From NCBI GenBank assembly GCA_003010405.1, contig PJLO01000009.1, forward strand, positions 62,001 through 126,000: DNA of 64,000 bases, in the 5' to 3' direction. A model generated the notes under the pieces. The model was not told where the DNA came from. It searched no databases and saw nothing but the letters and a program-made list of their open reading frames with translations. Origin of the DNA: Acidobacteriota bacterium (GTDB lineage: Bacteria > Acidobacteriota > Terriglobia > Terriglobales > Acidobacteriaceae). Shown piece after piece: positions 1 through 64,000 of this stretch; position 1 is the first letter of the stretch; every line of letters begins with the position of its first letter. The position numbers and the translations under genes are program-made.

Positions 1-72
1 TGTTGCGTCACGCTCACTAGTCTCGCCTCAACACCACCTCAGCACTTTCTCTGACTGACTGACAATACATCG

Positions 73-723
73 ATGACTGAAATTGCCCCAAGAGAACGTC
101 TGGTCGCCGCGGCAGTGACTCTGTTTGCGCGCTCCGGATTTAACGGAATAACGACCAAGGATATAGCCAGGCGTGCTAACGTCAGCGAGGGAAACATCTT
201 CCGTTACTTCCCTCACAAACGGGATCTGTTCATTGCTGCGGTGGACTCGGAACTGGAAAACCTGCATGAACGCGCCGACGAATTGGCCTGTCTAGCCAGC
301 GTCGATACCCCCCGGGATGCCCTGCGCGATTTTTTCAAAATGGTCACCGATATCATAGTAAAGCGGCCCGAACTGGTCCGCTTGCTGCAATTCGGTACTC
401 TTGAATTCGGCGCTGAAATGGAACCCGTCTACCGCAGGCACATCGATGCCCTGGCTACTGCCTGGTCGACAAACTTCAAGAAATGGGCACAAAACTGCCG
501 GCTCCATGATATGGACCCGCAGATCACCGTGTTGTCATTTGTCGCGACTGTCGCTCTGTTGCAGAACTACAGAGCATTTACTGGCTCCGCGCTTCCTTTC
601 CTCTCGGTCGAGAGTGCAGCCAAGGCCTACGCGGAACTCTGGTACAGGCTTCTTTCCGAGGAACCCGCAGCCGATTTATCCCATTCCAGTTCTGATTTTG
701 TTGGATCAGCGCCACCGGAATGA
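73..723 (+). CDS. TetR/AcrR-family transcriptional regulator
   Basis: A 216-residue protein with a classic N-terminal TetR helix-turn-helix at about residues 8-52, including GITTKDIARRANVSEGNIF followed by a YFPHKRDLF turn. The C-terminal two thirds is a helical ligand-binding region that cannot be assigned to a subfamily by eye. TetR proteins usually repress a neighbouring gene and release DNA when a small molecule binds. It lies 159 bases before the exopolysaccharide genes on the same strand, but no operator was recognised, so a role in controlling them is only possible. The start follows a leader without a clear Shine-Dalgarno sequence. Confidence 0.85.
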   Translation: MTEIAPRERLVAAAVTLFARSGFNGITTKDIARRANVSEGNIFRYFPHKRDLFIAAVDSELENLHERADELACLASVDTPRDALRDFFKMVTDIIVKRPELVRLLQFGTLEFGAEMEPVYRRHIDALATAWSTNFKKWAQNCRLHDMDPQITVLSFVATVALLQNYRAFTGSALPFLSVESAAKAYAELWYRLLSEEPAADLSHSSSDFVGSAPPE

Positions 724-882
724 GAAAGCTTCTGGAGATTGATCAGTTTCACTGCGCTCACCTGAATCGGCCCAGGAACTTCGAAGAGTTCAGCCCTGAT
801 TCGGACTCGTGTTTCACCCAATCACACCCGCACCGGCAGGTATCGACCCTCAATGCGGCCCGCCGCCTGCCAGGAGTCTCAC

Positions 883-3105
883 ATGCCTGAGATTGAGCAA
901 GACAGTTTAGCGACGATGAGAGAATCTGGCCTGAAGCGTTTCGGCAACGATAGCGTCACTGAGCGCGAACTGTCTGTTACTGAAATCTCCCGAACGATAT
1001 TCAAACATAAGCTGCTCATCCTGTTAACGGCCCTTACTGTCTTCGGCATCATTACATTGCGTACGCTGACGATGACACCCGTTTACGAAAGCGCGGTGCG
1101 TCTGCAAGTCGATCCCAGCCGCTCGTCCAGCCTCGGTTTGGATGAGATGATCAGCCAGAAACTCGGGGGCAGTGATGACATAAACAGCGTCCTGCAAACC
1201 GAGGTCAAGGTGATCCAAAGCGACACCGTGGCGATGCGCGTGATAGACAGTCTGGAACTTGCCAAGCGGCCTGCATTTGCAGGCAAGTATGCAGCCAGCG
1301 CGAAACTTACAAATCCCTCGGCAATGCCCCCGGCTGACCGGCAACGTTTGGTCAGTGCATTCAAACAATCGCTGAGCGTAAGAGTTTTACCCAACACTCA
1401 GATCGTCGAAGTCCTTTTCCGTTGTACCGATCCAAAGCTCGCAACTGATGTGGCCAACGCGGTGGTTGAGAAGTACATGCAGCATACGCTCCAGACGCGC
1501 TATGAAGGGACAGTACAAGTATCGAACTGGCTCTCGAAGCAGATGGACGACCTGCAGACCAGAGCTACGCAGTCTCAACAAAGGCTCTCAGAGTTTCAGA
1601 TGAAGAACAACATGATCGGGGCAGACGAGAACGACAACATCACGGTCGATCGGCTCAAGCTCCTGAACCAGCAGCTCACGGAAGCCGAGGCGGACCGAAT
1701 CGTAAAGGAAGCCCGGCATCGTCTGGCCGCAACTCGAAATCCAGAACTGCTCGGAACCGTCGATCCGAACCTGCAGACATTGCGTACGCAGGAAGCGGAT
1801 CTGAAGGCACAGTTGGCGCAAGTAAGCGCCAAATACGGGAACGGATATCCCAAACTGCGCGAATTGCAGACGCAGCTGAGCAAACTCAATGCGGCCATTG
1901 CCGATGAAGTCGCCAATGTCGGCAGGCGCATGGAAACCGAGTATCAGTCGGCAGCTAAGACGGAAGCGGCCTTGCGTAACCAGTTCAATAAACAAAAAGA
2001 AGAAGCCTTTAAGCTAAACGAGCATGCTGTTCAATATTTAGTTCTGAAGCACGACGTAGAAAACAGTCGCGATTTATATGACACGCTGCAATTGAAATTG
2101 AAAATGGCAGGCGTGACCGCAGGCTTGAGTTCCGGGTATATCAGCATAATTGATCGCGCCGAAATTCCGGCCACACCGGTCGAACCTAGAATCAAGAGAA
2201 ATCTCGCACTGGGACTTTTTGGCGGAGTGATTGCGGGCCTGCTCCTTGCTTTCGGGGTCGAAGCTCTCGATGACACTTTGAGCAATTCTGAGGAACTAGA
2301 GACCTGCCTGGCGCTGCCAGTGCTTTGCACTATCCCGACTCATCAGCAACAGCCCCCTGCCACATCAAACTCCCGCGAAGCGCCGAAAGCAGTTCCCCTT
2401 GCTCCGATTCTGCTGGGCTCTCCACGCTCGCAGGCTGCCGAAGCTTTCCGCGGATTGCGAACCTCGCTGTTGCTCTCCTCTCCCGACCACGAACCGAAGA
2501 TAATCACCGTGGTCAGTTCGGTCCCAGCGGAGGGGAAAACCACGGTGTCGGTGAATCTGGCCTCCGCGTTCGCACAGCGTGGAGAATCTGTTCTTCTGAT
2601 CGATGCTGATTTGCGACGTTCAACCACCCATACTCACTTTGGACTTCCCTACTCACGGTATGGTACAAGCACCGTCCTGACCCGAGGGATGGACGAGCGC
2701 GCTATTGTCACCCCTTTGAAATCGCTGCCGAGCTTGAAGTTAATGCCGGCCGGTCCACATCCTCCGAACCCCGCGGAACTACTCGGCTCCAAGCGCATGA
2801 TCGAGTTACTCGAGTCCCTGTCAGGCGAATACGAACGCATCATTATCGATACGCCTCCCGTGCTTTCTGTTGCGGATTCGCTGGCATTGTCGAACATTGC
2901 GGATGCAGTCGTGCTCGTTGTGCGCTCGCGGATTGCCCGCAAGAGGGCAGTTCTTCGAGTTCGCAATCTTCTCCGGCGTTCCAACGCCAACCTGGTGGGA
3001 ATTGTCTTCAATGGAGTCGATATGCTCCTGGAGCAGTACTACTACGCCAAGGGATCGTACTATGGCAAATCAATGGGCAACTATTACCTCAGCGAGGACG
3101 AATAA
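883..3105 (+). CDS. Wzz-type chain-length determinant fused to BY-kinase (tyrosine autokinase)
   Basis: An inner-membrane polysaccharide co-polymerase and bacterial tyrosine kinase that sets chain length and drives export in Wzx/Wzy pathways. The first transmembrane helix is near residues 43-60, followed by a long periplasmic region with coiled-coil stretches, and a second helix just before the cytoplasmic kinase. The kinase has a Walker A motif near residue 547 (PAEGKTT), a Walker A' motif (LLIDADLRR) and a Walker B motif near residue 655 (IIIDTPPV). The tail is a tyrosine cluster (YYYAKGSYYGKSMGNYY), typical of autophosphorylation sites. The frame opens at an ATG at 853, but the ATG at 883 has AGGAG six bases upstream and gives the usual family start (740 residues). 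First gene of the exopolysaccharide locus. Confidence 0.93.
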   Translation: MPEIEQDSLATMRESGLKRFGNDSVTERELSVTEISRTIFKHKLLILLTALTVFGIITLRTLTMTPVYESAVRLQVDPSRSSSLGLDEMISQKLGGSDDINSVLQTEVKVIQSDTVAMRVIDSLELAKRPAFAGKYAASAKLTNPSAMPPADRQRLVSAFKQSLSVRVLPNTQIVEVLFRCTDPKLATDVANAVVEKYMQHTLQTRYEGTVQVSNWLSKQMDDLQTRATQSQQRLSEFQMKNNMIGADENDNITVDRLKLLNQQLTEAEADRIVKEARHRLAATRNPELLGTVDPNLQTLRTQEADLKAQLAQVSAKYGNGYPKLRELQTQLSKLNAAIADEVANVGRRMETEYQSAAKTEAALRNQFNKQKEEAFKLNEHAVQYLVLKHDVENSRDLYDTLQLKLKMAGVTAGLSSGYISIIDRAEIPATPVEPRIKRNLALGLFGGVIAGLLLAFGVEALDDTLSNSEELETCLALPVLCTIPTHQQQPPATSNSREAPKAVPLAPILLGSPRSQAAEAFRGLRTSLLLSSPDHEPKIITVVSSVPAEGKTTVSVNLASAFAQRGESVLLIDADLRRSTTHTHFGLPYSRYGTSTVLTRGMDERAIVTPLKSLPSLKLMPAGPHPPNPAELLGSKRMIELLESLSGEYERIIIDTPPVLSVADSLALSNIADAVVLVVRSRIARKRAVLRVRNLLRRSNANLVGIVFNGVDMLLEQYYYAKGSYYGKSMGNYYLSEDE

Positions 3106-3137
3106 CGCCGGGTGCACTCAACACCCAATAGATCAGA

Positions 3138-3158
3138 TAACGTTTCTAAGTAACGTTT
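3138..3158 (+). promoter_or_regulatory. direct repeat TAACGTTT x2 ahead of the export gene
   Basis: Two copies of TAACGTTT, at 3138-3145 and 3151-3158, lie 13 bases apart in the 59-base gap between the BY-kinase and Wza-like genes. They end just before the GTG start at 3165. They could be a protein-binding site or chance. No function is known. Confidence 0.25.
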
Positions 3159-3164
3159 AAGAGA

Positions 3165-4124
3165 GTGGATATGATGCGTCCTCGTAATTGGCGAATGTTG
3201 CTCCTGACTGTCGCGTTGAACCTAGCCCTGCCGCTTGTTATTTCGGCGCAGCTTTTTGCGGCTCCACAAGAGAATGCTCCACAAGGGACGGGAGCGCCGA
3301 ACACCCCTCATGCCTTGCGGATATCAACCGGGGACCTTCTCGAACTCACTGTTTTCGACACACCCGAGCTGTCAGGGAAGCTTCGCGTCAACGACGCCGG
3401 GCAGGTTTCTTTACCGGTCGCGGGAGCGATCAAGCTTTCTGGAATGACGGCGGAAGAAGCGGCGGCGGCAATCGAAGAAAAACTGCGCAGCGCAGATGTT
3501 CTTAAATACCCGCATGCTTCTGTCTTTATTGCAGAGTACGCCACTCAGGGAGTGACGGTTACGGGTGAAGTGAAGAATCCGGGTATTTACCCCTTGCTGG
3601 GCAGCCACACGGTTTTGGAACTGATTTCCGCGGCTGGAGGAGTTACGGCTACTGCAAGCAAGGCCGTTACCATCACTCACAAATCCGACCCCACGCACCC
3701 GGTAGTAATACAGCTCGAAAACAATCCGGGCAGTGTTGCCGCCACTGTCGATATCCGTCCAGGCGACACAATCGCCGTCTCACGCTCTGGAGTTGTTTAC
3801 GTTGTCGGTGACGTCGGAAAGCCGGGCGGCTACCTCATTGAAAACAGCAACCGCTTGACCGTGCTGCAGGCGATCTCCCTTGCCCAGGGGCTTAACCGCA
3901 CGGCAGCACAGAACAGGGCCAAACTCATCAGGAAGACCGCCACTGGACGCGAGGAAGTTCCACTCGCTCTCAAAAAAGTGTTTGCAGGCAGTTCCCCGGA
4001 TGTTCCCCTTCAGGACTGTGACATTCTCTTTGTCCCAAGCAGCAACGGTAAGGTCTGGGCCTACAGAGGCATGGAGTCTGCGTTTTCCGCCACTTCCAAT
4101 TTGGTTATTTTGGGAAGTCGCTGA
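3165..4124 (+). CDS. Polysaccharide export protein (Wza-like, Poly_export + SLBB)
   Basis: A 319-residue exported protein. The N-terminus has a hydrophobic signal segment at about residues 10-32. It is followed by the polysaccharide biosynthesis/export domain, which opens with LRISTGDLLELTVFDTPEL, and then two SLBB-type beta-grasp repeats (VTGEVKNPGIYPL and VVGDVGKPGGYLI). Proteins of this family form the outer-membrane or periplasmic channel partner of Wzz/BY-kinase. No lipobox cysteine is visible in the signal region, unlike E. coli Wza. The frame begins with GTG at 3165, and ATG codons at 3171 and 3174 are equally plausible starts. It lies between the kinase and the methyltransferase in the export locus. 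Confidence 0.9.
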   Translation: MDMMRPRNWRMLLLTVALNLALPLVISAQLFAAPQENAPQGTGAPNTPHALRISTGDLLELTVFDTPELSGKLRVNDAGQVSLPVAGAIKLSGMTAEEAAAAIEEKLRSADVLKYPHASVFIAEYATQGVTVTGEVKNPGIYPLLGSHTVLELISAAGGVTATASKAVTITHKSDPTHPVVIQLENNPGSVAATVDIRPGDTIAVSRSGVVYVVGDVGKPGGYLIENSNRLTVLQAISLAQGLNRTAAQNRAKLIRKTATGREEVPLALKKVFAGSSPDVPLQDCDILFVPSSNGKVWAYRGMESAFSATSNLVILGSR

Positions 4125-4167
4125 TGTGCGCGGCGAAGAATTACGCAGCAGTGTTTTGGGTTCGGAA

Positions 4168-4905
4168 ATGATGAGCAAAACAGACTCTGTACTTTACAAC
4201 CAGTACTTCACCAATCAGTCTTCGCACGGTCGCAAGCCGGCCGAACTGATTTCTTCAGCTCGCTGGTTTGATGGGGAGATCATTCGCCGTGCGCGAATCA
4301 GCTCTCCCGACGCCGCTATTGTCGATCTCGGTTGCGGCTTTGGCAGACTCCTGCTTGCGCTGAAGCGCGCCGGTTATTCGAATATCCGAGGAGTCGATTT
4401 GTCCCCGGAACAGGTGGGCATTGCTGCCAGCCTGGGCTTAGACAATGTCGCTTGCGACGATGTAATTTCTTACACCCGCCAACTAGCCAGCGCCAGTGTC
4501 GACGTGGTATTCGCTCTCGACCTGCTCGAACATCTTCCCAAAGACGCGCTTCTGGAACTCGTGGGAGAAGTATATCGCGTTCTAAAACCGGGCGGTCGCT
4601 TCGTGGTTCATGTTCCCAATGGCGAAGCCATTTTTTCCGGCAGGGTTTTGTACGGAGATCTGACGCACCACCGCGCGTTCACCCAGATGTCAATAAGGCA
4701 GCTGCTCTCCATGCACGGCTTGAGTGACATTGCGTGTTTCGAGGACCGTCCGATCATTCATGGCCCTGCCAGTCTCGTACGCTCTGTCGCATGGTGCTTT
4801 ATTCGCGCTTGCTTCGCCTTCATACATGCGGTTGAGAGCGGCCCCGGATCTCGTATCCTCCTATCCCAGAATTTTCTGGCCACTGCTTCCAAGAAGGTAG
4901 TCTGA
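4168..4905 (+). CDS. Class I SAM-dependent methyltransferase
   Basis: A 245-residue cytoplasmic methyltransferase. SAM-binding motif I is at about residues 51-60 (VDLGCGFGRLL), followed by the acidic motif II (IRGVDLSPEQ) and the post-I region DVVFALDLLEHLPKDALLE, a pattern common in UbiE/Methyltransf_11 proteins. Its place between the export protein and the flippase suggests that it methylates a sugar or the glycan chain end. The frame is open upstream into the export gene (to 3880), but that part is out of frame with real coding there. The tandem ATG at 4168/4171 gives a normal N-terminus. The substrate is unknown. Confidence 0.85.
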   Translation: MMSKTDSVLYNQYFTNQSSHGRKPAELISSARWFDGEIIRRARISSPDAAIVDLGCGFGRLLLALKRAGYSNIRGVDLSPEQVGIAASLGLDNVACDDVISYTRQLASASVDVVFALDLLEHLPKDALLELVGEVYRVLKPGGRFVVHVPNGEAIFSGRVLYGDLTHHRAFTQMSIRQLLSMHGLSDIACFEDRPIIHGPASLVRSVAWCFIRACFAFIHAVESGPGSRILLSQNFLATASKKVV

Positions 4906-4971
4906 CTTGTCCGACACAATCTCAAACAGCACAACTCGCTCTGTGACACTGGATAGGTTCCGGGCCAGCTG

Positions 4972-6531
4972 TTGGATGGAAACGCCATGAGCCGTACAGT
5001 CAGGGCCGCAAACGGATTTGCAACGAGTGTCCTTCAATATTTTATCCAAATTGCGGTGCAGGTGTTGCTTGCTCCGATTGTCCTGAAAGTGGCTGGGAGA
5101 GAAACTCTCGGCGCGTATGCAGCGATAACGCAAGCGGTGGCTCTGCTCACTTTGGTGGATGTGGCTCATTCCTGGTCTCTAGAGCGCTTTCTCGGGCAGT
5201 CGATCAGCTTAGGAGATAATGGCGAACGGTTCCGAAAAGTTTTCACCACGGCCCGCACCATGTTGCTGCTCAGCAACGCTGTTTTTGGACTGTTGGTGGT
5301 TGCATTCAGTTTCTATGTTGGCCGGCTGTTTCATCTTTCTCCTGCAATAGAAAATGAAGCTCGCCGGGCTTTGTACGTCATCGCAATCTGGGCTGTACTG
5401 AGAACCCCGCTTGCCGCGTATCTAAATGCCTTGGTGGCGTCCCAGGACCTTGCGGCAAGCAACACAATTGGAGCGTTCCTGGGGGTAGCCCGCGCACTGA
5501 CGTCATTGGCATTCGTGCTGGCTCACTTTGGTCTCTTCGGACTGATGTTGTCGGGTTCGGTAGTCGAGGGAGTAGGTTCGCTGCTGTATCGCATGCGCTT
5601 CAAGTCTCTACATCCAACTCTTATGCCCAGCTGGGGAATTCCTGATCGCGCGCTTTTTCGCGAAATGATTGGGTTCGGCGGCCATGCGATGCTGCTGAAC
5701 GTGGGCAACGCCCTCATGTTCAGCTCGGCCAACGCTCTTGCTGGATATGTTGGGGGAGCAGCCGCGGCGAGCTCGTTCTATACCACCCAGGTTCCAGCAA
5801 CAACGGGATTCAATATGGCCAACCGGCTTGCAGACAACGCAACGCCAGCCATTAACGATCTTTGGGGCAGCCGTGAAATCGCGACTTTCCGGTCTGCGCT
5901 CTTCCGGCTTTTGCGACTGACTCTCGCGATGGTATTACCTCTTGCAGCCGGAGTGATTCTATTCAATCGCGATGTGGTAACAGCTTGGGTCGGCGAGCGC
6001 CAGTATGCGGGAACACTTCTGACGGTGGCCGTCGCGGCCTTCTGTGTTGTCGTCCCTATTCAACGCCTCGCTATGATTTACGCTTTCGTAATTGGATGGG
6101 TGAGATTACTCAGCGTTACAGCTCTGCTGCAAGGCGCCGGCAGTGTTCTACTTGGCATTTTTCTTGGCCGCCGCTTTGGACTTGGCGGTGTTACTCTGGC
6201 ACTGGTTATTGTTATCGTGCCACAGACGGTCTTGCTCTGGATCCGCTTAGGGCGTTCATTATCATTCGAACTTAATTATGTTTTCCGGACTTGCGTTCTT
6301 CCCCTTCTGCTTCCTGTTGCACTCGCCTTTGGGGCAGGCTGGAGCGCATCCAATGCATTTCGCGGACACGGAATATATAGCGTGCTCGCAGAGGTTACTA
6401 CCTTCATAGTCGTGTATGGCTCGTCCGCGTACTTTCTCGCACTTACAGCGGAGGACAAGGACGACATTGGGCGCTACCGTGAGAAGCTACTGGCCTTCTA
6501 TAGACGGAAGACAAACCCCGCAGCAGCATGA
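4972..6531 (+). CDS. Wzx-type lipid-linked polysaccharide flippase (MATE/MOP superfamily)
   Basis: A 519-residue polytopic membrane protein with roughly 12-14 hydrophobic helices and the general composition of Wzx/RfbX flippases. It opens with NGFATSVLQYFIQIAVQVLL, a typical first helix that begins shortly after the start. Flippases of this type move undecaprenyl-diphosphate-linked repeat units across the inner membrane. An alternative start is ATG 4987. The stop overlaps the next glycosyltransferase start in an ATGA arrangement (6528-6531), which points to translational coupling. Assignment as Wzx rests on topology and context, because this family is poorly conserved. Confidence 0.85.
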   Translation: MDGNAMSRTVRAANGFATSVLQYFIQIAVQVLLAPIVLKVAGRETLGAYAAITQAVALLTLVDVAHSWSLERFLGQSISLGDNGERFRKVFTTARTMLLLSNAVFGLLVVAFSFYVGRLFHLSPAIENEARRALYVIAIWAVLRTPLAAYLNALVASQDLAASNTIGAFLGVARALTSLAFVLAHFGLFGLMLSGSVVEGVGSLLYRMRFKSLHPTLMPSWGIPDRALFREMIGFGGHAMLLNVGNALMFSSANALAGYVGGAAAASSFYTTQVPATTGFNMANRLADNATPAINDLWGSREIATFRSALFRLLRLTLAMVLPLAAGVILFNRDVVTAWVGERQYAGTLLTVAVAAFCVVVPIQRLAMIYAFVIGWVRLLSVTALLQGAGSVLLGIFLGRRFGLGGVTLALVIVIVPQTVLLWIRLGRSLSFELNYVFRTCVLPLLLPVALAFGAGWSASNAFRGHGIYSVLAEVTTFIVVYGSSAYFLALTAEDKDDIGRYREKLLAFYRRKTNPAAA

Positions 6532-7373
6532 GACCGCCGCGCAGGAAAATCGATTGGGCCACCATGTCTAAACTTCCTCTTGTCTCTGTTTTGTTTGTTA
6601 CATACAAACGTATCGAGCTTCTGCGCGACACGCTGCATTCATTCCTGAATAACACCGCGTACCCCAACCTCGAACTCGTCGTCACCGACGATGGCAGCGG
6701 ACCGGAAATTCAGGAGCAGATCAGGAAGTTGCCTTTTCAAGTATTTGTACTTTCCAAAGAAAACAGAGGACTCGGGGCAAATATCAATGCGGGCCTGCGA
6801 GCTTGCAGCGGAAAATATGTTCTGCTCCTGCAAGATGATTGGCATTGCGAAGGTCCATCCGATTACCTGCTGAACAGCGTCAGCGTTTGCGAAAACAACG
6901 CTGATGTTGGTCTCATTAATTTCTATGGCATGCCACACAAGTTCGATTCTGCAAATGCGCTGCCAGGAAGCAATGAGCCCTGTCACAAGATCACTGAGCA
7001 ATTCTGGGACGGCAAGCAAACCTGGAACATATACACAGATACGCCGCACGTCATGACGATGAAATATTTCCAGCGCGTCGGTCCGTACAGAGAAAGTAGC
7101 TTTACGGAAGATTGCGAGATGGATTACGAGGCGCGGTTTGCCGCGCAGAAGCAGTTTTCGGCCGCGCTTTTTCCGAGTTATTACAACCGCTTGTTCCGGC
7201 ACACTGGCGAAGCACACAGTTTTAGAACCATACGTTTCCGCTACCGTGTTGAAAAACTTCTGCTCCCCTACGGGATATTCCTGAAGTCGCGCTGCCGGCC
7301 TTTGTACACTGCCGGCAAGTTCATCCTGCGGAGATCAGTGAAGTTGCTGGAAAGTTCAGGAATTGTACGTTGA
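6528..7373 (+). CDS. Family 2 glycosyltransferase
   Basis: A GT-A fold glycosyltransferase of 281 residues. The nucleotide-sugar core is visible: VSVLFVTYKR at the N-terminus, the DDGSG acidic motif near residue 50, NRGLGANINAGL, and LLLQDDW as the metal-binding DxD equivalent near residue 100. A TEDCEMDYEAR acidic stretch in the second half fits the catalytic-base region. The ATG at 6528 overlaps the flippase stop, but the ATG at 6564 (MSKLPLVS) gives the more usual N-terminus. It probably adds one sugar to the repeat unit. The donor and linkage are unknown. Confidence 0.88.
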   Translation: MRPPRRKIDWATMSKLPLVSVLFVTYKRIELLRDTLHSFLNNTAYPNLELVVTDDGSGPEIQEQIRKLPFQVFVLSKENRGLGANINAGLRACSGKYVLLLQDDWHCEGPSDYLLNSVSVCENNADVGLINFYGMPHKFDSANALPGSNEPCHKITEQFWDGKQTWNIYTDTPHVMTMKYFQRVGPYRESSFTEDCEMDYEARFAAQKQFSAALFPSYYNRLFRHTGEAHSFRTIRFRYRVEKLLLPYGIFLKSRCRPLYTAGKFILRRSVKLLESSGIVR

Positions 7374-7413
7374 TCAATATTTCTAACCATTGCCTCTAGC
7401 GGGTGCCCTCCAC

Positions 7414-8568
7414 ATGGAAGTCGCATTATCTACAGTAGGAAAATTCCACACGTTCGACCTTGCCAGGCAACTCTATGATCGGCAGTGTCTTAAGACGATC
7501 TTTTCGGGCTACCCTCGCTGGAAGCTCCGTGACGAGGGTCTGCCCAGAGAGAAAGTGGATACATTTCCCTGGCTGCATGCCCCGTACATGCGCTTCGCCG
7601 CGCACAGATCTCCAGCGCTAAAAAGATTGTGGGAATGGTATGACCGAGTTTTGTTCGATCAGCATGTCGCACATAATCTGCCAAAATGCGACGTGTTTTG
7701 TGGCCTGTCCGGTTCCGTATTGCGGAGCGGCTTGAAGGCGCACGCGATGGGCGCCCGTTTTGTCTGTGACCGCGGCTCCGCTCATATCCGAGTGCAGGAT
7801 CAAATCCTACGTGAGGAACACGAACTCAATCGTAGTTCTTTCCGCGGCATCGATCCGCGAATCATCCAGCGGGAGGAAGCGGAGTATGAATTGGCCGATG
7901 CGATCACCGTGCCTTCGACTTTCGCGCTGAACTCCTTCCTGCTAATGGGGATTCCGCGCCGCAAGTTAAAACTGGTGCCCTATGGCGTCGATCTCCGCAG
8001 GTTCCACAAAACCACTGACCCGGATAAATCCGAATTCAACGTCCTGTTTGTGGGTGGTCTTTCTTTGCAAAAAGGATTAGTTTATCTGCTCCAGGCGTTT
8101 GATAAATTGCAGCACAGACGTAAGACGCTCACCATTGCAGGTTCTTCCACAACCGATTCAATTCCCCTGCTCGACAAATTTGCGACACGAGAGGACGTAC
8201 ATATTCTGGGACATGTCCCACAGCCGCTGCTCAAAAACATAATGAGTGCAAGTCATGTAATGGTTTTGCCAAGTGTTCAGGAAGGTCTTGCAATGGTACA
8301 AGCGCAAGCGCTGGCATGCGGATGCCCCGTGATTGCATCCGCAAACACCGGTGCCAATGACCTGTTTTCGGATAGCGTTGAAGGATACATCGTACCCATT
8401 CGAAATGCCGATGCCATTGCGGATCGAATGCAGGTTTTGGCCGATAATCCCGGAGTGCGCGAACAGATGAGCAGTGCTGCCTTGCGGCGCGTTAAATCGA
8501 TAGGCGGCTGGGATCAATATGGCGAAACCATGCTCCGCGTTTTCTCAGAGCTAGCGGCGGAACTGTGA
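7414..8568 (+). CDS. Family 4 glycosyltransferase (GT-B) with altered EX7E motif
   Basis: A GT-B retaining glycosyltransferase of 384 residues. The C-terminal Rossmann domain is clear: VPYGVDLRRF, LFVGGLSLQKG, and the donor-binding stretch that begins EGLAMVQAQALACGCPV. In most GT4 enzymes two glutamates seven residues apart contact the donor. Here the second position is glutamine (codon CAA), so the motif reads EX7Q. The frame opens at TTG 7390, but the ATG at 7414 gives the expected N-terminus. It lies between two other glycosyltransferases in the exopolysaccharide locus. Donor and acceptor are unknown. Confidence 0.85.
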   Translation: MEVALSTVGKFHTFDLARQLYDRQCLKTIFSGYPRWKLRDEGLPREKVDTFPWLHAPYMRFAAHRSPALKRLWEWYDRVLFDQHVAHNLPKCDVFCGLSGSVLRSGLKAHAMGARFVCDRGSAHIRVQDQILREEHELNRSSFRGIDPRIIQREEAEYELADAITVPSTFALNSFLLMGIPRRKLKLVPYGVDLRRFHKTTDPDKSEFNVLFVGGLSLQKGLVYLLQAFDKLQHRRKTLTIAGSSTTDSIPLLDKFATREDVHILGHVPQPLLKNIMSASHVMVLPSVQEGLAMVQAQALACGCPVIASANTGANDLFSDSVEGYIVPIRNADAIADRMQVLADNPGVREQMSSAALRRVKSIGGWDQYGETMLRVFSELAAEL

Positions 8569-8586
8569 ATTAAAAGCACAAGCCTC

Positions 8587-9630
8587 ATGAATTCATTAAA
8601 TATTCTTTACATGGGCCCCAACTCCGGTACATGCCGGCAGCGGGCACAAGCGTTGCGCCGCCTTGGGCATAAGGTCTGTACCCTGGCCCCGCGGTCCTTC
8701 CTGCCCGACAACAGCTGGATAAATTTCTGGATTTGGCGCACGGGCGCGCGATTTATGGAAGCTGTGCTTGCCCGTAGAGTTTTAGCCGCCCTACCCGACT
8801 GCGATTTCGACCTCGTCTGGATTGACGGCGGAGATCTGATCGCACCGTCACTCGTCAGGGAATTGAAGAATCGTTTTGGCAGGGTTATTAACTACAACAT
8901 CGATGACCCATACGGATCACGGGACTCACGGAGGTGGCGGTTATACCTTGAGAGCCTTCCCTTTTACGATCTCCTGATTGTTATGCGAGAACAAAATGTT
9001 CTCGAGGCGAGGAGCCTGGGCGCTAAAAATGTCCTTCGGGTTTTCATGTCAGCAGATGAAATAGCGCACGCTCCGCGGCAGCTCGATGCGGCTGACTGGC
9101 AAAAATGGGCGAGCGAGGTACTGTTCCTTGGCACCTGGATGCCGGATCGCGGCCCGTTTCTATCGCGCTTAGTGGAGTTAGGTGTACCACTCGCAATTTA
9201 CGGGGATCGATGGCAGAAGGCCCGGGAATGGTCAAGGCTGCGTTCCCACTGGCGCGGGGCTGGCTTGCATTCGACTGACGATTACGCCAAGGCAATTCAG
9301 TGCGCCAAAATTTGCCTGGGACTCCTCTCGAAGGGAAATCGCGACCTCCACACAACCCGCTCGTCGGAGATCCCCTTTCTGGGAAGCCTTTTCTGTGCCG
9401 AGCGCACTTCGGAACACATGTCACTTTACAGCGACGGCGTCGAAGCTGTGTTCTGGGATTCCCCGGAGGAGTGCGCCAAACATTGTTTCCAACTGCTCGC
9501 TGATAATGAGTTGCGGGCGACGATCGCCCGGAACGGACAAGCTCGATGCATCCGGAACGGCACGCTGAATCAACCCACATTGCTTTCAATACTGCAAGCT
9601 GCCCTCGCAGAGGACCAGTCCGCTGTTTAG
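8587..9630 (+). CDS. CgeB-like (DUF3880-type) glycosyltransferase
   Basis: A 347-residue protein resembling the CgeB/DUF3880 glycosyltransferase group. It starts NILYMGPNSGTCRQRAQALR, has LVWIDGGDL, and then the family-like INYNIDDPYG stretch. The C-terminal half matches Glyco_trans_1_2, including the region around HTTRSSEIPFLGSLFCAER. Members transfer sugars in spore-coat, maturation or surface glycan pathways, but substrates are rarely known. Its position between a GT4 enzyme and the polymerase supports a role in building the repeat unit. Confidence 0.75.
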   Translation: MNSLNILYMGPNSGTCRQRAQALRRLGHKVCTLAPRSFLPDNSWINFWIWRTGARFMEAVLARRVLAALPDCDFDLVWIDGGDLIAPSLVRELKNRFGRVINYNIDDPYGSRDSRRWRLYLESLPFYDLLIVMREQNVLEARSLGAKNVLRVFMSADEIAHAPRQLDAADWQKWASEVLFLGTWMPDRGPFLSRLVELGVPLAIYGDRWQKAREWSRLRSHWRGAGLHSTDDYAKAIQCAKICLGLLSKGNRDLHTTRSSEIPFLGSLFCAERTSEHMSLYSDGVEAVFWDSPEECAKHCFQLLADNELRATIARNGQARCIRNGTLNQPTLLSILQAALAEDQSAV

Positions 9631-9648
9631 AAATTGAGTAACGATGTT

Positions 9649-11172
9649 ATGGCATTTCAAAGGACGTTAAAAACTGAGTGGACACAGGAAGGAAACGCCA
9701 GGTTTATGGATACTGCCTCATGGCGGCTCCGGTATCACATGGCTACTCATATTCCGGCTGTTCTAGTTATTTCCGCCGCCCTGTTGGCCATTCTTCACAA
9801 TGACACTTTTTTCCTCATCGGGGCTGTAATTGGAAGCGGAATAGCGAGCTACGTTTTTTACAACATAATTTTTTACCCCGAAAATTTGCGCCTTGGATGG
9901 GTGCTCGGCACCGGTTTGCTCCTGGGATATGCATTCGGAACGCTCAATACTATTGTTCAACTCTTATTTCGCGGAGATACCCCGGAGTCTCGTTTCGGGC
10001 TGTCGGTGGCGGATCTTTCGATAGCGCTGGCAGCCGTGCTCCTAGTCGCTGCGCTCTTATTTGTTGTCAGTTCATTAATTGAGCCACCATTATTGGGCGA
10101 GCCATTCCAGGTAGGACAGCAACAACTTCGCTTGATCTGGACCGGACTCGGCATCGTTTTTCTGGCATTTGTCAGTGGCGATTTGGGATACATGGGACTT
10201 CAGGCGTCCGACGAACACCGTATAACAGTCTTGGGAAGCATCGGCGCGATCGTGGCCCCAATTCTGCCCGCTGTAACTCTTCTCGCCTTGAGCAACGCTC
10301 AAGTGTTCCGGCAAAAGGTGACCTTATGGATCGCTTTGGCAATGGAGGTCATCTTCCTTCTTCCTCAGGGACGCAGAGTACTTATGTATGCCATGGTAGT
10401 CGGTTTCATGGCATATAACTTCAATCGCCTAAGACTCCGCAGGCAATCTTCTGCGCGGCCATCACTCACAAAACGGCTTCTTATTCTTTTTGCAGGCGCG
10501 CTGATCGCCTATGGCTCGATCGTCAGTTTCTTTGCTCTGCGCTATGCAACTATGCAGATGGGAAAAGGGCGCAGCCTTACGGAGTACGCAGGTAGAGCTG
10601 TCACTCTGTTACAGGACGGAGATCCCATGATGGCCCGTCAACTGGCCAGCAATGTTCAGGATCGGACCTTTATCCTCACCTATTTGTCGGAACTGCTTTC
10701 AGCCAGCTGGCACACTACTCCAATGCTTGGTGAAGACGCGGCGTTCTGTATCAAGTCTTCCATCCCGTCTGTTTTGTATCCAGACAAACATGCGGTAAAT
10801 GAGATTGGCGCGGAGGAGGTAATTGCGAACCCGCATTTTGGTCTGATGGTTCGTGATGAAGCGAATTCGCTGTTGACTGCCGGTGTCTCTGATTTTGGGT
10901 TGGCCGGTGCTATCGCGTATCCCTTCGCGATTCTTGGTTTTTATGTTTGTTTCTCGCGAGTCGTTGGTCGGTACTTGCCGCCGATGACTCGGCTCTTCTT
11001 AAATTTTGCTCTGGTCTATGGTCTCATTCAGGCCGAAACCGTGCTGACGAGCAACATCAACATTTGCCGCGATCTTTTGATTTTTATTTTCGTTTTTGCA
11101 TTGATAGACAAGATTCCATCGCTGCGCGTATTGCGACGCAGGACTGTTCATGCGCATTCTCCTGGTATCTAA
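9649..11172 (+). CDS. Wzy-like polysaccharide polymerase / O-antigen ligase-type membrane protein
   Basis: A polytopic membrane protein of about 507 residues with ten or more hydrophobic segments and a large polar loop near residues 290-420, the usual layout of Wzy polymerases. Sequence identity is low in this family, so the call depends on topology and on its place beside Wzx, Wzz and glycosyltransferases. The frame opens with TTG at 9634, and the ATG at 9649 or a later one (MDTASWRLRYH) may be the true start. It overlaps the next glycosyltransferase by 23 bases. It would join repeat units in the periplasm. Confidence 0.7.
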   Translation: MAFQRTLKTEWTQEGNARFMDTASWRLRYHMATHIPAVLVISAALLAILHNDTFFLIGAVIGSGIASYVFYNIIFYPENLRLGWVLGTGLLLGYAFGTLNTIVQLLFRGDTPESRFGLSVADLSIALAAVLLVAALLFVVSSLIEPPLLGEPFQVGQQQLRLIWTGLGIVFLAFVSGDLGYMGLQASDEHRITVLGSIGAIVAPILPAVTLLALSNAQVFRQKVTLWIALAMEVIFLLPQGRRVLMYAMVVGFMAYNFNRLRLRRQSSARPSLTKRLLILFAGALIAYGSIVSFFALRYATMQMGKGRSLTEYAGRAVTLLQDGDPMMARQLASNVQDRTFILTYLSELLSASWHTTPMLGEDAAFCIKSSIPSVLYPDKHAVNEIGAEEVIANPHFGLMVRDEANSLLTAGVSDFGLAGAIAYPFAILGFYVCFSRVVGRYLPPMTRLFLNFALVYGLIQAETVLTSNINICRDLLIFIFVFALIDKIPSLRVLRRRTVHAHSPGI

Positions 11173-12265
11173 CTACCTGAAGGATGGACAGGAAAGCATG
11201 CAGCGATTCGCGGCGCTGATGCTGAATGGTCTGCTCGATGCAGGGCATGAAGTGCGAGTGATAAGCCCACCCATGCTGGCCGGGCGCCTGAAAAGTTCCA
11301 ATCAGGGGATGGGTAAGTGGCTGGGCTATGTTGATAAATTCGCATTGTTTCCGCCGTTGCTACTCGACGCTTCACGCTGGGCGGATGTAGTTCATATTTG
11401 CGACCACTCCAACGCGATGTATGCTGCCTGGACAGGTTCAGCACCATGCCTCGTTACCTGCCATGACATGCTGGCGGTTCGTGGAGCGCTAAGCGAGCAA
11501 ACCGACTGCCCCGCTTCCAGAACCGGCAAGTATCTTCAGAGATGGATTGTCCATGGCTTGCACAAAGCCAACAGCGTGGTATGCGTTTCAAAGGCAACAC
11601 TCGTAGATTTCGAACGCATCGTCGGTCGCTCGACGAGCGTAATCCTGAACTCACTTAATTACCCGTATCATCGTATTTCACCTGATCGCTGCGAAGCCCT
11701 GCTTTCTCGTGTGCCGCAGCTGGATTTGGCAAAACCGTTTGTACTTCATGTGGGTTCCAATTCAGCCCGAAAGAATAAAAACGGCGTAATTCGCGCATTT
11801 GCAAAGGCAACCGCTACTGTCGATTTGCAACTTGTACTTGCTGGTCCGCAGCTCAACTCCGAATTGAATGAACTCATACGTGACTTGGGCGTTGCCGATC
11901 GAGTGATTGTCGTCGTGAAGCCTTGCAACGAGATGCTTGAGGGTCTCTACAATAAGGCGCTTGGCTTGTTATTTCCCTCGCGATTCGAAGGCTTCGGCTG
12001 GCCGCTTATCGAGGCTCAGGCATGCGGATGCCCTGTTATTTGTAGCCGTTGCGCTCCATTCTCCGAAATAGTTGGCGAATCGGCAATCATGCGAGAAGTT
12101 GACGATGAGTCTGGTTTCGCAGCAGACCTCTCAACGCTCGCAAACGATTCGTCGGAGCGTGCTCGCTGGGTGCAAAAAGGACTGAGAAATGCAGTGCGAT
12201 TTTCTCGGGAGCTAATGATTTCCGCGTATATAGACCGATATAAGGAATTAGTCCAAACCAGTTAA
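11150..12265 (+). CDS. Family 4 glycosyltransferase
   Basis: A 371-residue GT-B enzyme. The N-terminus (MRILLVSNYLKDGQESMQRF) is typical for GT4. The C-terminal donor domain shows LHVGSNSARKNKNGVIRAF and an intact EX7E motif (FEGFGWPLIEAQACGCPV). The gene starts inside the end of the polymerase gene, so the two are probably translated together. It resembles the mannosyl/fucosyl GT4 enzymes of exopolysaccharide loci, but the sugar cannot be read from the sequence. Confidence 0.88.
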   Translation: MRILLVSNYLKDGQESMQRFAALMLNGLLDAGHEVRVISPPMLAGRLKSSNQGMGKWLGYVDKFALFPPLLLDASRWADVVHICDHSNAMYAAWTGSAPCLVTCHDMLAVRGALSEQTDCPASRTGKYLQRWIVHGLHKANSVVCVSKATLVDFERIVGRSTSVILNSLNYPYHRISPDRCEALLSRVPQLDLAKPFVLHVGSNSARKNKNGVIRAFAKATATVDLQLVLAGPQLNSELNELIRDLGVADRVIVVVKPCNEMLEGLYNKALGLLFPSRFEGFGWPLIEAQACGCPVICSRCAPFSEIVGESAIMREVDDESGFAADLSTLANDSSERARWVQKGLRNAVRFSRELMISAYIDRYKELVQTS

Positions 12266-12319
12266 ACCGTTACCGGAAGATATGGCGTACTTCAAGCGCC
12301 ATGTAGGGTTCGTTCGCTA

Positions 12320-13492
12320 ATGAAAATTCTTCATGTTATCAGTTCGGTAAACCCCGTTGGCGGGGGTCCAATTGAGGGCGTCAGGCAGTTGGCCCCGGTA
12401 ATACGCCAATACGGGCACACCATCGAGGTGGCTTCGCTGGATTCGCCCGACGCTCCGCATGTGAAGCGTTGCTTCGTGCCCGTTCATCCACTCGGACCCG
12501 GATTGCTGAAGTACAGATACAGCACGCGCCTGGTACCTTGGTTGCGAGAAAACGCAAAAAACTACGATATCGTGGTCGTAGACGGCATTTGGCAGTACCA
12601 CAGTTTCGCAGCATGGCGCGCGCTGCGCCGCAGCGACACTCCCTATGTCGTTTTCACCCATGGCATGCTCGACCCATGGTTCAAGAAAACCTACCCGCGC
12701 AAGCACCTGAAGAAGATGCTGTACTGGCCTTGGGGCGAATACCGGGTGCTGCGCGACGCCGCAGCCGTGCTCTTCACATGCGAGGAGGAGCGCATCTTAG
12801 CCCGGCAATCATTCCGTCCCTACCGGTGCAATGAAGAGGTGGTGAATTACGGTACAGCCGGACCACAGGGCGATCCGCAAACCGAACTGGACACGTTTTA
12901 CGGAAGCCATCCGGAGCTCCGCAACAAGCGGCTCGCAATTTATCTCGGTCGCCTCCATGAGAAGAAAGGTTGCGACCTCCTGATTCAGGCTTTTGCGAAG
13001 GTACTGGCCACAGACCCGGACTGGCACCTTTTGATGTGCGGCCCCGATCAGGTTGGGTGGAAGGCAAAACTGGTCGCAATGGCAGATCGGTTAAACATCG
13101 CCAACCGCATCAGCTGGCTCGGTATGGTAAGTGGAGACATGAAATGGGGCGCGTTGCGCGCATCGGAAATCTTCGTACTGCCTTCGCATCAGGAAAATTT
13201 CGGTATTGTGGTCGCCGAGGCATTGGCTTGCGGCGTGCCTGCTCTGATCTCGAACCAGGTCAATATCTGGCATGAGATACAACAAGACGGAGCTGGTATC
13301 ATCGCTAAAGATGACCTGAACGGAACCTGCGCCATGCTCAGAACATGGCTACAAATGTCCAGCTCGCAGAAGTCCGAAATGCGACAACGAACGCGCGGGT
13401 GCTTCCAGCAGAGGTTCGAAATTCATAAAGCCGCGGAGACCCTGATTAAGACCTTCTGCAATATCCGCGCCGGACGCAACAGCACTCTTTAA
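12320..13492 (+). CDS. Family 4 glycosyltransferase (paired with WcaF-like acyltransferase)
   Basis: A 390-residue GT-B enzyme. The N-terminal glycine-rich loop VNPVGGGPIEGVRQLAPVI and the C-terminal IYLGRLHEKKGCDLLIQAF and QENFGIVVAEALACGVPAL segments (intact EX7E) are diagnostic. Its stop codon shares a base with the start of the WcaF-like acetyltransferase gene. A similar GT4-acyltransferase pair occurs in colanic-acid-type clusters, which suggests that this enzyme adds a sugar which the neighbour then acylates. That link is an inference. Confidence 0.88.
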   Translation: MKILHVISSVNPVGGGPIEGVRQLAPVIRQYGHTIEVASLDSPDAPHVKRCFVPVHPLGPGLLKYRYSTRLVPWLRENAKNYDIVVVDGIWQYHSFAAWRALRRSDTPYVVFTHGMLDPWFKKTYPRKHLKKMLYWPWGEYRVLRDAAAVLFTCEEERILARQSFRPYRCNEEVVNYGTAGPQGDPQTELDTFYGSHPELRNKRLAIYLGRLHEKKGCDLLIQAFAKVLATDPDWHLLMCGPDQVGWKAKLVAMADRLNIANRISWLGMVSGDMKWGALRASEIFVLPSHQENFGIVVAEALACGVPALISNQVNIWHEIQQDGAGIIAKDDLNGTCAMLRTWLQMSSSQKSEMRQRTRGCFQQRFEIHKAAETLIKTFCNIRAGRNSTL

Positions 13493-14064
13493 TGACCAAT
13501 TCCGATCCATACCTTCAGCCAGCTTTTTCGCGGCGAAACAGGCTGTTACGTTTCCTGTGGGGAATTGTGTACGCCCTGCTGTTTCGGACATCGCCCCGGC
13601 CTATGCATGCCTGGCGAAATTTCTTATTGCGCTGCTTCGGTGCGACCATCGGTCCAAATTCGCACATTTATCCAACCGCAAGAATCTGGGCTCCCTGGAA
13701 CTTGATCTGCGAAGAGAATGCCACAATCGCAGACGATGTTGTTGTTTATAACCCACTGGCTGTGCGCCTGGGATCGCACGCGATCTTATCGCAACAGGCA
13801 TATCTTTGCGGCGCAACGCACGACTATGAAGACCCGGAATTTCCTCTCATCTCATTTCCCATAACCCTGGGTCCCTACTCGTGGGTGTGTGCAAGGGCCA
13901 CCGTGCAGCCAGGCGTCAACATCGGCGAGGGAGCGATTCTGGCACTTGCATCGGTTGCAACCCGTGATCTGGAGCCGTGGACGGTGTACGGAGGCATTCC
14001 AGCACGAAAAATCAAGATGCGCGTTTTGCGTGAAAAGAGCGAAGTACAGCCTAAACAATCATGA
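13492..14064 (+). CDS. WcaF-like left-handed beta-helix O-acyltransferase
   Basis: A 190-residue hexapeptide-repeat acetyltransferase of the colanic-acid WcaF type. The beta-helix begins near residue 45 (FGATIGPNSHIYPTARIW) and includes the family's insertion loop with YLCGATHDYEDPEFPLI, where the histidine is the likely catalytic base. The C-terminus GGIPARKIKMR is also typical. It probably uses acetyl-CoA to acetylate a sugar of the repeat unit. Its ATG overlaps the previous stop by one base, and its stop overlaps the next gene's ATG (ATGA at 14061-14064). Confidence 0.88.
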   Translation: MTNSDPYLQPAFSRRNRLLRFLWGIVYALLFRTSPRPMHAWRNFLLRCFGATIGPNSHIYPTARIWAPWNLICEENATIADDVVVYNPLAVRLGSHAILSQQAYLCGATHDYEDPEFPLISFPITLGPYSWVCARATVQPGVNIGEGAILALASVATRDLEPWTVYGGIPARKIKMRVLREKSEVQPKQS

Positions 14065-14930
14065 TCTCTGTTCTCATCCCGACCAAAAACGAAGTGCAGG
14101 ACCTTCCCTGTTGCCTGAATTCAGTTGCATGGTCAGATGACATACACGTTTATGACTCCGGCAGCACTGACTCCACGGTAGATCTGGCGAAATCAATGGC
14201 TGCGCGGGTCACGGTTCGTTCTTATGCCCCGGGACAACCCGCGTTTGGCGGTGACGAGTCCGCCCATCAAAACTGGGCCTTACAGACAATTCCTTTCAAG
14301 TATCCGTGGGTACTGCATTTGGATGCCGATGAGCGCGTGACGCCGGATCTGGCGGCAAGTATTCGCCAAGCGGTCGAGAACCCAGGCAAGAATGTCGCGT
14401 TCCGCATCCAGCGCCGGGATTTTCTGCATGGGCGCTGGCTCAAGCACGTGCAAGCATCGCCTTTTTACCTGCGGCTTTTCCGCCCCGAAAAAATGCGTTA
14501 TGAACGCCTCATCAATCCCGTCTCGATTCCGGATGGCCCCGTTGGACGACTGAGCGGCTACCTCGATCACTTTCCTTTCAGCAAAGGGATGCGTCATTGG
14601 CTCGACCGGCACAATTCCTACAGTACGCTGGAGGCGCAGCAGTTTATTATGAATCGCGCTTCGCATAGTTCGTTCAGCCTCAAACAAGCGCTGCTGGCAA
14701 AGGACTTAAACAACAGAAGATTCCATCAGAAGGAACTGTTCTACCGCCTTCCGGCGCGGCCTCTTATCAAGTTCCTGCTTTTGTATTTCGGCAAACGCGG
14801 ATTCCTGGATGGTGATGCCGGCATGACCTATGCCCTGCTGCAATCTTTCTACGAATACATGATTGTACTGAAGACACGAGAGTTGGAGGGTTCTGCGGCG
14901 ACCCAAGACGCCGCTGGAATGTCGGCCTGA
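14061..14930 (+). CDS. Family 2 glycosyltransferase, WaaE/KdtX-like
   Basis: A 289-residue GT-A enzyme. The N-terminus ISVLIPTKNEVQDLPCCLNS, the DSGSTDST motif and the metal-binding HLDADERV motif near residue 93 match the WaaE/KdtX group of lipopolysaccharide-core beta-glucosyltransferases. The C-terminal half contains amphipathic helices that may contact the membrane. It is the last glycosyltransferase of the exopolysaccharide locus and is translationally coupled to the acyltransferase. The exact acceptor is unknown. Confidence 0.87.
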   Translation: MISVLIPTKNEVQDLPCCLNSVAWSDDIHVYDSGSTDSTVDLAKSMAARVTVRSYAPGQPAFGGDESAHQNWALQTIPFKYPWVLHLDADERVTPDLAASIRQAVENPGKNVAFRIQRRDFLHGRWLKHVQASPFYLRLFRPEKMRYERLINPVSIPDGPVGRLSGYLDHFPFSKGMRHWLDRHNSYSTLEAQQFIMNRASHSSFSLKQALLAKDLNNRRFHQKELFYRLPARPLIKFLLLYFGKRGFLDGDAGMTYALLQSFYEYMIVLKTRELEGSAATQDAAGMSA

Positions 14931-14932
14931 AA

Positions 14933-15634
14933 ATGATTAAAGCTAGAAACGTGCCCAAAGCTGTCGTGTACGTCGTAACTCTGCTGACAGTGCTTGCGGC
15001 ATCATGTGCCGCGGCACAAGAAAGCTCCTCCCGAGTAGGCCTCCCCATTCAGGGTACGGATTCCAGCGTTGATAGAAACATCGTGCCGCCCGGAACGGCC
15101 AAGCAGATCGGCCAAACGCAATCAACTCCGCCCGCCTCCAAATGGGGGCCGAACCGAAGTTCGACTGCATCTTCGTCCGCCGTGTCTCAACAGAATCACT
15201 CGTCTGTTTCGAGCAATGGCTTGCAGCACAAGGCGCAGACGACGTCCCAATCCGGCCACCCCGTCGCAACCCGCGGGGCGCGCGTGGGTGACAAGCACCA
15301 AGGCGCAGATTCGAAGAATTCAAATCAGAACGCTGTGCGCAAAACCAGCCTGCAGGGTTCTGTCGCGAAAAACGCGCCACCATCGGAATTCAAGGAGCCG
15401 TCGTCGTTCAGGAAGGAATACTCTCCCGCGATTGGAAGATCGCGACCAGCATTCACCACCCACACTCACATGTCTCGGACGAGCACGAAACACAAGCGGG
15501 CAGCATCGAAACAGAGCGCATCCTCGAAAGGACAGCACCCGGTGAGAAACGGTCTCACGGGAGCCAAGCCTTCAAGAGACAAGGCCCCGAAAAACAGGCT
15601 CAGCCAAACCAAATCCAAGGTTCTTATTAGATAG
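14933..15634 (+). CDS. Secreted basic low-complexity protein of unknown function
   Basis: A 233-residue protein with an N-terminal signal peptide at about residues 1-29 (core VVYVVTLLTVLAASCAAAQ). The rest is rich in Ser, Gln, Asn, Lys and Arg and is probably disordered. No domain was recognised. The ATG follows the WaaE-like gene by two bases, so it belongs to the exopolysaccharide transcript. It may interact with anionic glycan or peptidoglycan, but this is speculative. Its 3' end overlaps the convergent activase gene by eight bases. That it is coding is supported by the signal peptide, the spacing and the lack of other signals, not by homology. Confidence 0.65.
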   Translation: MIKARNVPKAVVYVVTLLTVLAASCAAAQESSSRVGLPIQGTDSSVDRNIVPPGTAKQIGQTQSTPPASKWGPNRSSTASSSAVSQQNHSSVSSNGLQHKAQTTSQSGHPVATRGARVGDKHQGADSKNSNQNAVRKTSLQGSVAKNAPPSEFKEPSSFRKEYSPAIGRSRPAFTTHTHMSRTSTKHKRAASKQSASSKGQHPVRNGLTGAKPSRDKAPKNRLSQTKSKVLIR

Positions 15635-18600
15635 AAACCGTTTCCCTTTCCTGTTGTGGCTGCACGAGAGCAGGCGAACCGCAACGGAAATCGCCCGAGG
15701 AATTCAGGTGGGAGAGGAAGAAGTGCATCGTTTCGATACGAAGCCGAAGCGAACCTTGGGGCTTGTTTTCATCCAGATCACGGAAACAAAAATGAGGTTT
15801 GCCAGCACAGACAGAGATCTGTTCGATGACATTGCTGGCAAAAGCATCATGCCCACACTTGAAGCTCGACAGCTCGACAGGAATCAGATTCGGGTGACGG
15901 GCCATGAACTTGGCTGCCCACAACTTCAGGTTTGTATTGGCAGAAACTGAGTTCTTCCATACGTCGGAAATATCCAAAGGCGAACTGATCACACCGGCTC
16001 CAACCTCTTCACCAAAGAGGTTGTTGAGAACATCTTCATCCAGTGGAAGATAGGCCTGTGAAAACACGGGATAGCCGAGCTTTTGAAAAGACTCCAGAAT
16101 GTCCTGATTGACACCTGGATCGTGGTGATACGGTCTGGCAAGCAGAACCAAACCTATACGTCCTTCGCGTTCGAGCCTGTCCAGCGCATCGCGCGAAACT
16201 TGACGCATTTTTAAATCAAACTGCTCTTGAAAAAGAAATGCCTGCTCCACCGCCTCCGCATTCTCTTCCCAACTCAGACCTGCTAATACATCCTTCCAGC
16301 ATTCAAACATCTGGAACCGGAAGAGACGCCGATCCGACAGATTCAGTATTGGGTTCAAGTAGCCGATACCGGTCTCGCCAAACCAGTTGCGATTCGCGGA
16401 AAACGCAGCTTTCACTGCTTCCGGCGTTGCCGCCCCGGTCGGACACGAGCTCACGCCCGCACACTTCTCCAGATTATTGACCACAGTGTCAATCATTGGA
16501 AAGAAAATGTAATCAAGAACGTGAGCGTCCCTGTTCTTTTGCAACAAGTGGAAGACGTGAGAAATGCACAGCTTTGCCGGGAAGCATGGATCGACCGCCG
16601 CAAAACCAACCGCCTCTTTGAAATGAGTAGGGTTGGTCGTAGCAGAGAAGATAATGTTTTCCTTCCGAACACCCAGGCCCTGCAGATAAGAAGTCAGCAA
16701 TGGCGCATAGGCGTACAAGTTCAAAACCCTCGGAATTCCAATGCAGATCGAGGAACGATCGTGAAGCCGCTTCCCATTCCGTTTCGTCGCACTAGTATGA
16801 GTAACGAGCGGCACGTCCCGCACCGACCACGCCTCACGCGCTGCAAGCGACGGAATACAGGGATTTGCCGCACACACGGCAGACCAGGCGGAATTAACTT
16901 CGCGCGCCTTGCTGACGTCAAGAGCCTCGCCGCGCTCACAACTTGCGATTATGACGCGATTCTGCCCTGACGACTCTTCGAATTGCGGAGTAGCGCACGA
17001 GTAATCGATAAAGGTGCGGTGACATTTGTTGGCACAAAACGAACAGCGCGTAGATTCGTCGCGCCGGATCGTGTAACGCACGCTCGATAGCTGATCGAGA
17101 GAGATGAACCGGCTGGGCCGCTCGGGCGAGTACCGGCGAATTGCCTCCAGTGCAGCGCCAATAGAACCAGCCTCTCCGCAATTCGGATGCAGAAAGATTT
17201 CCGGCTCGCCTTCTGCGAAGTAGTGACTGCGAATGAAATCTATCTCAGCTTTGACCACGGCGAGATTGCGCTGCGTCCCCCCTTGCAGCAGAAAGCGCTT
17301 TCCCAGCTTTGCAACGTTGGACACGCCGGCCACGTACAGAAACACATTTTTCGGCAGCACGGCGGCCAGGCCCGCAATCAGTTCCTCGGGCCGCCAGCCC
17401 TGTCGCTGAAAGTTCACAATGTCGGACTGAAGGAACACGGCACAGCCATAGCTGAATACGGGCATGCGATTGGCACGGAAAGCAGTTTCCGCAAAGGTCT
17501 CAATCGGAATACCGAGCGTCTCCGCCGTAGCTTGGAGAAAGTATCCATTTCCGGCCGAACACTGCGTATTCAGCCTGAAGTCCTTCACCGCGCCATTCTG
17601 CAGCAGCACGATCTTAATGTCCTGCCCACCGACGTCGATGATGGCGTCCACATCGTGCCTGACCTGCAAGGCGGAGTGGGCGTGAGCGACGGTTTCAACC
17701 AGCGCCACGTCTGCGCCAAGAACCCGCTGTAGCAAGTCCTTCGAGTACCCTGTGATGGCCGCTCCGAGCACCGATAATCGGACGCCACGCCGGCGAAAGC
17801 GATCATACAATTCCTGCAAAACAGCAATTGCATCGGCAATCGGGTCGGCGCGGGAAAGACGGTAAGCGCTTGCCAGCAGTTGGCCATCAGGAGAAAGCAA
17901 AACGGCCTTGGTCGAGGTAGAACCTCCGTCGATTCCAACAAACACGGGGATCTCGCCGGATGTGAGAGCTACGTCCGGGCGCGGGGCAATCGTGTAATCG
18001 CGAAGGAACTTCCGCAACTCATCCTCAGTTTTGCACAACCCCTCGGTGCCACCAGCGATCTCCAGAGCCGACGAGGAGTTCACAAATTGCGCCAGCGGTT
18101 CGATTCCCAGGTAGTTGCCAACCTCCGCAGATTCGGTGCGCCCGTATTCAAGGGCTCCAATCGCGCCGAAGTACTGCGCGTCGGCAGGCACTGAAACGAG
18201 GGTTTCCAACGCGACATCTTCTGGAATCGTCACGTTCTGGTCCCGCCACATGCGCGCCAGGTGCTGTCGCCATGCCTCGCGCAAACCGGGCAGGAAGACA
18301 TGAGGTCCGCCCAAAAGCAGCACCCGCGGCAGCAACAGATGCCCGCGCGTGAGAACGGTGAGGTTTTGCAGCACAATCGCGTTAAACAAAGACGCGATCA
18401 ATTCGCTGGGGGGCACACCCTGTTTTTGGAATCCTGTGATATCGGTTTCCGCAAACACCCCGCACTTGCCGGCAACCGGATGAATCGGCACTCCGTCAAA
18501 TTTCTGTTGGCGGAGTTGATCTGGGCTCAGATTCAACTTGGCAGCGATCTTGTCAATCACAGCGCCGGTACCGCCTGCGCACTTGTCATTCATCGAAGCC

Positions 18601-19004
18601 AGTTTTTTCTTCTGTCCAGCGTGGCCTGTCTCTTTAAAAACGATGATCTTTGAGTCCTGACCGCCGAGTTCTATGACGGAGTGAACCTCAGGAAAAAGCT
18701 TTTCCACGGCCATGCTGACGGCCGTTACTTCCTGCACAAACTTTGCGCCCAGGATTCCCGCGAGCGCGCCTCCCCCGCTGCCTGTGATGAAAGCGTAGGC
18801 AGTTCCTGTCTGCATTCCGAGCGAGTCCTGCAGTTCCTGCAGACAGGACAAAAGGGTTTCGGCCTGGCGCCCCTCATGCCGGCGATATGTACGGAAAAGC
18901 AGATCGTCTCCATCCGCGGGGCAGGCGACGACCTTTACGGTCGTCGATCCCACGTCAATGCCGATCCGGTACTGCTTCAATTTCCTGGGTCCACTATTCA
19001 TCAC
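15627..19004 (-). CDS. Double BcrA/BadF/HgdC-type activase with DUF2229-like region
   Basis: A 1125-residue protein with two tandem ASKHA-type activase domains like HgdC/BcrA/BadF. These are ATP-driven one-electron donors that reduce 2-hydroxyacyl-CoA dehydratases and benzoyl-CoA reductases. Domain 1 starts IGIDVGSTTVKVV and has cysteines at about 142 (KCAGGTG) and 181 (KCGVFAE). Domain 2 starts VGIDGGSTSTKAV at about 356 and has cysteines at about 482 (QCSAGNG) and 521 (GCAVFLQ). Both halves therefore keep the pair that binds the bridging Fe4S4 cluster in HgdC. A CX2CX3C set follows at about 654-661, then a DUF2229-like region (FFPMIDTVVNNLEKCAGVSS, LARPYHHDPGVNQDILE). It is the last gene of a unit with a radical SAM and an HgdB-like gene. 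The substrate is unknown. Confidence 0.85.
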   Translation of the reverse strand: MMNSGPRKLKQYRIGIDVGSTTVKVVACPADGDDLLFRTYRRHEGRQAETLLSCLQELQDSLGMQTGTAYAFITGSGGGALAGILGAKFVQEVTAVSMAVEKLFPEVHSVIELGGQDSKIIVFKETGHAGQKKKLASMNDKCAGGTGAVIDKIAAKLNLSPDQLRQQKFDGVPIHPVAGKCGVFAETDITGFQKQGVPPSELIASLFNAIVLQNLTVLTRGHLLLPRVLLLGGPHVFLPGLREAWRQHLARMWRDQNVTIPEDVALETLVSVPADAQYFGAIGALEYGRTESAEVGNYLGIEPLAQFVNSSSALEIAGGTEGLCKTEDELRKFLRDYTIAPRPDVALTSGEIPVFVGIDGGSTSTKAVLLSPDGQLLASAYRLSRADPIADAIAVLQELYDRFRRRGVRLSVLGAAITGYSKDLLQRVLGADVALVETVAHAHSALQVRHDVDAIIDVGGQDIKIVLLQNGAVKDFRLNTQCSAGNGYFLQATAETLGIPIETFAETAFRANRMPVFSYGCAVFLQSDIVNFQRQGWRPEELIAGLAAVLPKNVFLYVAGVSNVAKLGKRFLLQGGTQRNLAVVKAEIDFIRSHYFAEGEPEIFLHPNCGEAGSIGAALEAIRRYSPERPSRFISLDQLSSVRYTIRRDESTRCSFCANKCHRTFIDYSCATPQFEESSGQNRVIIASCERGEALDVSKAREVNSAWSAVCAANPCIPSLAAREAWSVRDVPLVTHTSATKRNGKRLHDRSSICIGIPRVLNLYAYAPLLTSYLQGLGVRKENIIFSATTNPTHFKEAVGFAAVDPCFPAKLCISHVFHLLQKNRDAHVLDYIFFPMIDTVVNNLEKCAGVSSCPTGAATPEAVKAAFSANRNWFGETGIGYLNPILNLSDRRLFRFQMFECWKDVLAGLSWEENAEAVEQAFLFQEQFDLKMRQVSRDALDRLEREGRIGLVLLARPYHHDPGVNQDILESFQKLGYPVFSQAYLPLDEDVLNNLFGEEVGAGVISSPLDISDVWKNSVSANTNLKLWAAKFMARHPNLIPVELSSFKCGHDAFASNVIEQISVCAGKPHFCFRDLDENKPQGSLRLRIETMHFFLSHLNSSGDFRCGSPALVQPQQERETVSI

Positions 19005-19033
19005 AAACTCTCACGCCGAGCCAAAAGGCTCGT

Positions 19034-20326
19034 TTATTCCATGTTCCCTCGAACCCCTTGGAATCCGTGCATGGCCTGTTTTGCAAGCCAACGGATCACT
19101 CGGGCATCGTTGTAGCAGAAAGCGAGAATGTGATTCAGTGTGGAGAAACAGGTTTTCTCGCAGCTCTGTTTCATTACCTTGAGCTGGGCGGGATCCATCT
19201 TCGGATTTTCCACCGTGCCCCAGTCGTAAGTCGCCGAGTAGGTCGGGAAACAGGGAGCCAGCGTACCATCAACGCGAATAATTAGGCTGTTGAGTCCGGC
19301 GCGGCAGTTCCATTGGTGCAAGTCATTCTTGATGAAGCTCTTCATCTGGGCCAGCCGTTCCACTGAGTTCACCATCTTCCAGCCGGAATTCTGCTTGTCG
19401 ATCAGCCAATCCACCAGTTCACCAATGCGTTCATGGTCTTCCTCACGAATGAATACCGGACTGTCCTCGAGCTTTTGGAAGTTTGACTGCTCCATCATCG
19501 GTGTTTCGCAGATGTGGTAATCGGTGGCGATTCCGTTATCGTGAGCCAATTCGGTCAGCATACGCACATCTTCGAGGTTATTCCGGCAGATGTTGATATT
19601 TAAAAAGACCGTATAGCCATATTTGTATTGTTTGCGAATCAGGTACTCGAAATAGCTCCGAATGGGAACCATTGCTTTCGGCAGTCCTGGCTTGATATCC
19701 CAAGCATCCGCAGCAAGATTGAAGGTCGCAACACCAGCATCGGCCAGCCGATCGATCACATCCGGTCGCAGCAAGCGGCCATTGGTCGGCAGATACACCC
19801 AGAAGCCTTTTTTCGTCGCATAATTAACAATTTTATGAGCAAAATCCGGGCGCAACAGCACCTCTCCACCCATCAGCGCAAGAACGCGGCAGGTGGTCGT
19901 GTGCAGCCAGTCGATTGAGCGCCTGGCAGTCTCTTCGGTCATTCCTTTCACCTGATTGTCATAGGCCCAGCAATACCCGCATTCGACGTTGCATTTCCAT
20001 TCATTGAACAGATAAGCAATCAAAGGGTGAAATTCTCCAGGCATAATTCGCGACTTAAAGAATGGAAACATCCACCCGCGCATTGCGTGCCAGATCTCGT
20101 GCTTTTTCCATTGCCGATTGCCGTTCTTGGGAAAGTACGGCTCGTCCGGAGCATTCAGCAGGTCCGGCCTTTGCGGAAATACCGGCGTGGGCAACTCGAG
20201 CGTCTTGCCTGCGGGAAGAGGTGCGAGTTCGGAGCGCATGCCATGCGTCAACTGATCGCTGGTGGCAGCATCCAGTCGTGACCGGGGAGAATTGGGTGTC
20301 GCGACGAGCCTAGGTAGATCAGACAT
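19034..20326 (-). CDS. Radical SAM protein with C-terminal cysteine-rich (SPASM-like) region
   Basis: A 430-residue radical SAM enzyme. The cluster motif is CX3CX2C at about residues 112-119 (KCNVECGYCW). The barrel continues with ALMGGEVLLRPDF, a variant of the GGE motif, and YLPTNGRLLRPDVI. The C-terminal third carries further cysteines (WNCRAGLNSLIIRVDGTLAPC and CEKTC) of the SPASM type, which usually bind auxiliary Fe-S clusters for peptide or complex substrate modification. The first eight bases overlap the end of the HgdB-like gene and the activase follows after 29 bases, so it is embedded in that unit. The N-terminal 90 residues are not recognised. The reaction is unknown. Confidence 0.85.
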   Translation of the reverse strand: MSDLPRLVATPNSPRSRLDAATSDQLTHGMRSELAPLPAGKTLELPTPVFPQRPDLLNAPDEPYFPKNGNRQWKKHEIWHAMRGWMFPFFKSRIMPGEFHPLIAYLFNEWKCNVECGYCWAYDNQVKGMTEETARRSIDWLHTTTCRVLALMGGEVLLRPDFAHKIVNYATKKGFWVYLPTNGRLLRPDVIDRLADAGVATFNLAADAWDIKPGLPKAMVPIRSYFEYLIRKQYKYGYTVFLNINICRNNLEDVRMLTELAHDNGIATDYHICETPMMEQSNFQKLEDSPVFIREEDHERIGELVDWLIDKQNSGWKMVNSVERLAQMKSFIKNDLHQWNCRAGLNSLIIRVDGTLAPCFPTYSATYDWGTVENPKMDPAQLKVMKQSCEKTCFSTLNHILAFCYNDARVIRWLAKQAMHGFQGVRGNME

Positions 20327-22049
20327 GATCGTTCTCCTGTGATGAAATCGTAGGAATTCTTAAACCACTCGAACTGCGTTGGCGAACCGAGAAAGTATCG
20401 CGAGCGGTCCGTTCAGATTGCATTTTTTCGCGTACATCCAGCAAAAAATTTGCCGATGTAGAAATCACTCCATCGCGCCGGGAAACCCGGTAAGATGCGC
20501 TTCGCAGTTCGGGCTGTTCGGCCAAGAATTCACGGATCTGTTCGATTGTAAGCTGCGATGAGCGCAGCACAGTTTCAAACTCTTGACGGGCGCTTTCTTT
20601 CGCGTCGGCGAGCGCCATCTGCACTCGGCTGTATGCATGAATCTCACCGTCACCGGCTGTTTCGATCGAGGCGAAGATCATCTCCGGATTTCTCTCCACC
20701 AGCGATGCCTGAACCGCGTCGGATTGCGTCGACGGAAGGCAACCAAACGGCTTCAGCGCCAGTACCATGTGGCATTTGCGAGATGCTGTGTAGTAAATAT
20801 TTTTTCCGACTTCGAGATGCCCCTCGCCACCACGCAAGAAAGTAGAATAGTGAGGCGCAGCGAGCGCTGCCAATTTCTTCTGTGGAGACAGGGGAGTCGT
20901 AATGTCGCCGAGAGCACTCGCAAGGCGCTTGTAATGCCGCTTATATATGTACTCGGTAGCGGAGAAAAGCCCTCGCTTCCAAACTATTTTTGCGCGAATG
21001 CGAAAAGCTTCCATTGGTTTTGACCAGGGGTGCTCTTGCCCCGCAAGCCGAAGTTGCAAATCAAGCCGTTGTTTGGCAAGAAATAGAAGATACAACAACC
21101 AGCAACTGATTGGTTCAACTGCAACTTCTGCCCCTTCCCGCTGCAGAAACTCGAACATGCGGAAATTGCCATCGCCCTCGGTTAGTTGTGCCCAGAACTC
21201 TCCAATGATCTTCACCAGAGGCCTTAACCGAAGCCGGTCAACTTCCATGGTGGACAGTATTTGACGGCACTTGCGCAGCTCCGTCAGCAGCGCGCTTCCA
21301 TTCAAGTGCACGTGTATTTTGCACAGAGTGTTGAGCACGCGAAACGAGGCGTGCGAGCGATGCCGCTGTAACCAACCACGTAGCCATCTGGGAGCCTGTT
21401 CCGCCAGATCGAAATGAGGCGTCGTCCGGAAGTACTCAACAAGTTCATCCACCAAGGCGACAATCATGCGATCGGCATCGCCAGGCACCACTTCGTAGGC
21501 GCCAAGCTTTCGCTGCAGGTCGTTGAGTAGATCACCAAGCACTACCGCATGCAGGGCGGATAATCCAAAATCCACCGAAAACTGCATTCCCGAATGTCCG
21601 GATGAGGCCTTTACACCGTGTTCCTGAAGAAAAAGTATGATACGAAATCCCGAAAAACCTGCCGCATGCAAGGCCGAGCGAATTTCATCTTCATACATGC
21701 CGTATCGGCAAGGGCCAGTGGTACCGGCCGTAAAGTACACATAATTTTTTACAATTTCTTCTCGTGATAAGCCTTCGGCTTCAAGTTGGCGCAAGCGCTT
21801 AATCAGATTCCCTGCCACGAAGTAGGCGGGATTACACAGGCCACTGGCACAATACTCTTTGCCGATCTCATGCGCTTCCCGATCAGCCTGCGGCAGATAT
21901 TCCGCGAGGTAGCCGCTCCTGTTCAGCACTGCCTTGATCAGCCGTTCATGCTTCCAAGTCAAGCCTCCCAAAATAATGGTGACGTGTTCGCGTTCACTGG
22001 AGTTGAAAGGAGGTTCCTGCAGACGTCGGTAATGTTCTATTCGCTTCAT
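20319..22049 (-). CDS. HgdB/BcrC-like 2-hydroxyacyl-CoA-dehydratase-type protein (activase-linked)
   Basis: A 576-residue protein matching the HgdB-like portion usually found in very large activase fusions. It starts with ILGGLTWKHERLIKAVLN. Cysteines lie at about residues 67 and 72 (EYCASGLC), 114 (TTGPCRYGMYEDE) and 437 (KPFGCLPSTQSD), the positions where such proteins bind Fe-S clusters. The first gene of a three-gene minus-strand unit, it overlaps the radical SAM gene by eight bases. An AAGGA stands just before the ATG. It would accept electrons from the downstream activase and act on an unknown substrate. The family is rarely characterised, so a dehydratase function should not be assumed. 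Confidence 0.78.
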   Translation of the reverse strand: MKRIEHYRRLQEPPFNSSEREHVTIILGGLTWKHERLIKAVLNRSGYLAEYLPQADREAHEIGKEYCASGLCNPAYFVAGNLIKRLRQLEAEGLSREEIVKNYVYFTAGTTGPCRYGMYEDEIRSALHAAGFSGFRIILFLQEHGVKASSGHSGMQFSVDFGLSALHAVVLGDLLNDLQRKLGAYEVVPGDADRMIVALVDELVEYFRTTPHFDLAEQAPRWLRGWLQRHRSHASFRVLNTLCKIHVHLNGSALLTELRKCRQILSTMEVDRLRLRPLVKIIGEFWAQLTEGDGNFRMFEFLQREGAEVAVEPISCWLLYLLFLAKQRLDLQLRLAGQEHPWSKPMEAFRIRAKIVWKRGLFSATEYIYKRHYKRLASALGDITTPLSPQKKLAALAAPHYSTFLRGGEGHLEVGKNIYYTASRKCHMVLALKPFGCLPSTQSDAVQASLVERNPEMIFASIETAGDGEIHAYSRVQMALADAKESARQEFETVLRSSQLTIEQIREFLAEQPELRSASYRVSRRDGVISTSANFLLDVREKMQSERTARDTFSVRQRSSSGLRIPTISSQENDHV

Positions 22050-22451
22050 CTATCCTTAGCAATGCGCTGCGACAAAACGCCCGCATCCCCTTCAAAAGAG
22101 AAAGCCGGCATAATGCCAGCCCGCACGCCGCAACGCTTGGACCATTATACATCGAGAGACACACGATGAAAGCAGTCGCGCACGTCATCTGCTTCTTTAT
22201 TCCAATCCAACGAATATCAAGTAGCTTGCTCATTTATGAAGGAAGATCGGACGGAAAGCAACGTCTATTGCGAATCGGAATTCAGCTGTGGAAACGATAA
22301 GAAAGCAGCGTGCTGCAACACTGCGCCGAGCGACAAATAAAAGAAAATATCTTGCAATTCGTCTCCTTTTATGTGCGATCAACAACTGCATGGAACTCAA
22401 CAGCTGCGAGCTGAAGCATGCCATTTGGATCATGAGGCGGTGAATCGAGAG
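22050..22451. other. 402-base intergenic region between tamB and the HgdB-like gene
   Basis: No convincing gene is seen here; the open frames are short and lack family signals. On the minus strand it must hold the tamB terminator and the promoter of the activase/radical SAM unit. An A/T-rich patch at about 22337-22375 could be promoter sequence, but no clear -35/-10 pair was found. No riboswitch-like structure was recognised. Confidence 0.4.
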
Positions 22452-25400
22452 CTATTTCCTGCGTTTCCGGAACAGCACGTCGAACGACACCACGCCGGTC
22501 TGGTCACGCGCTCCAACAATGGAAACGTCCTTGTTGACGTTGTATTCAAACTGAATGATCTGCTGCGCGGACTGGTTCAGATTGGTGATATAGGTAAGCG
22601 TCAGCTTGTTGGAAACCGATTGCTCGACTGTCACCCGCGCCAGGCCGGCGTTGGTCGGACCGCCCACGTTCGGATCGATTTTCAGCCGGCTCACGCCAAA
22701 TAGTTTCTGCACCCTGCTGCTCACTGTCGCGTTCAGAGCCTGCCCAATCAGCGCCGAGGATGCGCTCTCCGTAATCGTTGGCTGATATTGTGAAGTGCCC
22801 ATCATCGCAGGATTCGCTACCTCCTCGGTGGTGCGTCCCAACGCGAGCAACGAAATAATGTCGCTGCTTGAGAGTGGAGGATCAGAGCGATAGGAGGGAG
22901 TCAGCCTGTTTATCGAACCATGTAAGCCCAGCGTAATGTCGTAATCGCGCACCCTGGCTGAGAGTTCCACATCGATTGCCGGCTCGATCCGCACCGGGTT
23001 GGTGAACGTAATGTCGCCGCGCTCCAAATTATATTTGGTACCGCTGAAGGAGATCGTCCCTTCCAGCAGATTCACGCGCCCCAAAACTGTTGGACGCATC
23101 GCGGTTCCGCGTATCCGCAGGTCCACATTTCCGCTCAATCGTGCAAGCGAGGTCTGTACCTCCAACTCCGGCGTCGAGGTCACATGTAAATCCAAGCGCA
23201 CGTCGTTGAGCGGTGAATCGATCTTCTGTACCGGAGTGCTTTGCTTTCCTTTAATAAGATAAGTTGCGAAATCAAATTGCGGATTCACGCCCAATCGCGT
23301 CACTGTGATATCGCCCGAGAGCAGCGATTTCTTGGTCGTGCCTGTCAGCGCTATGGACGCGTTAGCGGTTGAACTCAACCCCTCCGGATAGCGCAATCGA
23401 ATGTCGCGTCCTCGGGCCGAAAGGTTGAACCCCAGCCCCTGCGAGGGAGAGAAGGTGATGAATCCTGCGCAATGAAGCAGCCCGCCACCGGTGCGCGCCG
23501 TAAGCTCCTGCACTTGTAAACGGTCTTCATTAAAACTCAGCGTACCTGTAACATCGCTCAGTCCGTTCGGAAAATCGATATAGGCGATTGCGCCATTCTC
23601 AATGCCCATTCGTCCACGTACTATGGGTTGCGACAGCGTCCCGTTCACCCGCACATTGAAATTCGCAACTCCGCCCGAAATCAGACTTGGATCGAACGTC
23701 TCCAGCAATTTCAGGTTCACACTGCCCGAGGCACGCACATTCACTTCACGCTTGCCGCCCAACTGCAACTGCCCCCGAACCTGCAGGAAGCGAGTACCCT
23801 GTTCGGCCGACAGGCGGAACTGCTCGACAGTCAAAACCTGATTTGCCATTTTCAGGTGAATCGGTCCATCGTTTTTGACAATGATGCTGCCGTAGCTTTC
23901 AACCCAGCGCTCCACTACCACGTCCGCCGTAATGCTTTTGAGCTGACGCGCCTCGCCCGACGCCTCAATGCGCATCTTCAATTCCGAGGTTCCCTCGGGA
24001 CGACGGGGAAGATAGGCCGCAAGCAACGATCTCAGATCCGCGCTCTGTGCATCCACCACAAGACGCATCGGCAACTGGTCGCGCAGATGTATCTGCCCGT
24101 CGATCTTCACCTCACCTGTCTGGAATCTTGAGCGTGCGGTCAGCATCAGCTCCGAACCGCGCGTAACTGCATCCACGTTCAGGTCGCCAATTGGACGCCG
24201 GTTCACTGCAACATTTCGCAGGTTGATCCGCCCATTAATGACCGGTGCGCCAGGTGTGCCCGACCCGCTAGCCTCGAAGCTTGCCTGTCCCGTCACGTGC
24301 AGATTACGCTGGCGCACAGCGCGCAGATTTTCAATCTTTATCTCGGTTCCTTTCAGTGCGAAACCAAACTCCTGCGTCTCCACATTGACTCGTGCATCGC
24401 CACGCAATTGCATCACGTCGCTCTTCACGGCAATGTTGCGCAACTGCACCTGGTTTTCAGTGAAATTCACATCCGCGGTGGCCACAGGTACCGCTTGGCC
24501 CCACGCGCTGCTATCCTTCAATGCGATAAAACCGCTTCCACTTAAGTGGCTTTCCGTGCCCTGCACCTGCACGTTGCCGCTCATTTTCCCTGTAACCGGA
24601 TAGCTTGATCCTGCCAGTCCCTGTAATTCAGTGACGTCGACGTTCTCCACTTTCGCGCGCACCGCAAAAGGCAGTGTCGTGTCGTAATCGCCGTTCGTCA
24701 GAGCCACTCTGGCGTCCAGATTGATTCGTGAGCCTCCTCGCAGCAGCACGCCATTTCGCAACGTCTCCTGCGTCAAGGAGTACTCCACATCGCCTTCGAG
24801 CAAATCCCAGCTGGTGCGTACCGCTCGTCCCACTCCGACTCTACGGCCGCCCCGCCTCTCCACCTTTCGCAGCACCGTTGTAAAGTTGTGAAGTTCAATA
24901 TGCCCTGCAATCGTAGGCGAGCTGAGCTTCCCCCTCACGGTTCCCTTGAATTGCGCGCGTCCGCCAAATTCGACTGGCAACTCCTTCTCGCGCGCGCCGC
25001 GCCAGGACCGAATTATCGGCACCAGTTCCGTAAAACTCGTCGTCGCCGCATCCAGCTTCAAGTCTGAGTTTGCCGAAAGCTGACCGCTGGCCTTAAGACG
25101 CGCCGCCCGCGTGCTTACCTCCACACTGTGCAGTTGAACCGATGGCCCTTTGAGATCCACTGTGCCACGCAGCGCCGCCGTTACTGGCAACTCTCCTGGC
25201 CGCATTATTGGAACTATGCGCATGTCTCCATCTATTTGCGCATTCTGCGGACTGCCGCGCCAATTCACCTCCAGCGTGCCCGTTGCTGAACCAGCCAAAT
25301 GCAGCCTGTCCAGCGGCAGTTCACGGGTCGTAAAGGCGCTCATAACCTGCGTTAATTGCGCGCCCGTAACTTTCAGACTGATGAGCCCCAGCTGCTCCTT

Positions 25401-26555
25401 GCTCTGCAAATTGCTGACGGACAACTTTCCGTGAACTGTACCGCCCAGCGCGGCAGCGAAAATCGAAGGCGCTTCGAAATGCTCACGGTCCAGAGAAAAG
25501 ATCAAACCGCCATTGATTTTTTCCAGCCGAGAAATCTGATTTTTCCAGGTCACTCCAGTGGCTTGCGCCTTGCCGGTCACGGCATATTCCGCCCGATCCG
25601 ATCGATAGCTTCCTTCACCACTGAGCTGCACCTCGCCGCTTTGCAGTTCGCGGAAATCAACGAGGCGCGCAAGTTCACCAGCATCGCCCGAGGCACGATA
25701 AGAAAAACGGACTACTGGAGCAACAAGTTGACTCACCGCTCCGCTGGCTTCCGCCCAGGAGTGCCCCAAAGTCGCTCGCAAACGCGGCACATCCAAGCGG
25801 TTGCTGTAGAGCCGGAACTCTGCCTCGGCGCCCAGTGTCAGCGGCTCCCGTTTCGGCAGTTGTATCCGCACCTGCCCCACCTTCGCCAGCCCGTCGTAAT
25901 GACGGTCCGAAGCCCGATAGTTCAACTGCACCGCGACGTTCTCGGCCGCGCCCTCCAGTTTAATTTTGTCTTCGTTCCATTCGAGTAGGCCGTCTCTCAG
26001 CTCGGCATGGTCTATCGCAAGCCGTACCAACTGTTTGGCCTTGTCCGCCGGCGTTCCGCGCGGTAATTTCGGTTCGGGCAAATTCGTCGAACCGTCCTTG
26101 TACACATCCACATGCGCCAGTGGACGCACAAAACTCAGCTCCTGAAAAGATACGCGTCCGCGTAATAGAGGAGCCCATTTCAACCGCATCTGAATCCGCT
26201 CGGCATTAAGCAGCGGAGCCTCCAGCCGCGACTCTTTTCCGTGGATCGTTAAGCCTGCCAGTTCAAACTGCAAGTGAGCAAGATTCCAGCCCACGCGCTG
26301 CAACTCTACCCGGCCTCCGGTCGCGTGCTCTATTTTCGCGACCACATAGTGCCGCACCCGTTCTTGAAACGCCGGGCTCACCACGTAACGAGCCAGCGCC
26401 AGCACTGCCAGCGCAAACGCCAGGACAACAATTCCAACCCAAAGCAAAATCCGTACACGACTGGAGGGTACGCCGGCAACCGGTAGGTTCTCCGCCACCT
26501 TCCTGAGGGAAGATTTACTTTTTCCGGATTTTTTTTGCTCTGGCTCTTCGCTCAT
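22452..26555 (-). CDS. tamB: TamB-like translocation and assembly module protein (DUF490)
   Basis: A 1367-residue protein with an N-terminal transmembrane anchor (about residues 34-53, WVGIVVLAFALAVLALARYV), a very long region of beta-strand repeats of the AsmA/TamB type, and a C-terminal DUF490 domain containing DPPLSSSDIISLLALGRTTEE and GARDQTGVVSFDVLFRKRRK. TamB-type proteins span the periplasm and are linked to outer-membrane protein assembly or phospholipid transport. The SurA-N-like and Omp85 genes precede it with almost no gaps, so the three form an operon. Its length is close to the E. coli protein (about 1260 residues). Confidence 0.92.
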   Translation of the reverse strand: MSEEPEQKKSGKSKSSLRKVAENLPVAGVPSSRVRILLWVGIVVLAFALAVLALARYVVSPAFQERVRHYVVAKIEHATGGRVELQRVGWNLAHLQFELAGLTIHGKESRLEAPLLNAERIQMRLKWAPLLRGRVSFQELSFVRPLAHVDVYKDGSTNLPEPKLPRGTPADKAKQLVRLAIDHAELRDGLLEWNEDKIKLEGAAENVAVQLNYRASDRHYDGLAKVGQVRIQLPKREPLTLGAEAEFRLYSNRLDVPRLRATLGHSWAEASGAVSQLVAPVVRFSYRASGDAGELARLVDFRELQSGEVQLSGEGSYRSDRAEYAVTGKAQATGVTWKNQISRLEKINGGLIFSLDREHFEAPSIFAAALGGTVHGKLSVSNLQSKEQLGLISLKVTGAQLTQVMSAFTTRELPLDRLHLAGSATGTLEVNWRGSPQNAQIDGDMRIVPIMRPGELPVTAALRGTVDLKGPSVQLHSVEVSTRAARLKASGQLSANSDLKLDAATTSFTELVPIIRSWRGAREKELPVEFGGRAQFKGTVRGKLSSPTIAGHIELHNFTTVLRKVERRGGRRVGVGRAVRTSWDLLEGDVEYSLTQETLRNGVLLRGGSRINLDARVALTNGDYDTTLPFAVRAKVENVDVTELQGLAGSSYPVTGKMSGNVQVQGTESHLSGSGFIALKDSSAWGQAVPVATADVNFTENQVQLRNIAVKSDVMQLRGDARVNVETQEFGFALKGTEIKIENLRAVRQRNLHVTGQASFEASGSGTPGAPVINGRINLRNVAVNRRPIGDLNVDAVTRGSELMLTARSRFQTGEVKIDGQIHLRDQLPMRLVVDAQSADLRSLLAAYLPRRPEGTSELKMRIEASGEARQLKSITADVVVERWVESYGSIIVKNDGPIHLKMANQVLTVEQFRLSAEQGTRFLQVRGQLQLGGKREVNVRASGSVNLKLLETFDPSLISGGVANFNVRVNGTLSQPIVRGRMGIENGAIAYIDFPNGLSDVTGTLSFNEDRLQVQELTARTGGGLLHCAGFITFSPSQGLGFNLSARGRDIRLRYPEGLSSTANASIALTGTTKKSLLSGDITVTRLGVNPQFDFATYLIKGKQSTPVQKIDSPLNDVRLDLHVTSTPELEVQTSLARLSGNVDLRIRGTAMRPTVLGRVNLLEGTISFSGTKYNLERGDITFTNPVRIEPAIDVELSARVRDYDITLGLHGSINRLTPSYRSDPPLSSSDIISLLALGRTTEEVANPAMMGTSQYQPTITESASSALIGQALNATVSSRVQKLFGVSRLKIDPNVGGPTNAGLARVTVEQSVSNKLTLTYITNLNQSAQQIIQFEYNVNKDVSIVGARDQTGVVSFDVLFRKRRK

Positions 26556-26576
26556 CGTCCTCGCCGCTTATTTGTG

Positions 26577-27236
26577 TCACTTCACGCCGTCCCACAACAG
26601 CTGTATCCGGCTCTGTTTCCGCAGATTCTCCAGCCACTTTTCCATCTCGATATTTTCCTTTTGCTCGGCCAGCAACTGGCGAATTTTTGACGTGACCGAC
26701 TCAATTGGTTCGGGACCATGCCCATGAGACTTTAGCTCTGGAACCAGCGTATTTTTGTAGTACTCTTCCACTTCCTTGCGCGAAACTCTCACCAGTGGCC
26801 GCACCCGGTATTCCAGAAATCTCAGAATTTCAATCTGATTCGCAACCAGCTCATGCAATTCCTCTGCCGAGAGTCCGTAGCGGCACAACGTGCTGTTCCA
26901 TCTGGCGTCATCGTTTGCCATCCGCCAGCCGGCGCGTATCTCGCTGATTCGAGCCTTCACCTCCGCATCGGTGGCCGGAGTTGATCCTTGCATCTGGCTG
27001 TGCAACATTCTGAATTGCAGCAGGTGCTCGAAAGCCGCACGCCGGTCAGCCTCCGTCAAGGCATTCAGCGGACGCGCATTTTCCAGCGCCTCAAAACGCA
27101 TCTCTTCATCCAGATCGCTCCACGTCATCAGATGGCCATTTACCACGGCTATAGCACGATCCACTACCTTGGCCTGAACCGGTGGCGCTAGCAGCAGCGC
27201 TAGAACTAGCGGCACGAAATTTATCTTTTTCATCAT
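26577..27236 (-). CDS. SurA-N-like periplasmic chaperone without PPIase domain
   Basis: A 219-residue exported protein. The signal peptide is at residues 1-22 (FVPLVLALLLAPPVQA). The mature part begins with KVVDRAIAVVNGHLMTWSDLDE, which resembles the SurA N-terminal domain (IVAVVN, then helices), and the remaining helices are also SurA-N like. No parvulin PPIase domain is present, and the protein ends at the C-terminal helix. It sits between the Omp85 and tamB genes, sharing a base with the former and 21 bases from the latter. A role in escorting outer-membrane proteins to that machinery is likely but inferred. Confidence 0.72.
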   Translation of the reverse strand: MMKKINFVPLVLALLLAPPVQAKVVDRAIAVVNGHLMTWSDLDEEMRFEALENARPLNALTEADRRAAFEHLLQFRMLHSQMQGSTPATDAEVKARISEIRAGWRMANDDARWNSTLCRYGLSAEELHELVANQIEILRFLEYRVRPLVRVSRKEVEEYYKNTLVPELKSHGHGPEPIESVTSKIRQLLAEQKENIEMEKWLENLRKQSRIQLLWDGVK

Positions 27237-30200
27237 CAGAATGTCTGCCCAATACTAAAGAAGAAGTTTAAGCGTCGGACCTGCTCCGTGTGTGGCAGCG
27301 ATCCGTCGCTTGGTTGCTTGATCTGAAACACCGGCGGATTCAGGTTGTATCCAAGGTCCACGCGAACCGGCCCAATTGGCGTCCGGTACCGTGCTCCCGC
27401 TCCAACAGCCTGCGACATGTAACTGAAATCGCACGTCGATGTCTCGCTCAGCAGATTGCGGCAGTTCGCCTGATCTCGCTGGCTGAAGCGCGCCAGATTC
27501 TTCCACATCTGGTTGGCCGTTGAAAAGGCGTTGCCCATGTCGTGAAAGAACACGAAGCTGAGGTTATCTCCCACCTTGGGCAGTGGCATCGGAGGGAGTC
27601 TCAGCTCTAAATTGTTAACAAACATCGCATTGCCGCCCAAAGGCGATCCGGAAAATGCATCTCGCGGCCCCGCTTGATTGATTGAGAAGCCGCGATGTGA
27701 ACCTGAGCCACCCACAAAGAATCGCTCGGGCAGCGGGATGTACCCAAAACTCCCATACGGAGTCTCCACGCCAATCCGCAACGAGCGCGCGAATACCCAG
27801 TTTTTGTGAAACTTATGATAGCTCGCATTCTGCACAAGCACGCGCCCAAAGTCCGCTTCTGAACCAAACGCCTTGGACGCAACACCGATATCGGCCGTGT
27901 TGTACGTCCCCTTCGTCGAATTCAGCGGGTCGTCGCGCGTGTCCCGCAGATACGTCAAACTGGGCATACCCACTCGCACGGGTTGCGAATAGACAGGAAT
28001 CAGGTCCGGACTGAATCCCGAGGGGAAGCTGTTCGGATCTACCTTGACGCGCCGATACGAGAAGCGGTACAGCATCTGAGTAGCTTTCGTCACCCGTTGC
28101 GTCAGCTGAACCGAGCCTTCCAACCGTTCGCTGCTGAAGGTATTCACGTCCCGCGTGTTGTCGTACAACCCCGTTACCGTCATCCGCCAATTTGGCAGAT
28201 CAAACCAGTGCGGCTGGTCGAAGCTCAGGGAAGCCCGTTTTTGCAGATTGCCAAAATGCGACTTGAATATCAGTGACTCGTCGCGGCCACGGAAATTGAT
28301 CCGCGTCACACCCAGCGTCACTCGCGGACTCACTCCAGTTTGTCCCTGAGGCGAACCGCCCTGTGAGATGTTCAGCCCTGTTCCAATTTCCAGTCCGAGG
28401 CCGTAGTTAAAGGTCCAGCGCTTGGCTTCCTTAATCTGAAAGAGCACATCTTTTTCCTTTTCATCTCCTTCCGGGTTTACAATCGCCGTCTTAACCTCAT
28501 TGAAAATTCCCAGGTCGTAAAGGTTGCGCTGAGTGTCTAGGATCTTCTGTTGGCTTAGAGGCGCGCCGGCCTTGATTACCACTGCTCGGTCCACAACCTG
28601 CTGCCTGGTGTACTCCACGCCTTTCACCAGCACGCGGTTCACAAATTCCTGCGGGCCTTCCTTGATGTCGTACACAACGTTCATCTGCGTGTGTGCTGTG
28701 TCGGCATACTTCGCCGAACTCTCAAGCTGAACCGAAGGGAAACCCCGGTTGAGGTAATGATTCAGCACCACTTCGCGATCCTCCGCAACCGTAGCTCCCG
28801 AAAATGGCTGACCGCTTTGCGTGTTGATCATGCCGCGGATTTCTTCCTCAGTTATAGCGTGCGCTCCGTGGATCTCCAGCTTGCCAACACGCACCAACTG
28901 TCCTTCGTCTACCTTAATCAAAATCTTTATGTCGCCGCGTACGCCCTGGTAGTTCTCCATTACTTCGCTTGTTACCTGCGCCGACTCGTAGCCGTTGGCC
29001 ATGTATAGATTCTTGATGGCTTGCAAATCGTTCGCCAGAATCGCCTGACTGTAGCGTCCGTGCGACTGCAATACGCTGGCAGCCTGTGTTCCCATTCGCT
29101 CCCGCAGCGTCGCAGTATCGAAACGTTTATTCCCGGTAATCTCGATGGCCTTCAGTTTTCGCTTTTGACCGAGTTCGATCGAATACACGATATGCAGGAG
29201 GTCATGCTGCGTATCCTCTTCCTGACGCACCTGCACCACGGGGTCAAAATATCCCTCTCCCTGTAGATAGTCGCGCAAGTTTCGGCGGCCTTCGTTGAGC
29301 AAGTCTTCGTCTACAGCATGCTCCTCGAAAACCGGCACGTATCGTTTCAGCTTACTGCGGCTAAGCTTCACGCCCTCGACGCGGACATCCACCACCGGAC
29401 CGCGATCCACTTTTATTACGTAATCCACCGTATTGCTGTCCGCATGGAAAACCGGCATGCCTGCCGTCAGCTGCGCCTTCAGGCGATCCTGTTTCACGTA
29501 CCTTTTTCTTAACCTGGTCAACGCGCGTTGCAGCAGATTTCCTCGCACTAGCGTTCCGGGTCTCATTTTGCAGATCTCGACCGCTTCCTCTCCGGATAAC
29601 CCAGGGTCTCCGCTCACCGTCAGTTTGCCTATCCGCGCTCGCTCGCCTGCGTTCACCTGGAATTCCACGTCCACTATCTGCGTGTCCTCGTGCCGAAGCA
29701 GCTTTGCTGCCACGCGAGCCTGCCAGTAACCATTCTCGTGCAGCAGCCGCAAAATGCGTTCTTGCGAAGTCTTCAGCTTTTCATCCGTGAACTGAGTGCC
29801 CAACTCCAAGCGCCCGGAACTCACCAACTGACTCTCGTTCGGACCGCCCTTGGGAAGACCACTGACCGTAACGGCCCCATTGAAAAAATTTGGCTTCGTC
29901 CGAAATTCCACCGCAACCCCGCCCGAGGACAGGATGGTCGCATCGGCCTCCATCTCGGCAAAACGTCCTGTTTCAAACAACACGCGGAGACTCTCACGCA
30001 CATTGCGCCGGTTCAGCTTGTCTCCAACTTTAAGAGGCATCTTTTCAAGCAATTCTTTCCGTTTCAGTTCGCCACCTGCTGCGGACAGACTCACTTTTTC
30101 CACAATGCGACCTTGTGCCAGCCGGGCCTCCGCACTCGGCATGGCACTCTCCGGGATTCGATCTTCTTGCGCGACGGTGGTGGCGTCGTTTGACGGGGCG

Positions 30201-30310
30201 CCTTGCGCCGATGCCGCCAGTGGGCAGAACAACGCCACCAGCAGTATTGCCCATCTTGCCCATCGCCGCGAACCCATCCACCCGGCCGTCAATTCATTCA
30301 CTCGAGTCAC
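27236..30310 (-). CDS. Omp85-family outer-membrane assembly protein (BamA/TamA-like) with seven POTRA-like domains
   Basis: A 1024-residue outer-membrane protein. A signal peptide (about residues 19-36) is followed by seven apparent POTRA repeats starting near residues 68, 142, 224, 304, 382, 471 and 553. Each has the pattern of a conserved G after a beta strand (VTVSG, LTVSG, VRVEG, IEITG, LEIHG, VLVKG) and a helical YxxxGYxxA-type end. The C-terminal barrel begins near residue 632 and ends with the aromatic beta-signal (FFFSIGQTF); FFVGGSGSHRGF is the expected VRGF-like loop. BamA of E. coli has five POTRAs. The start is GTG at 30310, and the in-frame ATG at 30277 is an alternative. Whether it acts as BamA or as the TamA partner of the operon's TamB is unclear. 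Confidence 0.88.
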   Translation of the reverse strand: MTRVNELTAGWMGSRRWARWAILLVALFCPLAASAQGAPSNDATTVAQEDRIPESAMPSAEARLAQGRIVEKVSLSAAGGELKRKELLEKMPLKVGDKLNRRNVRESLRVLFETGRFAEMEADATILSSGGVAVEFRTKPNFFNGAVTVSGLPKGGPNESQLVSSGRLELGTQFTDEKLKTSQERILRLLHENGYWQARVAAKLLRHEDTQIVDVEFQVNAGERARIGKLTVSGDPGLSGEEAVEICKMRPGTLVRGNLLQRALTRLRKRYVKQDRLKAQLTAGMPVFHADSNTVDYVIKVDRGPVVDVRVEGVKLSRSKLKRYVPVFEEHAVDEDLLNEGRRNLRDYLQGEGYFDPVVQVRQEEDTQHDLLHIVYSIELGQKRKLKAIEITGNKRFDTATLRERMGTQAASVLQSHGRYSQAILANDLQAIKNLYMANGYESAQVTSEVMENYQGVRGDIKILIKVDEGQLVRVGKLEIHGAHAITEEEIRGMINTQSGQPFSGATVAEDREVVLNHYLNRGFPSVQLESSAKYADTAHTQMNVVYDIKEGPQEFVNRVLVKGVEYTRQQVVDRAVVIKAGAPLSQQKILDTQRNLYDLGIFNEVKTAIVNPEGDEKEKDVLFQIKEAKRWTFNYGLGLEIGTGLNISQGGSPQGQTGVSPRVTLGVTRINFRGRDESLIFKSHFGNLQKRASLSFDQPHWFDLPNWRMTVTGLYDNTRDVNTFSSERLEGSVQLTQRVTKATQMLYRFSYRRVKVDPNSFPSGFSPDLIPVYSQPVRVGMPSLTYLRDTRDDPLNSTKGTYNTADIGVASKAFGSEADFGRVLVQNASYHKFHKNWVFARSLRIGVETPYGSFGYIPLPERFFVGGSGSHRGFSINQAGPRDAFSGSPLGGNAMFVNNLELRLPPMPLPKVGDNLSFVFFHDMGNAFSTANQMWKNLARFSQRDQANCRNLLSETSTCDFSYMSQAVGAGARYRTPIGPVRVDLGYNLNPPVFQIKQPSDGSLPHTEQVRRLNFFFSIGQTF

Positions 30311-30524
30311 CGTGACTGTCGCAGAACTTTTGTTTCCAAACCCGACACTAATAATAAGGCTTCGTTTCGGATATCACGGAGTACATCTTGCGACGCCTGG
30401 TTCGTTATTCTGGGTAGCTGATTCAGCCGTTAATTACTGCCACCATCCAGTTAAGAGCTTCACTCTAAGGAAGCTTTACCGAATCCAGGCATCCCAAACG
30501 TTTCACTCATGTCTCCAAATATTC
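30311..30524. promoter_or_regulatory. divergent promoter region between the Omp85 and repeat-protein genes
   Basis: A 214-base intergenic region between two divergently oriented genes, which must contain promoters for both. No definite hexamer pair was identified. Its position and orientation are the only evidence. Confidence 0.4.
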
Positions 30525-30998
30525 ATGGCGCGTTTGTTGCTGATCTCCGTGCTCATGAACGTTTTGGCTCTCGCCGCTCAAACCACGCCGACGGTCACCT
30601 ATAATTCCATCCAAACTCCTGAAATCTCCCTGAATTCCATAAAAACTCCCTACACGAGCCTGAGATCGATCGGAACTCCTGACAGCAACATCGATGCCGC
30701 GGCATACACTGGCACAGCGCCTCCCTCAGCGGAAGCTCTAAGTCAGCCTTCAAGCCAATCTGCCGTAGCCGAGCTACTGAGTGAGCCAATTTCCCGGACC
30801 GCGCTGCTCGCTCTCCGGAATTTCGATTTTGTGATTTCGCCGATACACGAATTCGCCCCTGGCAGCATGGAAGACCTGTCGATCAGCCTTGGCGAGTACG
30901 CCCGCCAAATACGCGCCCAAAGGAAAAATGAAAATTCGCAAACCGCGCCTTTGAAGATGACACCCAACATCATGTCCCAGCCCACGAATCCTAAATAA
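30525..30998 (+). CDS. Secreted protein with three 10-residue repeats, unknown function
   Basis: A 157-residue protein with a signal peptide at about residues 1-19 (MARLLLISVLMNVLALAAQ). At residues 26-55 it has three tandem 10-residue repeats, YNSIQTPEIS, LNSIKTPYTS and LRSIGTPDSN, encoded by three 30-base DNA repeats. The remainder is Ser/Pro/Ala rich with a more ordered segment (FDFVISPIHEFAPGSMEDLS). The frame is open further upstream, but the ATG at 30525 gives the signal peptide and the upstream part is antisense to the Omp85 gene. No family was recognised. It stands alone between the divergent Omp85 gene and the MFS gene. Confidence 0.6.
   Translation: MARLLLISVLMNVLALAAQTTPTVTYNSIQTPEISLNSIKTPYTSLRSIGTPDSNIDAAAYTGTAPPSAEALSQPSSQSAVAELLSEPISRTALLALRNFDFVISPIHEFAPGSMEDLSISLGEYARQIRAQRKNENSQTAPLKMTPNIMSQPTNPK
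30600..30689 (+). repeat. three tandem 30-base repeats encoding NSIxTP units
   Basis: Three consecutive 30-base units at 30600-30629, 30630-30659 and 30660-30689, read in the frame of the secreted protein. They share a core encoding [N/R]-S-I-x-T-P. Copies 1 and 2 are the most alike. This in-phase coding repeat argues that the reading frame is real. Confidence 0.75.
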
Positions 30999-31125
30999 TG
31001 CGCGCCGACTGGCCGATTCCCCCTCATGGCAGTCCCTGCGAGTGTCTCCGGGGCATCGTTGCTGGAAGCGGGACCTTCTTCCTGCTACATTCACTTTTTG
31101 CGAATTTCTGAAGCCAGGAAGGCCC

Positions 31126-32400
31126 ATGTTCCAACCCACCTCTACAGCTGAACCCAGCAAGTTCTACCGTTGGCTGGTCCTTCTCTGGCTCAGCATCACG
31201 ATGTTCGGCAATTACTATTTCTATGACGCTCTGGAACCCCTTGCCGACGTTCTCCAGAAGCAGCTTCATTTCACAGATCAGAACATCGGGTTGCTAAATT
31301 CCTTTTATTCCTTTGCCCCTATCGCCACGGTTCTCATCGGAGGAATCCTCATCGACCGCCTGGGCGTACGCCGTGCTCTGTTGCTTTTCGGATGCGTTTG
31401 CCTCGCCGGTTCCATGCTCACGGCCTTCAGCCCCCGCTTTGAGGTCATGGCCGGGGGACGTTTCGTCTTCGGCATGGGGGCCGAATCGCTCATCGTCGCC
31501 ATCACGGCTGCCGTCGCAAAGTGGTTCAAAGGCAAGGAGCTCAGTTTCGCTCTTGGCCTGAACCTTATGCTCGCCCGCTTCGGCACCTGGCTTGCGCAGA
31601 ACTCCCCCACCTGGGCGCGATCCGCCTACAATACCTGGCAAGGCCCATGGCTCATTGGCGTCGGCTTTGTCTCGCTCTGTGTCCTCGGCCCTATTGCTTA
31701 CTGGATTCTGGAAGCGCGAGCCGAGCGGCACTTTGCGTTGGGCAAGGCTGGCGAAGCCGATAAGATCGTCTTCCAGGATGTAACGAATTTCGGCCTCTCC
31801 TACTGGTACCTGGTTGGCCTCTGCGTCGTCTTTTACTCCGCCATCTTCCCTTTCGAAACTTTCGCTGTAAAGTACTTCATGGATGCCCACCACACTACTC
31901 GCGAGCTCGGTGGATTTCTCCTCAGTGTTCTCACGGCCTTCACCATGTTCGGCACGCCTATCGTCGGACTTTTCTCCGACAGAATGGGAAGACGCGCTAC
32001 CATCATGTGTTTCGGCGTTCTGCTTCTCATCCCCGTTTTCATCATGATGGGATACACCCGCGTATCGCTCTATGTCCCAATGGCGATGCTGGGTTTTGCC
32101 TTTACGTTTGTTCCGGCCATCATCTGGCCCTCGGTCGCCTACATTGTCCCAAGCCGGACTCTCGGCACCGCTCTGGGACTGATGACGATGATCCAGAACA
32201 TGGGAATGGCTGGAATGAACTGGGGCTTGGGCAAGGCCAACGATGTCGCGAGAGCCTCTGCCACACACCCGGCTGGATACCAACCCATGCTCCAGATACT
32301 CACTGTTTTGGCGATCGTCGGTGTTTTCCTCGCCTTCCTATTGCGACAGCGTGAACTTGGCCCCAGCGGCCACGGCCTGGAAACCATCACCACCGGCTGA
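31126..32400 (+). CDS. Major facilitator superfamily transporter (MFSD1-like in appearance)
   Basis: A 424-residue protein with 12 predicted membrane helices. The MFS signature between helices 2 and 3 is seen as GGILIDRLGVRRALLLFG, and the matching loop in the second half as GLFSDRMGRRATIM. The wording around YFYDALEPLADVLQ and GFAFTFVPAIIWPSVAYIV resembles MFSD1/OPA-like carriers, but the substrate cannot be assigned. The frame extends upstream to 31042, yet the ATG at 31126 has AGGAAGG in a good position and gives a normal N-terminus. It stands as a single gene on the plus strand. Confidence 0.85.
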   Translation: MFQPTSTAEPSKFYRWLVLLWLSITMFGNYYFYDALEPLADVLQKQLHFTDQNIGLLNSFYSFAPIATVLIGGILIDRLGVRRALLLFGCVCLAGSMLTAFSPRFEVMAGGRFVFGMGAESLIVAITAAVAKWFKGKELSFALGLNLMLARFGTWLAQNSPTWARSAYNTWQGPWLIGVGFVSLCVLGPIAYWILEARAERHFALGKAGEADKIVFQDVTNFGLSYWYLVGLCVVFYSAIFPFETFAVKYFMDAHHTTRELGGFLLSVLTAFTMFGTPIVGLFSDRMGRRATIMCFGVLLLIPVFIMMGYTRVSLYVPMAMLGFAFTFVPAIIWPSVAYIVPSRTLGTALGLMTMIQNMGMAGMNWGLGKANDVARASATHPAGYQPMLQILTVLAIVGVFLAFLLRQRELGPSGHGLETITTG

Positions 32401-32504
32401 GCAGGCGCAATCGTCCATGCATTTCCGCAATTGTAAAGTTCTGTTAACAAAGGAGCAGGCTGCCAACGCAAGCAACCAGACTGCCCGCTTCCACATCGAA
32501 CGTT

Positions 32505-33245
32505 ATGAGCATTCTTTTGCAAACCGAGGGACTCAGAGTGGCGAATCGCAAAGCGGCAGAAGATATACAATCCTCGCAAGCTGCGACCGCTGCCGTCACG
32601 CAACTGATGTCCGAGCCAGCCGGCGTTGCAAAGAGGTCTTTAGTGACAAAAAAAGCGCTAGCAACGGGAATTCCGGAAGCCGAGATTATCGAGCGCGCCA
32701 AGGAAGGCGATGGCGCGTGCTTCGAAGCACTTTACAGCCTTCATAAGAGACGTGTTTACTCCCTCTGCCTTCGAATGACCGGCAATACGGCCGAAGCTGA
32801 GGATCTCACGCAGGAAGCGTTTCTCCAGCTCTATCGCAAGATTGCAACCTTCCGCGGTGAGTCTGCTTTTTCCACCTGGCTACACCGGCTTTCGGTCAAC
32901 GTGGTGCTGATGCATTTGCGAAAGAAGGGCCTTCCCGAGGTCTCTCTCGAGGAGACACTTGAACCGACCGAGGAAGACGGCCCCAAGAAGGATATCGGTG
33001 CCTGTGACCAGGTGCTCGCTGGTTCTATCGATCGGGTAAACTTGGAACGCGCTATGGAAAGCCTCCCGCCCGGCTATCGAATCATTTTTGTGCTGCATGA
33101 TATTGAAGGATATGAGCACAACGAGATTGCCGAAATGATGGGCTGCTCTATCGGCAACAGCAAGTCGCAGCTGCACAAGGCGCGCATGAAATTGCGCGAT
33201 TTACTCAGGGTGATACGCCCTATGAGGGCTGCTGGAAAAAAATGA
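32505..33245 (+). CDS. ECF-type RNA polymerase sigma factor
   Basis: A 246-residue sigma-70 family protein of the ECF group. Region 2 spans about residues 70-140 and contains [15 protein letters not shown]-like helices, then [21 protein letters not shown]. Region 4 lies near residues 185-235 ([21 protein letters not shown], a typical -35-binding helix-turn-helix segment). There is an extra N-terminal tail of about 60 residues that is not seen in short ECF factors. A gene encoding a small zinc-binding anti-sigma candidate follows after 92 bases. The target promoters are unknown. Confidence 0.88.
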
Positions 33246-33337
33246 GAACCGATCATGTAATAAGCATCGATAATAATAGAGGTCGAGCACGAGGCCCCAC
33301 AACCACCGTCGTAAAAACGTTCGGGAGAGACGACCAA

Positions 33338-33586
33338 ATGAACTGTGCTGAGTTTCAGCGCGATCTGCCGCTCATCATTGATACCGGTGGCACCGAAGAG
33401 CAGGAAGATCATCTGCGTAGTTGCGAAGTCTGCCGTGATTTGGTCAACGATCTTCGCTATATTGCCGAGCAGGCCAAATTGTTAATTCCCATGCTGGAGC
33501 CCAGCCCCAAGGTCTGGAAAGGCATTGAAGAAAAGCTCAAAGATCAAGGTCTGGTGAAACCAGTCCAAGTCAGGCGGACTCTTTAG
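33338..33586 (+). CDS. Small anti-sigma factor-like protein with HX3CX2C zinc motif
   Basis: An 82-residue protein. It has HLRSCEVC near residues 25-32, the HX3CX2C signature of zinc-binding anti-sigma factors (zf-HC2/ZAS). It lacks any transmembrane helix, so it would act as a soluble anti-sigma factor, and it follows the ECF sigma gene on the same strand. The frame is open from 33242, but the ATG at 33338 has a purine-rich GGGAGAG upstream and gives the compact fold. A clear terminator follows. Confidence 0.7.
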   Translation: MNCAEFQRDLPLIIDTGGTEEQEDHLRSCEVCRDLVNDLRYIAEQAKLLIPMLEPSPKVWKGIEEKLKDQGLVKPVQVRRTL

Positions 33587-33623
33587 CTCTTATTTCTAAA
33601 TCGTTTTCCCGAAATTATTCTAC

Positions 33624-33657
33624 TGGCCGCGAATTCGCGGCCATCATTGTTTTACCC
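33624..33657 (+). terminator. rho-independent terminator after sigma/anti-sigma genes
   Basis: A perfect 20-base palindrome (TGGCCGCGAATTCGCGGCCA, 33624-33643) forms an 8-bp stem with a four-base loop. It is followed by an imperfect T-rich tail. It lies 38 bases after the anti-sigma stop and before shikimate kinase on the same strand, so it probably separates the two transcripts. Confidence 0.7.
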
Positions 33658-33702
33658 TCAACTCTCTCTTCTCCGCCGTGCCCCCTGCTACAATCCGTTT
33701 AC

Positions 33703-34257
33703 GTGCACACAGATTCTTCAGCGCCGATATTGGTCCTCATCGGCTTCATGGGGGCTGGAAAGAGTACGGTTGGCCGCCTGCTCGCGGAGCAACTTGCCTG
33801 TCCGTTTATCGACCTCGATTCTGAGATCGCGCTTACGCATGGCTCCATTCCCGGGCTGTTCTCCACACGCGGTGAAAGCGGCTTCCGTGCTATCGAGCAC
33901 CATCAACTGAGACACGTTCTCCCCACCCTCCCCCGCCCTTCGGTCCTTGCGCTCGGTGGGGGCGCGTTTATTCAGCCGGCCAATCGCGAGCTCCTTACCC
34001 AGCACTCCGCTACCGTCATCTTTCTCGACGCTCCTTTTGAAGTGCTGTGCGCCCGTATTGCCGACACTGGCCATCAGCGTCCACTGGCTCGCGACATCGA
34101 TCGCCTCCATGAACTTTTCGAGCGGCGTCGTCCCACCTATTCGCTCGCTCACTACACGTTCGACGCCTCCGAGTCCGACCCCACTTGCTTGCTGGCTTCC
34201 CTCGTACAGCTTGCCAATAGTCTTGGCGTCTCCGCCTCTCCTCGCGATAAACTCTAG
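33703..34257 (+). CDS. aroK: Shikimate kinase
   Basis: A 184-residue P-loop kinase that phosphorylates shikimate at the 3-OH in the chorismate pathway. The Walker A motif GFMGAGKST is at residues 14-22, the shikimate-binding DLDSEI follows at about 37, then FRAIE (substrate-binding Arg), ALGGGAF near residue 86, and RPLARD in the LID region. Size and motif order match the family. The start is GTG at 33703. Only 12 bases separate it from the following secreted-protein gene, so they may be co-transcribed. Confidence 0.93.
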   Translation: MHTDSSAPILVLIGFMGAGKSTVGRLLAEQLACPFIDLDSEIALTHGSIPGLFSTRGESGFRAIEHHQLRHVLPTLPRPSVLALGGGAFIQPANRELLTQHSATVIFLDAPFEVLCARIADTGHQRPLARDIDRLHELFERRRPTYSLAHYTFDASESDPTCLLASLVQLANSLGVSASPRDKL

Positions 34258-34269
34258 CGGGGAACTCAC

Positions 34270-35013
34270 ATGACTCGCCGGCTGCTCGTCATCGCTTCGC
34301 TATTCGTGCTCACCACCGCCGCTCTTGCTGGCAGCAAGACTGCGGCCAGCAAGGAGGCCACCGTTGTTGACCAGGGGGCCTTCGGAATCTTTCAAAATGG
34401 CCGGCGCGTGGCCACCGAGAAATTCACCATCCGCCAGTTCCCGGACTACAGTGTCACCTCATCGGAGTTCCACGCCGAAGGTAGCCAGTCCAGCGAGAAG
34501 TTCGAACAGACCAGTGAACTCAAGCTTTTGCCCGACGGCAGTCTGTCCCGCTATGACTGGAAGGAAATTGCTCCCACGCACAGCTCCGTAACTGTTGAAC
34601 CCAGCGATCAGTTCCTATCCATGCGCGTAGTAGCGAATGGTAAAACCACAAATCAGCCTTTTTTCCTCACCCCTGCGGCCTTCATCTTCGACGACTATTT
34701 CTTTTCCACCCGTGAGGTACTTCTGTGGCGGTATCTTGCCAGTGCCTGCACTCCGCGTCCAAATGGCGACGGTTGCGTCCTTGTCCGTACCCGGTTTCCA
34801 ATCCTGATTCCCCGCCGCCGCACCTCATCTCAGATCTTCATCGAGTTCAAGGGGTACGATGACACGCCGCTCTATGGCCGTCCTCAGCGCCTCCGGCACT
34901 TCCTGATCCAGACCGACGGACCAGAGTGGCATCTCTGGATCGACTCCAACCACAAGCTTCTCCGCATCTCGATTCCGGAAACGGGCACCGAGATACTTCG
35001 GCAGGAAAAGTAG
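34270..35013 (+). CDS. Exported protein of unknown function
   Basis: A 247-residue protein with a signal peptide (residues 1-21, LLVIASLFVLTTAALAG). The mature part is mainly beta-strand in appearance: FGIFQNGRRVATEKFTIRQF, then repeated charged strands and a final WHLWIDSNHKLLRISIPETG. This layout resembles secreted or periplasmic DUF6134-like proteins, but the match is by eye only. It follows aroK by 12 bases and may share its transcript. No enzyme motif was found. Confidence 0.75.
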   Translation: MTRRLLVIASLFVLTTAALAGSKTAASKEATVVDQGAFGIFQNGRRVATEKFTIRQFPDYSVTSSEFHAEGSQSSEKFEQTSELKLLPDGSLSRYDWKEIAPTHSSVTVEPSDQFLSMRVVANGKTTNQPFFLTPAAFIFDDYFFSTREVLLWRYLASACTPRPNGDGCVLVRTRFPILIPRRRTSSQIFIEFKGYDDTPLYGRPQRLRHFLIQTDGPEWHLWIDSNHKLLRISIPETGTEILRQEK

Positions 35014-35123
35014 AGAGTTAGGTTCAAATCAAAGGGTGCTCTTTCTACTTGTGCTCCATAAAGCAGGCCGGCTGCTGGACTCTTCCGCCCCGTCGAGAGA
35101 TGCTCTGATGTAAGGAGAACCGA

Positions 35124-36440
35124 TTGTCTCGAAAAGAGTTGAAAGTCGTCGTGGCGACTCCTGCCGTTCACATCAAACTGATTATCTTTCTTTGGTTTGT
35201 CGCTATCATCACGGTCGCCAGCATGGCCTTCGCCGGTCCGTGTGGGTGGGATGCGGATGTTTACTGGAAGGCCATTCAGGCCGTGCACCATGGACAAGAT
35301 CCGTATGCCATCGGGTTGGCGGCGCAGCAGGCCTTTCACGACCGGGCACACAGCCCAACTGAACACGCTCCCTTCGCCTACGTTTACTCGCCGATAACTT
35401 TGCCTTTTTGCCGCTTTCTGGGGATGTTTCCCGGTTGGCTGCTCGCCCCAATCTATCTGGGCGCGCTGGCAGCGGGAATCGGGCTTACGCTCTGGGCCGG
35501 ATTTCAAATGGCCGCCGAACATGAACGCCGTTGGCTGAAAATGGTGTTGCCCTTTGTCGTGCTTTTTCCGGGGTTGCTCACCGATGATGTGATCCTGAGC
35601 GGCAATATGGCTTACATCCTGAACGGACTGATTCTCGCCGCTGCCGTTCGCGGATGGAAAGACGACCGATGGGCATACTTTTATGCTGCCGTGCTGTTTG
35701 CATCCATCTTTAAAGCCCCTTTACTCACGATGCTGGCGATTTCCGTTCTCGTGGGCCGTCGCCAATGGGGCCGAGCCTGCTCCACCGGTGCCCTGGGGTT
35801 GCTGCTGTTTGCGGCACAAGTACGCATCTGGCCAGAGTTATTCCGTGAATACCTGATAGCCGTGCGCCTTCAGTTTGACTGGAATCACGACTTCGGATTC
35901 GGTCCCGCCGGTGTGCTCAGCAAAATTCTTTGTCAAATGGGAAAGCCGTACAATCCTGCGGCCACCATTTTGTATCTGGCTTTTGCCGCAGTGCTTGGGA
36001 CTGTCCTGCTCTTTCTTGCGCACCGGGTTCGCCAGGGAAAGTTGCCGCAACAGGTGTGGATTCCCATCGCCATTATCGGTACTATCCTGTTGAATCCGCG
36101 CATCAAGGAGTATGACGTAGCTGCCATCACAATCCCCATGTTGCTGATTGTCTGGAGAACGTTGGGTTTGGTGCTGAACTATTTTCCACGCGAGGTGCGC
36201 GATTCGCGCCTCAGCGAAGCTATACGGCCCTCTGCACAGAGCCGACCCGATTTCGCTCTGCTCCTCGCAGGATCAGGATGGTTCTGTGCCTTCAACGTGA
36301 TCGCAGCAACAGTGGAATGGAAACCGACCGAACTTGGACTCCTGCTTGGGATTTTCTCCATGGGCGTCTGGTCCCTCTATCGAACTCGGCATGAGCTACG
36401 GAAGAAGGAGCACGAGCCAGCACGCGCGCCGGTGCATTGA
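35124..36440 (+). CDS. GT87-like (DUF2029) polyprenyl-sugar mannosyltransferase
   Basis: A 438-residue polytopic membrane protein of the GT-C fold (GT87/DUF2029 family), which usually uses polyprenyl-phosphate-mannose. The first periplasmic loop has GWDADVYWKAIQAVHHGQDPY, and the aspartates are likely catalytic, as in other GT-C enzymes. About ten hydrophobic segments follow. The start is TTG at 35124 with AAGGAG at 35112-35117. The product and acceptor are unknown. It lies alone between a secreted-protein gene and a convergent membrane-protein gene. Confidence 0.8.
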   Translation: MSRKELKVVVATPAVHIKLIIFLWFVAIITVASMAFAGPCGWDADVYWKAIQAVHHGQDPYAIGLAAQQAFHDRAHSPTEHAPFAYVYSPITLPFCRFLGMFPGWLLAPIYLGALAAGIGLTLWAGFQMAAEHERRWLKMVLPFVVLFPGLLTDDVILSGNMAYILNGLILAAAVRGWKDDRWAYFYAAVLFASIFKAPLLTMLAISVLVGRRQWGRACSTGALGLLLFAAQVRIWPELFREYLIAVRLQFDWNHDFGFGPAGVLSKILCQMGKPYNPAATILYLAFAAVLGTVLLFLAHRVRQGKLPQQVWIPIAIIGTILLNPRIKEYDVAAITIPMLLIVWRTLGLVLNYFPREVRDSRLSEAIRPSAQSRPDFALLLAGSGWFCAFNVIAATVEWKPTELGLLLGIFSMGVWSLYRTRHELRKKEHEPARAPVH

Positions 36441-36514
36441 TCGGCAAAAATACCGCAGCAGAAACCTTGACCAGCAGGTAAGTCGCAGATTCGGAAGATG
36501 TTGGGTTCCCGATC

Positions 36515-38107
36515 CTAGTTGATCCGGCAGACCTCCAGCTCAGCGTTCTTGTAAGGACAATCAAGCGCAAGTTTCGTAGAACGACGCTCCAGAATTACCC
36601 AGTCCACGCCGAATTGCGCTTTGAGCCTTCGCAGGTCGGCGGCGGTAATTTGCTGCCAATCGTTTACGCCTGTAGTTTGAGCCACGTTTTCAGTTGGTGT
36701 TTGCGCCGCAACTTCCGCCCTCCATCGGGCGGCAAGCCTCGGAACCTGCGTGACTACTGCCGAGTCCTTCACGCTGTCAGCCAGCGCACTACGCAGCGCC
36801 AGTGCACGGAATCCGTGATTATCTTCACCGGGGCGGTGCAAGTAATCCCGCCCAAGCACAAAATAGGCGTTTTCCGGTGTGTTCTTTCGTACCCACTCGA
36901 AAGACGCAAGCCATGGATTCGACGAGCGAATGCCGGGGAGTTCCAAGTGCGGACTCGCAGGGTAGGTGGCCCGTTGCGCAAAGAACATTACCAGTGCGAC
37001 AGGCACAAAAAGCGCGGCCCAGCGCCAGTGATGTTCACGCAGAAAGTTCTCCCCAATGAAGCATCCGGCCAGCAGAATGAGAAATATATAGAGCAAATGC
37101 AGGTAACGCATCGGCTGCAGCGGACGCAGGCGCTCGAATATCATAGGCAGCATCACCAGCAAGGCGACCCCCACCTGGAAAACTCCGTACACTGCCACTC
37201 GCGTCGAAAGCCGCTCAAGAACCGGTTGCTCCCTGCGCCTCGCCAGGGTGGCAAACCACAACAGAATGAATATCGGCGCAATCGCGCCCAGCCATTCGTA
37301 CCATGCCCATCTTGTAAGGAAGTAGTAGGTGCATGTGTTGGCCGCCTCGCGCCATGCAGGCGAGGTCGGATCGAAAATCCATTCCATCGGTATAGCAAAA
37401 GCCGCAAACATTCCCGTAGCCGATTGCGCGCTCAAACGTGGCCACGGCACCGCCAAGAACAAACAGAGCGACAGCCCAAAGGCCGCCATGATCGGGTGAA
37501 ACAGAAACGCAACCGCCTCCAGAACAGCGGCCCCCAGGTATCTCCGCCCCAGCACACAATCCACGGCAAACAGTACCAGCGCAGTGCAAATGGCCCGCGG
37601 ATGCAGACTCTGATCGACGATATAGAGGGCGGTCCCGGCTACTGGCAGCGTGAAGAACACCGTAACCAGCGCGACTCCGCACCAGCGTGCGTACTCATGC
37701 TCAAAGCAGCGGGAAGCAATCCGGTAGCAGGCAGCCAGAATGCCGAATATCGTCAGCAGATGCCACCCCAGCACAACCACCTCAACCGGCAGATGAAGCA
37801 TGCGAACGGATGCCGCTACCAGCTTGTCGAAAACTGTGGCTTGCAACTGCAGAGCAAAGAAATCCGCATCCGCGCAGAAGAGGGCAGGATTCAGGTTGTG
37901 GTAAATGGCGGCCAGATAAACGCCATCGTCCTCGGTGCCGGGATGATATCCGGCAACGACCACGCCGAGCGCGGTAAGCAATACCAACAGAAGAACAGAA
38001 AAACGCGAGAATGATGGACTAAACGATGACGAACTCAAGACCTTGTCACAATAAACGGCGGGAAAGCACGTTTTCAAGTGAACAGATCGAACCCGATGTG
38101 TTCGCAT
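36515..38107 (-). CDS. Polytopic membrane protein (possible GT-C-type) of unknown function
   Basis: A 530-residue membrane protein with about nine hydrophobic helices. The first loop contains HPGTEDDGVYLAAIYHNLNP, with acidic residues reminiscent of GT-C glycosyltransferases, and the C-terminal soluble part has FEWVRKNTPENAYFVLGRDY and ends with CPYKNAELEVC. It is not assigned to a family. A 466-residue open frame on the opposite strand is less credible because it is rich in Gln/Arg and has no membrane character. The first 35 residues are doubtful, and the true start may lie closer to the first helix. It converges on the GT87-like gene. Confidence 0.72.
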   Translation of the reverse strand: MRTHRVRSVHLKTCFPAVYCDKVLSSSSFSPSFSRFSVLLLVLLTALGVVVAGYHPGTEDDGVYLAAIYHNLNPALFCADADFFALQLQATVFDKLVAASVRMLHLPVEVVVLGWHLLTIFGILAACYRIASRCFEHEYARWCGVALVTVFFTLPVAGTALYIVDQSLHPRAICTALVLFAVDCVLGRRYLGAAVLEAVAFLFHPIMAAFGLSLCLFLAVPWPRLSAQSATGMFAAFAIPMEWIFDPTSPAWREAANTCTYYFLTRWAWYEWLGAIAPIFILLWFATLARRREQPVLERLSTRVAVYGVFQVGVALLVMLPMIFERLRPLQPMRYLHLLYIFLILLAGCFIGENFLREHHWRWAALFVPVALVMFFAQRATYPASPHLELPGIRSSNPWLASFEWVRKNTPENAYFVLGRDYLHRPGEDNHGFRALALRSALADSVKDSAVVTQVPRLAARWRAEVAAQTPTENVAQTTGVNDWQQITAADLRRLKAQFGVDWVILERRSTKLALDCPYKNAELEVCRIN

Positions 38108-38468
38108 AGCCTCCCTTTTCGCTACGGAAATACAGCGAGACCAAGGGACGCGAACTCAAATTTCGCACAATCAGTAAATTGCTATAGACGATTGCTACTA
38201 CCTCGTCTTTGCCCCGCAAGTGGATAGAGAGATAAGCAGCTTTGGATACTTCACGAAATGCGTGAGCGAGAGTGATGAGCACGACGGAACCGGCGATCTG
38301 GGATCGCGCCGTTTGTAAAGCCCCCCGCAAGTCATCAACCTTCAACAGAAGGTCCGTTGAAATCCTAAAGCAAAACAGCGAAGCAAACTGTGGTTCATAG
38401 TGATATAAAATTTAAAACATACCAATCGGTGGAACCGGATAACACACCGGAAAAGAGAGAACGGCTTG
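38108..38468. other. 361-base region upstream of asd
   Basis: No gene is seen. It contains the promoter of the asd-lysC-dapB-dapA unit at its right end and the upstream region of the divergent membrane-protein gene at the left. No recognisable lysine riboswitch was found by eye; the leader after the proposed promoter is only about 50 bases, too short for one. Confidence 0.4.
38401..38409 (+). promoter_or_regulatory. candidate extended -10 promoter for asd
   Basis: TGATATAAA fits an extended -10 element (TGN followed by TATAAA). No good -35 hexamer lies at the usual distance, which is acceptable for extended -10 promoters. It would give a leader of about 50 bases before the asd ATG at 38469. 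Confidence 0.4.
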
Positions 38469-39527
38469 ATGACGAAGACGGCGAAGATCCCTGTAGGCAT
38501 TCTGGGGGCCACCGGAACGGTGGGCCAGAGATTCATTCAGCTGCTGGAGCAGCACCCGTGGTTTGAAGTAGCCTGGATTGCGGCTAGCGAGCGTTCCTTC
38601 GGCAAGACCTATGAAGAAGCGGCAAAGTGGAAGATGAAGACGCCGATTCCCAAGAAGGTCGCGTCCCTGAAACTTTCCGCCGCCGATCCCAAGGGCGCGC
38701 CGAAAGTGATTTTTGCCGCGCTTGATGCCGACATCGCGCGCGAGATGGAACCGGCTTTTGCCGGGGCGGGTTGCGCCGTGATTTCAAACTCCAGCGCCTT
38801 CCGCATGCACCCGCAGGTGCCGCTTGTCATTCCGGAAATCAACGCCGACCACATCAAGCTCATTGATTCCCAGTCTTGGCGTAAGCAGTCCGGCGGATTC
38901 ATGGTCACGAACTCGAACTGCTCCGTCATGGGCCTAGCCCTCGCGCTTGCTCCGTTGCATAAAGCCTTCGGCATTGAGGCGATTTTTGCCGTAACCATGC
39001 AGGCCATCAGCGGCGCGGGTTATCCCGGCGTACCTTCCATGGACATCCTCGGCAACGTCGTTCCTTTTATCAGGAATGAAGAAGAGAAGATGCAGGAAGA
39101 GGCGGGTAAGCTCCTCGGCACGCTTAAGGCGCACGAGGTCGCTCCTGCGGATTTCGTCATCAGCAGCCACTGCAATCGCGTTGCGGTTGAAGACGGACAC
39201 ACCGAGTCAATATCGATCAAGCTGAAGAAGCGAGCTACTGCGGAAGAGATCATCGCCGCATGGCGAGACTTCCGCGGCATGGTTACCGATCTCAATCTCC
39301 CCTTCGCCCCCGAGGTACCAATCTTTTACGACGAGCGTCCCGACCGTCCTCAGCCCCGTCTGGATATCGAGCGTGGCCACGGCATGACGGTCTCCTGCGG
39401 ACGCCTTCGCCCCTGCTCGCTGCTCGACTGGAAGTTCACCATGCTTTCGCACAACACGATTCGCGGCGCTGCCGGTGCCGCACTGCTCAATGCGGAGTTG
39501 CTCAAAGCAAAAGGCTATTTCGGATAA
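38469..39527 (+). CDS. asd: Aspartate-semialdehyde dehydrogenase, archaeal/fungal-type
   Basis: A 352-residue enzyme that reduces aspartyl phosphate to aspartate semialdehyde with NADPH in lysine, threonine and methionine synthesis. The N-terminal dinucleotide fold is GILGATGTVGQRF. The active-site cysteine is at about 151 (TNSNCSVMG), and the catalytic His lies in HCNRVAVEDGHTES. The form with SNCS and HCNRVAVEDGH is the archaeal/yeast type, not the E. coli type. A TTG at 38466 precedes the ATG at 38469; the ATG is preferred. It starts a lysine/DAP gene cluster. Confidence 0.94.
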   Translation: MTKTAKIPVGILGATGTVGQRFIQLLEQHPWFEVAWIAASERSFGKTYEEAAKWKMKTPIPKKVASLKLSAADPKGAPKVIFAALDADIAREMEPAFAGAGCAVISNSSAFRMHPQVPLVIPEINADHIKLIDSQSWRKQSGGFMVTNSNCSVMGLALALAPLHKAFGIEAIFAVTMQAISGAGYPGVPSMDILGNVVPFIRNEEEKMQEEAGKLLGTLKAHEVAPADFVISSHCNRVAVEDGHTESISIKLKKRATAEEIIAAWRDFRGMVTDLNLPFAPEVPIFYDERPDRPQPRLDIERGHGMTVSCGRLRPCSLLDWKFTMLSHNTIRGAAGAALLNAELLKAKGYFG

Positions 39528-39571
39528 GCCGCGCTGCAATCCCGCGCTGCGACGAATAAGGGTCTGTTTTC

Positions 39572-40945
39572 ATGATTGTAATGAAGTTCGGCGGTACATC
39601 CGTGACGGATGCGGCGGCGATCGACCGCACGGCCGGTATTGTAAAAGGCCGTGTGGAGCGCTGCCCCCTGGTGGTGGTTTCTGCCATGTCGCGGGTTACC
39701 GACGCCTTGCTGGCAGCCGGAAAAGCTGCCGGCGAAGGCCAGCGCGAGAACGCGCTTGAACTCGCAAGAGGGCTGCGCGAACGCCATCTTGCGACTGCCC
39801 AAGAACTCGTCAGCAGCGAACAGTACGCGAGGCTTGGCGCAGATATCGACCACGAATTCAATACCCTCGAAGAACTTCTGAAAGGCATTGTTGCCGTCGG
39901 AGAGCTTTCTCCCCGCAGTTCGGACTACGTTGTCAGTTACGGCGAGCGTTTGTGCAGCAAAATCGTGACCGAAGCCTATGTTGCGCGCGGTATTCGCTCC
40001 ACGCTGGTGGATGCCCGGAAGGTGATGATCACCGACGCGCAGCACGGAAAGGCAATCCCGCAGCCCGACGCCATCGAGCATCGCGCCAAAAACCTCGTTC
40101 GCCCCCTGCTCGACGCCGCGCAGGTCCCGGTGATGGGAGGATTCATCGGCGCAACCGAGCAAGGCGCGCAGACCACGATTGGCCGGGGAGGTTCGGACTT
40201 TTCCGCCGCACTCATTGGCTCCGGCCTGGACGCAGAGGCCATCGAGATCTGGACGGACGTGGATGGTATGATGACGACCGATCCGCGAATCTGTCCTGAC
40301 GCGCATCGCATCCGCGTCGTCTCTTTCGAAGAGGCTGCCGAGCTCGCTTACTTTGGAGCCAAGGTCCTGCACCCTGCAACCGTGCTTCCGGCGGTGCAGA
40401 AAAACATTCCCGTGCTGGTGCTCAATTCATTGCGCCCATACAGTGAAGGCACTCTGATCGTGAACCGGGCGCCCAAGTCGAAGGCTACCTTTAAGGCGAT
40501 TGCCGCCAAAAAGCGCATAACCATTGTGGAAATAGTTGCAGCGCGAATGCTGGGCGCACATGGATTTCTGAAGACAATTTTCGATATCTTTGACAAGCAT
40601 CACTGCTCCATAGACGTCGTTTCGACCTCCGAGGTAAGCGTTTCGTTAACGGTTGATTCGAATGAGGCTATTCCGGCAATTGCCGCTGACCTCGAGAAAA
40701 TTGCCGACGTAAAATATGCAGGGCGCAATGCAATTGTCTGTCTCGTCGGCGAAAACATTCGCGAGACTCCGCAGATTGCCGCGCGTGTCTTTACCGCTCT
40801 CGGAGATATTAATGTCCGCATGATCTCCCAGGGCGCTTCCGAGATCAATATCACCTTCGTGATCCGGGAAGACGACGTGCCCGAGGCAATGCGCCGCCTG
40901 CATAAAGCATTCTTTACCGAGGTGGACCCGGAAGTCTTCGATTGA
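39572..40945 (+). CDS. lysC: Aspartate kinase with two ACT domains
   Basis: A 457-residue aspartokinase that phosphorylates aspartate in the first step of the aspartate pathway. The N-terminal KFGGTSV motif is at residues 5-11, the substrate-binding GRGGSDFSAALI and EIWTDVDGMMTTDPR are present, and the C-terminus holds two ACT regulatory domains (about 310-370 and 385-450), the second including GDINVRMISQGASEINITFV. The domain layout is that of monofunctional, lysine- or threonine-inhibited enzymes. It follows asd by 44 bases and is likely in one operon with dapB and dapA. Confidence 0.95.
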   Translation: MIVMKFGGTSVTDAAAIDRTAGIVKGRVERCPLVVVSAMSRVTDALLAAGKAAGEGQRENALELARGLRERHLATAQELVSSEQYARLGADIDHEFNTLEELLKGIVAVGELSPRSSDYVVSYGERLCSKIVTEAYVARGIRSTLVDARKVMITDAQHGKAIPQPDAIEHRAKNLVRPLLDAAQVPVMGGFIGATEQGAQTTIGRGGSDFSAALIGSGLDAEAIEIWTDVDGMMTTDPRICPDAHRIRVVSFEEAAELAYFGAKVLHPATVLPAVQKNIPVLVLNSLRPYSEGTLIVNRAPKSKATFKAIAAKKRITIVEIVAARMLGAHGFLKTIFDIFDKHHCSIDVVSTSEVSVSLTVDSNEAIPAIAADLEKIADVKYAGRNAIVCLVGENIRETPQIAARVFTALGDINVRMISQGASEINITFVIREDDVPEAMRRLHKAFFTEVDPEVFD

Positions 40946-40984
40946 TCCGGATGCTGCAACTCTGAATTTAGAACGGAGATAATG

Positions 40985-41671
40985 ATGAAGTTTGTAATGC
41001 TTGGCGCGGGAAAGACCGGTTCGCTGGTTGCTGAAATAGCAGCCACGCGCGGCCACAACGTCACCATAATCGATGAAAACGAAAACTACAAAGGCGCGGC
41101 ACTGACTAAAGAGCGCCTGGCCGGCGTCGATGCAGTTATAGACTTCACTACACCGGAAGCAGTCAAGGCCAACATTGATGCAACCGTGCGCGCCGGTGCC
41201 AACATGGTCGTCGGCACCACAGGCTGGTACTCCGAGCTTCCACGCGTGCGCAGCCTGGTTGAAAGCGCCAACACCGGTTTTATCTGGGCTTCGAACTTCT
41301 CCATCGGCGTTAACCTTTTCTTCGCTATTGTCCGCGAGGGCGCCAAAGCTCTAAAGTATGGTTACGAAGGCCACATCACTGAAACCCATCATGTCCACAA
41401 GCTCGATGCCCCGAGCGGCACCGCCGTTTCGCTGGCGAAAGCCATGGAGCAGATCGGTGGAGTGAAGATCCCGATCGATTCCGTGCGTGAGGGCGAGGTA
41501 GTGGGACTCCATTCGATTGAGTTGCTATCGGCAGCGGACAAGATTACGCTGACCCACGACGCTTTCAATCGCAGAGGATTTGCAGAAGGTGCTGTGCGCG
41601 CCGCGGAGTGGATCGCGGGTAAGCGCGGATTTTACGAATTCCAGGAAATATTTCCGGAGCTGAAAGGGTAG
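40985..41671 (+). CDS. dapB: 4-hydroxy-tetrahydrodipicolinate reductase
   Basis: A 228-residue NAD(P)H-dependent reductase in diaminopimelate synthesis. The nucleotide-binding loop MLGAGKTGSLV is at the N-terminus. The catalytic motif ETHHVHKLDAPSGTAVSLA holds the conserved His and Lys pair. It is shorter than the E. coli enzyme (about 270 residues) because the loops of the first half are compact. Two ATGs are adjacent at 40982 and 40985; GGAG just upstream suits the second slightly better. It lies between lysC and dapA, whose start follows after six bases. Confidence 0.93.
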   Translation: MKFVMLGAGKTGSLVAEIAATRGHNVTIIDENENYKGAALTKERLAGVDAVIDFTTPEAVKANIDATVRAGANMVVGTTGWYSELPRVRSLVESANTGFIWASNFSIGVNLFFAIVREGAKALKYGYEGHITETHHVHKLDAPSGTAVSLAKAMEQIGGVKIPIDSVREGEVVGLHSIELLSAADKITLTHDAFNRRGFAEGAVRAAEWIAGKRGFYEFQEIFPELKG

Positions 41672-41677
41672 GCGGTT

Positions 41678-42565
41678 ATGGTGAAATTACATGGATGCGG
41701 AACGGCGATCGTCACTCCGTTCCGGGCTGATGGATCGGTGGATGAAAAGGCGCTGCGCGGTCTGGTAGCCTGGCAGGTGGAATCCGGTATTGATTTCCTG
41801 GTTCCCTGCGGTACCACCGGAGAAACTCCCACACTCACCCACGAAGAGTGGCGTATGGTCGTCGAGACCACAGTCGAGGTGGCCGCCGGACGCGTGCCCA
41901 TCGTCGCTGGAGCTACTTCGAACTGCACCGCCGAGGCGGTTCAGAAAGTATCTGAGATTTCACGGGTCAAAGGCGTTGACGCGATTCTCTCTGCTTCGCC
42001 CTACTACAATAAGCCCACGCAGGAGGGCCAGTTCCAGCATTTCAAGGCTGTCGCCGAAGCCTCTGCAAAACCGATCGTCGTCTATAACGTCCCTGGCCGC
42101 ACCGGCGTAAATGTCGATCCCGCAACCCTGTTCCGCCTCTCGCAGCTGCCGAACATCTTTGCAGTGAAGGAAGCCAGCGGAAACCTGGGACAGATTGCTG
42201 ACGTCTGCAACCTGCTTCCAAAGGATTTCACCGTGCTGAGCGGAGATGACGCATTGACTCTCCCGGTAATCTCCGTCGGCGGCGTCGGCGTAATCTCGGT
42301 GGCCTCGAATGCAATTCCCAAGGAAATGTCCGAACTCACTCGCGCCGCGCTGAATAACGACTGGAAGAACGCCCGCGCTATGTATCACAAGTACCTGCCG
42401 CTGATGCAGGCGAACTTCATCGAAAGCAATCCCATGCCGATAAAAGCCGTACTGGCCATGATGGGACGAATCGAAGAAAACTACCGCCTGCCCCTGGTGA
42501 AAATGAAGACGGAAACTCGCGCCAAGCTCGAACTCGTCGCGCGCGGCTGCGGGGTCATCTCGTAA
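41678..42565 (+). CDS. dapA: 4-hydroxy-tetrahydrodipicolinate synthase
   Basis: A 295-residue class I aldolase that condenses pyruvate with aspartate semialdehyde. The Schiff-base lysine is in FAVKEASGN (about residue 164), the catalytic tyrosine in VYNVPGRTG (about residue 136, with Arg 141), and the TT pair in CGTTGETPTL (about 46-47). Length and motifs match DapA. It ends the asd-lysC-dapB-dapA unit, which is closed by a strong terminator. dapD lies about 8 kb away on the other strand, so the pathway is only partly clustered. Confidence 0.95.
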   Translation: MVKLHGCGTAIVTPFRADGSVDEKALRGLVAWQVESGIDFLVPCGTTGETPTLTHEEWRMVVETTVEVAAGRVPIVAGATSNCTAEAVQKVSEISRVKGVDAILSASPYYNKPTQEGQFQHFKAVAEASAKPIVVYNVPGRTGVNVDPATLFRLSQLPNIFAVKEASGNLGQIADVCNLLPKDFTVLSGDDALTLPVISVGGVGVISVASNAIPKEMSELTRAALNNDWKNARAMYHKYLPLMQANFIESNPMPIKAVLAMMGRIEENYRLPLVKMKTETRAKLELVARGCGVIS

Positions 42566-42586
42566 TCGGCGACAGCAGACAAATTG

Positions 42587-42634
42587 AAAAAACAAAGCCC
42601 CGCACAAGCACTCTTGAGCGGGGCTTTGTTTTTT
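42587..42634 (+). terminator. strong rho-independent terminator after dapA
   Basis: A perfect 17-bp inverted repeat, with arms at 42587-42603 and 42618-42634 separated by 14 bases. The GC-rich inner stem GCCCCGC is flanked by an A-tract on the left and a T-tract on the right. It ends the lysine/DAP operon and could work in both directions. Confidence 0.92.
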
Positions 42635-42707
42635 ACACTAACCGCCTTAGGTTCATCCAATCTCCAGCCGAGTAGTACATCAGCTCAGGCGTAACAAGGA
42701 GGGTGTA

Positions 42708-42727
42708 ATTGCTGCCGTAACAGCAAT
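42708..42727. repeat. short inverted repeat
   Basis: ATTGCTG and its complement CAGCAAT (42708-42714 and 42721-42727) are separated by six bases in the space before the iron-permease-family gene. The function is unknown and it may be an operator or chance. Confidence 0.3.
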
Positions 42728-42873
42728 CCGTCGTTGACGGAATCTGCTTATAAAATCCAGCAAAGCAGGCCGTTGCCGCGCGATAGCTTTCCTGTTAATG
42801 CCTATTTGCCGTGCCTTAGGGCAACCAATTTGAATGTGCAACCTTCAGATCACCGCTGCCCCTCTCAGCGTAT

Positions 42874-43320
42874 ATGTCGCCTCAGGAACAACTTAAACCC
42901 GATGTTGCTCGTTCAGTGTCGTTTGATTTTTCCAGACTCGCTGCCAGTATCGCGGCTTTGGTTGGCTCGTCTTGGATGTTCGTCGCCGCTTGTGGGGGAA
43001 TTGTTATCTGGGGAATTTCCGGTCCGTTTTTCCACTTTTCGGATACTTGGCAGCTCATCGTTAATACCGCCACAACCATCATTACTTTCCTAATGGTCTT
43101 TCTCATTCAGAACACGCAAAACCGGGATACCCGTGCCCTGCACCTGAAACTAGATGAGATCATCCGCTCTCATCACCAGGCTCACAATGAAATGATCGAT
43201 ATCGAAAAACTTAGTGACAAGGAATTGCAAGAGCTCAGCGATTACTTCCAGAAGATCCGGGAGGCGTGCGAACAACGTCACCTTACTGATGAAGGCACTA
43301 AGAAGACCTCGGCTGCGTGA
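42874..43320 (+). CDS. Low-affinity iron permease family membrane protein
   Basis: A 148-residue protein with two membrane helices (about residues 27-50 and 62-85) and a charged helical C-terminus. The pattern FSRLAASIAALVGSSWMFV followed by TATTIITFLMVFLIQNTQNRDT matches the Iron_permease family (PF04120). The substrate of the bacterial members is not established, so low-affinity iron uptake is a family label, not a proven role. The ATG at 42874 gives a compact protein. It stands alone after the dapA terminator. Confidence 0.8.
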   Translation: MSPQEQLKPDVARSVSFDFSRLAASIAALVGSSWMFVAACGGIVIWGISGPFFHFSDTWQLIVNTATTIITFLMVFLIQNTQNRDTRALHLKLDEIIRSHHQAHNEMIDIEKLSDKELQELSDYFQKIREACEQRHLTDEGTKKTSAA

Positions 43321-43329
43321 TTGTGTGTG

Positions 43330-44400
43330 CTATTTCCCTGCTCCATTCTTACCTGCCAGCGTCTTCTGTTCCTCCAAGCTGTTCATCAGCGCTTCGTATC
43401 CATCTGCCATTGCCCGCGCCGAAAACTCGCGCTCGACCCACTCGCGGCAGTCCAGCGCCCGTAACTTGCTGAGGCTGCGGCACGCCGTTGCCATCTCGCA
43501 CAGGTCACTCACCAGGAAGCCGGTTCCCTCCCGTACCACCTCCGTCAGCGCGCCCCTGCCAAACGCAATCACCGGAGTCCCGCTCGCCATCGCCTCCAGT
43601 GACACGAGCGAGCAGGTCTCGGCAATTTGCGAGGTCACCAGCAGCGCCCGAGCTTCACGCAGCAGCTTCGTCTTTTCAGCAAACGATGGCAGCTCAATCC
43701 AGCGCACCCCGTGGTAGTCGATCAGCGGCTTCACCTCGCGTTCCCAATAGTCTTCATGCCACCGGAACGGGTAGACCTGCCCCGCCACTACAATCGGCAA
43801 CCCCGCTCTCTGCGCCGCCGCAATCGCCATATGCGGAGCTTTTTCCGGACAGATCCTTCCCAGCCAAAGCAGGTAATCGCCCTTCTGCCCGCTTATCGGG
43901 AATCGCTCAGTCGCGACCCCGTTCCGCACCACTCCCAGCACGCGCGGAACATCCATGAATGTCGATCTCTGAATTTCGCTCACGCAGTTGAAGTAAAGAT
44001 TCTCCGGCACCTCATCAAAAGCCTCTTCTGCATAAAGCGGCCGCGGCAGATGCAGTGTCGCCAGCACATATTCCACGTAGCCGTTGACCCGCGTCGCGTG
44101 ACGAAAAAAGTGTCCGCTGTGATCCAGAACGATGTCGAACCTGCCGCTCGCGCAAGCCTCCACTACCCGCTCTGCATGTTCTTTTTCGCGCTCTTCGAAA
44201 TCGTCGCGTGCCTGGGAAGCACTTCCGGTCACGAGCAGCTCTCCCGCCACCCGCGACCCAGCCGGGGCTGCCACGGTCGTCTGCCAGCCGCGCGCCGCCA
44301 GTTCCCGCTCCAGCGTCCATAGAATCTGTTCCGCCCCGCCCGCGCTCGCATCGCTCACGGGCAACAGCGGATAGGCCACCAGCAACACGCGCTTGCTCAA
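43330..44400 (-). CDS. Family 4 glycosyltransferase (paired with PIG-L deacetylase)
   Basis: A 356-residue GT-B enzyme. The N-terminus has the loop VSDASAGGAEQILWTLEREL, and the C-terminal domain LLWLGRICPEKAPHMAIAAA and ETCSLVSLEAMASGTPVIA (intact EX7E). Its start overlaps the PIG-L-like gene by four bases (44397-44400), so the two are translated together. GT4 plus PIG-L deacetylase is the logic of mycothiol or bacillithiol synthesis (transfer of GlcNAc, then deacetylation), but nothing here shows that substrate. It may equally modify a glycolipid. Confidence 0.85.
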   Translation of the reverse strand: MSKRVLLVAYPLLPVSDASAGGAEQILWTLERELAARGWQTTVAAPAGSRVAGELLVTGSASQARDDFEEREKEHAERVVEACASGRFDIVLDHSGHFFRHATRVNGYVEYVLATLHLPRPLYAEEAFDEVPENLYFNCVSEIQRSTFMDVPRVLGVVRNGVATERFPISGQKGDYLLWLGRICPEKAPHMAIAAAQRAGLPIVVAGQVYPFRWHEDYWEREVKPLIDYHGVRWIELPSFAEKTKLLREARALLVTSQIAETCSLVSLEAMASGTPVIAFGRGALTEVVREGTGFLVSDLCEMATACRSLSKLRALDCREWVEREFSARAMADGYEALMNSLEEQKTLAGKNGAGK

Positions 44401-45164
44401 TTATCGATCTCCAGAAATTCCGCAAATTTCGCGCTCACGTCCGCCGCGCTCATCCACCAGCGCCACAGCTCATAATTCGTTACTCCTTCATGCGGAGGCC
44501 GCGCGTAATCATACTTCGCCTGCGGACGCACCATTTCGCGCCGAGCGTCAAACGTCAGCAGAAAGTTTCCCTGGGACACATATTGCGCACACATCTCCCG
44601 CTTCCGTTCCAGTTCTCCGTCGGCGATATCCACTGCACATTCACTGCCTGTTTCGCACAGGAAGCGCTGCAACCGCATCGCTCCATCTGATCCCCGGGAA
44701 TAGAGTGGAGCCTCCCACACCGGCACGCCAAACTCTTTGCCAAGTCTCGCCCCCAGAATGCTGCAACTGTCATGATCTGGATGCCCGCCCTCGTAGGCCA
44801 GCGTGGCAATCGCCTCCGGCCTCACTCTTTTCATCACTTTTTCCAGCAGCGAATATGCCGCTGCCAGATTCAAGAACAAGCGCTGATCCTCCAGCCGCGA
44901 ATCCTCTTTTGCCAGCAACAACAGTTCTCGCACCCCCACCAGCTGCGTCGCCCGCCGAGCCTCTTCCCGCCGCACCGCCGCATAAGCCTCCCTGGAGCCG
45001 AACGACTCCCAGAAAAACCGGTCCTGCGGCGCGCCATCGGTAGCAATCACCACCACGGACTCCCGCATCCTTTGCAGCAGCGCTCCGTAACCGATGCTCT
45101 CGTCGTCAGCATGAGCCACCAGCACCAGCACCCGCCCAGTAAGCTCTGTCCAGCACTCGCTCAT
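44397..45164 (-). CDS. PIG-L family N-deacetylase
   Basis: A 255-residue zinc-dependent deacetylase of the PIG-L/LmbE family, which removes acetyl groups from N-acetylglucosaminyl substrates. The metal-binding motif is VAHADDESIG (family AHPDDE, with Ala replacing Pro) near residues 17-24, and the second metal site is EGGHPDHD in the middle. The frame is open to 45398, but the upstream part would overlap the divergent kdsC start, so the ATG at 45164 is chosen. It is co-translated with the GT4 gene. The substrate is unknown. Confidence 0.82.
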   Translation of the reverse strand: MSECWTELTGRVLVLVAHADDESIGYGALLQRMRESVVVIATDGAPQDRFFWESFGSREAYAAVRREEARRATQLVGVRELLLLAKEDSRLEDQRLFLNLAAAYSLLEKVMKRVRPEAIATLAYEGGHPDHDSCSILGARLGKEFGVPVWEAPLYSRGSDGAMRLQRFLCETGSECAVDIADGELERKREMCAQYVSQGNFLLTFDARREMVRPQAKYDYARPPHEGVTNYELWRWWMSAADVSAKFAEFLEIDN

Positions 45165-45379
45165 AAGAAATGTCAGATGCAGAGTGCGTGCAATATCTTC
45201 AAGAAAACTTGCGGAATGGCGGTATCTGGCGCTGTTCTGTGCTGTCGGGCTCGCCCCACATTCGCCCAAAAGATGGCGGATGTGGGCCACCTGCGTTGTT
45301 GGAGTCAAAATGAGCGCCGCATCCGCTTCAACCCAACCCGTTTCAATTTCAACTCTCCCGTAAATGCTACAATTTCGCC

Positions 45380-45964
45380 ATGTCCAAGGCTCGCGCAAAG
45401 AAGATAAAGCTCCTGCTGCTGGATGTCGATGGGGTCATGACCGACGGCAAACTTTTTTTTATCCCGATCCCCGCTGCAGGCAATAGCGGTGCGGAAATAT
45501 CGGCAATCGAAGTCAAAGGCTTCCATGCCCACGACGGCGCAGGCTTCTCCCTTGCCCGTCTCGGCGGCATCAAAACAGGACTCATCACCAAGCGTGTCTC
45601 GGAAACCGTGCGACTTCGTGCACGCGACCTGAAGATCGAGCACGTTTATCAGGGTGCCTCCGACAAACTCAGCGCCTTCCGCGAGATATTGAAAAAAGAA
45701 AATCTTCATCCCGAAGAAGCCGCCTTCGTCGGCGATGACATTATTGACCTTCCAGTGATGCGCAACTGTGGACTTGCGTTCGCCGTAGCTGACGCACGCG
45801 AGGACGTGAAGGACGAGGCCCACGTGATAACGGATCATCGCGGAGGCGAGGGTGCCGTCCGTGACGCAATCGAGTACATCCTCAAAGCGCAAGGCACGCT
45901 TAGCAAATGCACCGAAGCCTACATCGCTGCCGACCTCGTCCCAGCGGCGGAGAAGCACCAGTAA
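45380..45964 (+). CDS. kdsC: 3-deoxy-D-manno-octulosonate 8-phosphate phosphatase
   Basis: A 194-residue HAD phosphatase that dephosphorylates Kdo-8-phosphate for lipopolysaccharide synthesis. HAD motif I DVDGVMTDG is at about residues 15-23, motif II-III residues are in LITKRVSETV and KLSAFREIL, and motif IV is FVGDDIIDLPVM. The absence of a cap domain and its size match KdsC. The presence of Kdo supports an outer membrane. It is divergent from the PIG-L gene and convergent with the DipZ-like gene. Confidence 0.92.
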   Translation: MSKARAKKIKLLLLDVDGVMTDGKLFFIPIPAAGNSGAEISAIEVKGFHAHDGAGFSLARLGGIKTGLITKRVSETVRLRARDLKIEHVYQGASDKLSAFREILKKENLHPEEAAFVGDDIIDLPVMRNCGLAFAVADAREDVKDEAHVITDHRGGEGAVRDAIEYILKAQGTLSKCTEAYIAADLVPAAEKHQ

Positions 45965-45982
45965 GGCTCAGCGGACACCGAA

Positions 45983-47710
45983 TCAACCGAATGTGAACGC
46001 AAACGCCTGTACACCGGGATCGAGAAACTCGATTTCAAACGTTCGGTCTTCCACTGTTCCTTTTTGTCGAATCAGTTGATATAAGCGATGATCTCGAACC
46101 GTGCCAGCTCCGCTCGCATCGATGTCGCTGCCGTGATCTTCGCCAGGCGGAGTACCATCGAGTTTGACTTTGAAACGGACTGGCTTGCCGTTGTTCGCGG
46201 GTCCCAGTACCAGGTGAAGGTCACGAGCATGAAACCGAAAGACAATTTTTCCGGGCGCTTTCTGAAGCACTGCACTTTCTGGACCCACCCTCCACGTTCC
46301 GTTTAAGGCCCACTGATTGAGGGAGAGTCTTGGGCGCGAGGTATACGCTCTATCCGCATTCTGAGTGATTGGCTCGGCCGAGGCAAAATGCTCGGCGCGC
46401 TGGTAGCCAATGTACGTTTCAGGCGAGCCCATATCGTTACTGTCTGGAGCCGCAAGAGCACCCGTCGCAGAGATATTGGTTTCTCCGGGCAATGACGTTG
46501 CGCCATTCTCCTTGAGAAGCTGCTGAATCACCCGCTCGGATTCTTCGTACTCGCCTTCGCCGAAGTGGCGAAAGCGAATCCGTCCTCTCCCGTCAACGAA
46601 ATAGTGCGCCGGCCAGTATTCATTACTGAAGGCTCGCCATATCTTGTGATCGCTGTCAATGGCGACCGGGTAGTTGATCTTGAGATCCCGGACCGCCTTT
46701 TCCACGTTCGCCCGATCTTTTTCGAACGCGAATTCGGGCGTATGTACGCCGATGACAACGAGGCCGGCATCCTTGTACTTCGCGGCCCAGCCTTCCACAT
46801 ACGGCAACGTGCGCAGGCAGTTGATGCAGGAGTAGGTCCAGAAGTCGATGAGCACCACTTTGCCGCGAAGAGATTCGCGGGACAACGGTGGTGAGTTTAG
46901 CCATGCCACCGCGCCGTTCAGCTCTGGCATTGGTCCTTCGTCAGAGAGAACCGGAAGTGACTTAGTTGCATTCACCGCAATAATTGCGGATTTATCCGGG
47001 CCGAGCGCACCGATCAGACGTGTTTCTGCTCTGGCAGTGTTCACCCAAGAAAACTTCGTAAGCAGGCTGGTGTCCCAGCCCAATGCGATGGCAACCACTC
47101 CCATAATTACAGCGACACCCAAGGCTCGACGTATCCAGACTTCAAAAGACAGAGAGCGCTTGAGCGCGGAAAGCACCTTGTTCCCGGCAAAGAGCGCAAT
47201 TCCCATAGCGGTTGCCGCGCCCAATGCAAAAGACAGCAGCAGGAAGGATGAGCGGACATTGGGTCCCTGGATTGCCGCCCCTGTCAGGATCAAACCCAGG
47301 ATTGGCCCTGCGCATGGAGCCCAGAGCAATCCAGTGGAGATTCCTAGCACAAATGATTTCCCGACACCGCTTCCGGTTGAAGGTCCGCCCTGGAGGCGGC
47401 CGCCTGCGCGCACCAGCGGCCGGGTCAGGATTTCGGCTAGAAACGGAAAAATCAGGGTTAAACCCAAAACGAGAAATACAACCATCGCCGCATAGCGCCC
47501 GCCCTGATTAAGACGCACCACCCAGTGTCCGCCGAATGCAGCGGCAATCGCGACGATGCAAAACGTAAGCACCAGGCCAATAAGCAGAGGTAAGCCGGAG
47601 CGGCGAAAGGGACCGTCCGCGCGGGCAAATACGAACGGGAGGACAGGAAGGATGCAGGGACTCAGAATCGTCAGCACGCCGCCAACGAAAGCAAGCAAAT
47701 AAGTGAGCAT
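45983..47710 (-). CDS. DipZ-like CcdA-thioredoxin fusion with C-terminal domain
   Basis: A 575-residue fusion: a membrane CcdA/DsbD-type domain at about residues 1-225 with two conserved cysteines (about 19 and 133: LSPCILPVLPFV and APCAGPILG), a thioredoxin/redoxin domain at about 280-410 with the CXXC pair SCINC (295-298), and a C-terminal domain at about 430-575 of beta-rich type. The same architecture occurs in mycobacterial DipZ. The protein should carry reducing power across the inner membrane to periplasmic partners. Candidate control motifs lie upstream of its start. Confidence 0.87.
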   Translation of the reverse strand: MLTYLLAFVGGVLTILSPCILPVLPFVFARADGPFRRSGLPLLIGLVLTFCIVAIAAAFGGHWVVRLNQGGRYAAMVVFLVLGLTLIFPFLAEILTRPLVRAGGRLQGGPSTGSGVGKSFVLGISTGLLWAPCAGPILGLILTGAAIQGPNVRSSFLLLSFALGAATAMGIALFAGNKVLSALKRSLSFEVWIRRALGVAVIMGVVAIALGWDTSLLTKFSWVNTARAETRLIGALGPDKSAIIAVNATKSLPVLSDEGPMPELNGAVAWLNSPPLSRESLRGKVVLIDFWTYSCINCLRTLPYVEGWAAKYKDAGLVVIGVHTPEFAFEKDRANVEKAVRDLKINYPVAIDSDHKIWRAFSNEYWPAHYFVDGRGRIRFRHFGEGEYEESERVIQQLLKENGATSLPGETNISATGALAAPDSNDMGSPETYIGYQRAEHFASAEPITQNADRAYTSRPRLSLNQWALNGTWRVGPESAVLQKAPGKIVFRFHARDLHLVLGPANNGKPVRFKVKLDGTPPGEDHGSDIDASGAGTVRDHRLYQLIRQKGTVEDRTFEIEFLDPGVQAFAFTFG

Positions 47711-47803
47711 AGTATCTTCCGTTCAAACGGCTCTTTGCACGCGCTCGTATTCACTTACTATTTGTACAGATTAGGAAACTGCTGACGCAGATGCTCCTTT
47801 TTG

Positions 47804-47832
47804 ATGCGTATTTAATGCATATCTAATGCGTA
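47804..47832 (-). promoter_or_regulatory. three direct 7-base repeats at 11-base spacing upstream of dipZ-like gene
   Basis: On the minus strand TACGCAT, TATGCAT and TACGCAT occur one after another at 47832-47826, 47821-47815 and 47810-47804, separated by four bases each. An 11-base period puts them on one face of the helix, as at binding sites of OmpR/PhoB-type response regulators. They lie about 94-122 bases upstream of the DipZ-like start. The binding protein is unknown. Confidence 0.5.
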
Positions 47833-47864
47833 GGTGGTCCAGAGTTGAACAACTCTGGACCACC
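47833..47864. repeat. perfect 15-bp inverted repeat between FUSC and dipZ-like genes
   Basis: A nearly perfect palindrome of 15-bp arms (GGTGGTCCAGAGTTG and its complement) with a two-base loop at 47848-47849. It lies downstream of the FUSC gene on the minus strand, with no T-tract, so it may be a terminator stem of a non-classical kind or a mobile palindromic repeat. Its core resembles the inverted repeat at 50347-50376. Confidence 0.6.
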
Positions 47865-47905
47865 CGCGAACAACCAGTAGCACTTTTCCGCTCACGATTA
47901 CAGAC

Positions 47906-49978
47906 TTAAACATGACGCGCGGACAGACCCCGAAGCTGTATTCCGCTTATAGAGGAGCCGCTAAGTATTCTTTTGCATTGATTTTGCAGATCCACGTAAA
48001 ACTTGAGCGTGGTCTGGATGGGCTCCGGATATTGCGAAACTTCAGCCTTAAGTTCCTCCAGACCTTCGGGCATCGTCATGCTTTGCAGCGATCCGGAGAG
48101 ATCACGTAATCCTTCCTCCAGCACTGCATATGCATGTTGGGACGTCTTGTCCCAGTCAGGAAGTTCACTCGTTCGAGGCCACGTAACCGTCGTGAGAAAC
48201 ACGCTGTATGCCGTTGAAGCGGCGTTCTGAATACGCTGGCTGATGACCAGGTCTCTTTCGGCTTTCTGGTCGAATTCATAAGGAATGACTTCGGCAAGCT
48301 CGCGCAAGGTTCCGACCAGCTCACTGGCATCCTCCCGTAACGCGAATATTTCGTCGAAGTGATTCGCCCGAAGAAGAGATATCAGCTCGGCATCAATTGC
48401 AAGAAGGCGAGCTAGTCCAGTGCGCATTTTGTCCACGGTTCGCTCTGGATGAAATTGATGAAAGATCAGCAACATCACAATTAGAGCCAGGAAGATGCCG
48501 ATCAATCTGTCACGGGCAGGAGCCAATCCCGTGGGCTCTGAAAAGCCTTCAAAGGCAAGAAGAAAAAAGGACAACGCAACCTGCATTCCGACATAACGAA
48601 TGTGGGAATTACGTGCGATCCATGCACTGATAAATGCGACACAGGCCATTGGCACCATGAATGGAATCGAGGTGTCGGTATAAGGGAAGAGATAGACAAG
48701 GCAAACAAGCCCAAACAACAGGCCCCCTAAAATGGCGCCCACGATACGGCAAAACATCTTCTGATTGGTCGCACCCGTAGAACTGAGTCCCGTAACAAGC
48801 ACGGTGAGAACTGCGGTTGAAATGCCAGGCCAGGCAAGCGCGTTGTAAATTACATAGCAAAGAGTGGCCGAGAGGCTCAACTTCATTGCATAGACTGGAT
48901 ACGTCGGGTTCGTCCAGGCATCCCGGCGTAACCAGGAATCTTTTTTCCTTGCGGACAGAGATTTCAGCCTTTCAGGAAATAAGACACGTTCAGCCTCGGA
49001 GGTGCTACCCAAATTGCAAATGGTTTCTTCCAGTTGTCCGAGCAAATCGGTTTCCATTTCCGAGGTCTTTTTCAGCAGGGACTCAAGTTTTTCAGTGCTT
49101 CCAGTTCGAGTCGCGGCTATCACCGATGCCATCCGCTGGAATCGTGCTCGGTCGCTATCGCTCAGGCGTGACATGTCATGCCTGCCCAGTGCGGTCCCCA
49201 GATCCAGGAGCTGCGCAATCGTCGGGATCAAACTGGGCGAAATTGAACAGGCAGAAACATCCTTCGCTGGGTGAATACGAAGTTCTTCCAGTAGATTCTG
49301 CGCTTTTCCCTGGCCTGCAAGGGCATAACGACTAACTACCAGAAGCTGCTGTCTTATTTTCTTTTCCGGAGATTTCTCGGCATACAACCGGAAGAGCCGT
49401 TCCAGGGCTTCAAGACGGAGATCCATATCTTCCTGAAGCTCAGCCTGAGGATCGCGTCGGGTAAACACGTACTCGATGGCAACCTTGCACGCCACGGCCA
49501 CAGCTCCTGCCGCCATAGGCCACATGGAAAGATGAACTCGCTGTTCCGCGGATAAATGCCGCTCCCACCAGGACAGCGAGACGATCGCATATATTCCAAA
49601 TACCATCGGCGCCGATGGGCGAGTAGATGCCCGCAAAAAGAAACCGGCAACGAAAGTGAAGAAGGCGATTCCCAGGACTCGAGCCATGGGATCGTTGTCC
49701 GTCACCTCTACCAATAGCAGCGCAGCCGCGACCGCTATGCACCCGGAAGACAGCTGGAGGATACTCTCCTGTAGGGTCAGGTACGCTGTCTCATAAGAAA
49801 CAAGAAAAATAAAATACATCCCTAGGGGAATTTGCGGTATGCGCAGCCATAACAAAAGGTAGGTCGCAATTGTGACGGCAGCCGCCGTTCTTAGAGCTCC
49901 CTCCATGCGCCCAGGAGTGGGTGCCAAACCCTGCAATATGTTTTCGGTCCATATCGATCTTCTACTGGGAGTTGCCAA
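47906..49978 (-). CDS. FUSC-family membrane protein (aromatic-compound efflux-like)
   Basis: A 690-residue membrane protein with two blocks of about five to six helices (about residues 30-170 and 370-490) around a cytoplasmic region, and a final cytoplasmic helical domain. This duplicated layout is typical of FUSC/YccS/AaeB-type proteins, which are exporters or their accessory parts. The start is TTG at 49978 with GGGAGGTGA just upstream. A short frame that looks like the end of an HlyD-type adaptor lies right before it. The substrate is unknown. Confidence 0.85.
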   Translation of the reverse strand: MATPSRRSIWTENILQGLAPTPGRMEGALRTAAAVTIATYLLLWLRIPQIPLGMYFIFLVSYETAYLTLQESILQLSSGCIAVAAALLLVEVTDNDPMARVLGIAFFTFVAGFFLRASTRPSAPMVFGIYAIVSLSWWERHLSAEQRVHLSMWPMAAGAVAVACKVAIEYVFTRRDPQAELQEDMDLRLEALERLFRLYAEKSPEKKIRQQLLVVSRYALAGQGKAQNLLEELRIHPAKDVSACSISPSLIPTIAQLLDLGTALGRHDMSRLSDSDRARFQRMASVIAATRTGSTEKLESLLKKTSEMETDLLGQLEETICNLGSTSEAERVLFPERLKSLSARKKDSWLRRDAWTNPTYPVYAMKLSLSATLCYVIYNALAWPGISTAVLTVLVTGLSSTGATNQKMFCRIVGAILGGLLFGLVCLVYLFPYTDTSIPFMVPMACVAFISAWIARNSHIRYVGMQVALSFFLLAFEGFSEPTGLAPARDRLIGIFLALIVMLLIFHQFHPERTVDKMRTGLARLLAIDAELISLLRANHFDEIFALREDASELVGTLRELAEVIPYEFDQKAERDLVISQRIQNAASTAYSVFLTTVTWPRTSELPDWDKTSQHAYAVLEEGLRDLSGSLQSMTMPEGLEELKAEVSQYPEPIQTTLKFYVDLQNQCKRILSGSSISGIQLRGLSARHV

Positions 49979-49981
49979 GAG

Positions 49982-50254
49982 TCACCTCCCAACGCTGGCC
50001 ACGGTTTCTCCCGCACGGAAGATATCTGAACCAGTGTTTTGCACAAGAATGGGAATGGAAAACCGGGTAGCAGGGTGAACCCAGTTCAGAGGGCGTTCTA
50101 TCTGCGGAAAACCGTTATTAAAATTGCCATCTGCCGCCCAAGGTTTTAAATGTGCTCCCTGGGCGACACTGAGACTTGTAAGATATCCGATTTGAGTGCT
50201 TTGAAGGAGTCTTGTCGGAAAAACAGGTAAATCTAGTTCCACTTCCAATTGCAT
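49982..50254 (-). pseudogene. possible remnant of HlyD-type membrane fusion protein
   Basis: A 90-residue open frame ending three bases before the FUSC start. Its segment FPQIERPLNWVHPATRFSIP and the following ILVQNTGSDIF resemble the last beta-rich part of AaeA/HlyD-type adaptors (pattern ..W[VI]xxxxRFPVxI..). FUSC proteins are often encoded with such adaptors. The frame is closed by a stop about 27 bases upstream of the ATG and there is an eight-G run at 50284-50291, so it could be a truncated or frameshifted gene. The call is tentative. Confidence 0.35.
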
Positions 50255-50513
50255 TGATCGAGTCTGTCTCTCTTGTGCTTATCGGGGGGGGCTCGCGCCT
50301 CTCACTAAGTATTTCCGGCTACCTGCGCCTTGACTTTGGGCAGGCAGCCCAGAGTCGGCGTAGTTCCAACTCTGGGTGGGATCGAGTTGTAAGCACAATA
50401 AGAAATTATAAACGAGCAGCTCACGGCAGCGCCGCTTAATAGCGCAACACCGAATCTGGAATCAATAGCTTCGCTTTAGTTTTCCCCGGGGAACAACCTT
50501 AGTTTCCCTTTCC
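50255..50513. other. intergenic region between the FUSC-side remnant and dapD
   Basis: About 259 bases without a credible gene. It holds an eight-G run at 50284-50291, an inverted repeat at about 50347-50376 (CCCAGAGT and ACTCTGGG arms), and a TATAAT-like box around 50408 on the minus strand. No further signals were recognised. Confidence 0.4.
50347..50376. repeat. inverted repeat CCCAGAGT...ACTCTGGG
   Basis: Eight-base arms separated by 13 bases. The arms contain the same CCAGAGT/ACTCTGG core as the palindrome at 47833-47864, on the other side of the FUSC gene. It might be a binding site or a related palindromic repeat. Confidence 0.4.
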
Positions 50514-51350
50514 TTACCGCAGCAAGTCCTCCAACTCCACGCCTTTTTCCGTCTTTTCGTCGCGATACTTCACAATAACCGGCGTGTACACGCTCAGTCC
50601 CCACTCGGCGGCCTTGCCCCTGGTTATCGCACGCGCTCCGGCGACAACCACAGCGCCCTCGGGCACTACCAGTGGCTCCGTCTCCGTTGCGCGGTAAATC
50701 TCTCCCCGCACCGTATCGAACAGCGGAGTCGATCTTGTCAAAACCACGCCTGAACCGAGAACCGCTCTCCGCATCACCTGTGTGCCCTCATAGATGCCGC
50801 AATTGCCGCCAATCAGTACGTCGTCTTCAATCACTACGGGCGTTGCATTGACCGGTTCCAGCACTCCTCCCACCTGCGAGGCTGCGCTCAAATGCACACG
50901 CTTGCCGAGCTGTGCGCATGACCCAACCAGCGCGTGGGAATCGACCATTGTCCCTTCATCTACATAGGCGCCCACGTTGATATACATAGGAGGCATGCAG
51001 ATAACACCCTTGGCCAGGTACGCCCCTTGACGCACCGTCGAGCCACCGGGAACAATTCTCACCCCGTCGGAGCACTGGAATTGCTTCACCGGATAAGTGT
51101 GTCGATCTACAAATGAAAATACTTCTCCGGCATGTGTCTCCTCTGCCGCTCCCAGCCGAAAGCCCAGCAGTATGCCCTGCTTCACCCAGACGTTGGCTTC
51201 CCAACGCCCGTCACGTTTTTCCGCCGCGCGCACTTCTCCCCGCGACAGTGCCTCGCGAAACGCCAGAAATGTTCCCAGTGCCCCGGAGCATTTCTTCGCT
51301 TCCATTCCCAGCTCAAACAGCCGCTCGATCTCAAGACGTAAGTTGTTCAT
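50514..51350 (-). CDS. dapD: 2,3,4,5-tetrahydropyridine-2,6-dicarboxylate N-succinyltransferase
   Basis: A 278-residue left-handed beta-helix enzyme of diaminopimelate synthesis that succinylates tetrahydrodipicolinate. Hexapeptide repeats are clear from about residue 100, e.g. [20 protein letters not shown] and [19 protein letters not shown]. The N-terminal [15 protein letters not shown] fits the family. The frame opens earlier (51389), but the ATG at 51350 gives the usual length, close to E. coli DapD (274 residues). It completes the pathway begun by asd, lysC, dapB and dapA about 8 kb away. Confidence 0.93.
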
Positions 51351-51555
51351 GGTTTTTGCAGTATAAGGCACCAGAGTCGCACAGTACACGCACCATTTTT
51401 AGCCGGCATACCCGGCGCTCCCTTGGCCGAAAAAGTAGCTCCTTGAGGAAAACCTCAATCGGAGCAGGAAACACGCGGGGAGCAAGAATTTGACTTAACA
51501 ACCCTCGCTAAGTAAGAATGGGTGAGTCGCAAGTAATTGCGATTCCTACTGAAGT

Positions 51556-51631
51556 GGGCCTGTGGCGCAGCTGGGAGCGCGCTTCCATGGCATGGAAGAG
51601 GTCGTCGGTTCGATCCCGACCAGGTCCACCA
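51556..51631 (+). tRNA. tRNA-Ala(GGC)
   Basis: A cloverleaf of 76 bases with encoded CCA. The acceptor stem starts GGGCCTG and ends CAGGTCC, so base pair 3-70 is the G-U wobble that marks alanine tRNAs. The anticodon loop holds GGC, the T-loop TTCGATC and stem GTCGG/CCGAC. Its 3' end is a typical attachment site for tyrosine recombinases, and an integrase gene starts 64 bases downstream. Confidence 0.95.
51607..51631 (+). other. putative attL at the tRNA 3' end
   Basis: The 3' half of the tRNA-Ala gene is directly followed by a tyrosine recombinase gene transcribed toward it, the usual arrangement of an integrative element. The exact core cannot be set, since the second copy (attR) is not in the window. 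Confidence 0.45.
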
Positions 51632-51694
51632 AATTTCTCAACAACTTAGCAACTTTCCTTCCCTTCAGCTTGGCAGCATTTTGGCAGCAAATTT

Positions 51695-53008
51695 TCAACG
51701 GCCTGCAAAAACTGCTTTGCCTTTTCCCTTTTCTACAGCAACCTGTCGCACCGGCTTCCTCGTGCTGAAGCTCAGGACCCTGCCCCTGTTTGCCGGCGGC
51801 CCTGAAGGTTCCGGTCCACCATCGTCATTCCCGCCGCTTTTTCGCGTCAGTTCCTGATGGATGGAGTTCACTGTTACCCGGACGCCCTCGGGAAGTTGCT
51901 GCATGTAGACATCGGTCGTCGTCGCCGTTCGCGAGTGGCGCATCACGCCCTGCACATCCTTCACATCGCCCTTCTTTCGTGCCAGCGTGGCGATGGTGCG
52001 CCGTATCACCTGGAACGTCAGTTTCGGCAGTTCCAGTTCCTCGGCGTACTTCAGCAGAACGCGCCTCCGATAGTTGCTTGAATCGATGAACCCGCCGTTA
52101 CGTCCCGGAAAGATGAATCCCTCCGGATCATTCGCGGTAGGCCCCTGCCAATGCTTCTTTTGCTGCTGCTCTTGCTGGCACTGCTTGCGCCACGCCTGGA
52201 GTTCTTCCGCTAGTTCGGAGGCAATCGGGATCGTCGTCAGACTTCCCTTGGTCTTGCCCCACGGGCGAATCTTCCCCTTGTACGTGGTCTCTTCGATCTT
52301 GATCGAAGATGTCGCCGGATCGAAGCACTTCCACTTCAGCCCGAACAACTCACTGGGCCGAAGCGCATTGGTCATTTCGAGTTCAAGCAAAATCCGGTCA
52401 CGTCGTTCGAGCCGCGACAAAACAGCCCGCAACTGATCCCAGTTGAGTACGGTCTTGTCGGTCTCTTTCAGATGCGCCGGAACTTTAATCGTGCGTGCAG
52501 GATCTTTTCCGATGAAGTCCTGGTCAACGGCCTCGGCAAAGATGGCCTGCAAGTACGCCCGGACCTGCAACACGCGGTCACGCGAACGGGTTTGAGCCAA
52601 CCGATTGAGATGCGTCTGCAGAGCGAATTTATCGATGTTTTCAAGGCGCGCGTCCCCAAATGTATCGACGAGATCAGCTTGAATCAGGTGTTTTTTCACC
52701 TTGGCCGTCTCCTCTCTCCAGTCCGCCTCTTTCAGTGGCAGGTAGCGGTTGTTGACGAACCACTCAAAAGTGATTGAGCCGTTGACAACGGATTGATCAC
52801 CTGTGGATTGGCCGCCAAGTCTGACAATCTCGCGCTCCAGCTTTTCCCTGGCCTCATACTTCGACATCTCCGGTTTCGACCCAAGGATGACCTGCGCGAC
52901 GTTGAGTTTCGATTGATTCGTTTCCGGGTCCAACTCCGTTCTGCGAAAGTACCCGTACCACTTTCTTCCGCGAAGACGGACCCAGCCCTTCTGATGCGAG
53001 ATTCCCAT
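51695..53008 (-). CDS. Tyrosine-type site-specific recombinase (integrase)
   Basis: A 437-residue integrase that would insert the element into the tRNA-Ala gene. The N-terminal SAM-like DNA-binding region covers about 80-180. Catalytic residues of the C-terminal domain are R217 (ALRPSELFGLKW), K254 (PWGKTKG), R336 (FQVIRRT), H358 (MRHSRTAT) and Y368 (TTDVYMQ). The usual first His of HxxR is replaced by Gln 333. The N-terminus (GWVRLRGRKWYGYFRR) is of the arm-type binding kind. It starts 46 bases from the excisionase-like gene on the same strand. Confidence 0.9.
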   Translation of the reverse strand: MGISHQKGWVRLRGRKWYGYFRRTELDPETNQSKLNVAQVILGSKPEMSKYEAREKLEREIVRLGGQSTGDQSVVNGSITFEWFVNNRYLPLKEADWREETAKVKKHLIQADLVDTFGDARLENIDKFALQTHLNRLAQTRSRDRVLQVRAYLQAIFAEAVDQDFIGKDPARTIKVPAHLKETDKTVLNWDQLRAVLSRLERRDRILLELEMTNALRPSELFGLKWKCFDPATSSIKIEETTYKGKIRPWGKTKGSLTTIPIASELAEELQAWRKQCQQEQQQKKHWQGPTANDPEGFIFPGRNGGFIDSSNYRRRVLLKYAEELELPKLTFQVIRRTIATLARKKGDVKDVQGVMRHSRTATTTDVYMQQLPEGVRVTVNSIHQELTRKSGGNDDGGPEPSGPPANRGRVLSFSTRKPVRQVAVEKGKGKAVFAGR

Positions 53009-53054
53009 TTATTCCTCGGATTCTGTGTGGGGGAATAAGCGGGCCATCTCCATT

Positions 53055-53288
53055 TTACCGGCGTTTCCGCCGAAAAAGAGAGACCCGTTCGCGCTCTTTT
53101 AGAAACTCTTCGATCCCGCTCGCCCGGTACCGCAGCGCACCGTCGCTCATGCGAATGACGGGTAGATAGGGCCGGCGCCGGGAAGAATGATCCCAGACCC
53201 AATCTTTGCTGACCTTCAGTTTGAGAGCGACTTCCTCGGCGGTCAGTAGCAGATCGACCGCCTCTTGCGGCATTGGCATTGAACCCAT
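53055..53288 (-). CDS. Excisionase/AlpA-like helix-turn-helix protein
   Basis: A 77-residue protein with a MerR/AlpA-type winged helix: LLTAEEVALKLKVSKDWVWDH, then VIRMSDGALRYRASGIEEFLKER, which fits the DNA-binding and wing parts. Small proteins of this kind act as directionality factors or regulators of integrative elements. It is just upstream of the integrase gene on the same strand, so the two likely form a unit. The start ATG at 53288 is one of three close Met codons. Confidence 0.8.
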   Translation of the reverse strand: MGSMPMPQEAVDLLLTAEEVALKLKVSKDWVWDHSSRRRPYLPVIRMSDGALRYRASGIEEFLKERERVSLFRRKRR

Positions 53289-53569
53289 AAAGGGCGTACC
53301 TCCATCGGCCTGTCATGCGCCTGAAATCTGCGGCGTCCTTTGAGCACAGGCGCTCCGTTCGCTGCAAACAGATTGGGGTGGACCAAGATACCCGTCCAAT
53401 GAATTCCATGCACAGCGTTATGCACGCCACGCATAACGACGGTTTCACCATAATTTGTGCAACCGGAGTCTCTGGAGCCGCATCGAATCGGAATCTTGGC
53501 GTTTGTCCCCCCCAAACGCAGAACTGATGTGCTTGCCCTCCTTTCCAGGTCTGATCCCGGAGGATCGCA

Positions 53570-54505
53570 ATGGTGTTACCAGATATTCGATTGTTTCAAG
53601 CCGCGATAGTCTTGTCGGAAGAGCTCAACTTCTCCCAAACAGCCGAACGCCTGCGCATCGATCAATCGACACTGAGCAGACGAATCATGGAGTTGGAATC
53701 GCTGGTCGGATTGCGTCTATTCCAGCGTAATCAGAAGGTTGTGGAGATGACCGAGCCAGGCCGCCATTTTGTACAGGAAGCTCGCTATGTTCTGCTGCAC
53801 GCCGAACGTGCGGTCTTGAGCGCCACGGCGGCATCGCGCGGAGCTGATGAGGTGCTCAATCTCGGGAAGTCCGCCTATACCGATCCGTACCTCGTTTCCG
53901 CACTCCTGTCGATTCAGCTTCCGCTATTCCCTGGCCTGAAGATCAAGCAATGGAGCCATTACTCTCACGAACTGGCGCATCAGGTCGCTTTGGGGAAGTT
54001 AGATGTGGCGCTGGTCACGGCTGTGCCCGATACGCCCAAGCTCAACCTCCTCATGGTTGCCGAGGCTCCGATCTACATTGCCCTGCCGAAAGATCATCCT
54101 CTGAGAAGCAACAAGGAGCTTCGGCTCGAAGACCTATCTGGTCAGGACTGGATTCTTCCAGCGCCGCACGTGAATCCGCATCTTCATGAAATGATCCAGG
54201 GCGTTCGGGAGGAGAAAGGAATTCCCGTTCCCGAGGTACATCACGTCATGACTGCCGAGGAGGCTTCCGAGCTGATTTTGCAGCACAAAGGAGCGGCATT
54301 CCTGACCCGTGGCGGCGCATGGCGAATTGCCCGCGATGGAGTCACAATGCGGCCGCTGGCAGAGGAACGCCTGCGGCTGGTGACGAAGCTGGCGACACGC
54401 GCGGACGACAAATCCCGTCTGGTGAGTGAATTTGTCCGCGCTGCCGGCCGCAAGTTGAGAAGCACACGTCCGGCGCAGCAGGGGCGTTTGCCTCTAGCTG
54501 GATGA
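53570..54505 (+). CDS. LysR-family transcriptional regulator
   Basis: A 311-residue LysR-type regulator. The N-terminal HTH is at about residues 4-62 (FQAAIVLSEELNFSQTAERL then QSTLSRRIMELESLVGLRLF). The C-terminal two thirds is the periplasmic-binding-protein-like effector domain. The target is unknown, since the genes next to it do not suggest a pathway. Its start ATG is preceded by GGAGG. Its stop overlaps by 12 bases with the convergent zinc-ribbon gene. Confidence 0.9.
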   Translation: MVLPDIRLFQAAIVLSEELNFSQTAERLRIDQSTLSRRIMELESLVGLRLFQRNQKVVEMTEPGRHFVQEARYVLLHAERAVLSATAASRGADEVLNLGKSAYTDPYLVSALLSIQLPLFPGLKIKQWSHYSHELAHQVALGKLDVALVTAVPDTPKLNLLMVAEAPIYIALPKDHPLRSNKELRLEDLSGQDWILPAPHVNPHLHEMIQGVREEKGIPVPEVHHVMTAEEASELILQHKGAAFLTRGGAWRIARDGVTMRPLAEERLRLVTKLATRADDKSRLVSEFVRAAGRKLRSTRPAQQGRLPLAG

Positions 54506-54718
54506 AAGACCGCCTGGAGGACAGCCGTCGTTGTGCTCGTGGTCTTCATCTTCCCGTATCACTACGTTGAGGGGCCCTTCGAGTCCGCACTTCGGGCATA
54601 AATAGATGCCTGAAGTGAGCGCTCTGCCCTCGTGTTCTTCTCTTCGGAACGCGCTTCCGCAATGAACACATACATGGAAGTGATTGAGTTCTGGTTTGGG
54701 TTGATTTGAATCGCTCAC
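54494..54718 (-). CDS. Small zinc-ribbon protein, unknown function
   Basis: A 74-residue protein with two CX2C pairs (HVCVHCGSAF and YLCPKCGLEG), spaced like a zinc ribbon. The C-terminus is acidic and histidine rich (REDEDHEHNDGCPPGG). No family was recognised. It converges on the LysR gene and overlaps it by 12 bases. It might be a nucleic-acid- or metal-binding factor, but there is no direct evidence. Confidence 0.65.
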   Translation of the reverse strand: MSDSNQPKPELNHFHVCVHCGSAFRREEHEGRALTSGIYLCPKCGLEGPLNVVIREDEDHEHNDGCPPGGLSSS

Positions 54719-54922
54719 GGCTGAACTCCTTTTCTCCTGCCGTACGTTCTTGCAGGTAAGTCGTTCTCTCGTAAACGCCTTACGGAGAGATTCAAGTGTA
54801 GCCCCAACCGTTGTTAACCATCCAGAGAATCGATTCTAGCCAAGTCAAGGGGCGAACCATTGGTGACAACTTGTCTGATCTGCATCGGGTACTGGCTTTC
54901 CGGCAAAGCGTGGCGAAAACGG

Positions 54923-55981
54923 CTATGTGGCGTCGTTGGGACTGACCACCTTGAAAAGAAGGTAGACCAACTTTCGCAGTTCCTCGTTGCAAGAACCTGT
55001 GCGGTCGAGACACGAAATGATGTAGTCCACCTGTGTCGCGGATCTATGCGGCAAGTTGGATACGGTAGCGAGTTGCTCCGAGGTGAGGTGTTTGGACAGA
55101 TGGGCATAAGGGTCAGCGTTTGCTTGTATCCAGAGCCCGAGCAGCAGCTTGTAGCTTTGGCGTCCATGATGGTGTTTCACGGTGTCTCGGCAACGACGAA
55201 AGTCTTTGACGGATTCGGGCAAGTACCTTTCGAGTTCCGGAAGAAGCCATCCATAGAATCGATCAACACGTTCAGCATAGTTAGAGAGAAGTTCGCTGAC
55301 GTCTACTGTTTCGCCAAGGGTCGCAAGATGTAATTTCGCAGCGGCACTCAGTTCTGCTTCCGCCAAAAGATCTTCTGTCTCTATCTTGAAATGAGTGGAG
55401 CGGCTGCCCTTCGAGTAGACGGTCTGCCAGTTCGCAGCGGTGTGTAATTGATGGGCAAGCAGGTTTCGCAAATCCTTGACGAGCGCGTGCTCATTCTCGT
55501 CGAATACCTCTATACGCTCTTTGTCGAAGAGATCCGAGGGTAGTTGATCCCTCACCCGCCGGCTGTAAGCGACCAAGGATTGGGACGCACCGACCGCGGC
55601 GAGCAACTCTTTATTCACGCGAACCGAGACCGCTATCTCCAAGGCTTCACGTTGGCCCCGAGCATCGGGTGGGCCGAGAGTTGGAAATTCTCCTACTGCA
55701 GTTTTCAAGTCGGACATTGCGCGATGGAACACCTCGATCATTGTCTGGATGGATTCAATATTGCGTTGTGTTTTGTAGGCAGGATGTGCGCGCATCACAC
55801 GCTCAAAGTCTTGCGGCGACAGCGAGCACAGTTGAGCGAGAGTCTCCTCCGTGGTTGGGGGCGTCTTCAGCGCGTCACAAATCCGTTTGCGCTGCTTGCG
55901 TCGCTCCTCCGCCATGCCACGGACTATGAAATTGAACAGCTCATTGGCTTCCGGCGATGTCCACCCCATGCCTTCAATCAT
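54923..55981 (-). CDS. Hypothetical protein with HEPN-like RX4H motif
   Basis: A 352-residue all-helical protein with no clear full-length match. RNLLAH at about residues 172-177 fits the RX4-6H motif of HEPN RNases, found in many toxins and phage-defence proteins. The motif lies in the middle, flanked by charged helices. The N-terminal third contains FEREVMRAHPAY-like text but no domain was recognised. It is divergent from the Abi-C-like gene at 56087. A defence function is an inference from the motif and neighbours. Confidence 0.6.
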   Translation of the reverse strand: MIEGMGWTSPEANELFNFIVRGMAEERRKQRKRICDALKTPPTTEETLAQLCSLSPQDFERVMRAHPAYKTQRNIESIQTMIEVFHRAMSDLKTAVGEFPTLGPPDARGQREALEIAVSVRVNKELLAAVGASQSLVAYSRRVRDQLPSDLFDKERIEVFDENEHALVKDLRNLLAHQLHTAANWQTVYSKGSRSTHFKIETEDLLAEAELSAAAKLHLATLGETVDVSELLSNYAERVDRFYGWLLPELERYLPESVKDFRRCRDTVKHHHGRQSYKLLLGLWIQANADPYAHLSKHLTSEQLATVSNLPHRSATQVDYIISCLDRTGSCNEELRKLVYLLFKVVSPNDAT

Positions 55982-56086
55982 AGCGAGGATTGGCCTTTCT
56001 GAGTCTGTACAGTGGGGCGTGCTCCGGCCACTGACGAGGTTTTCATTAGACTAGCTTATTCCGACATTTGCTGAAGTAGACAGCGG

Positions 56087-57088
56087 GTGTATAGCGTCTT
56101 CGGAGCGTACAATTCGGCCATGCCCTTTATGAGATTGACTCAGAAGAAACGCCAAGCTCTGGAGCTTGAGGTCGTTCCTAGTGAAGCCCGCTTAGAACTG
56201 ACTCGGATAATCCGACACAGGTGTCTGGTACCCGGTGGCGATGATGACGGTGGGATAGCTCTAATCCGGGAGAACGAGTACATCAACATCGCCAATCAAG
56301 TCATAGGGAGGCCGATCTATGTCTTGGAGGGCGGGGAGTGGGGGGAGTACCATCCTGCCGAGCACGCGTGGCACCATGGTCAGCGCGAACTGATCATGCG
56401 CTTGCCGTCTACACCGGAGCTCGCTGAAATCCTTGCCGATTATATACAGCGGGGAATGATGAGCATGAAGCAGGTCAATGGGATATTGAGCCACTACAAT
56501 TGCGGCTTCAGCTTCGAAAACACTGGAGGCTTCGACGAATTCAGGGTGGCCATTGAGATTACCGCCGAGGATGCCATTCCGGAGGTCGATCTGTCGGCGG
56601 ATCATCCAAATGTTCGCAAGCTGGTTGCCCGCATGGATGCAGCCTTCTCTCAAAAAGATTACGCCGGTGTTCTGCACGCCTCAGCAAGCATCTTCGAGAC
56701 CTTAGCCAAAGACGTCATCCAGAACCCTGCAGTGAATGACAAGACATTAGGAAGCTTCTTCGCTGGATACAAGAAGAAGTCCCTTCTTCCCGAGCCCATC
56801 CTGAACTACATGCACGACGTTTACAACAATCGCAACAAGGAGCCGCTGGCCGGACATGGGAGCTTGTCTGAGCCTACGGTTTCTGCTGAAGATGCTGTTG
56901 TCTTGTGCGAGATGACGAAGACGATTGTGAGGATGGAACGCACTCTAGCTGAACAAAAATTTGATTTCACAAAGGTTTCGCCTGTCAAGTCGGCGATACC
57001 TAGCGCACCTTCAGCAGCGGCAACGCCCACAGCACACCAGGCAGAGCCTCCGGCGAGCCCTGGGAGCACGTCACCAATCAATGAGTGA
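56087..57088 (+). CDS. Abi-C/HEPN-like abortive infection family protein
   Basis: A 333-residue protein. The C-terminal part (about residues 185-290) resembles the abortive-infection C-terminal HEPN-type domain: YAGVLHASASIFETLAKDVI, then the active-site-like NNRNKEPLAGHGS segment with the conserved RN...GHG arrangement. The N-terminal half is unknown (RPIYVLEGGEWGEYHPAEHA). A Pro/Ala/Ser-rich tail ends the protein. The start is GTG 56087; ATG 56120 is also possible. Such proteins are linked to phage defence by growth arrest, so it fits the element's cargo. Confidence 0.65.
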   Translation: MYSVFGAYNSAMPFMRLTQKKRQALELEVVPSEARLELTRIIRHRCLVPGGDDDGGIALIRENEYINIANQVIGRPIYVLEGGEWGEYHPAEHAWHHGQRELIMRLPSTPELAEILADYIQRGMMSMKQVNGILSHYNCGFSFENTGGFDEFRVAIEITAEDAIPEVDLSADHPNVRKLVARMDAAFSQKDYAGVLHASASIFETLAKDVIQNPAVNDKTLGSFFAGYKKKSLLPEPILNYMHDVYNNRNKEPLAGHGSLSEPTVSAEDAVVLCEMTKTIVRMERTLAEQKFDFTKVSPVKSAIPSAPSAAATPTAHQAEPPASPGSTSPINE

Positions 57089-57241
57089 GCAGTGCCCGAT
57101 GAACGAGCTCCGTAAGCAACGACCGCACAGGCCATCCGTTCATAACCTACGCCAAGGGCCGAGGCGGAGGGATGCGGGACCCCACTCAATGAAAAGTGGT
57201 TGAGTGGCGCCTCGCCAAAGCCTATGCCGGCCGGTACACTC

Positions 57242-57964
57242 CTACTTCTTTTTTGGGGAACCCAATTGATCTCCTGCTGTGCCCTCGGGAAGATCACCCG
57301 ATTTAGCCGGAACAACACCACGCTTTCTCAGCCTGGCCAGGTCAGCCTTCGCGGACGAAACCCTCGCGCATAATGAACTGTTGGCGCACTTGGCATACCA
57401 ATAGGCGGCAATCGGGAGATTGGCTTTCACTCCATACCCGTGCTCGTACCCACGGGCAAGAAAATCAAACACAATATCGTTGCCCGCGTCCGCCGCTTTT
57501 CGATACCAACGCATAGCCTCCGCGTAGTCTTGTTTTACCCCGAGACCACCGACATACATCGAGCCGATGCCGGACATGGCAGCGTTGTTTCCTTTTTCGA
57601 CTGCGAGGCGCCGCCAGTACATGGCCTTGTCATAATTTCGAGTCACCCCCAAGCCCTTCTCGTACATGATGGCAATGTCGTTCATGGCCTCGTCGTTGCC
57701 CTTGTCCGCAGCGAGTTTAAGCCAGTGCATGGCTTCCGTGTAGTTTTGGTCTTTTGCTGCGAACGCCGTTTTGCACTCCAACGGGGCACACTCCTGTTCA
57801 GCTCCCTCACCGAGCCAGTATCTAATGCCAATGGTGTGCATCGCGTCAGCATCTCCAGCGTCCGCGCGTACCTTCAGTTCACTGAGTGTTTGCGCTTGCC
57901 CAAGGCAGCTTAGGGCAGCTAATAGCAGGAAGAGACTTGTCTTAGGCACGCCCATGTTCTCCAA
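57242..57964 (-). CDS. Exported Sel1-repeat protein
   Basis: A 240-residue protein with a signal peptide (LFLLLAALSCLGQAQ) and about four Sel1-type tetratricopeptide-like repeats (such as AMHWLKLAADKGNDEAMNDI and AMRWYRKAADAGNDIVFDFL). Sel1 proteins bind other proteins and often act in secretion or stress. A cysteine close to the signal end forms an imperfect lipobox. It converges on the Abi-C-like gene and follows the 214-residue gene on the same strand after 12 bases. The ATG three codons downstream may be the true start. Confidence 0.8.
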   Translation of the reverse strand: MENMGVPKTSLFLLLAALSCLGQAQTLSELKVRADAGDADAMHTIGIRYWLGEGAEQECAPLECKTAFAAKDQNYTEAMHWLKLAADKGNDEAMNDIAIMYEKGLGVTRNYDKAMYWRRLAVEKGNNAAMSGIGSMYVGGLGVKQDYAEAMRWYRKAADAGNDIVFDFLARGYEHGYGVKANLPIAAYWYAKCANSSLCARVSSAKADLARLRKRGVVPAKSGDLPEGTAGDQLGSPKKK

Positions 57965-57976
57965 CCAACCTGAGCT

Positions 57977-58621
57977 TCAGCAACGCTCTCTCATGTAATC
58001 TGGATTGCCAAACCATTGCCCGGTGGCCATCGAGACTTTTCTAACCTTTTCAAGGATTTGGCCCAGCGCATTGTAGAACATATCAAAATCCAGTGTTACG
58101 CCAGTGTTTCCCGCGTAGACCGTCTTATCGAACGACAGGCCTCCACTTCCGGGGCCATGCACCTCTGCTACACGGATATGGTCATACACGATGTTCGCGA
58201 TGGATGCCCGCCACAGATTCTCGACCAGTTTCGTCTTGTCGGTTTCAAGCAAAGTCGATTTGCGGATCTCCGAGGCAAGCTCATCCTCCAATACGAGCGT
58301 GTTCCGTTGCCTGTTGATTACCGATCTGATGATCGGCACTGCAGATGGAAAATCGTGCCGAGCCCGTCTCATGACTTGACGGGGGTGAATCATTCCGAAC
58401 AGCGGATTTCCGCTCAACTCCTTAAGTGCCCGCGAGAAGTTTCGTCTATTCAAGCCCGCGTTCCCTCCAAAGTGGCCGGATGCGAGCCTGTCAATGTAGA
58501 CCAGACACAGAGTAAAAGCTTCATCCGGAAATGGCTTGCGGATTTGTTGCAGGCGATCAATTCTCTGTCCGAAAGCGCCAAAGTACGACTCGATAAAGTG
58601 CTGTTTGGCAGAACCTTCCAT
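57977..58621 (-). CDS. Hypothetical protein with HEPN-like RX4H motif
   Basis: A 214-residue helical protein of unknown function. Around residues 138-158 it reads WRASIANIVYDHIRVAEVHG; RVAEVH fits the RX4H signature of HEPN domains, and the flanks resemble families that end with an R...HG helix. The N-terminal half has AFTLCLVYIDRLASG and FSRALKELSGNPLFGMIHP. It precedes the Sel1 gene on the same strand by 12 bases. An open frame on the other strand (58016-58768) is a shadow. Phage-defence function is only a possibility. Confidence 0.6.
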   Translation of the reverse strand: MEGSAKQHFIESYFGAFGQRIDRLQQIRKPFPDEAFTLCLVYIDRLASGHFGGNAGLNRRNFSRALKELSGNPLFGMIHPRQVMRRARHDFPSAVPIIRSVINRQRNTLVLEDELASEIRKSTLLETDKTKLVENLWRASIANIVYDHIRVAEVHGPGSGGLSFDKTVYAGNTGVTLDFDMFYNALGQILEKVRKVSMATGQWFGNPDYMRERC

Positions 58622-58878
58622 GCGTGGAATTATAGTCGCCCAAGTGGTTCGGAGGCCGCCACGACCCGAGAGGTGATTTCGATCCTCAGAAATATCCGTT
58701 CAATTCACAGATGTTGCACCAAGCGCCCGCGCGCCAAGAAATGGCGCGTCTGCCCGTCGGGTGGGTGAAGAATGACCTCCCGCCCAGCGGGAGCACGAAC
58801 AAGGGAGGGAGGACGGGCAGCCAGAAAGACGCGGAGCCTGATCGCTCAGGCTCCGCAAAGGATTTTGGTTGAACCGGG
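58622..58878. other. 257-base region with two hairpins
   Basis: No gene is seen. It has a short hairpin at 58777-58793 (CTCCCGC and its complement, three-base loop) and a strong one at 58831-58856. Together they form the border between the ParB-like transcript and the 214-residue gene. Confidence 0.5.
58831..58856 (-). terminator. hairpin downstream of parB-like gene
   Basis: A perfect 11-bp stem (GCGGAGCCTGA and its complement) with a four-base loop, 23 bases after the stop of the ParB-like gene on the minus strand. The T-rich tail is weak (GTCTTTCT). It probably ends the ArdC-ParB unit. Confidence 0.7.
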
Positions 58879-60477
58879 CTACGCGGCGGGCTTCTTGGCA
58901 CGAGACTTCGGCGTGGTCTTCTTCTCCGCCCTGGTCCTTTCCTTCGCAGTAAACTCCTGTTTGACCTTGGCGGCAATGGCGTCGGTGTCCACTTTGTAAG
59001 CTGTGGCCGCATCCCGCAATACCTGCGCGGAGTTGCCGCGCGAGGCTGTTAGCAGAATGACCGCCTCGACCATGATCCGAACCAGTGCTCCCTCGTCGGC
59101 CCTGCGCAGGAAAGCGGCGAACAGCTTGGCGGGGGAGTCGTTGTCTTTGGCCTTCTTGATGCCAAACTGCCGCGCAAGAATCGCAACCCGGTTTTCATCA
59201 AGAAGGTTCGCCAGACGCTCGACAACAAACAAGAGGTCTCGTTTCGTCACCCGCACCGGGACTGCCGCACTGATTGCGGACAGAACGCGCAATCCGGTGG
59301 CGTTGGCGATGGCCTCCTCCTTGCGCCGCTTTTCCTGCTCGGCCTTCCATTGCGCGTCGTTCGTGCCCGCGCTGGTTGCCTTCTTGGGATGGTGAACGGG
59401 GCAGTCGGGATTGACGCAGACCTTCTGAATGCTCCCTACGTCGCTGCCCTCGGTGATGATGGCGTCGGTCGCGAACTTGCACACTTTGAACTCCGGGCGG
59501 GTGGCCTCGTCCTTCGACTTCGGCTTCTCGTCGCGGATCGCGGTGTACTTGTTGCGCGGCAGAACCGGGCTGCCTTCCTTCTGAGTCCCGTAGGAGGTAC
59601 TGATCTGGACAAGCTCGGGTTTGGCGGCAATTACCTTCGCCACGTGGGCTGCCAGCTTCGATTGATAGCAGGACGGATCGGTGCAACGGTCGCCCTGTCT
59701 GCCGAGGTCGTCGGCAAACAGCAGCTTGTTGTGTCCGGTGCGCTTCGGGCAGTCGCCGCAGCTTCCCGCTGCCGGGACAAGCTGTGTCTCGTGCTTGTCG
59801 AAGGGCGCGTCTTTCAGGGCAAGCAAGACGTTCGTCTCGATCCAGAATTGCAGGTTCCGCAGGGGTAGCAGAACTCGCGCTGGTTTCTGCTCGCCGTTGT
59901 AGACTTCCTTGAAGCACGCCGAGAGCGCTGCTTTCTGCTGGTCGGCGGGCAGCTTCGCCAGCAAGAGCGCATGGCCGACGCCGATTTCGTTGGCGTAGAA
60001 GGCTTCCACTGCGGCGGGGACAAGCTCGGTCAATTTCAACCTGGCTGCGACGAACGAGGGCTGTTTGCCGACGCGGGCGGCAATCTGTTCGATACTGTAG
60101 TTCGGCTCCTCCAGATTGAGCAAGGCACGGAAACCTTCCGCCTCCTCCATCGGGTGAATCTCGGCGCGAATCAGGTTTTCGACAAGCTGCGCTTCCAAGA
60201 CCTCCGCATCGGAAAGATGGACGATGCGGACAGGCACGGTGGCAACTTCGGCCATCTGCGCTGCGCGATAGCGCCGCGCTCCTGCCACGATCTCAAAGCT
60301 GTTCTCGGCGAGTGGCCGAACAAGCAAGGGCGACAATACGCCCTGTGCGCGAATGCTGGCGGCAAGCTCCTGCATAGCCGCATCGTTGAATACGCGGCGC
60401 GGATTGGTCTTCGATTCGTTAAGCGACACAAGCGGAAGGTCGCGGTACTCGGTGGCGTTGAGGACTGTGTTTTCCAT
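58879..60477 (-). CDS. ParB/Spo0J-like partition family protein
   Basis: A 532-residue protein. The N-terminal ParB nuclease/CTPase-like domain (about 12-110) includes NPRRVFNDAAMQELAASIR, the GARRYRA variant of the GERRxRA CTP-binding motif, and ENLIRAEIHPMEEA. The helix-turn-helix region follows (YSIEQIAARVGKQPSFVAAR). A cysteine-rich segment (CGDCPKRTGHN, then CTDPSCYQSK) in the middle is a zinc-like site. The tail is basic and alanine/lysine rich. Without a parA gene nearby, it may regulate or maintain the element, not partition it. Confidence 0.85.
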   Translation of the reverse strand: MENTVLNATEYRDLPLVSLNESKTNPRRVFNDAAMQELAASIRAQGVLSPLLVRPLAENSFEIVAGARRYRAAQMAEVATVPVRIVHLSDAEVLEAQLVENLIRAEIHPMEEAEGFRALLNLEEPNYSIEQIAARVGKQPSFVAARLKLTELVPAAVEAFYANEIGVGHALLLAKLPADQQKAALSACFKEVYNGEQKPARVLLPLRNLQFWIETNVLLALKDAPFDKHETQLVPAAGSCGDCPKRTGHNKLLFADDLGRQGDRCTDPSCYQSKLAAHVAKVIAAKPELVQISTSYGTQKEGSPVLPRNKYTAIRDEKPKSKDEATRPEFKVCKFATDAIITEGSDVGSIQKVCVNPDCPVHHPKKATSAGTNDAQWKAEQEKRRKEEAIANATGLRVLSAISAAVPVRVTKRDLLFVVERLANLLDENRVAILARQFGIKKAKDNDSPAKLFAAFLRRADEGALVRIMVEAVILLTASRGNSAQVLRDAATAYKVDTDAIAAKVKQEFTAKERTRAEKKTTPKSRAKKPAA

Positions 60478-60558
60478 GACAAGCTCCTTTCGAGCGGTTA
60501 ACTGGTGAAGGCGCGCGGAGCGGATGCACGTTGGCCGTGTCCGCTCCGCAAGAGCGGA

Positions 60559-60957
60559 CTAGCCGCGAATTGAGTTGTGGGTAAAGGCTTCGAGAAAACC
60601 TTGTGCGCGGAGATTGCGGTCCCAAGTGCGGGCGAAGCTCTCGTGCTGGCGCTTCATCGCCGCGTTGTCGCGCAAGCTCGAATACTCCTCGATGCCGAGA
60701 TAATCGTTGCGCCAGTAGTAGGCGTCGAGTTCGAGTGTGCCGGCCTCCCGGCGCATCTCGAAAAGCATCTCGGGGTCGCGCATGAGGTCGCCGTTCTGTT
60801 CGCCATAGTGCGCGACGGAAAGCGACGGCAGACCGTTTGGGCCGTTCTGCTGGATGTCCTCGATGTCGAGCGGCATCCACGGCGGATTGTCGATGTGGAT
60901 ATGGAAGCCGGGTTCCAGTATCCCGGCCTCCATGAGAATGCGAACGATGGTCTCCAT
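60559..60957 (-). CDS. Small protein of unknown function, element-associated
   Basis: A 132-residue acidic protein, unrecognised with certainty; it resembles the DUF6908 type seen near ArdC/ParB genes in mobile elements, but this is from memory of the pattern. It has IHIDNPPWMPLDIEDI, LSVAHYGEQNGDLMRDPEM and an ending with YWRNDYLGIEEYSSLRDNA. Its start overlaps the ArdC-like stop by one base (TAATG), so the two are co-translated. No catalytic motif is visible. Confidence 0.6.
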   Translation of the reverse strand: METIVRILMEAGILEPGFHIHIDNPPWMPLDIEDIQQNGPNGLPSLSVAHYGEQNGDLMRDPEMLFEMRREAGTLELDAYYWRNDYLGIEEYSSLRDNAAMKRQHESFARTWDRNLRAQGFLEAFTHNSIRG

Positions 60958-61922
60958 TACGCCGCCGCCTCCTGAACGGACTTGCTGTTCTGGGAGGCTT
61001 CCTCGGGGAGAATGGCTCCGAGGATCACGGAGGAGGTGCGCTGGACGACTTCGAGGCTCTCTGCCAGAAGCGCCGCGTTCCCGGCGTACATCTGGATGTA
61101 GTCGGAAGAGGCGGTTCCCATCTCAAGGCCGATGGCCTGCCCGACGATGAAGGCGACGGCCTCGGCCTCGGTCTCGCGAACGGTTTTGGTGGTCATGGTG
61201 CGCCGCTCGGCCTTGTGCAAGAGTTCATGCGCGGTTTCGTGAACCAGCGTGGTGAATTCCTCGGCCTGAGACTGACCGGGCAGAAGCGCGATTCTCCCGC
61301 CATAGCTGACGCCAAGCGCCGGGGCAATCCTCTCGTTAAACTCCAGCGCGATGCTCTGCGCGTTCAGGAAAGCAATCAGCCGTTCCCGGTGTGCGCCGAC
61401 TTCGCCGCTTACGTTGTGCTCAAGCTCGGGAAGCTCCGGGCCTTCGGTCTGCGCCACATCGAAAACATAGACCGCGCGGAAGCCGATCAGCACAGGCGCG
61501 GGCCTGCTCTCCTGACTGGTGCTCTTGTCCTGCTGCTCCGTATCCTTCTTCCGCCGGGTTCCAATCATCGGGGCGAGAATCTGGATACCCTTTTCGCCTC
61601 GCTTGACGAAGCGGCCCAACTCCTTCCAAGTACCAAAGCCTGCTACGCGGGTTGCCGTTGGGCGTTGCCGGGCGATGGCGAGAATGTTGCCAAAGCTGTA
61701 CTGGTGGAAACGTGCCATCGCAGCGAGATACGCGGTTAACGTCTCGCTCTTGCCAGCTTCAAGCTGTTGGATCAGGAAGTCCACGGCCTGCTTGATGAGT
61801 TGTTGCGCGGGGTTCTCGCGCTCGGTGGTGCGCTGCTGGTAGGGCGATTCGCTGGTGCTGCGGAGCGCCGCATTCTTCCTGTGCGGCGCGGGGTTACTGT
61901 GGCTGTTTCTGCTGAATTCCAT
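60957..61922 (-). CDS. ArdC-like antirestriction protein
   Basis: A 321-residue ArdC-type protein. The N-terminal part (about 40-160) is the ssDNA-binding ArdC_N/DUF1738-like domain, with FHQYSFGNILAIARQRPTA and VAGFGTWKELGRFVKRGEKG. The C-terminal zinc metallopeptidase-like domain has HETAH at 228-232 (HExxH). Such proteins protect incoming DNA from restriction in conjugative elements. The frame is open to 62231, but the upstream section is Pro/Arg-rich and unlike the family, so the ATG at 61922 is used. It starts the minus-strand unit with the small gene and parB. Confidence 0.88.
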   Translation of the reverse strand: MEFSRNSHSNPAPHRKNAALRSTSESPYQQRTTERENPAQQLIKQAVDFLIQQLEAGKSETLTAYLAAMARFHQYSFGNILAIARQRPTATRVAGFGTWKELGRFVKRGEKGIQILAPMIGTRRKKDTEQQDKSTSQESRPAPVLIGFRAVYVFDVAQTEGPELPELEHNVSGEVGAHRERLIAFLNAQSIALEFNERIAPALGVSYGGRIALLPGQSQAEEFTTLVHETAHELLHKAERRTMTTKTVRETEAEAVAFIVGQAIGLEMGTASSDYIQMYAGNAALLAESLEVVQRTSSVILGAILPEEASQNSKSVQEAAA

Positions 61923-62466
61923 GTTTTTGTTCCCTTTCTGCCGTTTCCGGCTGTTTTTGTTCTTCACAGCCGCGACAGCGGACAAAAACAGACGGAACGG
62001 TGGAAGGGGCGGAACGGAGGACTCCGGAGGGTGGCAGGGTGCGAGTGGGGGCGCGGTGAGTGACAAACGCGGTGTTTTGTTTGGCGCGAAACCGGCGCTA
62101 CCTGAAGCGCCCGTCCGAGCCGCGCAGCGGCGTCCATCCGGAGGAGTCAGAAGTGGGAGAAGAGTCGCGGAGCAATCATCACGCCTCTGCGCTGGAACGG
62201 ACATTTCACGTTTCGGAAGATGGGAGAACAAACGGAAGCAAAGGTCCTGAGCCGCCCAGAATCCGACTAGGCACGAGCAATACTGGACGATACTCCTTGT
62301 GTGCTGCGTGACTCACCTTTTAGAATGATCGCGTTTTCATGACACCTCGCAACTTGTACGCCTGTGCACAACCTCGCCGAAGAGAGTTCTTTCGGCTAGA
62401 GCTGGCGGCTTAACTTGGGCGCGTGAGCGCGCCCGTATCTCCTTGCTTGCGGAAGGCTACACTTTA
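61923..62466. other. 544-base divergent region between ardC-like and DUF262 genes
   Basis: No well-supported gene is seen; open frames on both strands are short and Arg/Pro-rich. It must hold the promoters of both flanking genes. Two hairpins at 62376-62396 and 62417-62434 lie in the leader of the DUF262 gene. Confidence 0.45.
62376..62434 (+). promoter_or_regulatory. two successive hairpins in the DUF262 gene leader
   Basis: Arms GCCGAA/TTCGGC at 62376-62381 and 62391-62396, then GGGCGCG/CGCGCCC at 62417-62423 and 62428-62434. They precede the GGAAGG at 62451 and the ATG at 62467. They could be control structures or a terminator for upstream transcription, but this is a guess. Confidence 0.35.
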
Positions 62467-64000
62467 ATGAATGCCAACGATCTGCAGATTGGCGATCTAC
62501 TCGCCCAGAGAGCCCCCTATCAGGTTCCGAAGTATCAGCGGTCGTATGCCTGGGAAGAAGAGGAACTGAAGGACTTTATAAATGATCTGGAGAATGCGTT
62601 TCTGGCCAGACAAAAGAGCGCTCCTAAAAGACACTTCTTTGGGGGACTGGTGTGTCTGCAACATGTTGCGCAGAACGCACTCGGTCGCAGATACGAGGTT
62701 ATAGATGGGCAGCAGCGCCTTGCTACATTTGGGCTTTTTTTTGCCCGGTTGCACCATTGGAACAATGCAATAGCTCGTGATTGCGAGATTGCCGGCGAAG
62801 CCGACAATGCCGAACTCGCGGAAGCCCGCGCCAAAGGAATTAGAACTAATTTGTTGCAGTATGCTGACGAGATCGATGGAAAACCGGTACAGCAACCGAG
62901 GGTCGTGCTGTCCAAGGCAGACAAGGATTTCTACGCGGCACTATTGGCAGGCACAACGCTGACGCCATCGCGCGAATCACACAGGATGCTGATCAAAGCT
63001 AACAGCAGCATCAACGAATTCATTAAACGGCTTCTTGGCACGCAAGACAACAAGTCAAAGTTGACGGTATTAGGAATTCTATTCAAGGCTGCGACTGACG
63101 ATTGCCATGTGGTACATCTGGTCAGCGAATCTAAAGATGAGGCGTATCGTCTGTTTGAAGTCCTGAATGATCGGGGTAGAAGCCTCAGTGAAGGAGATTT
63201 GCTTCGGTCCACCACGTTGGAGCGCCTTGAAGGATCAGATGCGCTCCAAGAGCAGGCTCAGGTGATTTGGGACGAACTTTTAGCGGCTAAGGCGAGCCAT
63301 GTCGATCATTTCTTGCGTGTCTATTATGCTTCTCGGGTCGGGAAACGCGCTGGCCACCGGAGCCTATTCGATGACTTCCTAAATGAGTTCTTTCCGCGTA
63401 CTCTGTCGCACGCTCAAATCATTGAACAGCTCGCACTCATCCGATCTGCATTCGTATTCTACAATTGCATTTCCGAAGGTGAATGGCCATATGAAGAGAG
63501 CAGTGCCACGGTGTGGGAGCGGAATCGGCTCAAGCTCTTGCTGCTCGTACTAAAGAACGAACTTTCTCTTCCTTTGCTTCTTGCATCGTGCGACCTCACA
63601 GAGAAGAACTTCGCAGCAGTGGTCCATATTCTGGAATTCTCAGTGTTTCGCTATATTCATTGCTGCCGACAGCACCCCAGCAAGCTGGATAGTATTTTTC
63701 TCGCAAACGCTGTGGAAATACGAAAATCTCCAAAAGACTATAAGACGTCGGCACTCAGGGCTGGTCTAAAGACACTGCAAGATACGTATGCAGGCGATGA
63801 CGTATTTAGCCAAGGCATTCGATCCGAGCTCGTGTATCGGGAAAAAGCCGGAAATACAGTCCCAAAGTACTTCCTTACCACCATTGAACAATTTCACGCG
63901 TGGTACAAGGCAGGCGCGGCTGGTGTGCCAAAGTGCAAAGATAAATCGTCAGTTTACGATTTCGGTCAGATCGAGATCGAGCACGTATATCCTCGTAATG
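62467..64000 (+). CDS. GmrSD-type DUF262/DUF1524 nuclease (3' end outside window)
   Basis: A partial protein of at least 511 residues. The N-terminal DUF262 domain begins MNANDLQIGDLLAQ, with YQVPKYQRSYAWEEEEL and the DGQQRL motif at residue 80, which belongs to the ParB-like NTPase fold. The visible end has IEIEHVYPRN, the start of the DUF1524 HNH motif (H506, N511), typical of the GmrSD/BrxU type. Members cleave modified phage DNA. The frame is open with no stop through 64000, so it continues beyond the window. The start ATG at 62467 has GGAAGG upstream. Confidence 0.9.
   Translation, partial: MNANDLQIGDLLAQRAPYQVPKYQRSYAWEEEELKDFINDLENAFLARQKSAPKRHFFGGLVCLQHVAQNALGRRYEVIDGQQRLATFGLFFARLHHWNNAIARDCEIAGEADNAELAEARAKGIRTNLLQYADEIDGKPVQQPRVVLSKADKDFYAALLAGTTLTPSRESHRMLIKANSSINEFIKRLLGTQDNKSKLTVLGILFKAATDDCHVVHLVSESKDEAYRLFEVLNDRGRSLSEGDLLRSTTLERLEGSDALQEQAQVIWDELLAAKASHVDHFLRVYYASRVGKRAGHRSLFDDFLNEFFPRTLSHAQIIEQLALIRSAFVFYNCISEGEWPYEESSATVWERNRLKLLLLVLKNELSLPLLLASCDLTEKNFAAVVHILEFSVFRYIHCCRQHPSKLDSIFLANAVEIRKSPKDYKTSALRAGLKTLQDTYAGDDVFSQGIRSELVYREKAGNTVPKYFLTTIEQFHAWYKAGAAGVPKCKDKSSVYDFGQIEIEHVYPRN

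Follow-up and report, generated by a model that had tools for sequence, protein, structure and literature searches.

The closest described relatives of the locus reported here are the plasmalogen synthase PlsA/PlsR and the glycerol ester reductase Ger. PlsA/PlsR is encoded by two genes in C. perfringens and by one ORF in facultative anaerobes, and the C. perfringens genes produce plasmalogens in E. coli with no added partner (PMC12838417). Listeria is among the taxa listed with orthologues (PMC9702350). The Ger of Thermotoga forms alkyl ethers alone, and in the validated cases two activation domains accompany an alkyl-ether-forming Ger, although Ger and PlsA are indistinguishable by sequence alone (PMC13274423). 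In Acidobacteriota, Solibacter usitatus is proposed to use homologues of PlsAR, Tes and Grs in forming its brGDGTs (PMC10087280). The route to the sn-2 ether is described as unexplained (PMC8788747, PMC13274423).

The present locus lies in a window of 64,000 nucleotides (the whole stretch of DNA that was analysed), whose source is a 3.64-Mb acidobacterial draft genome of 98 contigs. The ORF coordinates were re-read in the window, and they give three tightly spaced genes on the minus strand, with the 8-base overlap that a sequence-only reading of this DNA had pointed out. HGDB (20319-22049, minus strand, 576 aa, ATG start) is an HgdB-like gene whose predicted product is the catalytic (PlsR-type) half of a glycerol ester reductase. 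RSAM (19034-20326, minus strand, 430 aa, ATG start) is a radical SAM gene, and ACT (15627-19004, minus strand, 1125 aa, GTG start) is a PlsA-type double-activase/DUF2229 gene. HGDB and RSAM share the 8 bp at 20319-20326, and 29 bp separate the RSAM stop from the ACT start. A perfect 6-bp inverted repeat, CGAGCC-AAAA-GGCTCG, occupies 19017-19032 in this gap. Some 400 bp lie between HGDB and the nearest large same-strand frame upstream (22452-26555), and the neighbor on the downstream side (14933-15634) is convergent, so HGDB, RSAM and ACT form a unit of their own.

ACT has two PF01869 domains and one DUF2229 domain (PF09989, residues 755-983) in Pfam. Both activase domains carry a cysteine pair (142/181 and 482/521) with the partners 39 residues apart, which is the spacing of the HgdC cluster ligands. 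A CX2CX3C motif at 654/657/661 lies ahead of DUF2229; it is kept in all 58 of the 58 ACT relatives and is also present in three fused PlsA-type proteins. HGDB has no domain found by Pfam, and its profile has no match among PDB sequences. Its tblastn matches lie in the C-terminal region of proteins that carry the annotation acyl-CoA dehydratase activase or 2-hydroxyacyl-CoA dehydratase, and in fold comparisons its AlphaFold model (mean pLDDT 80) resembles DCCP (Z 10.7, 4.9 Å, 280 residues) and 2-hydroxyisocaproyl-CoA dehydratase (Z 8.9, 4.5 Å, 275 residues). Profile, pairwise and fold comparisons place HGDB in the HgdB/DCCP fold and with the PlsR part of PlsA. Cysteines 72, 114 and 437 are invariant among HGDB relatives and are likely cluster ligands. 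The HGDB of the window's clade (20319-22049 in the window; L032, L107, L137) sits on a long branch and evolves faster than RSAM, with the invariant cysteines retained.

ACT and HGDB are collinear with a single longer protein. On the 1475-aa PlsA-type protein of Listeria monocytogenes, which served as the reference, ACT covers residues 5-973 (30%, E 1e-131) and HGDB covers residues 995-1406 (E 4e-15; profile E 4e-32), and the Haliovirga and Collinsella proteins have the same collinearity. The features of PlsA/PlsR recur here. ACT has two HgdC-like activase domains, each with two cluster cysteines, and CX2CX3C ahead of DUF2229; the separate HGDB is the HgdB-like reductase part, with homology to PlsR. 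The two activation domains (BB) are also the mark of Ger (PMC13274423). Judged by homology, ACT and HGDB together are a split plasmalogen synthase PlsA/PlsR, i.e., of the glycerol ester reductase Ger type. The sequence-only reading had recognized the two HgdC-like domains, the DUF2229-like part and the separate HgdB-like part; Pfam agrees on the first two, and the profile, pairwise and fold comparisons agree on the third. Its remark that no characterized system has this layout was mistaken for the activase/HgdB-like pair, which corresponds to PlsA/PlsR or Ger.

A clear HGDB relative is present in 39 of 396 sampled acidobacterial genomes, nearly always as a separate gene immediately upstream of ACT, and in one branch ACT itself is divided over two genes. 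The split between HGDB and ACT is ordinary for this subfamily in Acidobacteriota, which answers the earlier concern that the HgdB-like gene might usually be fused. Other PlsA-type proteins of Acidobacteriota are each encoded by one ORF and are 1.4-1.5 kaa long.

RSAM has a Radical_SAM domain (PF04055) with CX3CX2C at Cys 112/116/119, and four more of its cysteines are invariant (341, 359, 389 and 393). These had been described as SPASM-like. The first motif of a full SPASM domain (CX9-15GX4C, then CX2CX5CX3C and a final Cys) is indeed present as C341-x12-G-x4-C359, but beyond it only C389 and C393 are invariant, which fits one twitch-type cluster and not a full SPASM. On this cysteine pattern, RSAM probably has a single auxiliary cluster of the twitch type. 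Several known radical SAM classes were compared and set aside. RSAM lacks the B12-binding domain that would be expected of a cobalamin-binding class B methylase, PF04055 being its sole Pfam match. No NCBIfam equivalog fits it among its 25 best matches, all of which score below 54 bits; the HpnH model TIGR03470 gives 30.8 bits (cut-off 225), and the Tes model NF045702 (cut-off 450) is absent from these matches. Tes is also expected to have two CxxxCxxC motifs, and in RSAM only Cys 112/116/119 are so spaced. In a profile search of the PDB, Tes (7TOL) is the second-best match (E 4e-9), over the core domain only. Since the window's genome has a separate Tes homologue elsewhere (contig C61, L188:736-2379; 577.6 bits on NF045702), RSAM is not Tes. 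A fold search with the RSAM model returns many enzymes of unrelated function at similar scores (BlsE, PqqE, viperin), so the fold does not name the substrate. A membrane-anchor helix ahead of the core was rejected because its hydrophobic moment is inconsistent over the family. RSAM relatives were also sought in plasmid records, and none were found there.

RSAM relatives occur in 30 of the 396 sampled genomes, and the loci around them, together with 80 named loci, make up 112 related loci. RSAM lies beside HGDB and/or ACT in 47 of these and is alone in 38; the other 27 are not judgeable. It is on the same strand as the HGDB/ACT genes in all 47 linked loci, and three gene orders occur: HGDB-RSAM-ACT (15 loci), RSAM-HGDB-ACT (19) and HGDB-ACT-RSAM (4), plus incomplete arrangements where contigs end. 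The first, that of the window, is essentially limited to one clade, and the other two arise elsewhere. The linkage state changes about five times on the RSAM tree and six times on the HGDB tree, both quick trees with some long branches. RSAM and HGDB distances are correlated (r 0.83 over 35 triads; Mantel 0/2000 permutations), and in one genome, G337 (L063:6045-10587), HGDB, RSAM and ACT are all broken or partly lost. Most sampled genomes of the genus of G337 are without the module. A search for other recurrent neighbor families around these loci, including CoA metabolism, found none that recur. The association of RSAM with the ger genes is real: the pairing reaches well past this genome, and the view of the three genes as a functional unit is supported by the linkage, orders and strand. 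One named carrier of the module is a Granulicella record (L156), and the MAG bin_312 has two complete HGDB-RSAM-ACT operons (L107, L137). The solo RSAM genes of L057-L062 (f24 genomes) form a strongly diverged group; in most of them the matched frame contains a TGA, and these genomes also carry long single-ORF PlsA-type proteins.

Tes or Tes-like genes are present in 24 of the 24 sampled genomes with a main-clade RSAM versus 192 of 372 others, with kinship ignored in this count. The six genomes with the most diverged RSAM have no Tes or Tes-like genes. At L043, the sole locus with such a physical link, the genes RSAM, HGDB and ACT are immediately preceded by a Tes-like gene. Roughly half the acidobacterial genomes sampled have a member of a second family of Tes-like proteins (about 620-860 aa, ~320 bits), which is a candidate for iso-diabolic acid formation. 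A Tes-like relative of about 700 aa, which other listed genomes of the same family have, was not found in the window's genome. The co-occurrence with Tes, the Tes-like gene at L043 and the proposal for brGDGT synthesis in Solibacter usitatus (PMC10087280) suggest that RSAM is involved in ether or membrane-spanning lipid synthesis, where it may modify alkyl chains.

It is fairly likely that the operon encodes a split two-activase reductase of the PlsA/PlsR or Ger type together with a radical SAM enzyme acting on the same membrane lipids. With ATP as the driving force, the two activase domains would send low-potential electrons to the Fe-S sites of both halves (DUF2229 and HgdB-like), and these sites would reduce the ester carbonyl of an acyl chain bound to glycerol, so that an ether forms. 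Since two activase domains are present, the product would be an alkyl and not a vinyl ether. RSAM would take a hydrogen from an unactivated alkyl-chain carbon, assisted by its single auxiliary cluster, and a C-C or other modification of the chain would then lead to ether-bound, membrane-spanning (branched GDGT-like) lipids. The ester-to-ether activity in this organism, a lipid as the substrate of RSAM and the bond made by RSAM are all things that we infer. Its repeated association with ger genes in soil acidobacteria makes RSAM a good candidate for a step still missing from the synthesis of unusual ether membrane lipids. A bolder version, which we hold only tentatively and regard as somewhat doubtful, is that RSAM is a lipid enzyme of a kind not yet described, independent of B12 and reserved for the ether lipids that Ger makes, and that the operon is a compact branched-GDGT module; RSAM might, for instance, couple chains, cross-link them or methylate branched GDGTs at C5/C6.

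Other readings of the operon account for part of these observations. RSAM and the ger genes could be accidental neighbors, as the 38 loci where RSAM is alone might suggest, but the three orders on one strand in several clades, the joint decay in G337 and the correlated divergence strongly disfavor this, to the point that chance is very hard to credit. HGDB and ACT could instead act on something other than a lipid, such as a small CoA ester, which they would reduce in the manner of DCCP or the dehydratases, with RSAM in the same pathway. The HGDB fold is nearest to DCCP and to the acyl-CoA dehydratases/benzoyl-CoA reductases, and the Pfam names are generic; such a role is nevertheless unlikely given the full-length collinearity with PlsA-type proteins, CX2CX3C included, and the lack of recurrent CoA-metabolism neighbors.

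The sequence-only reading had suggested that the radical enzyme might mature the activated protein, and RSAM could do so by, for example, inserting or modifying an Fe-S cluster of the HGDB-ACT complex. Nitrogenase relies on the radical SAM maturase NifB, and the tight linkage with the 8-bp overlap of HGDB and RSAM would suit a maturase. Against it, the C. perfringens PlsA/PlsR is active in E. coli unaided (PMC12838417), 24 of the 39 sampled genomes with HGDB have no RSAM relative, and some genomes with RSAM have no DUF2229 protein. Since this Ger type is often present where RSAM is not, and RSAM sometimes where DUF2229 proteins are not, a maturase role is quite unlikely, and the suggestion is not upheld. 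The Elb route is possible in the RSAM genomes without a DUF2229 protein. RSAM might also finish the ester-to-ether conversion itself, for instance on a vinyl-ether intermediate or by enabling Ger at sn-2. Its specific joining to Ger genes in several clades and the unexplained sn-2 ether route (PMC8788747, PMC13274423) would favor this, but the Ger of Thermotoga needs no such help to yield alkyl ethers (PMC13274423). The occurrence of RSAM where DUF2229 proteins are absent also speaks against a finishing step, which appears improbable. Saturation of vinyl ethers is not a known reaction of radical SAM enzymes.

The split reductase with a lipid-acting RSAM, as favored here, has implications beyond this locus. 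Branched GDGTs are a worldwide proxy for past temperature and pH, and knowledge of their synthesis and decoration in acidobacteria is incomplete. A probable ester-to-ether reductase and an uncharacterized radical SAM gene in one short operon are a concrete, testable gene set.

HGDB and ACT are known as enzyme halves, and what appears to be new is the recurrent radical SAM partner. This partner of the ger genes is apparently new, although it may be identical to Mss. The paper that discovered Mss and Ger reportedly discusses modified ger genes. Tes (7TOL; NF045702) is a radical SAM enzyme like RSAM, but RSAM is shorter and has a single CX3CX2C motif. The GMGT synthase Gms is likened to RSAM by its description, as a lipid-acting radical SAM protein that has helices at the N terminus and auxiliary cluster(s) at the C terminus (PMC11186832); it is set apart, also by description, by having two auxiliary clusters where RSAM has cysteines for one. 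The Ger proteins of Thermotoga maritima (Tmari_0479) and Desulfatibacillum, hosts that have ether and membrane-spanning lipids, share the two PF01869 activation domains of ACT; the putative Ger of the present locus differs in that its parts are divided over two genes and a radical SAM gene accompanies them. PlsA/PlsR of C. perfringens, or the single ORF of Enterococcus, Lactococcus and Bifidobacterium, has the same two activase domains, CX2CX3C, DUF2229 and HgdB-like part, and in C. perfringens the same two-gene split (PMC12838417). Unlike in PlsA/PlsR, HGDB lies upstream and is longer (576 aa), and the operon includes a radical SAM gene.
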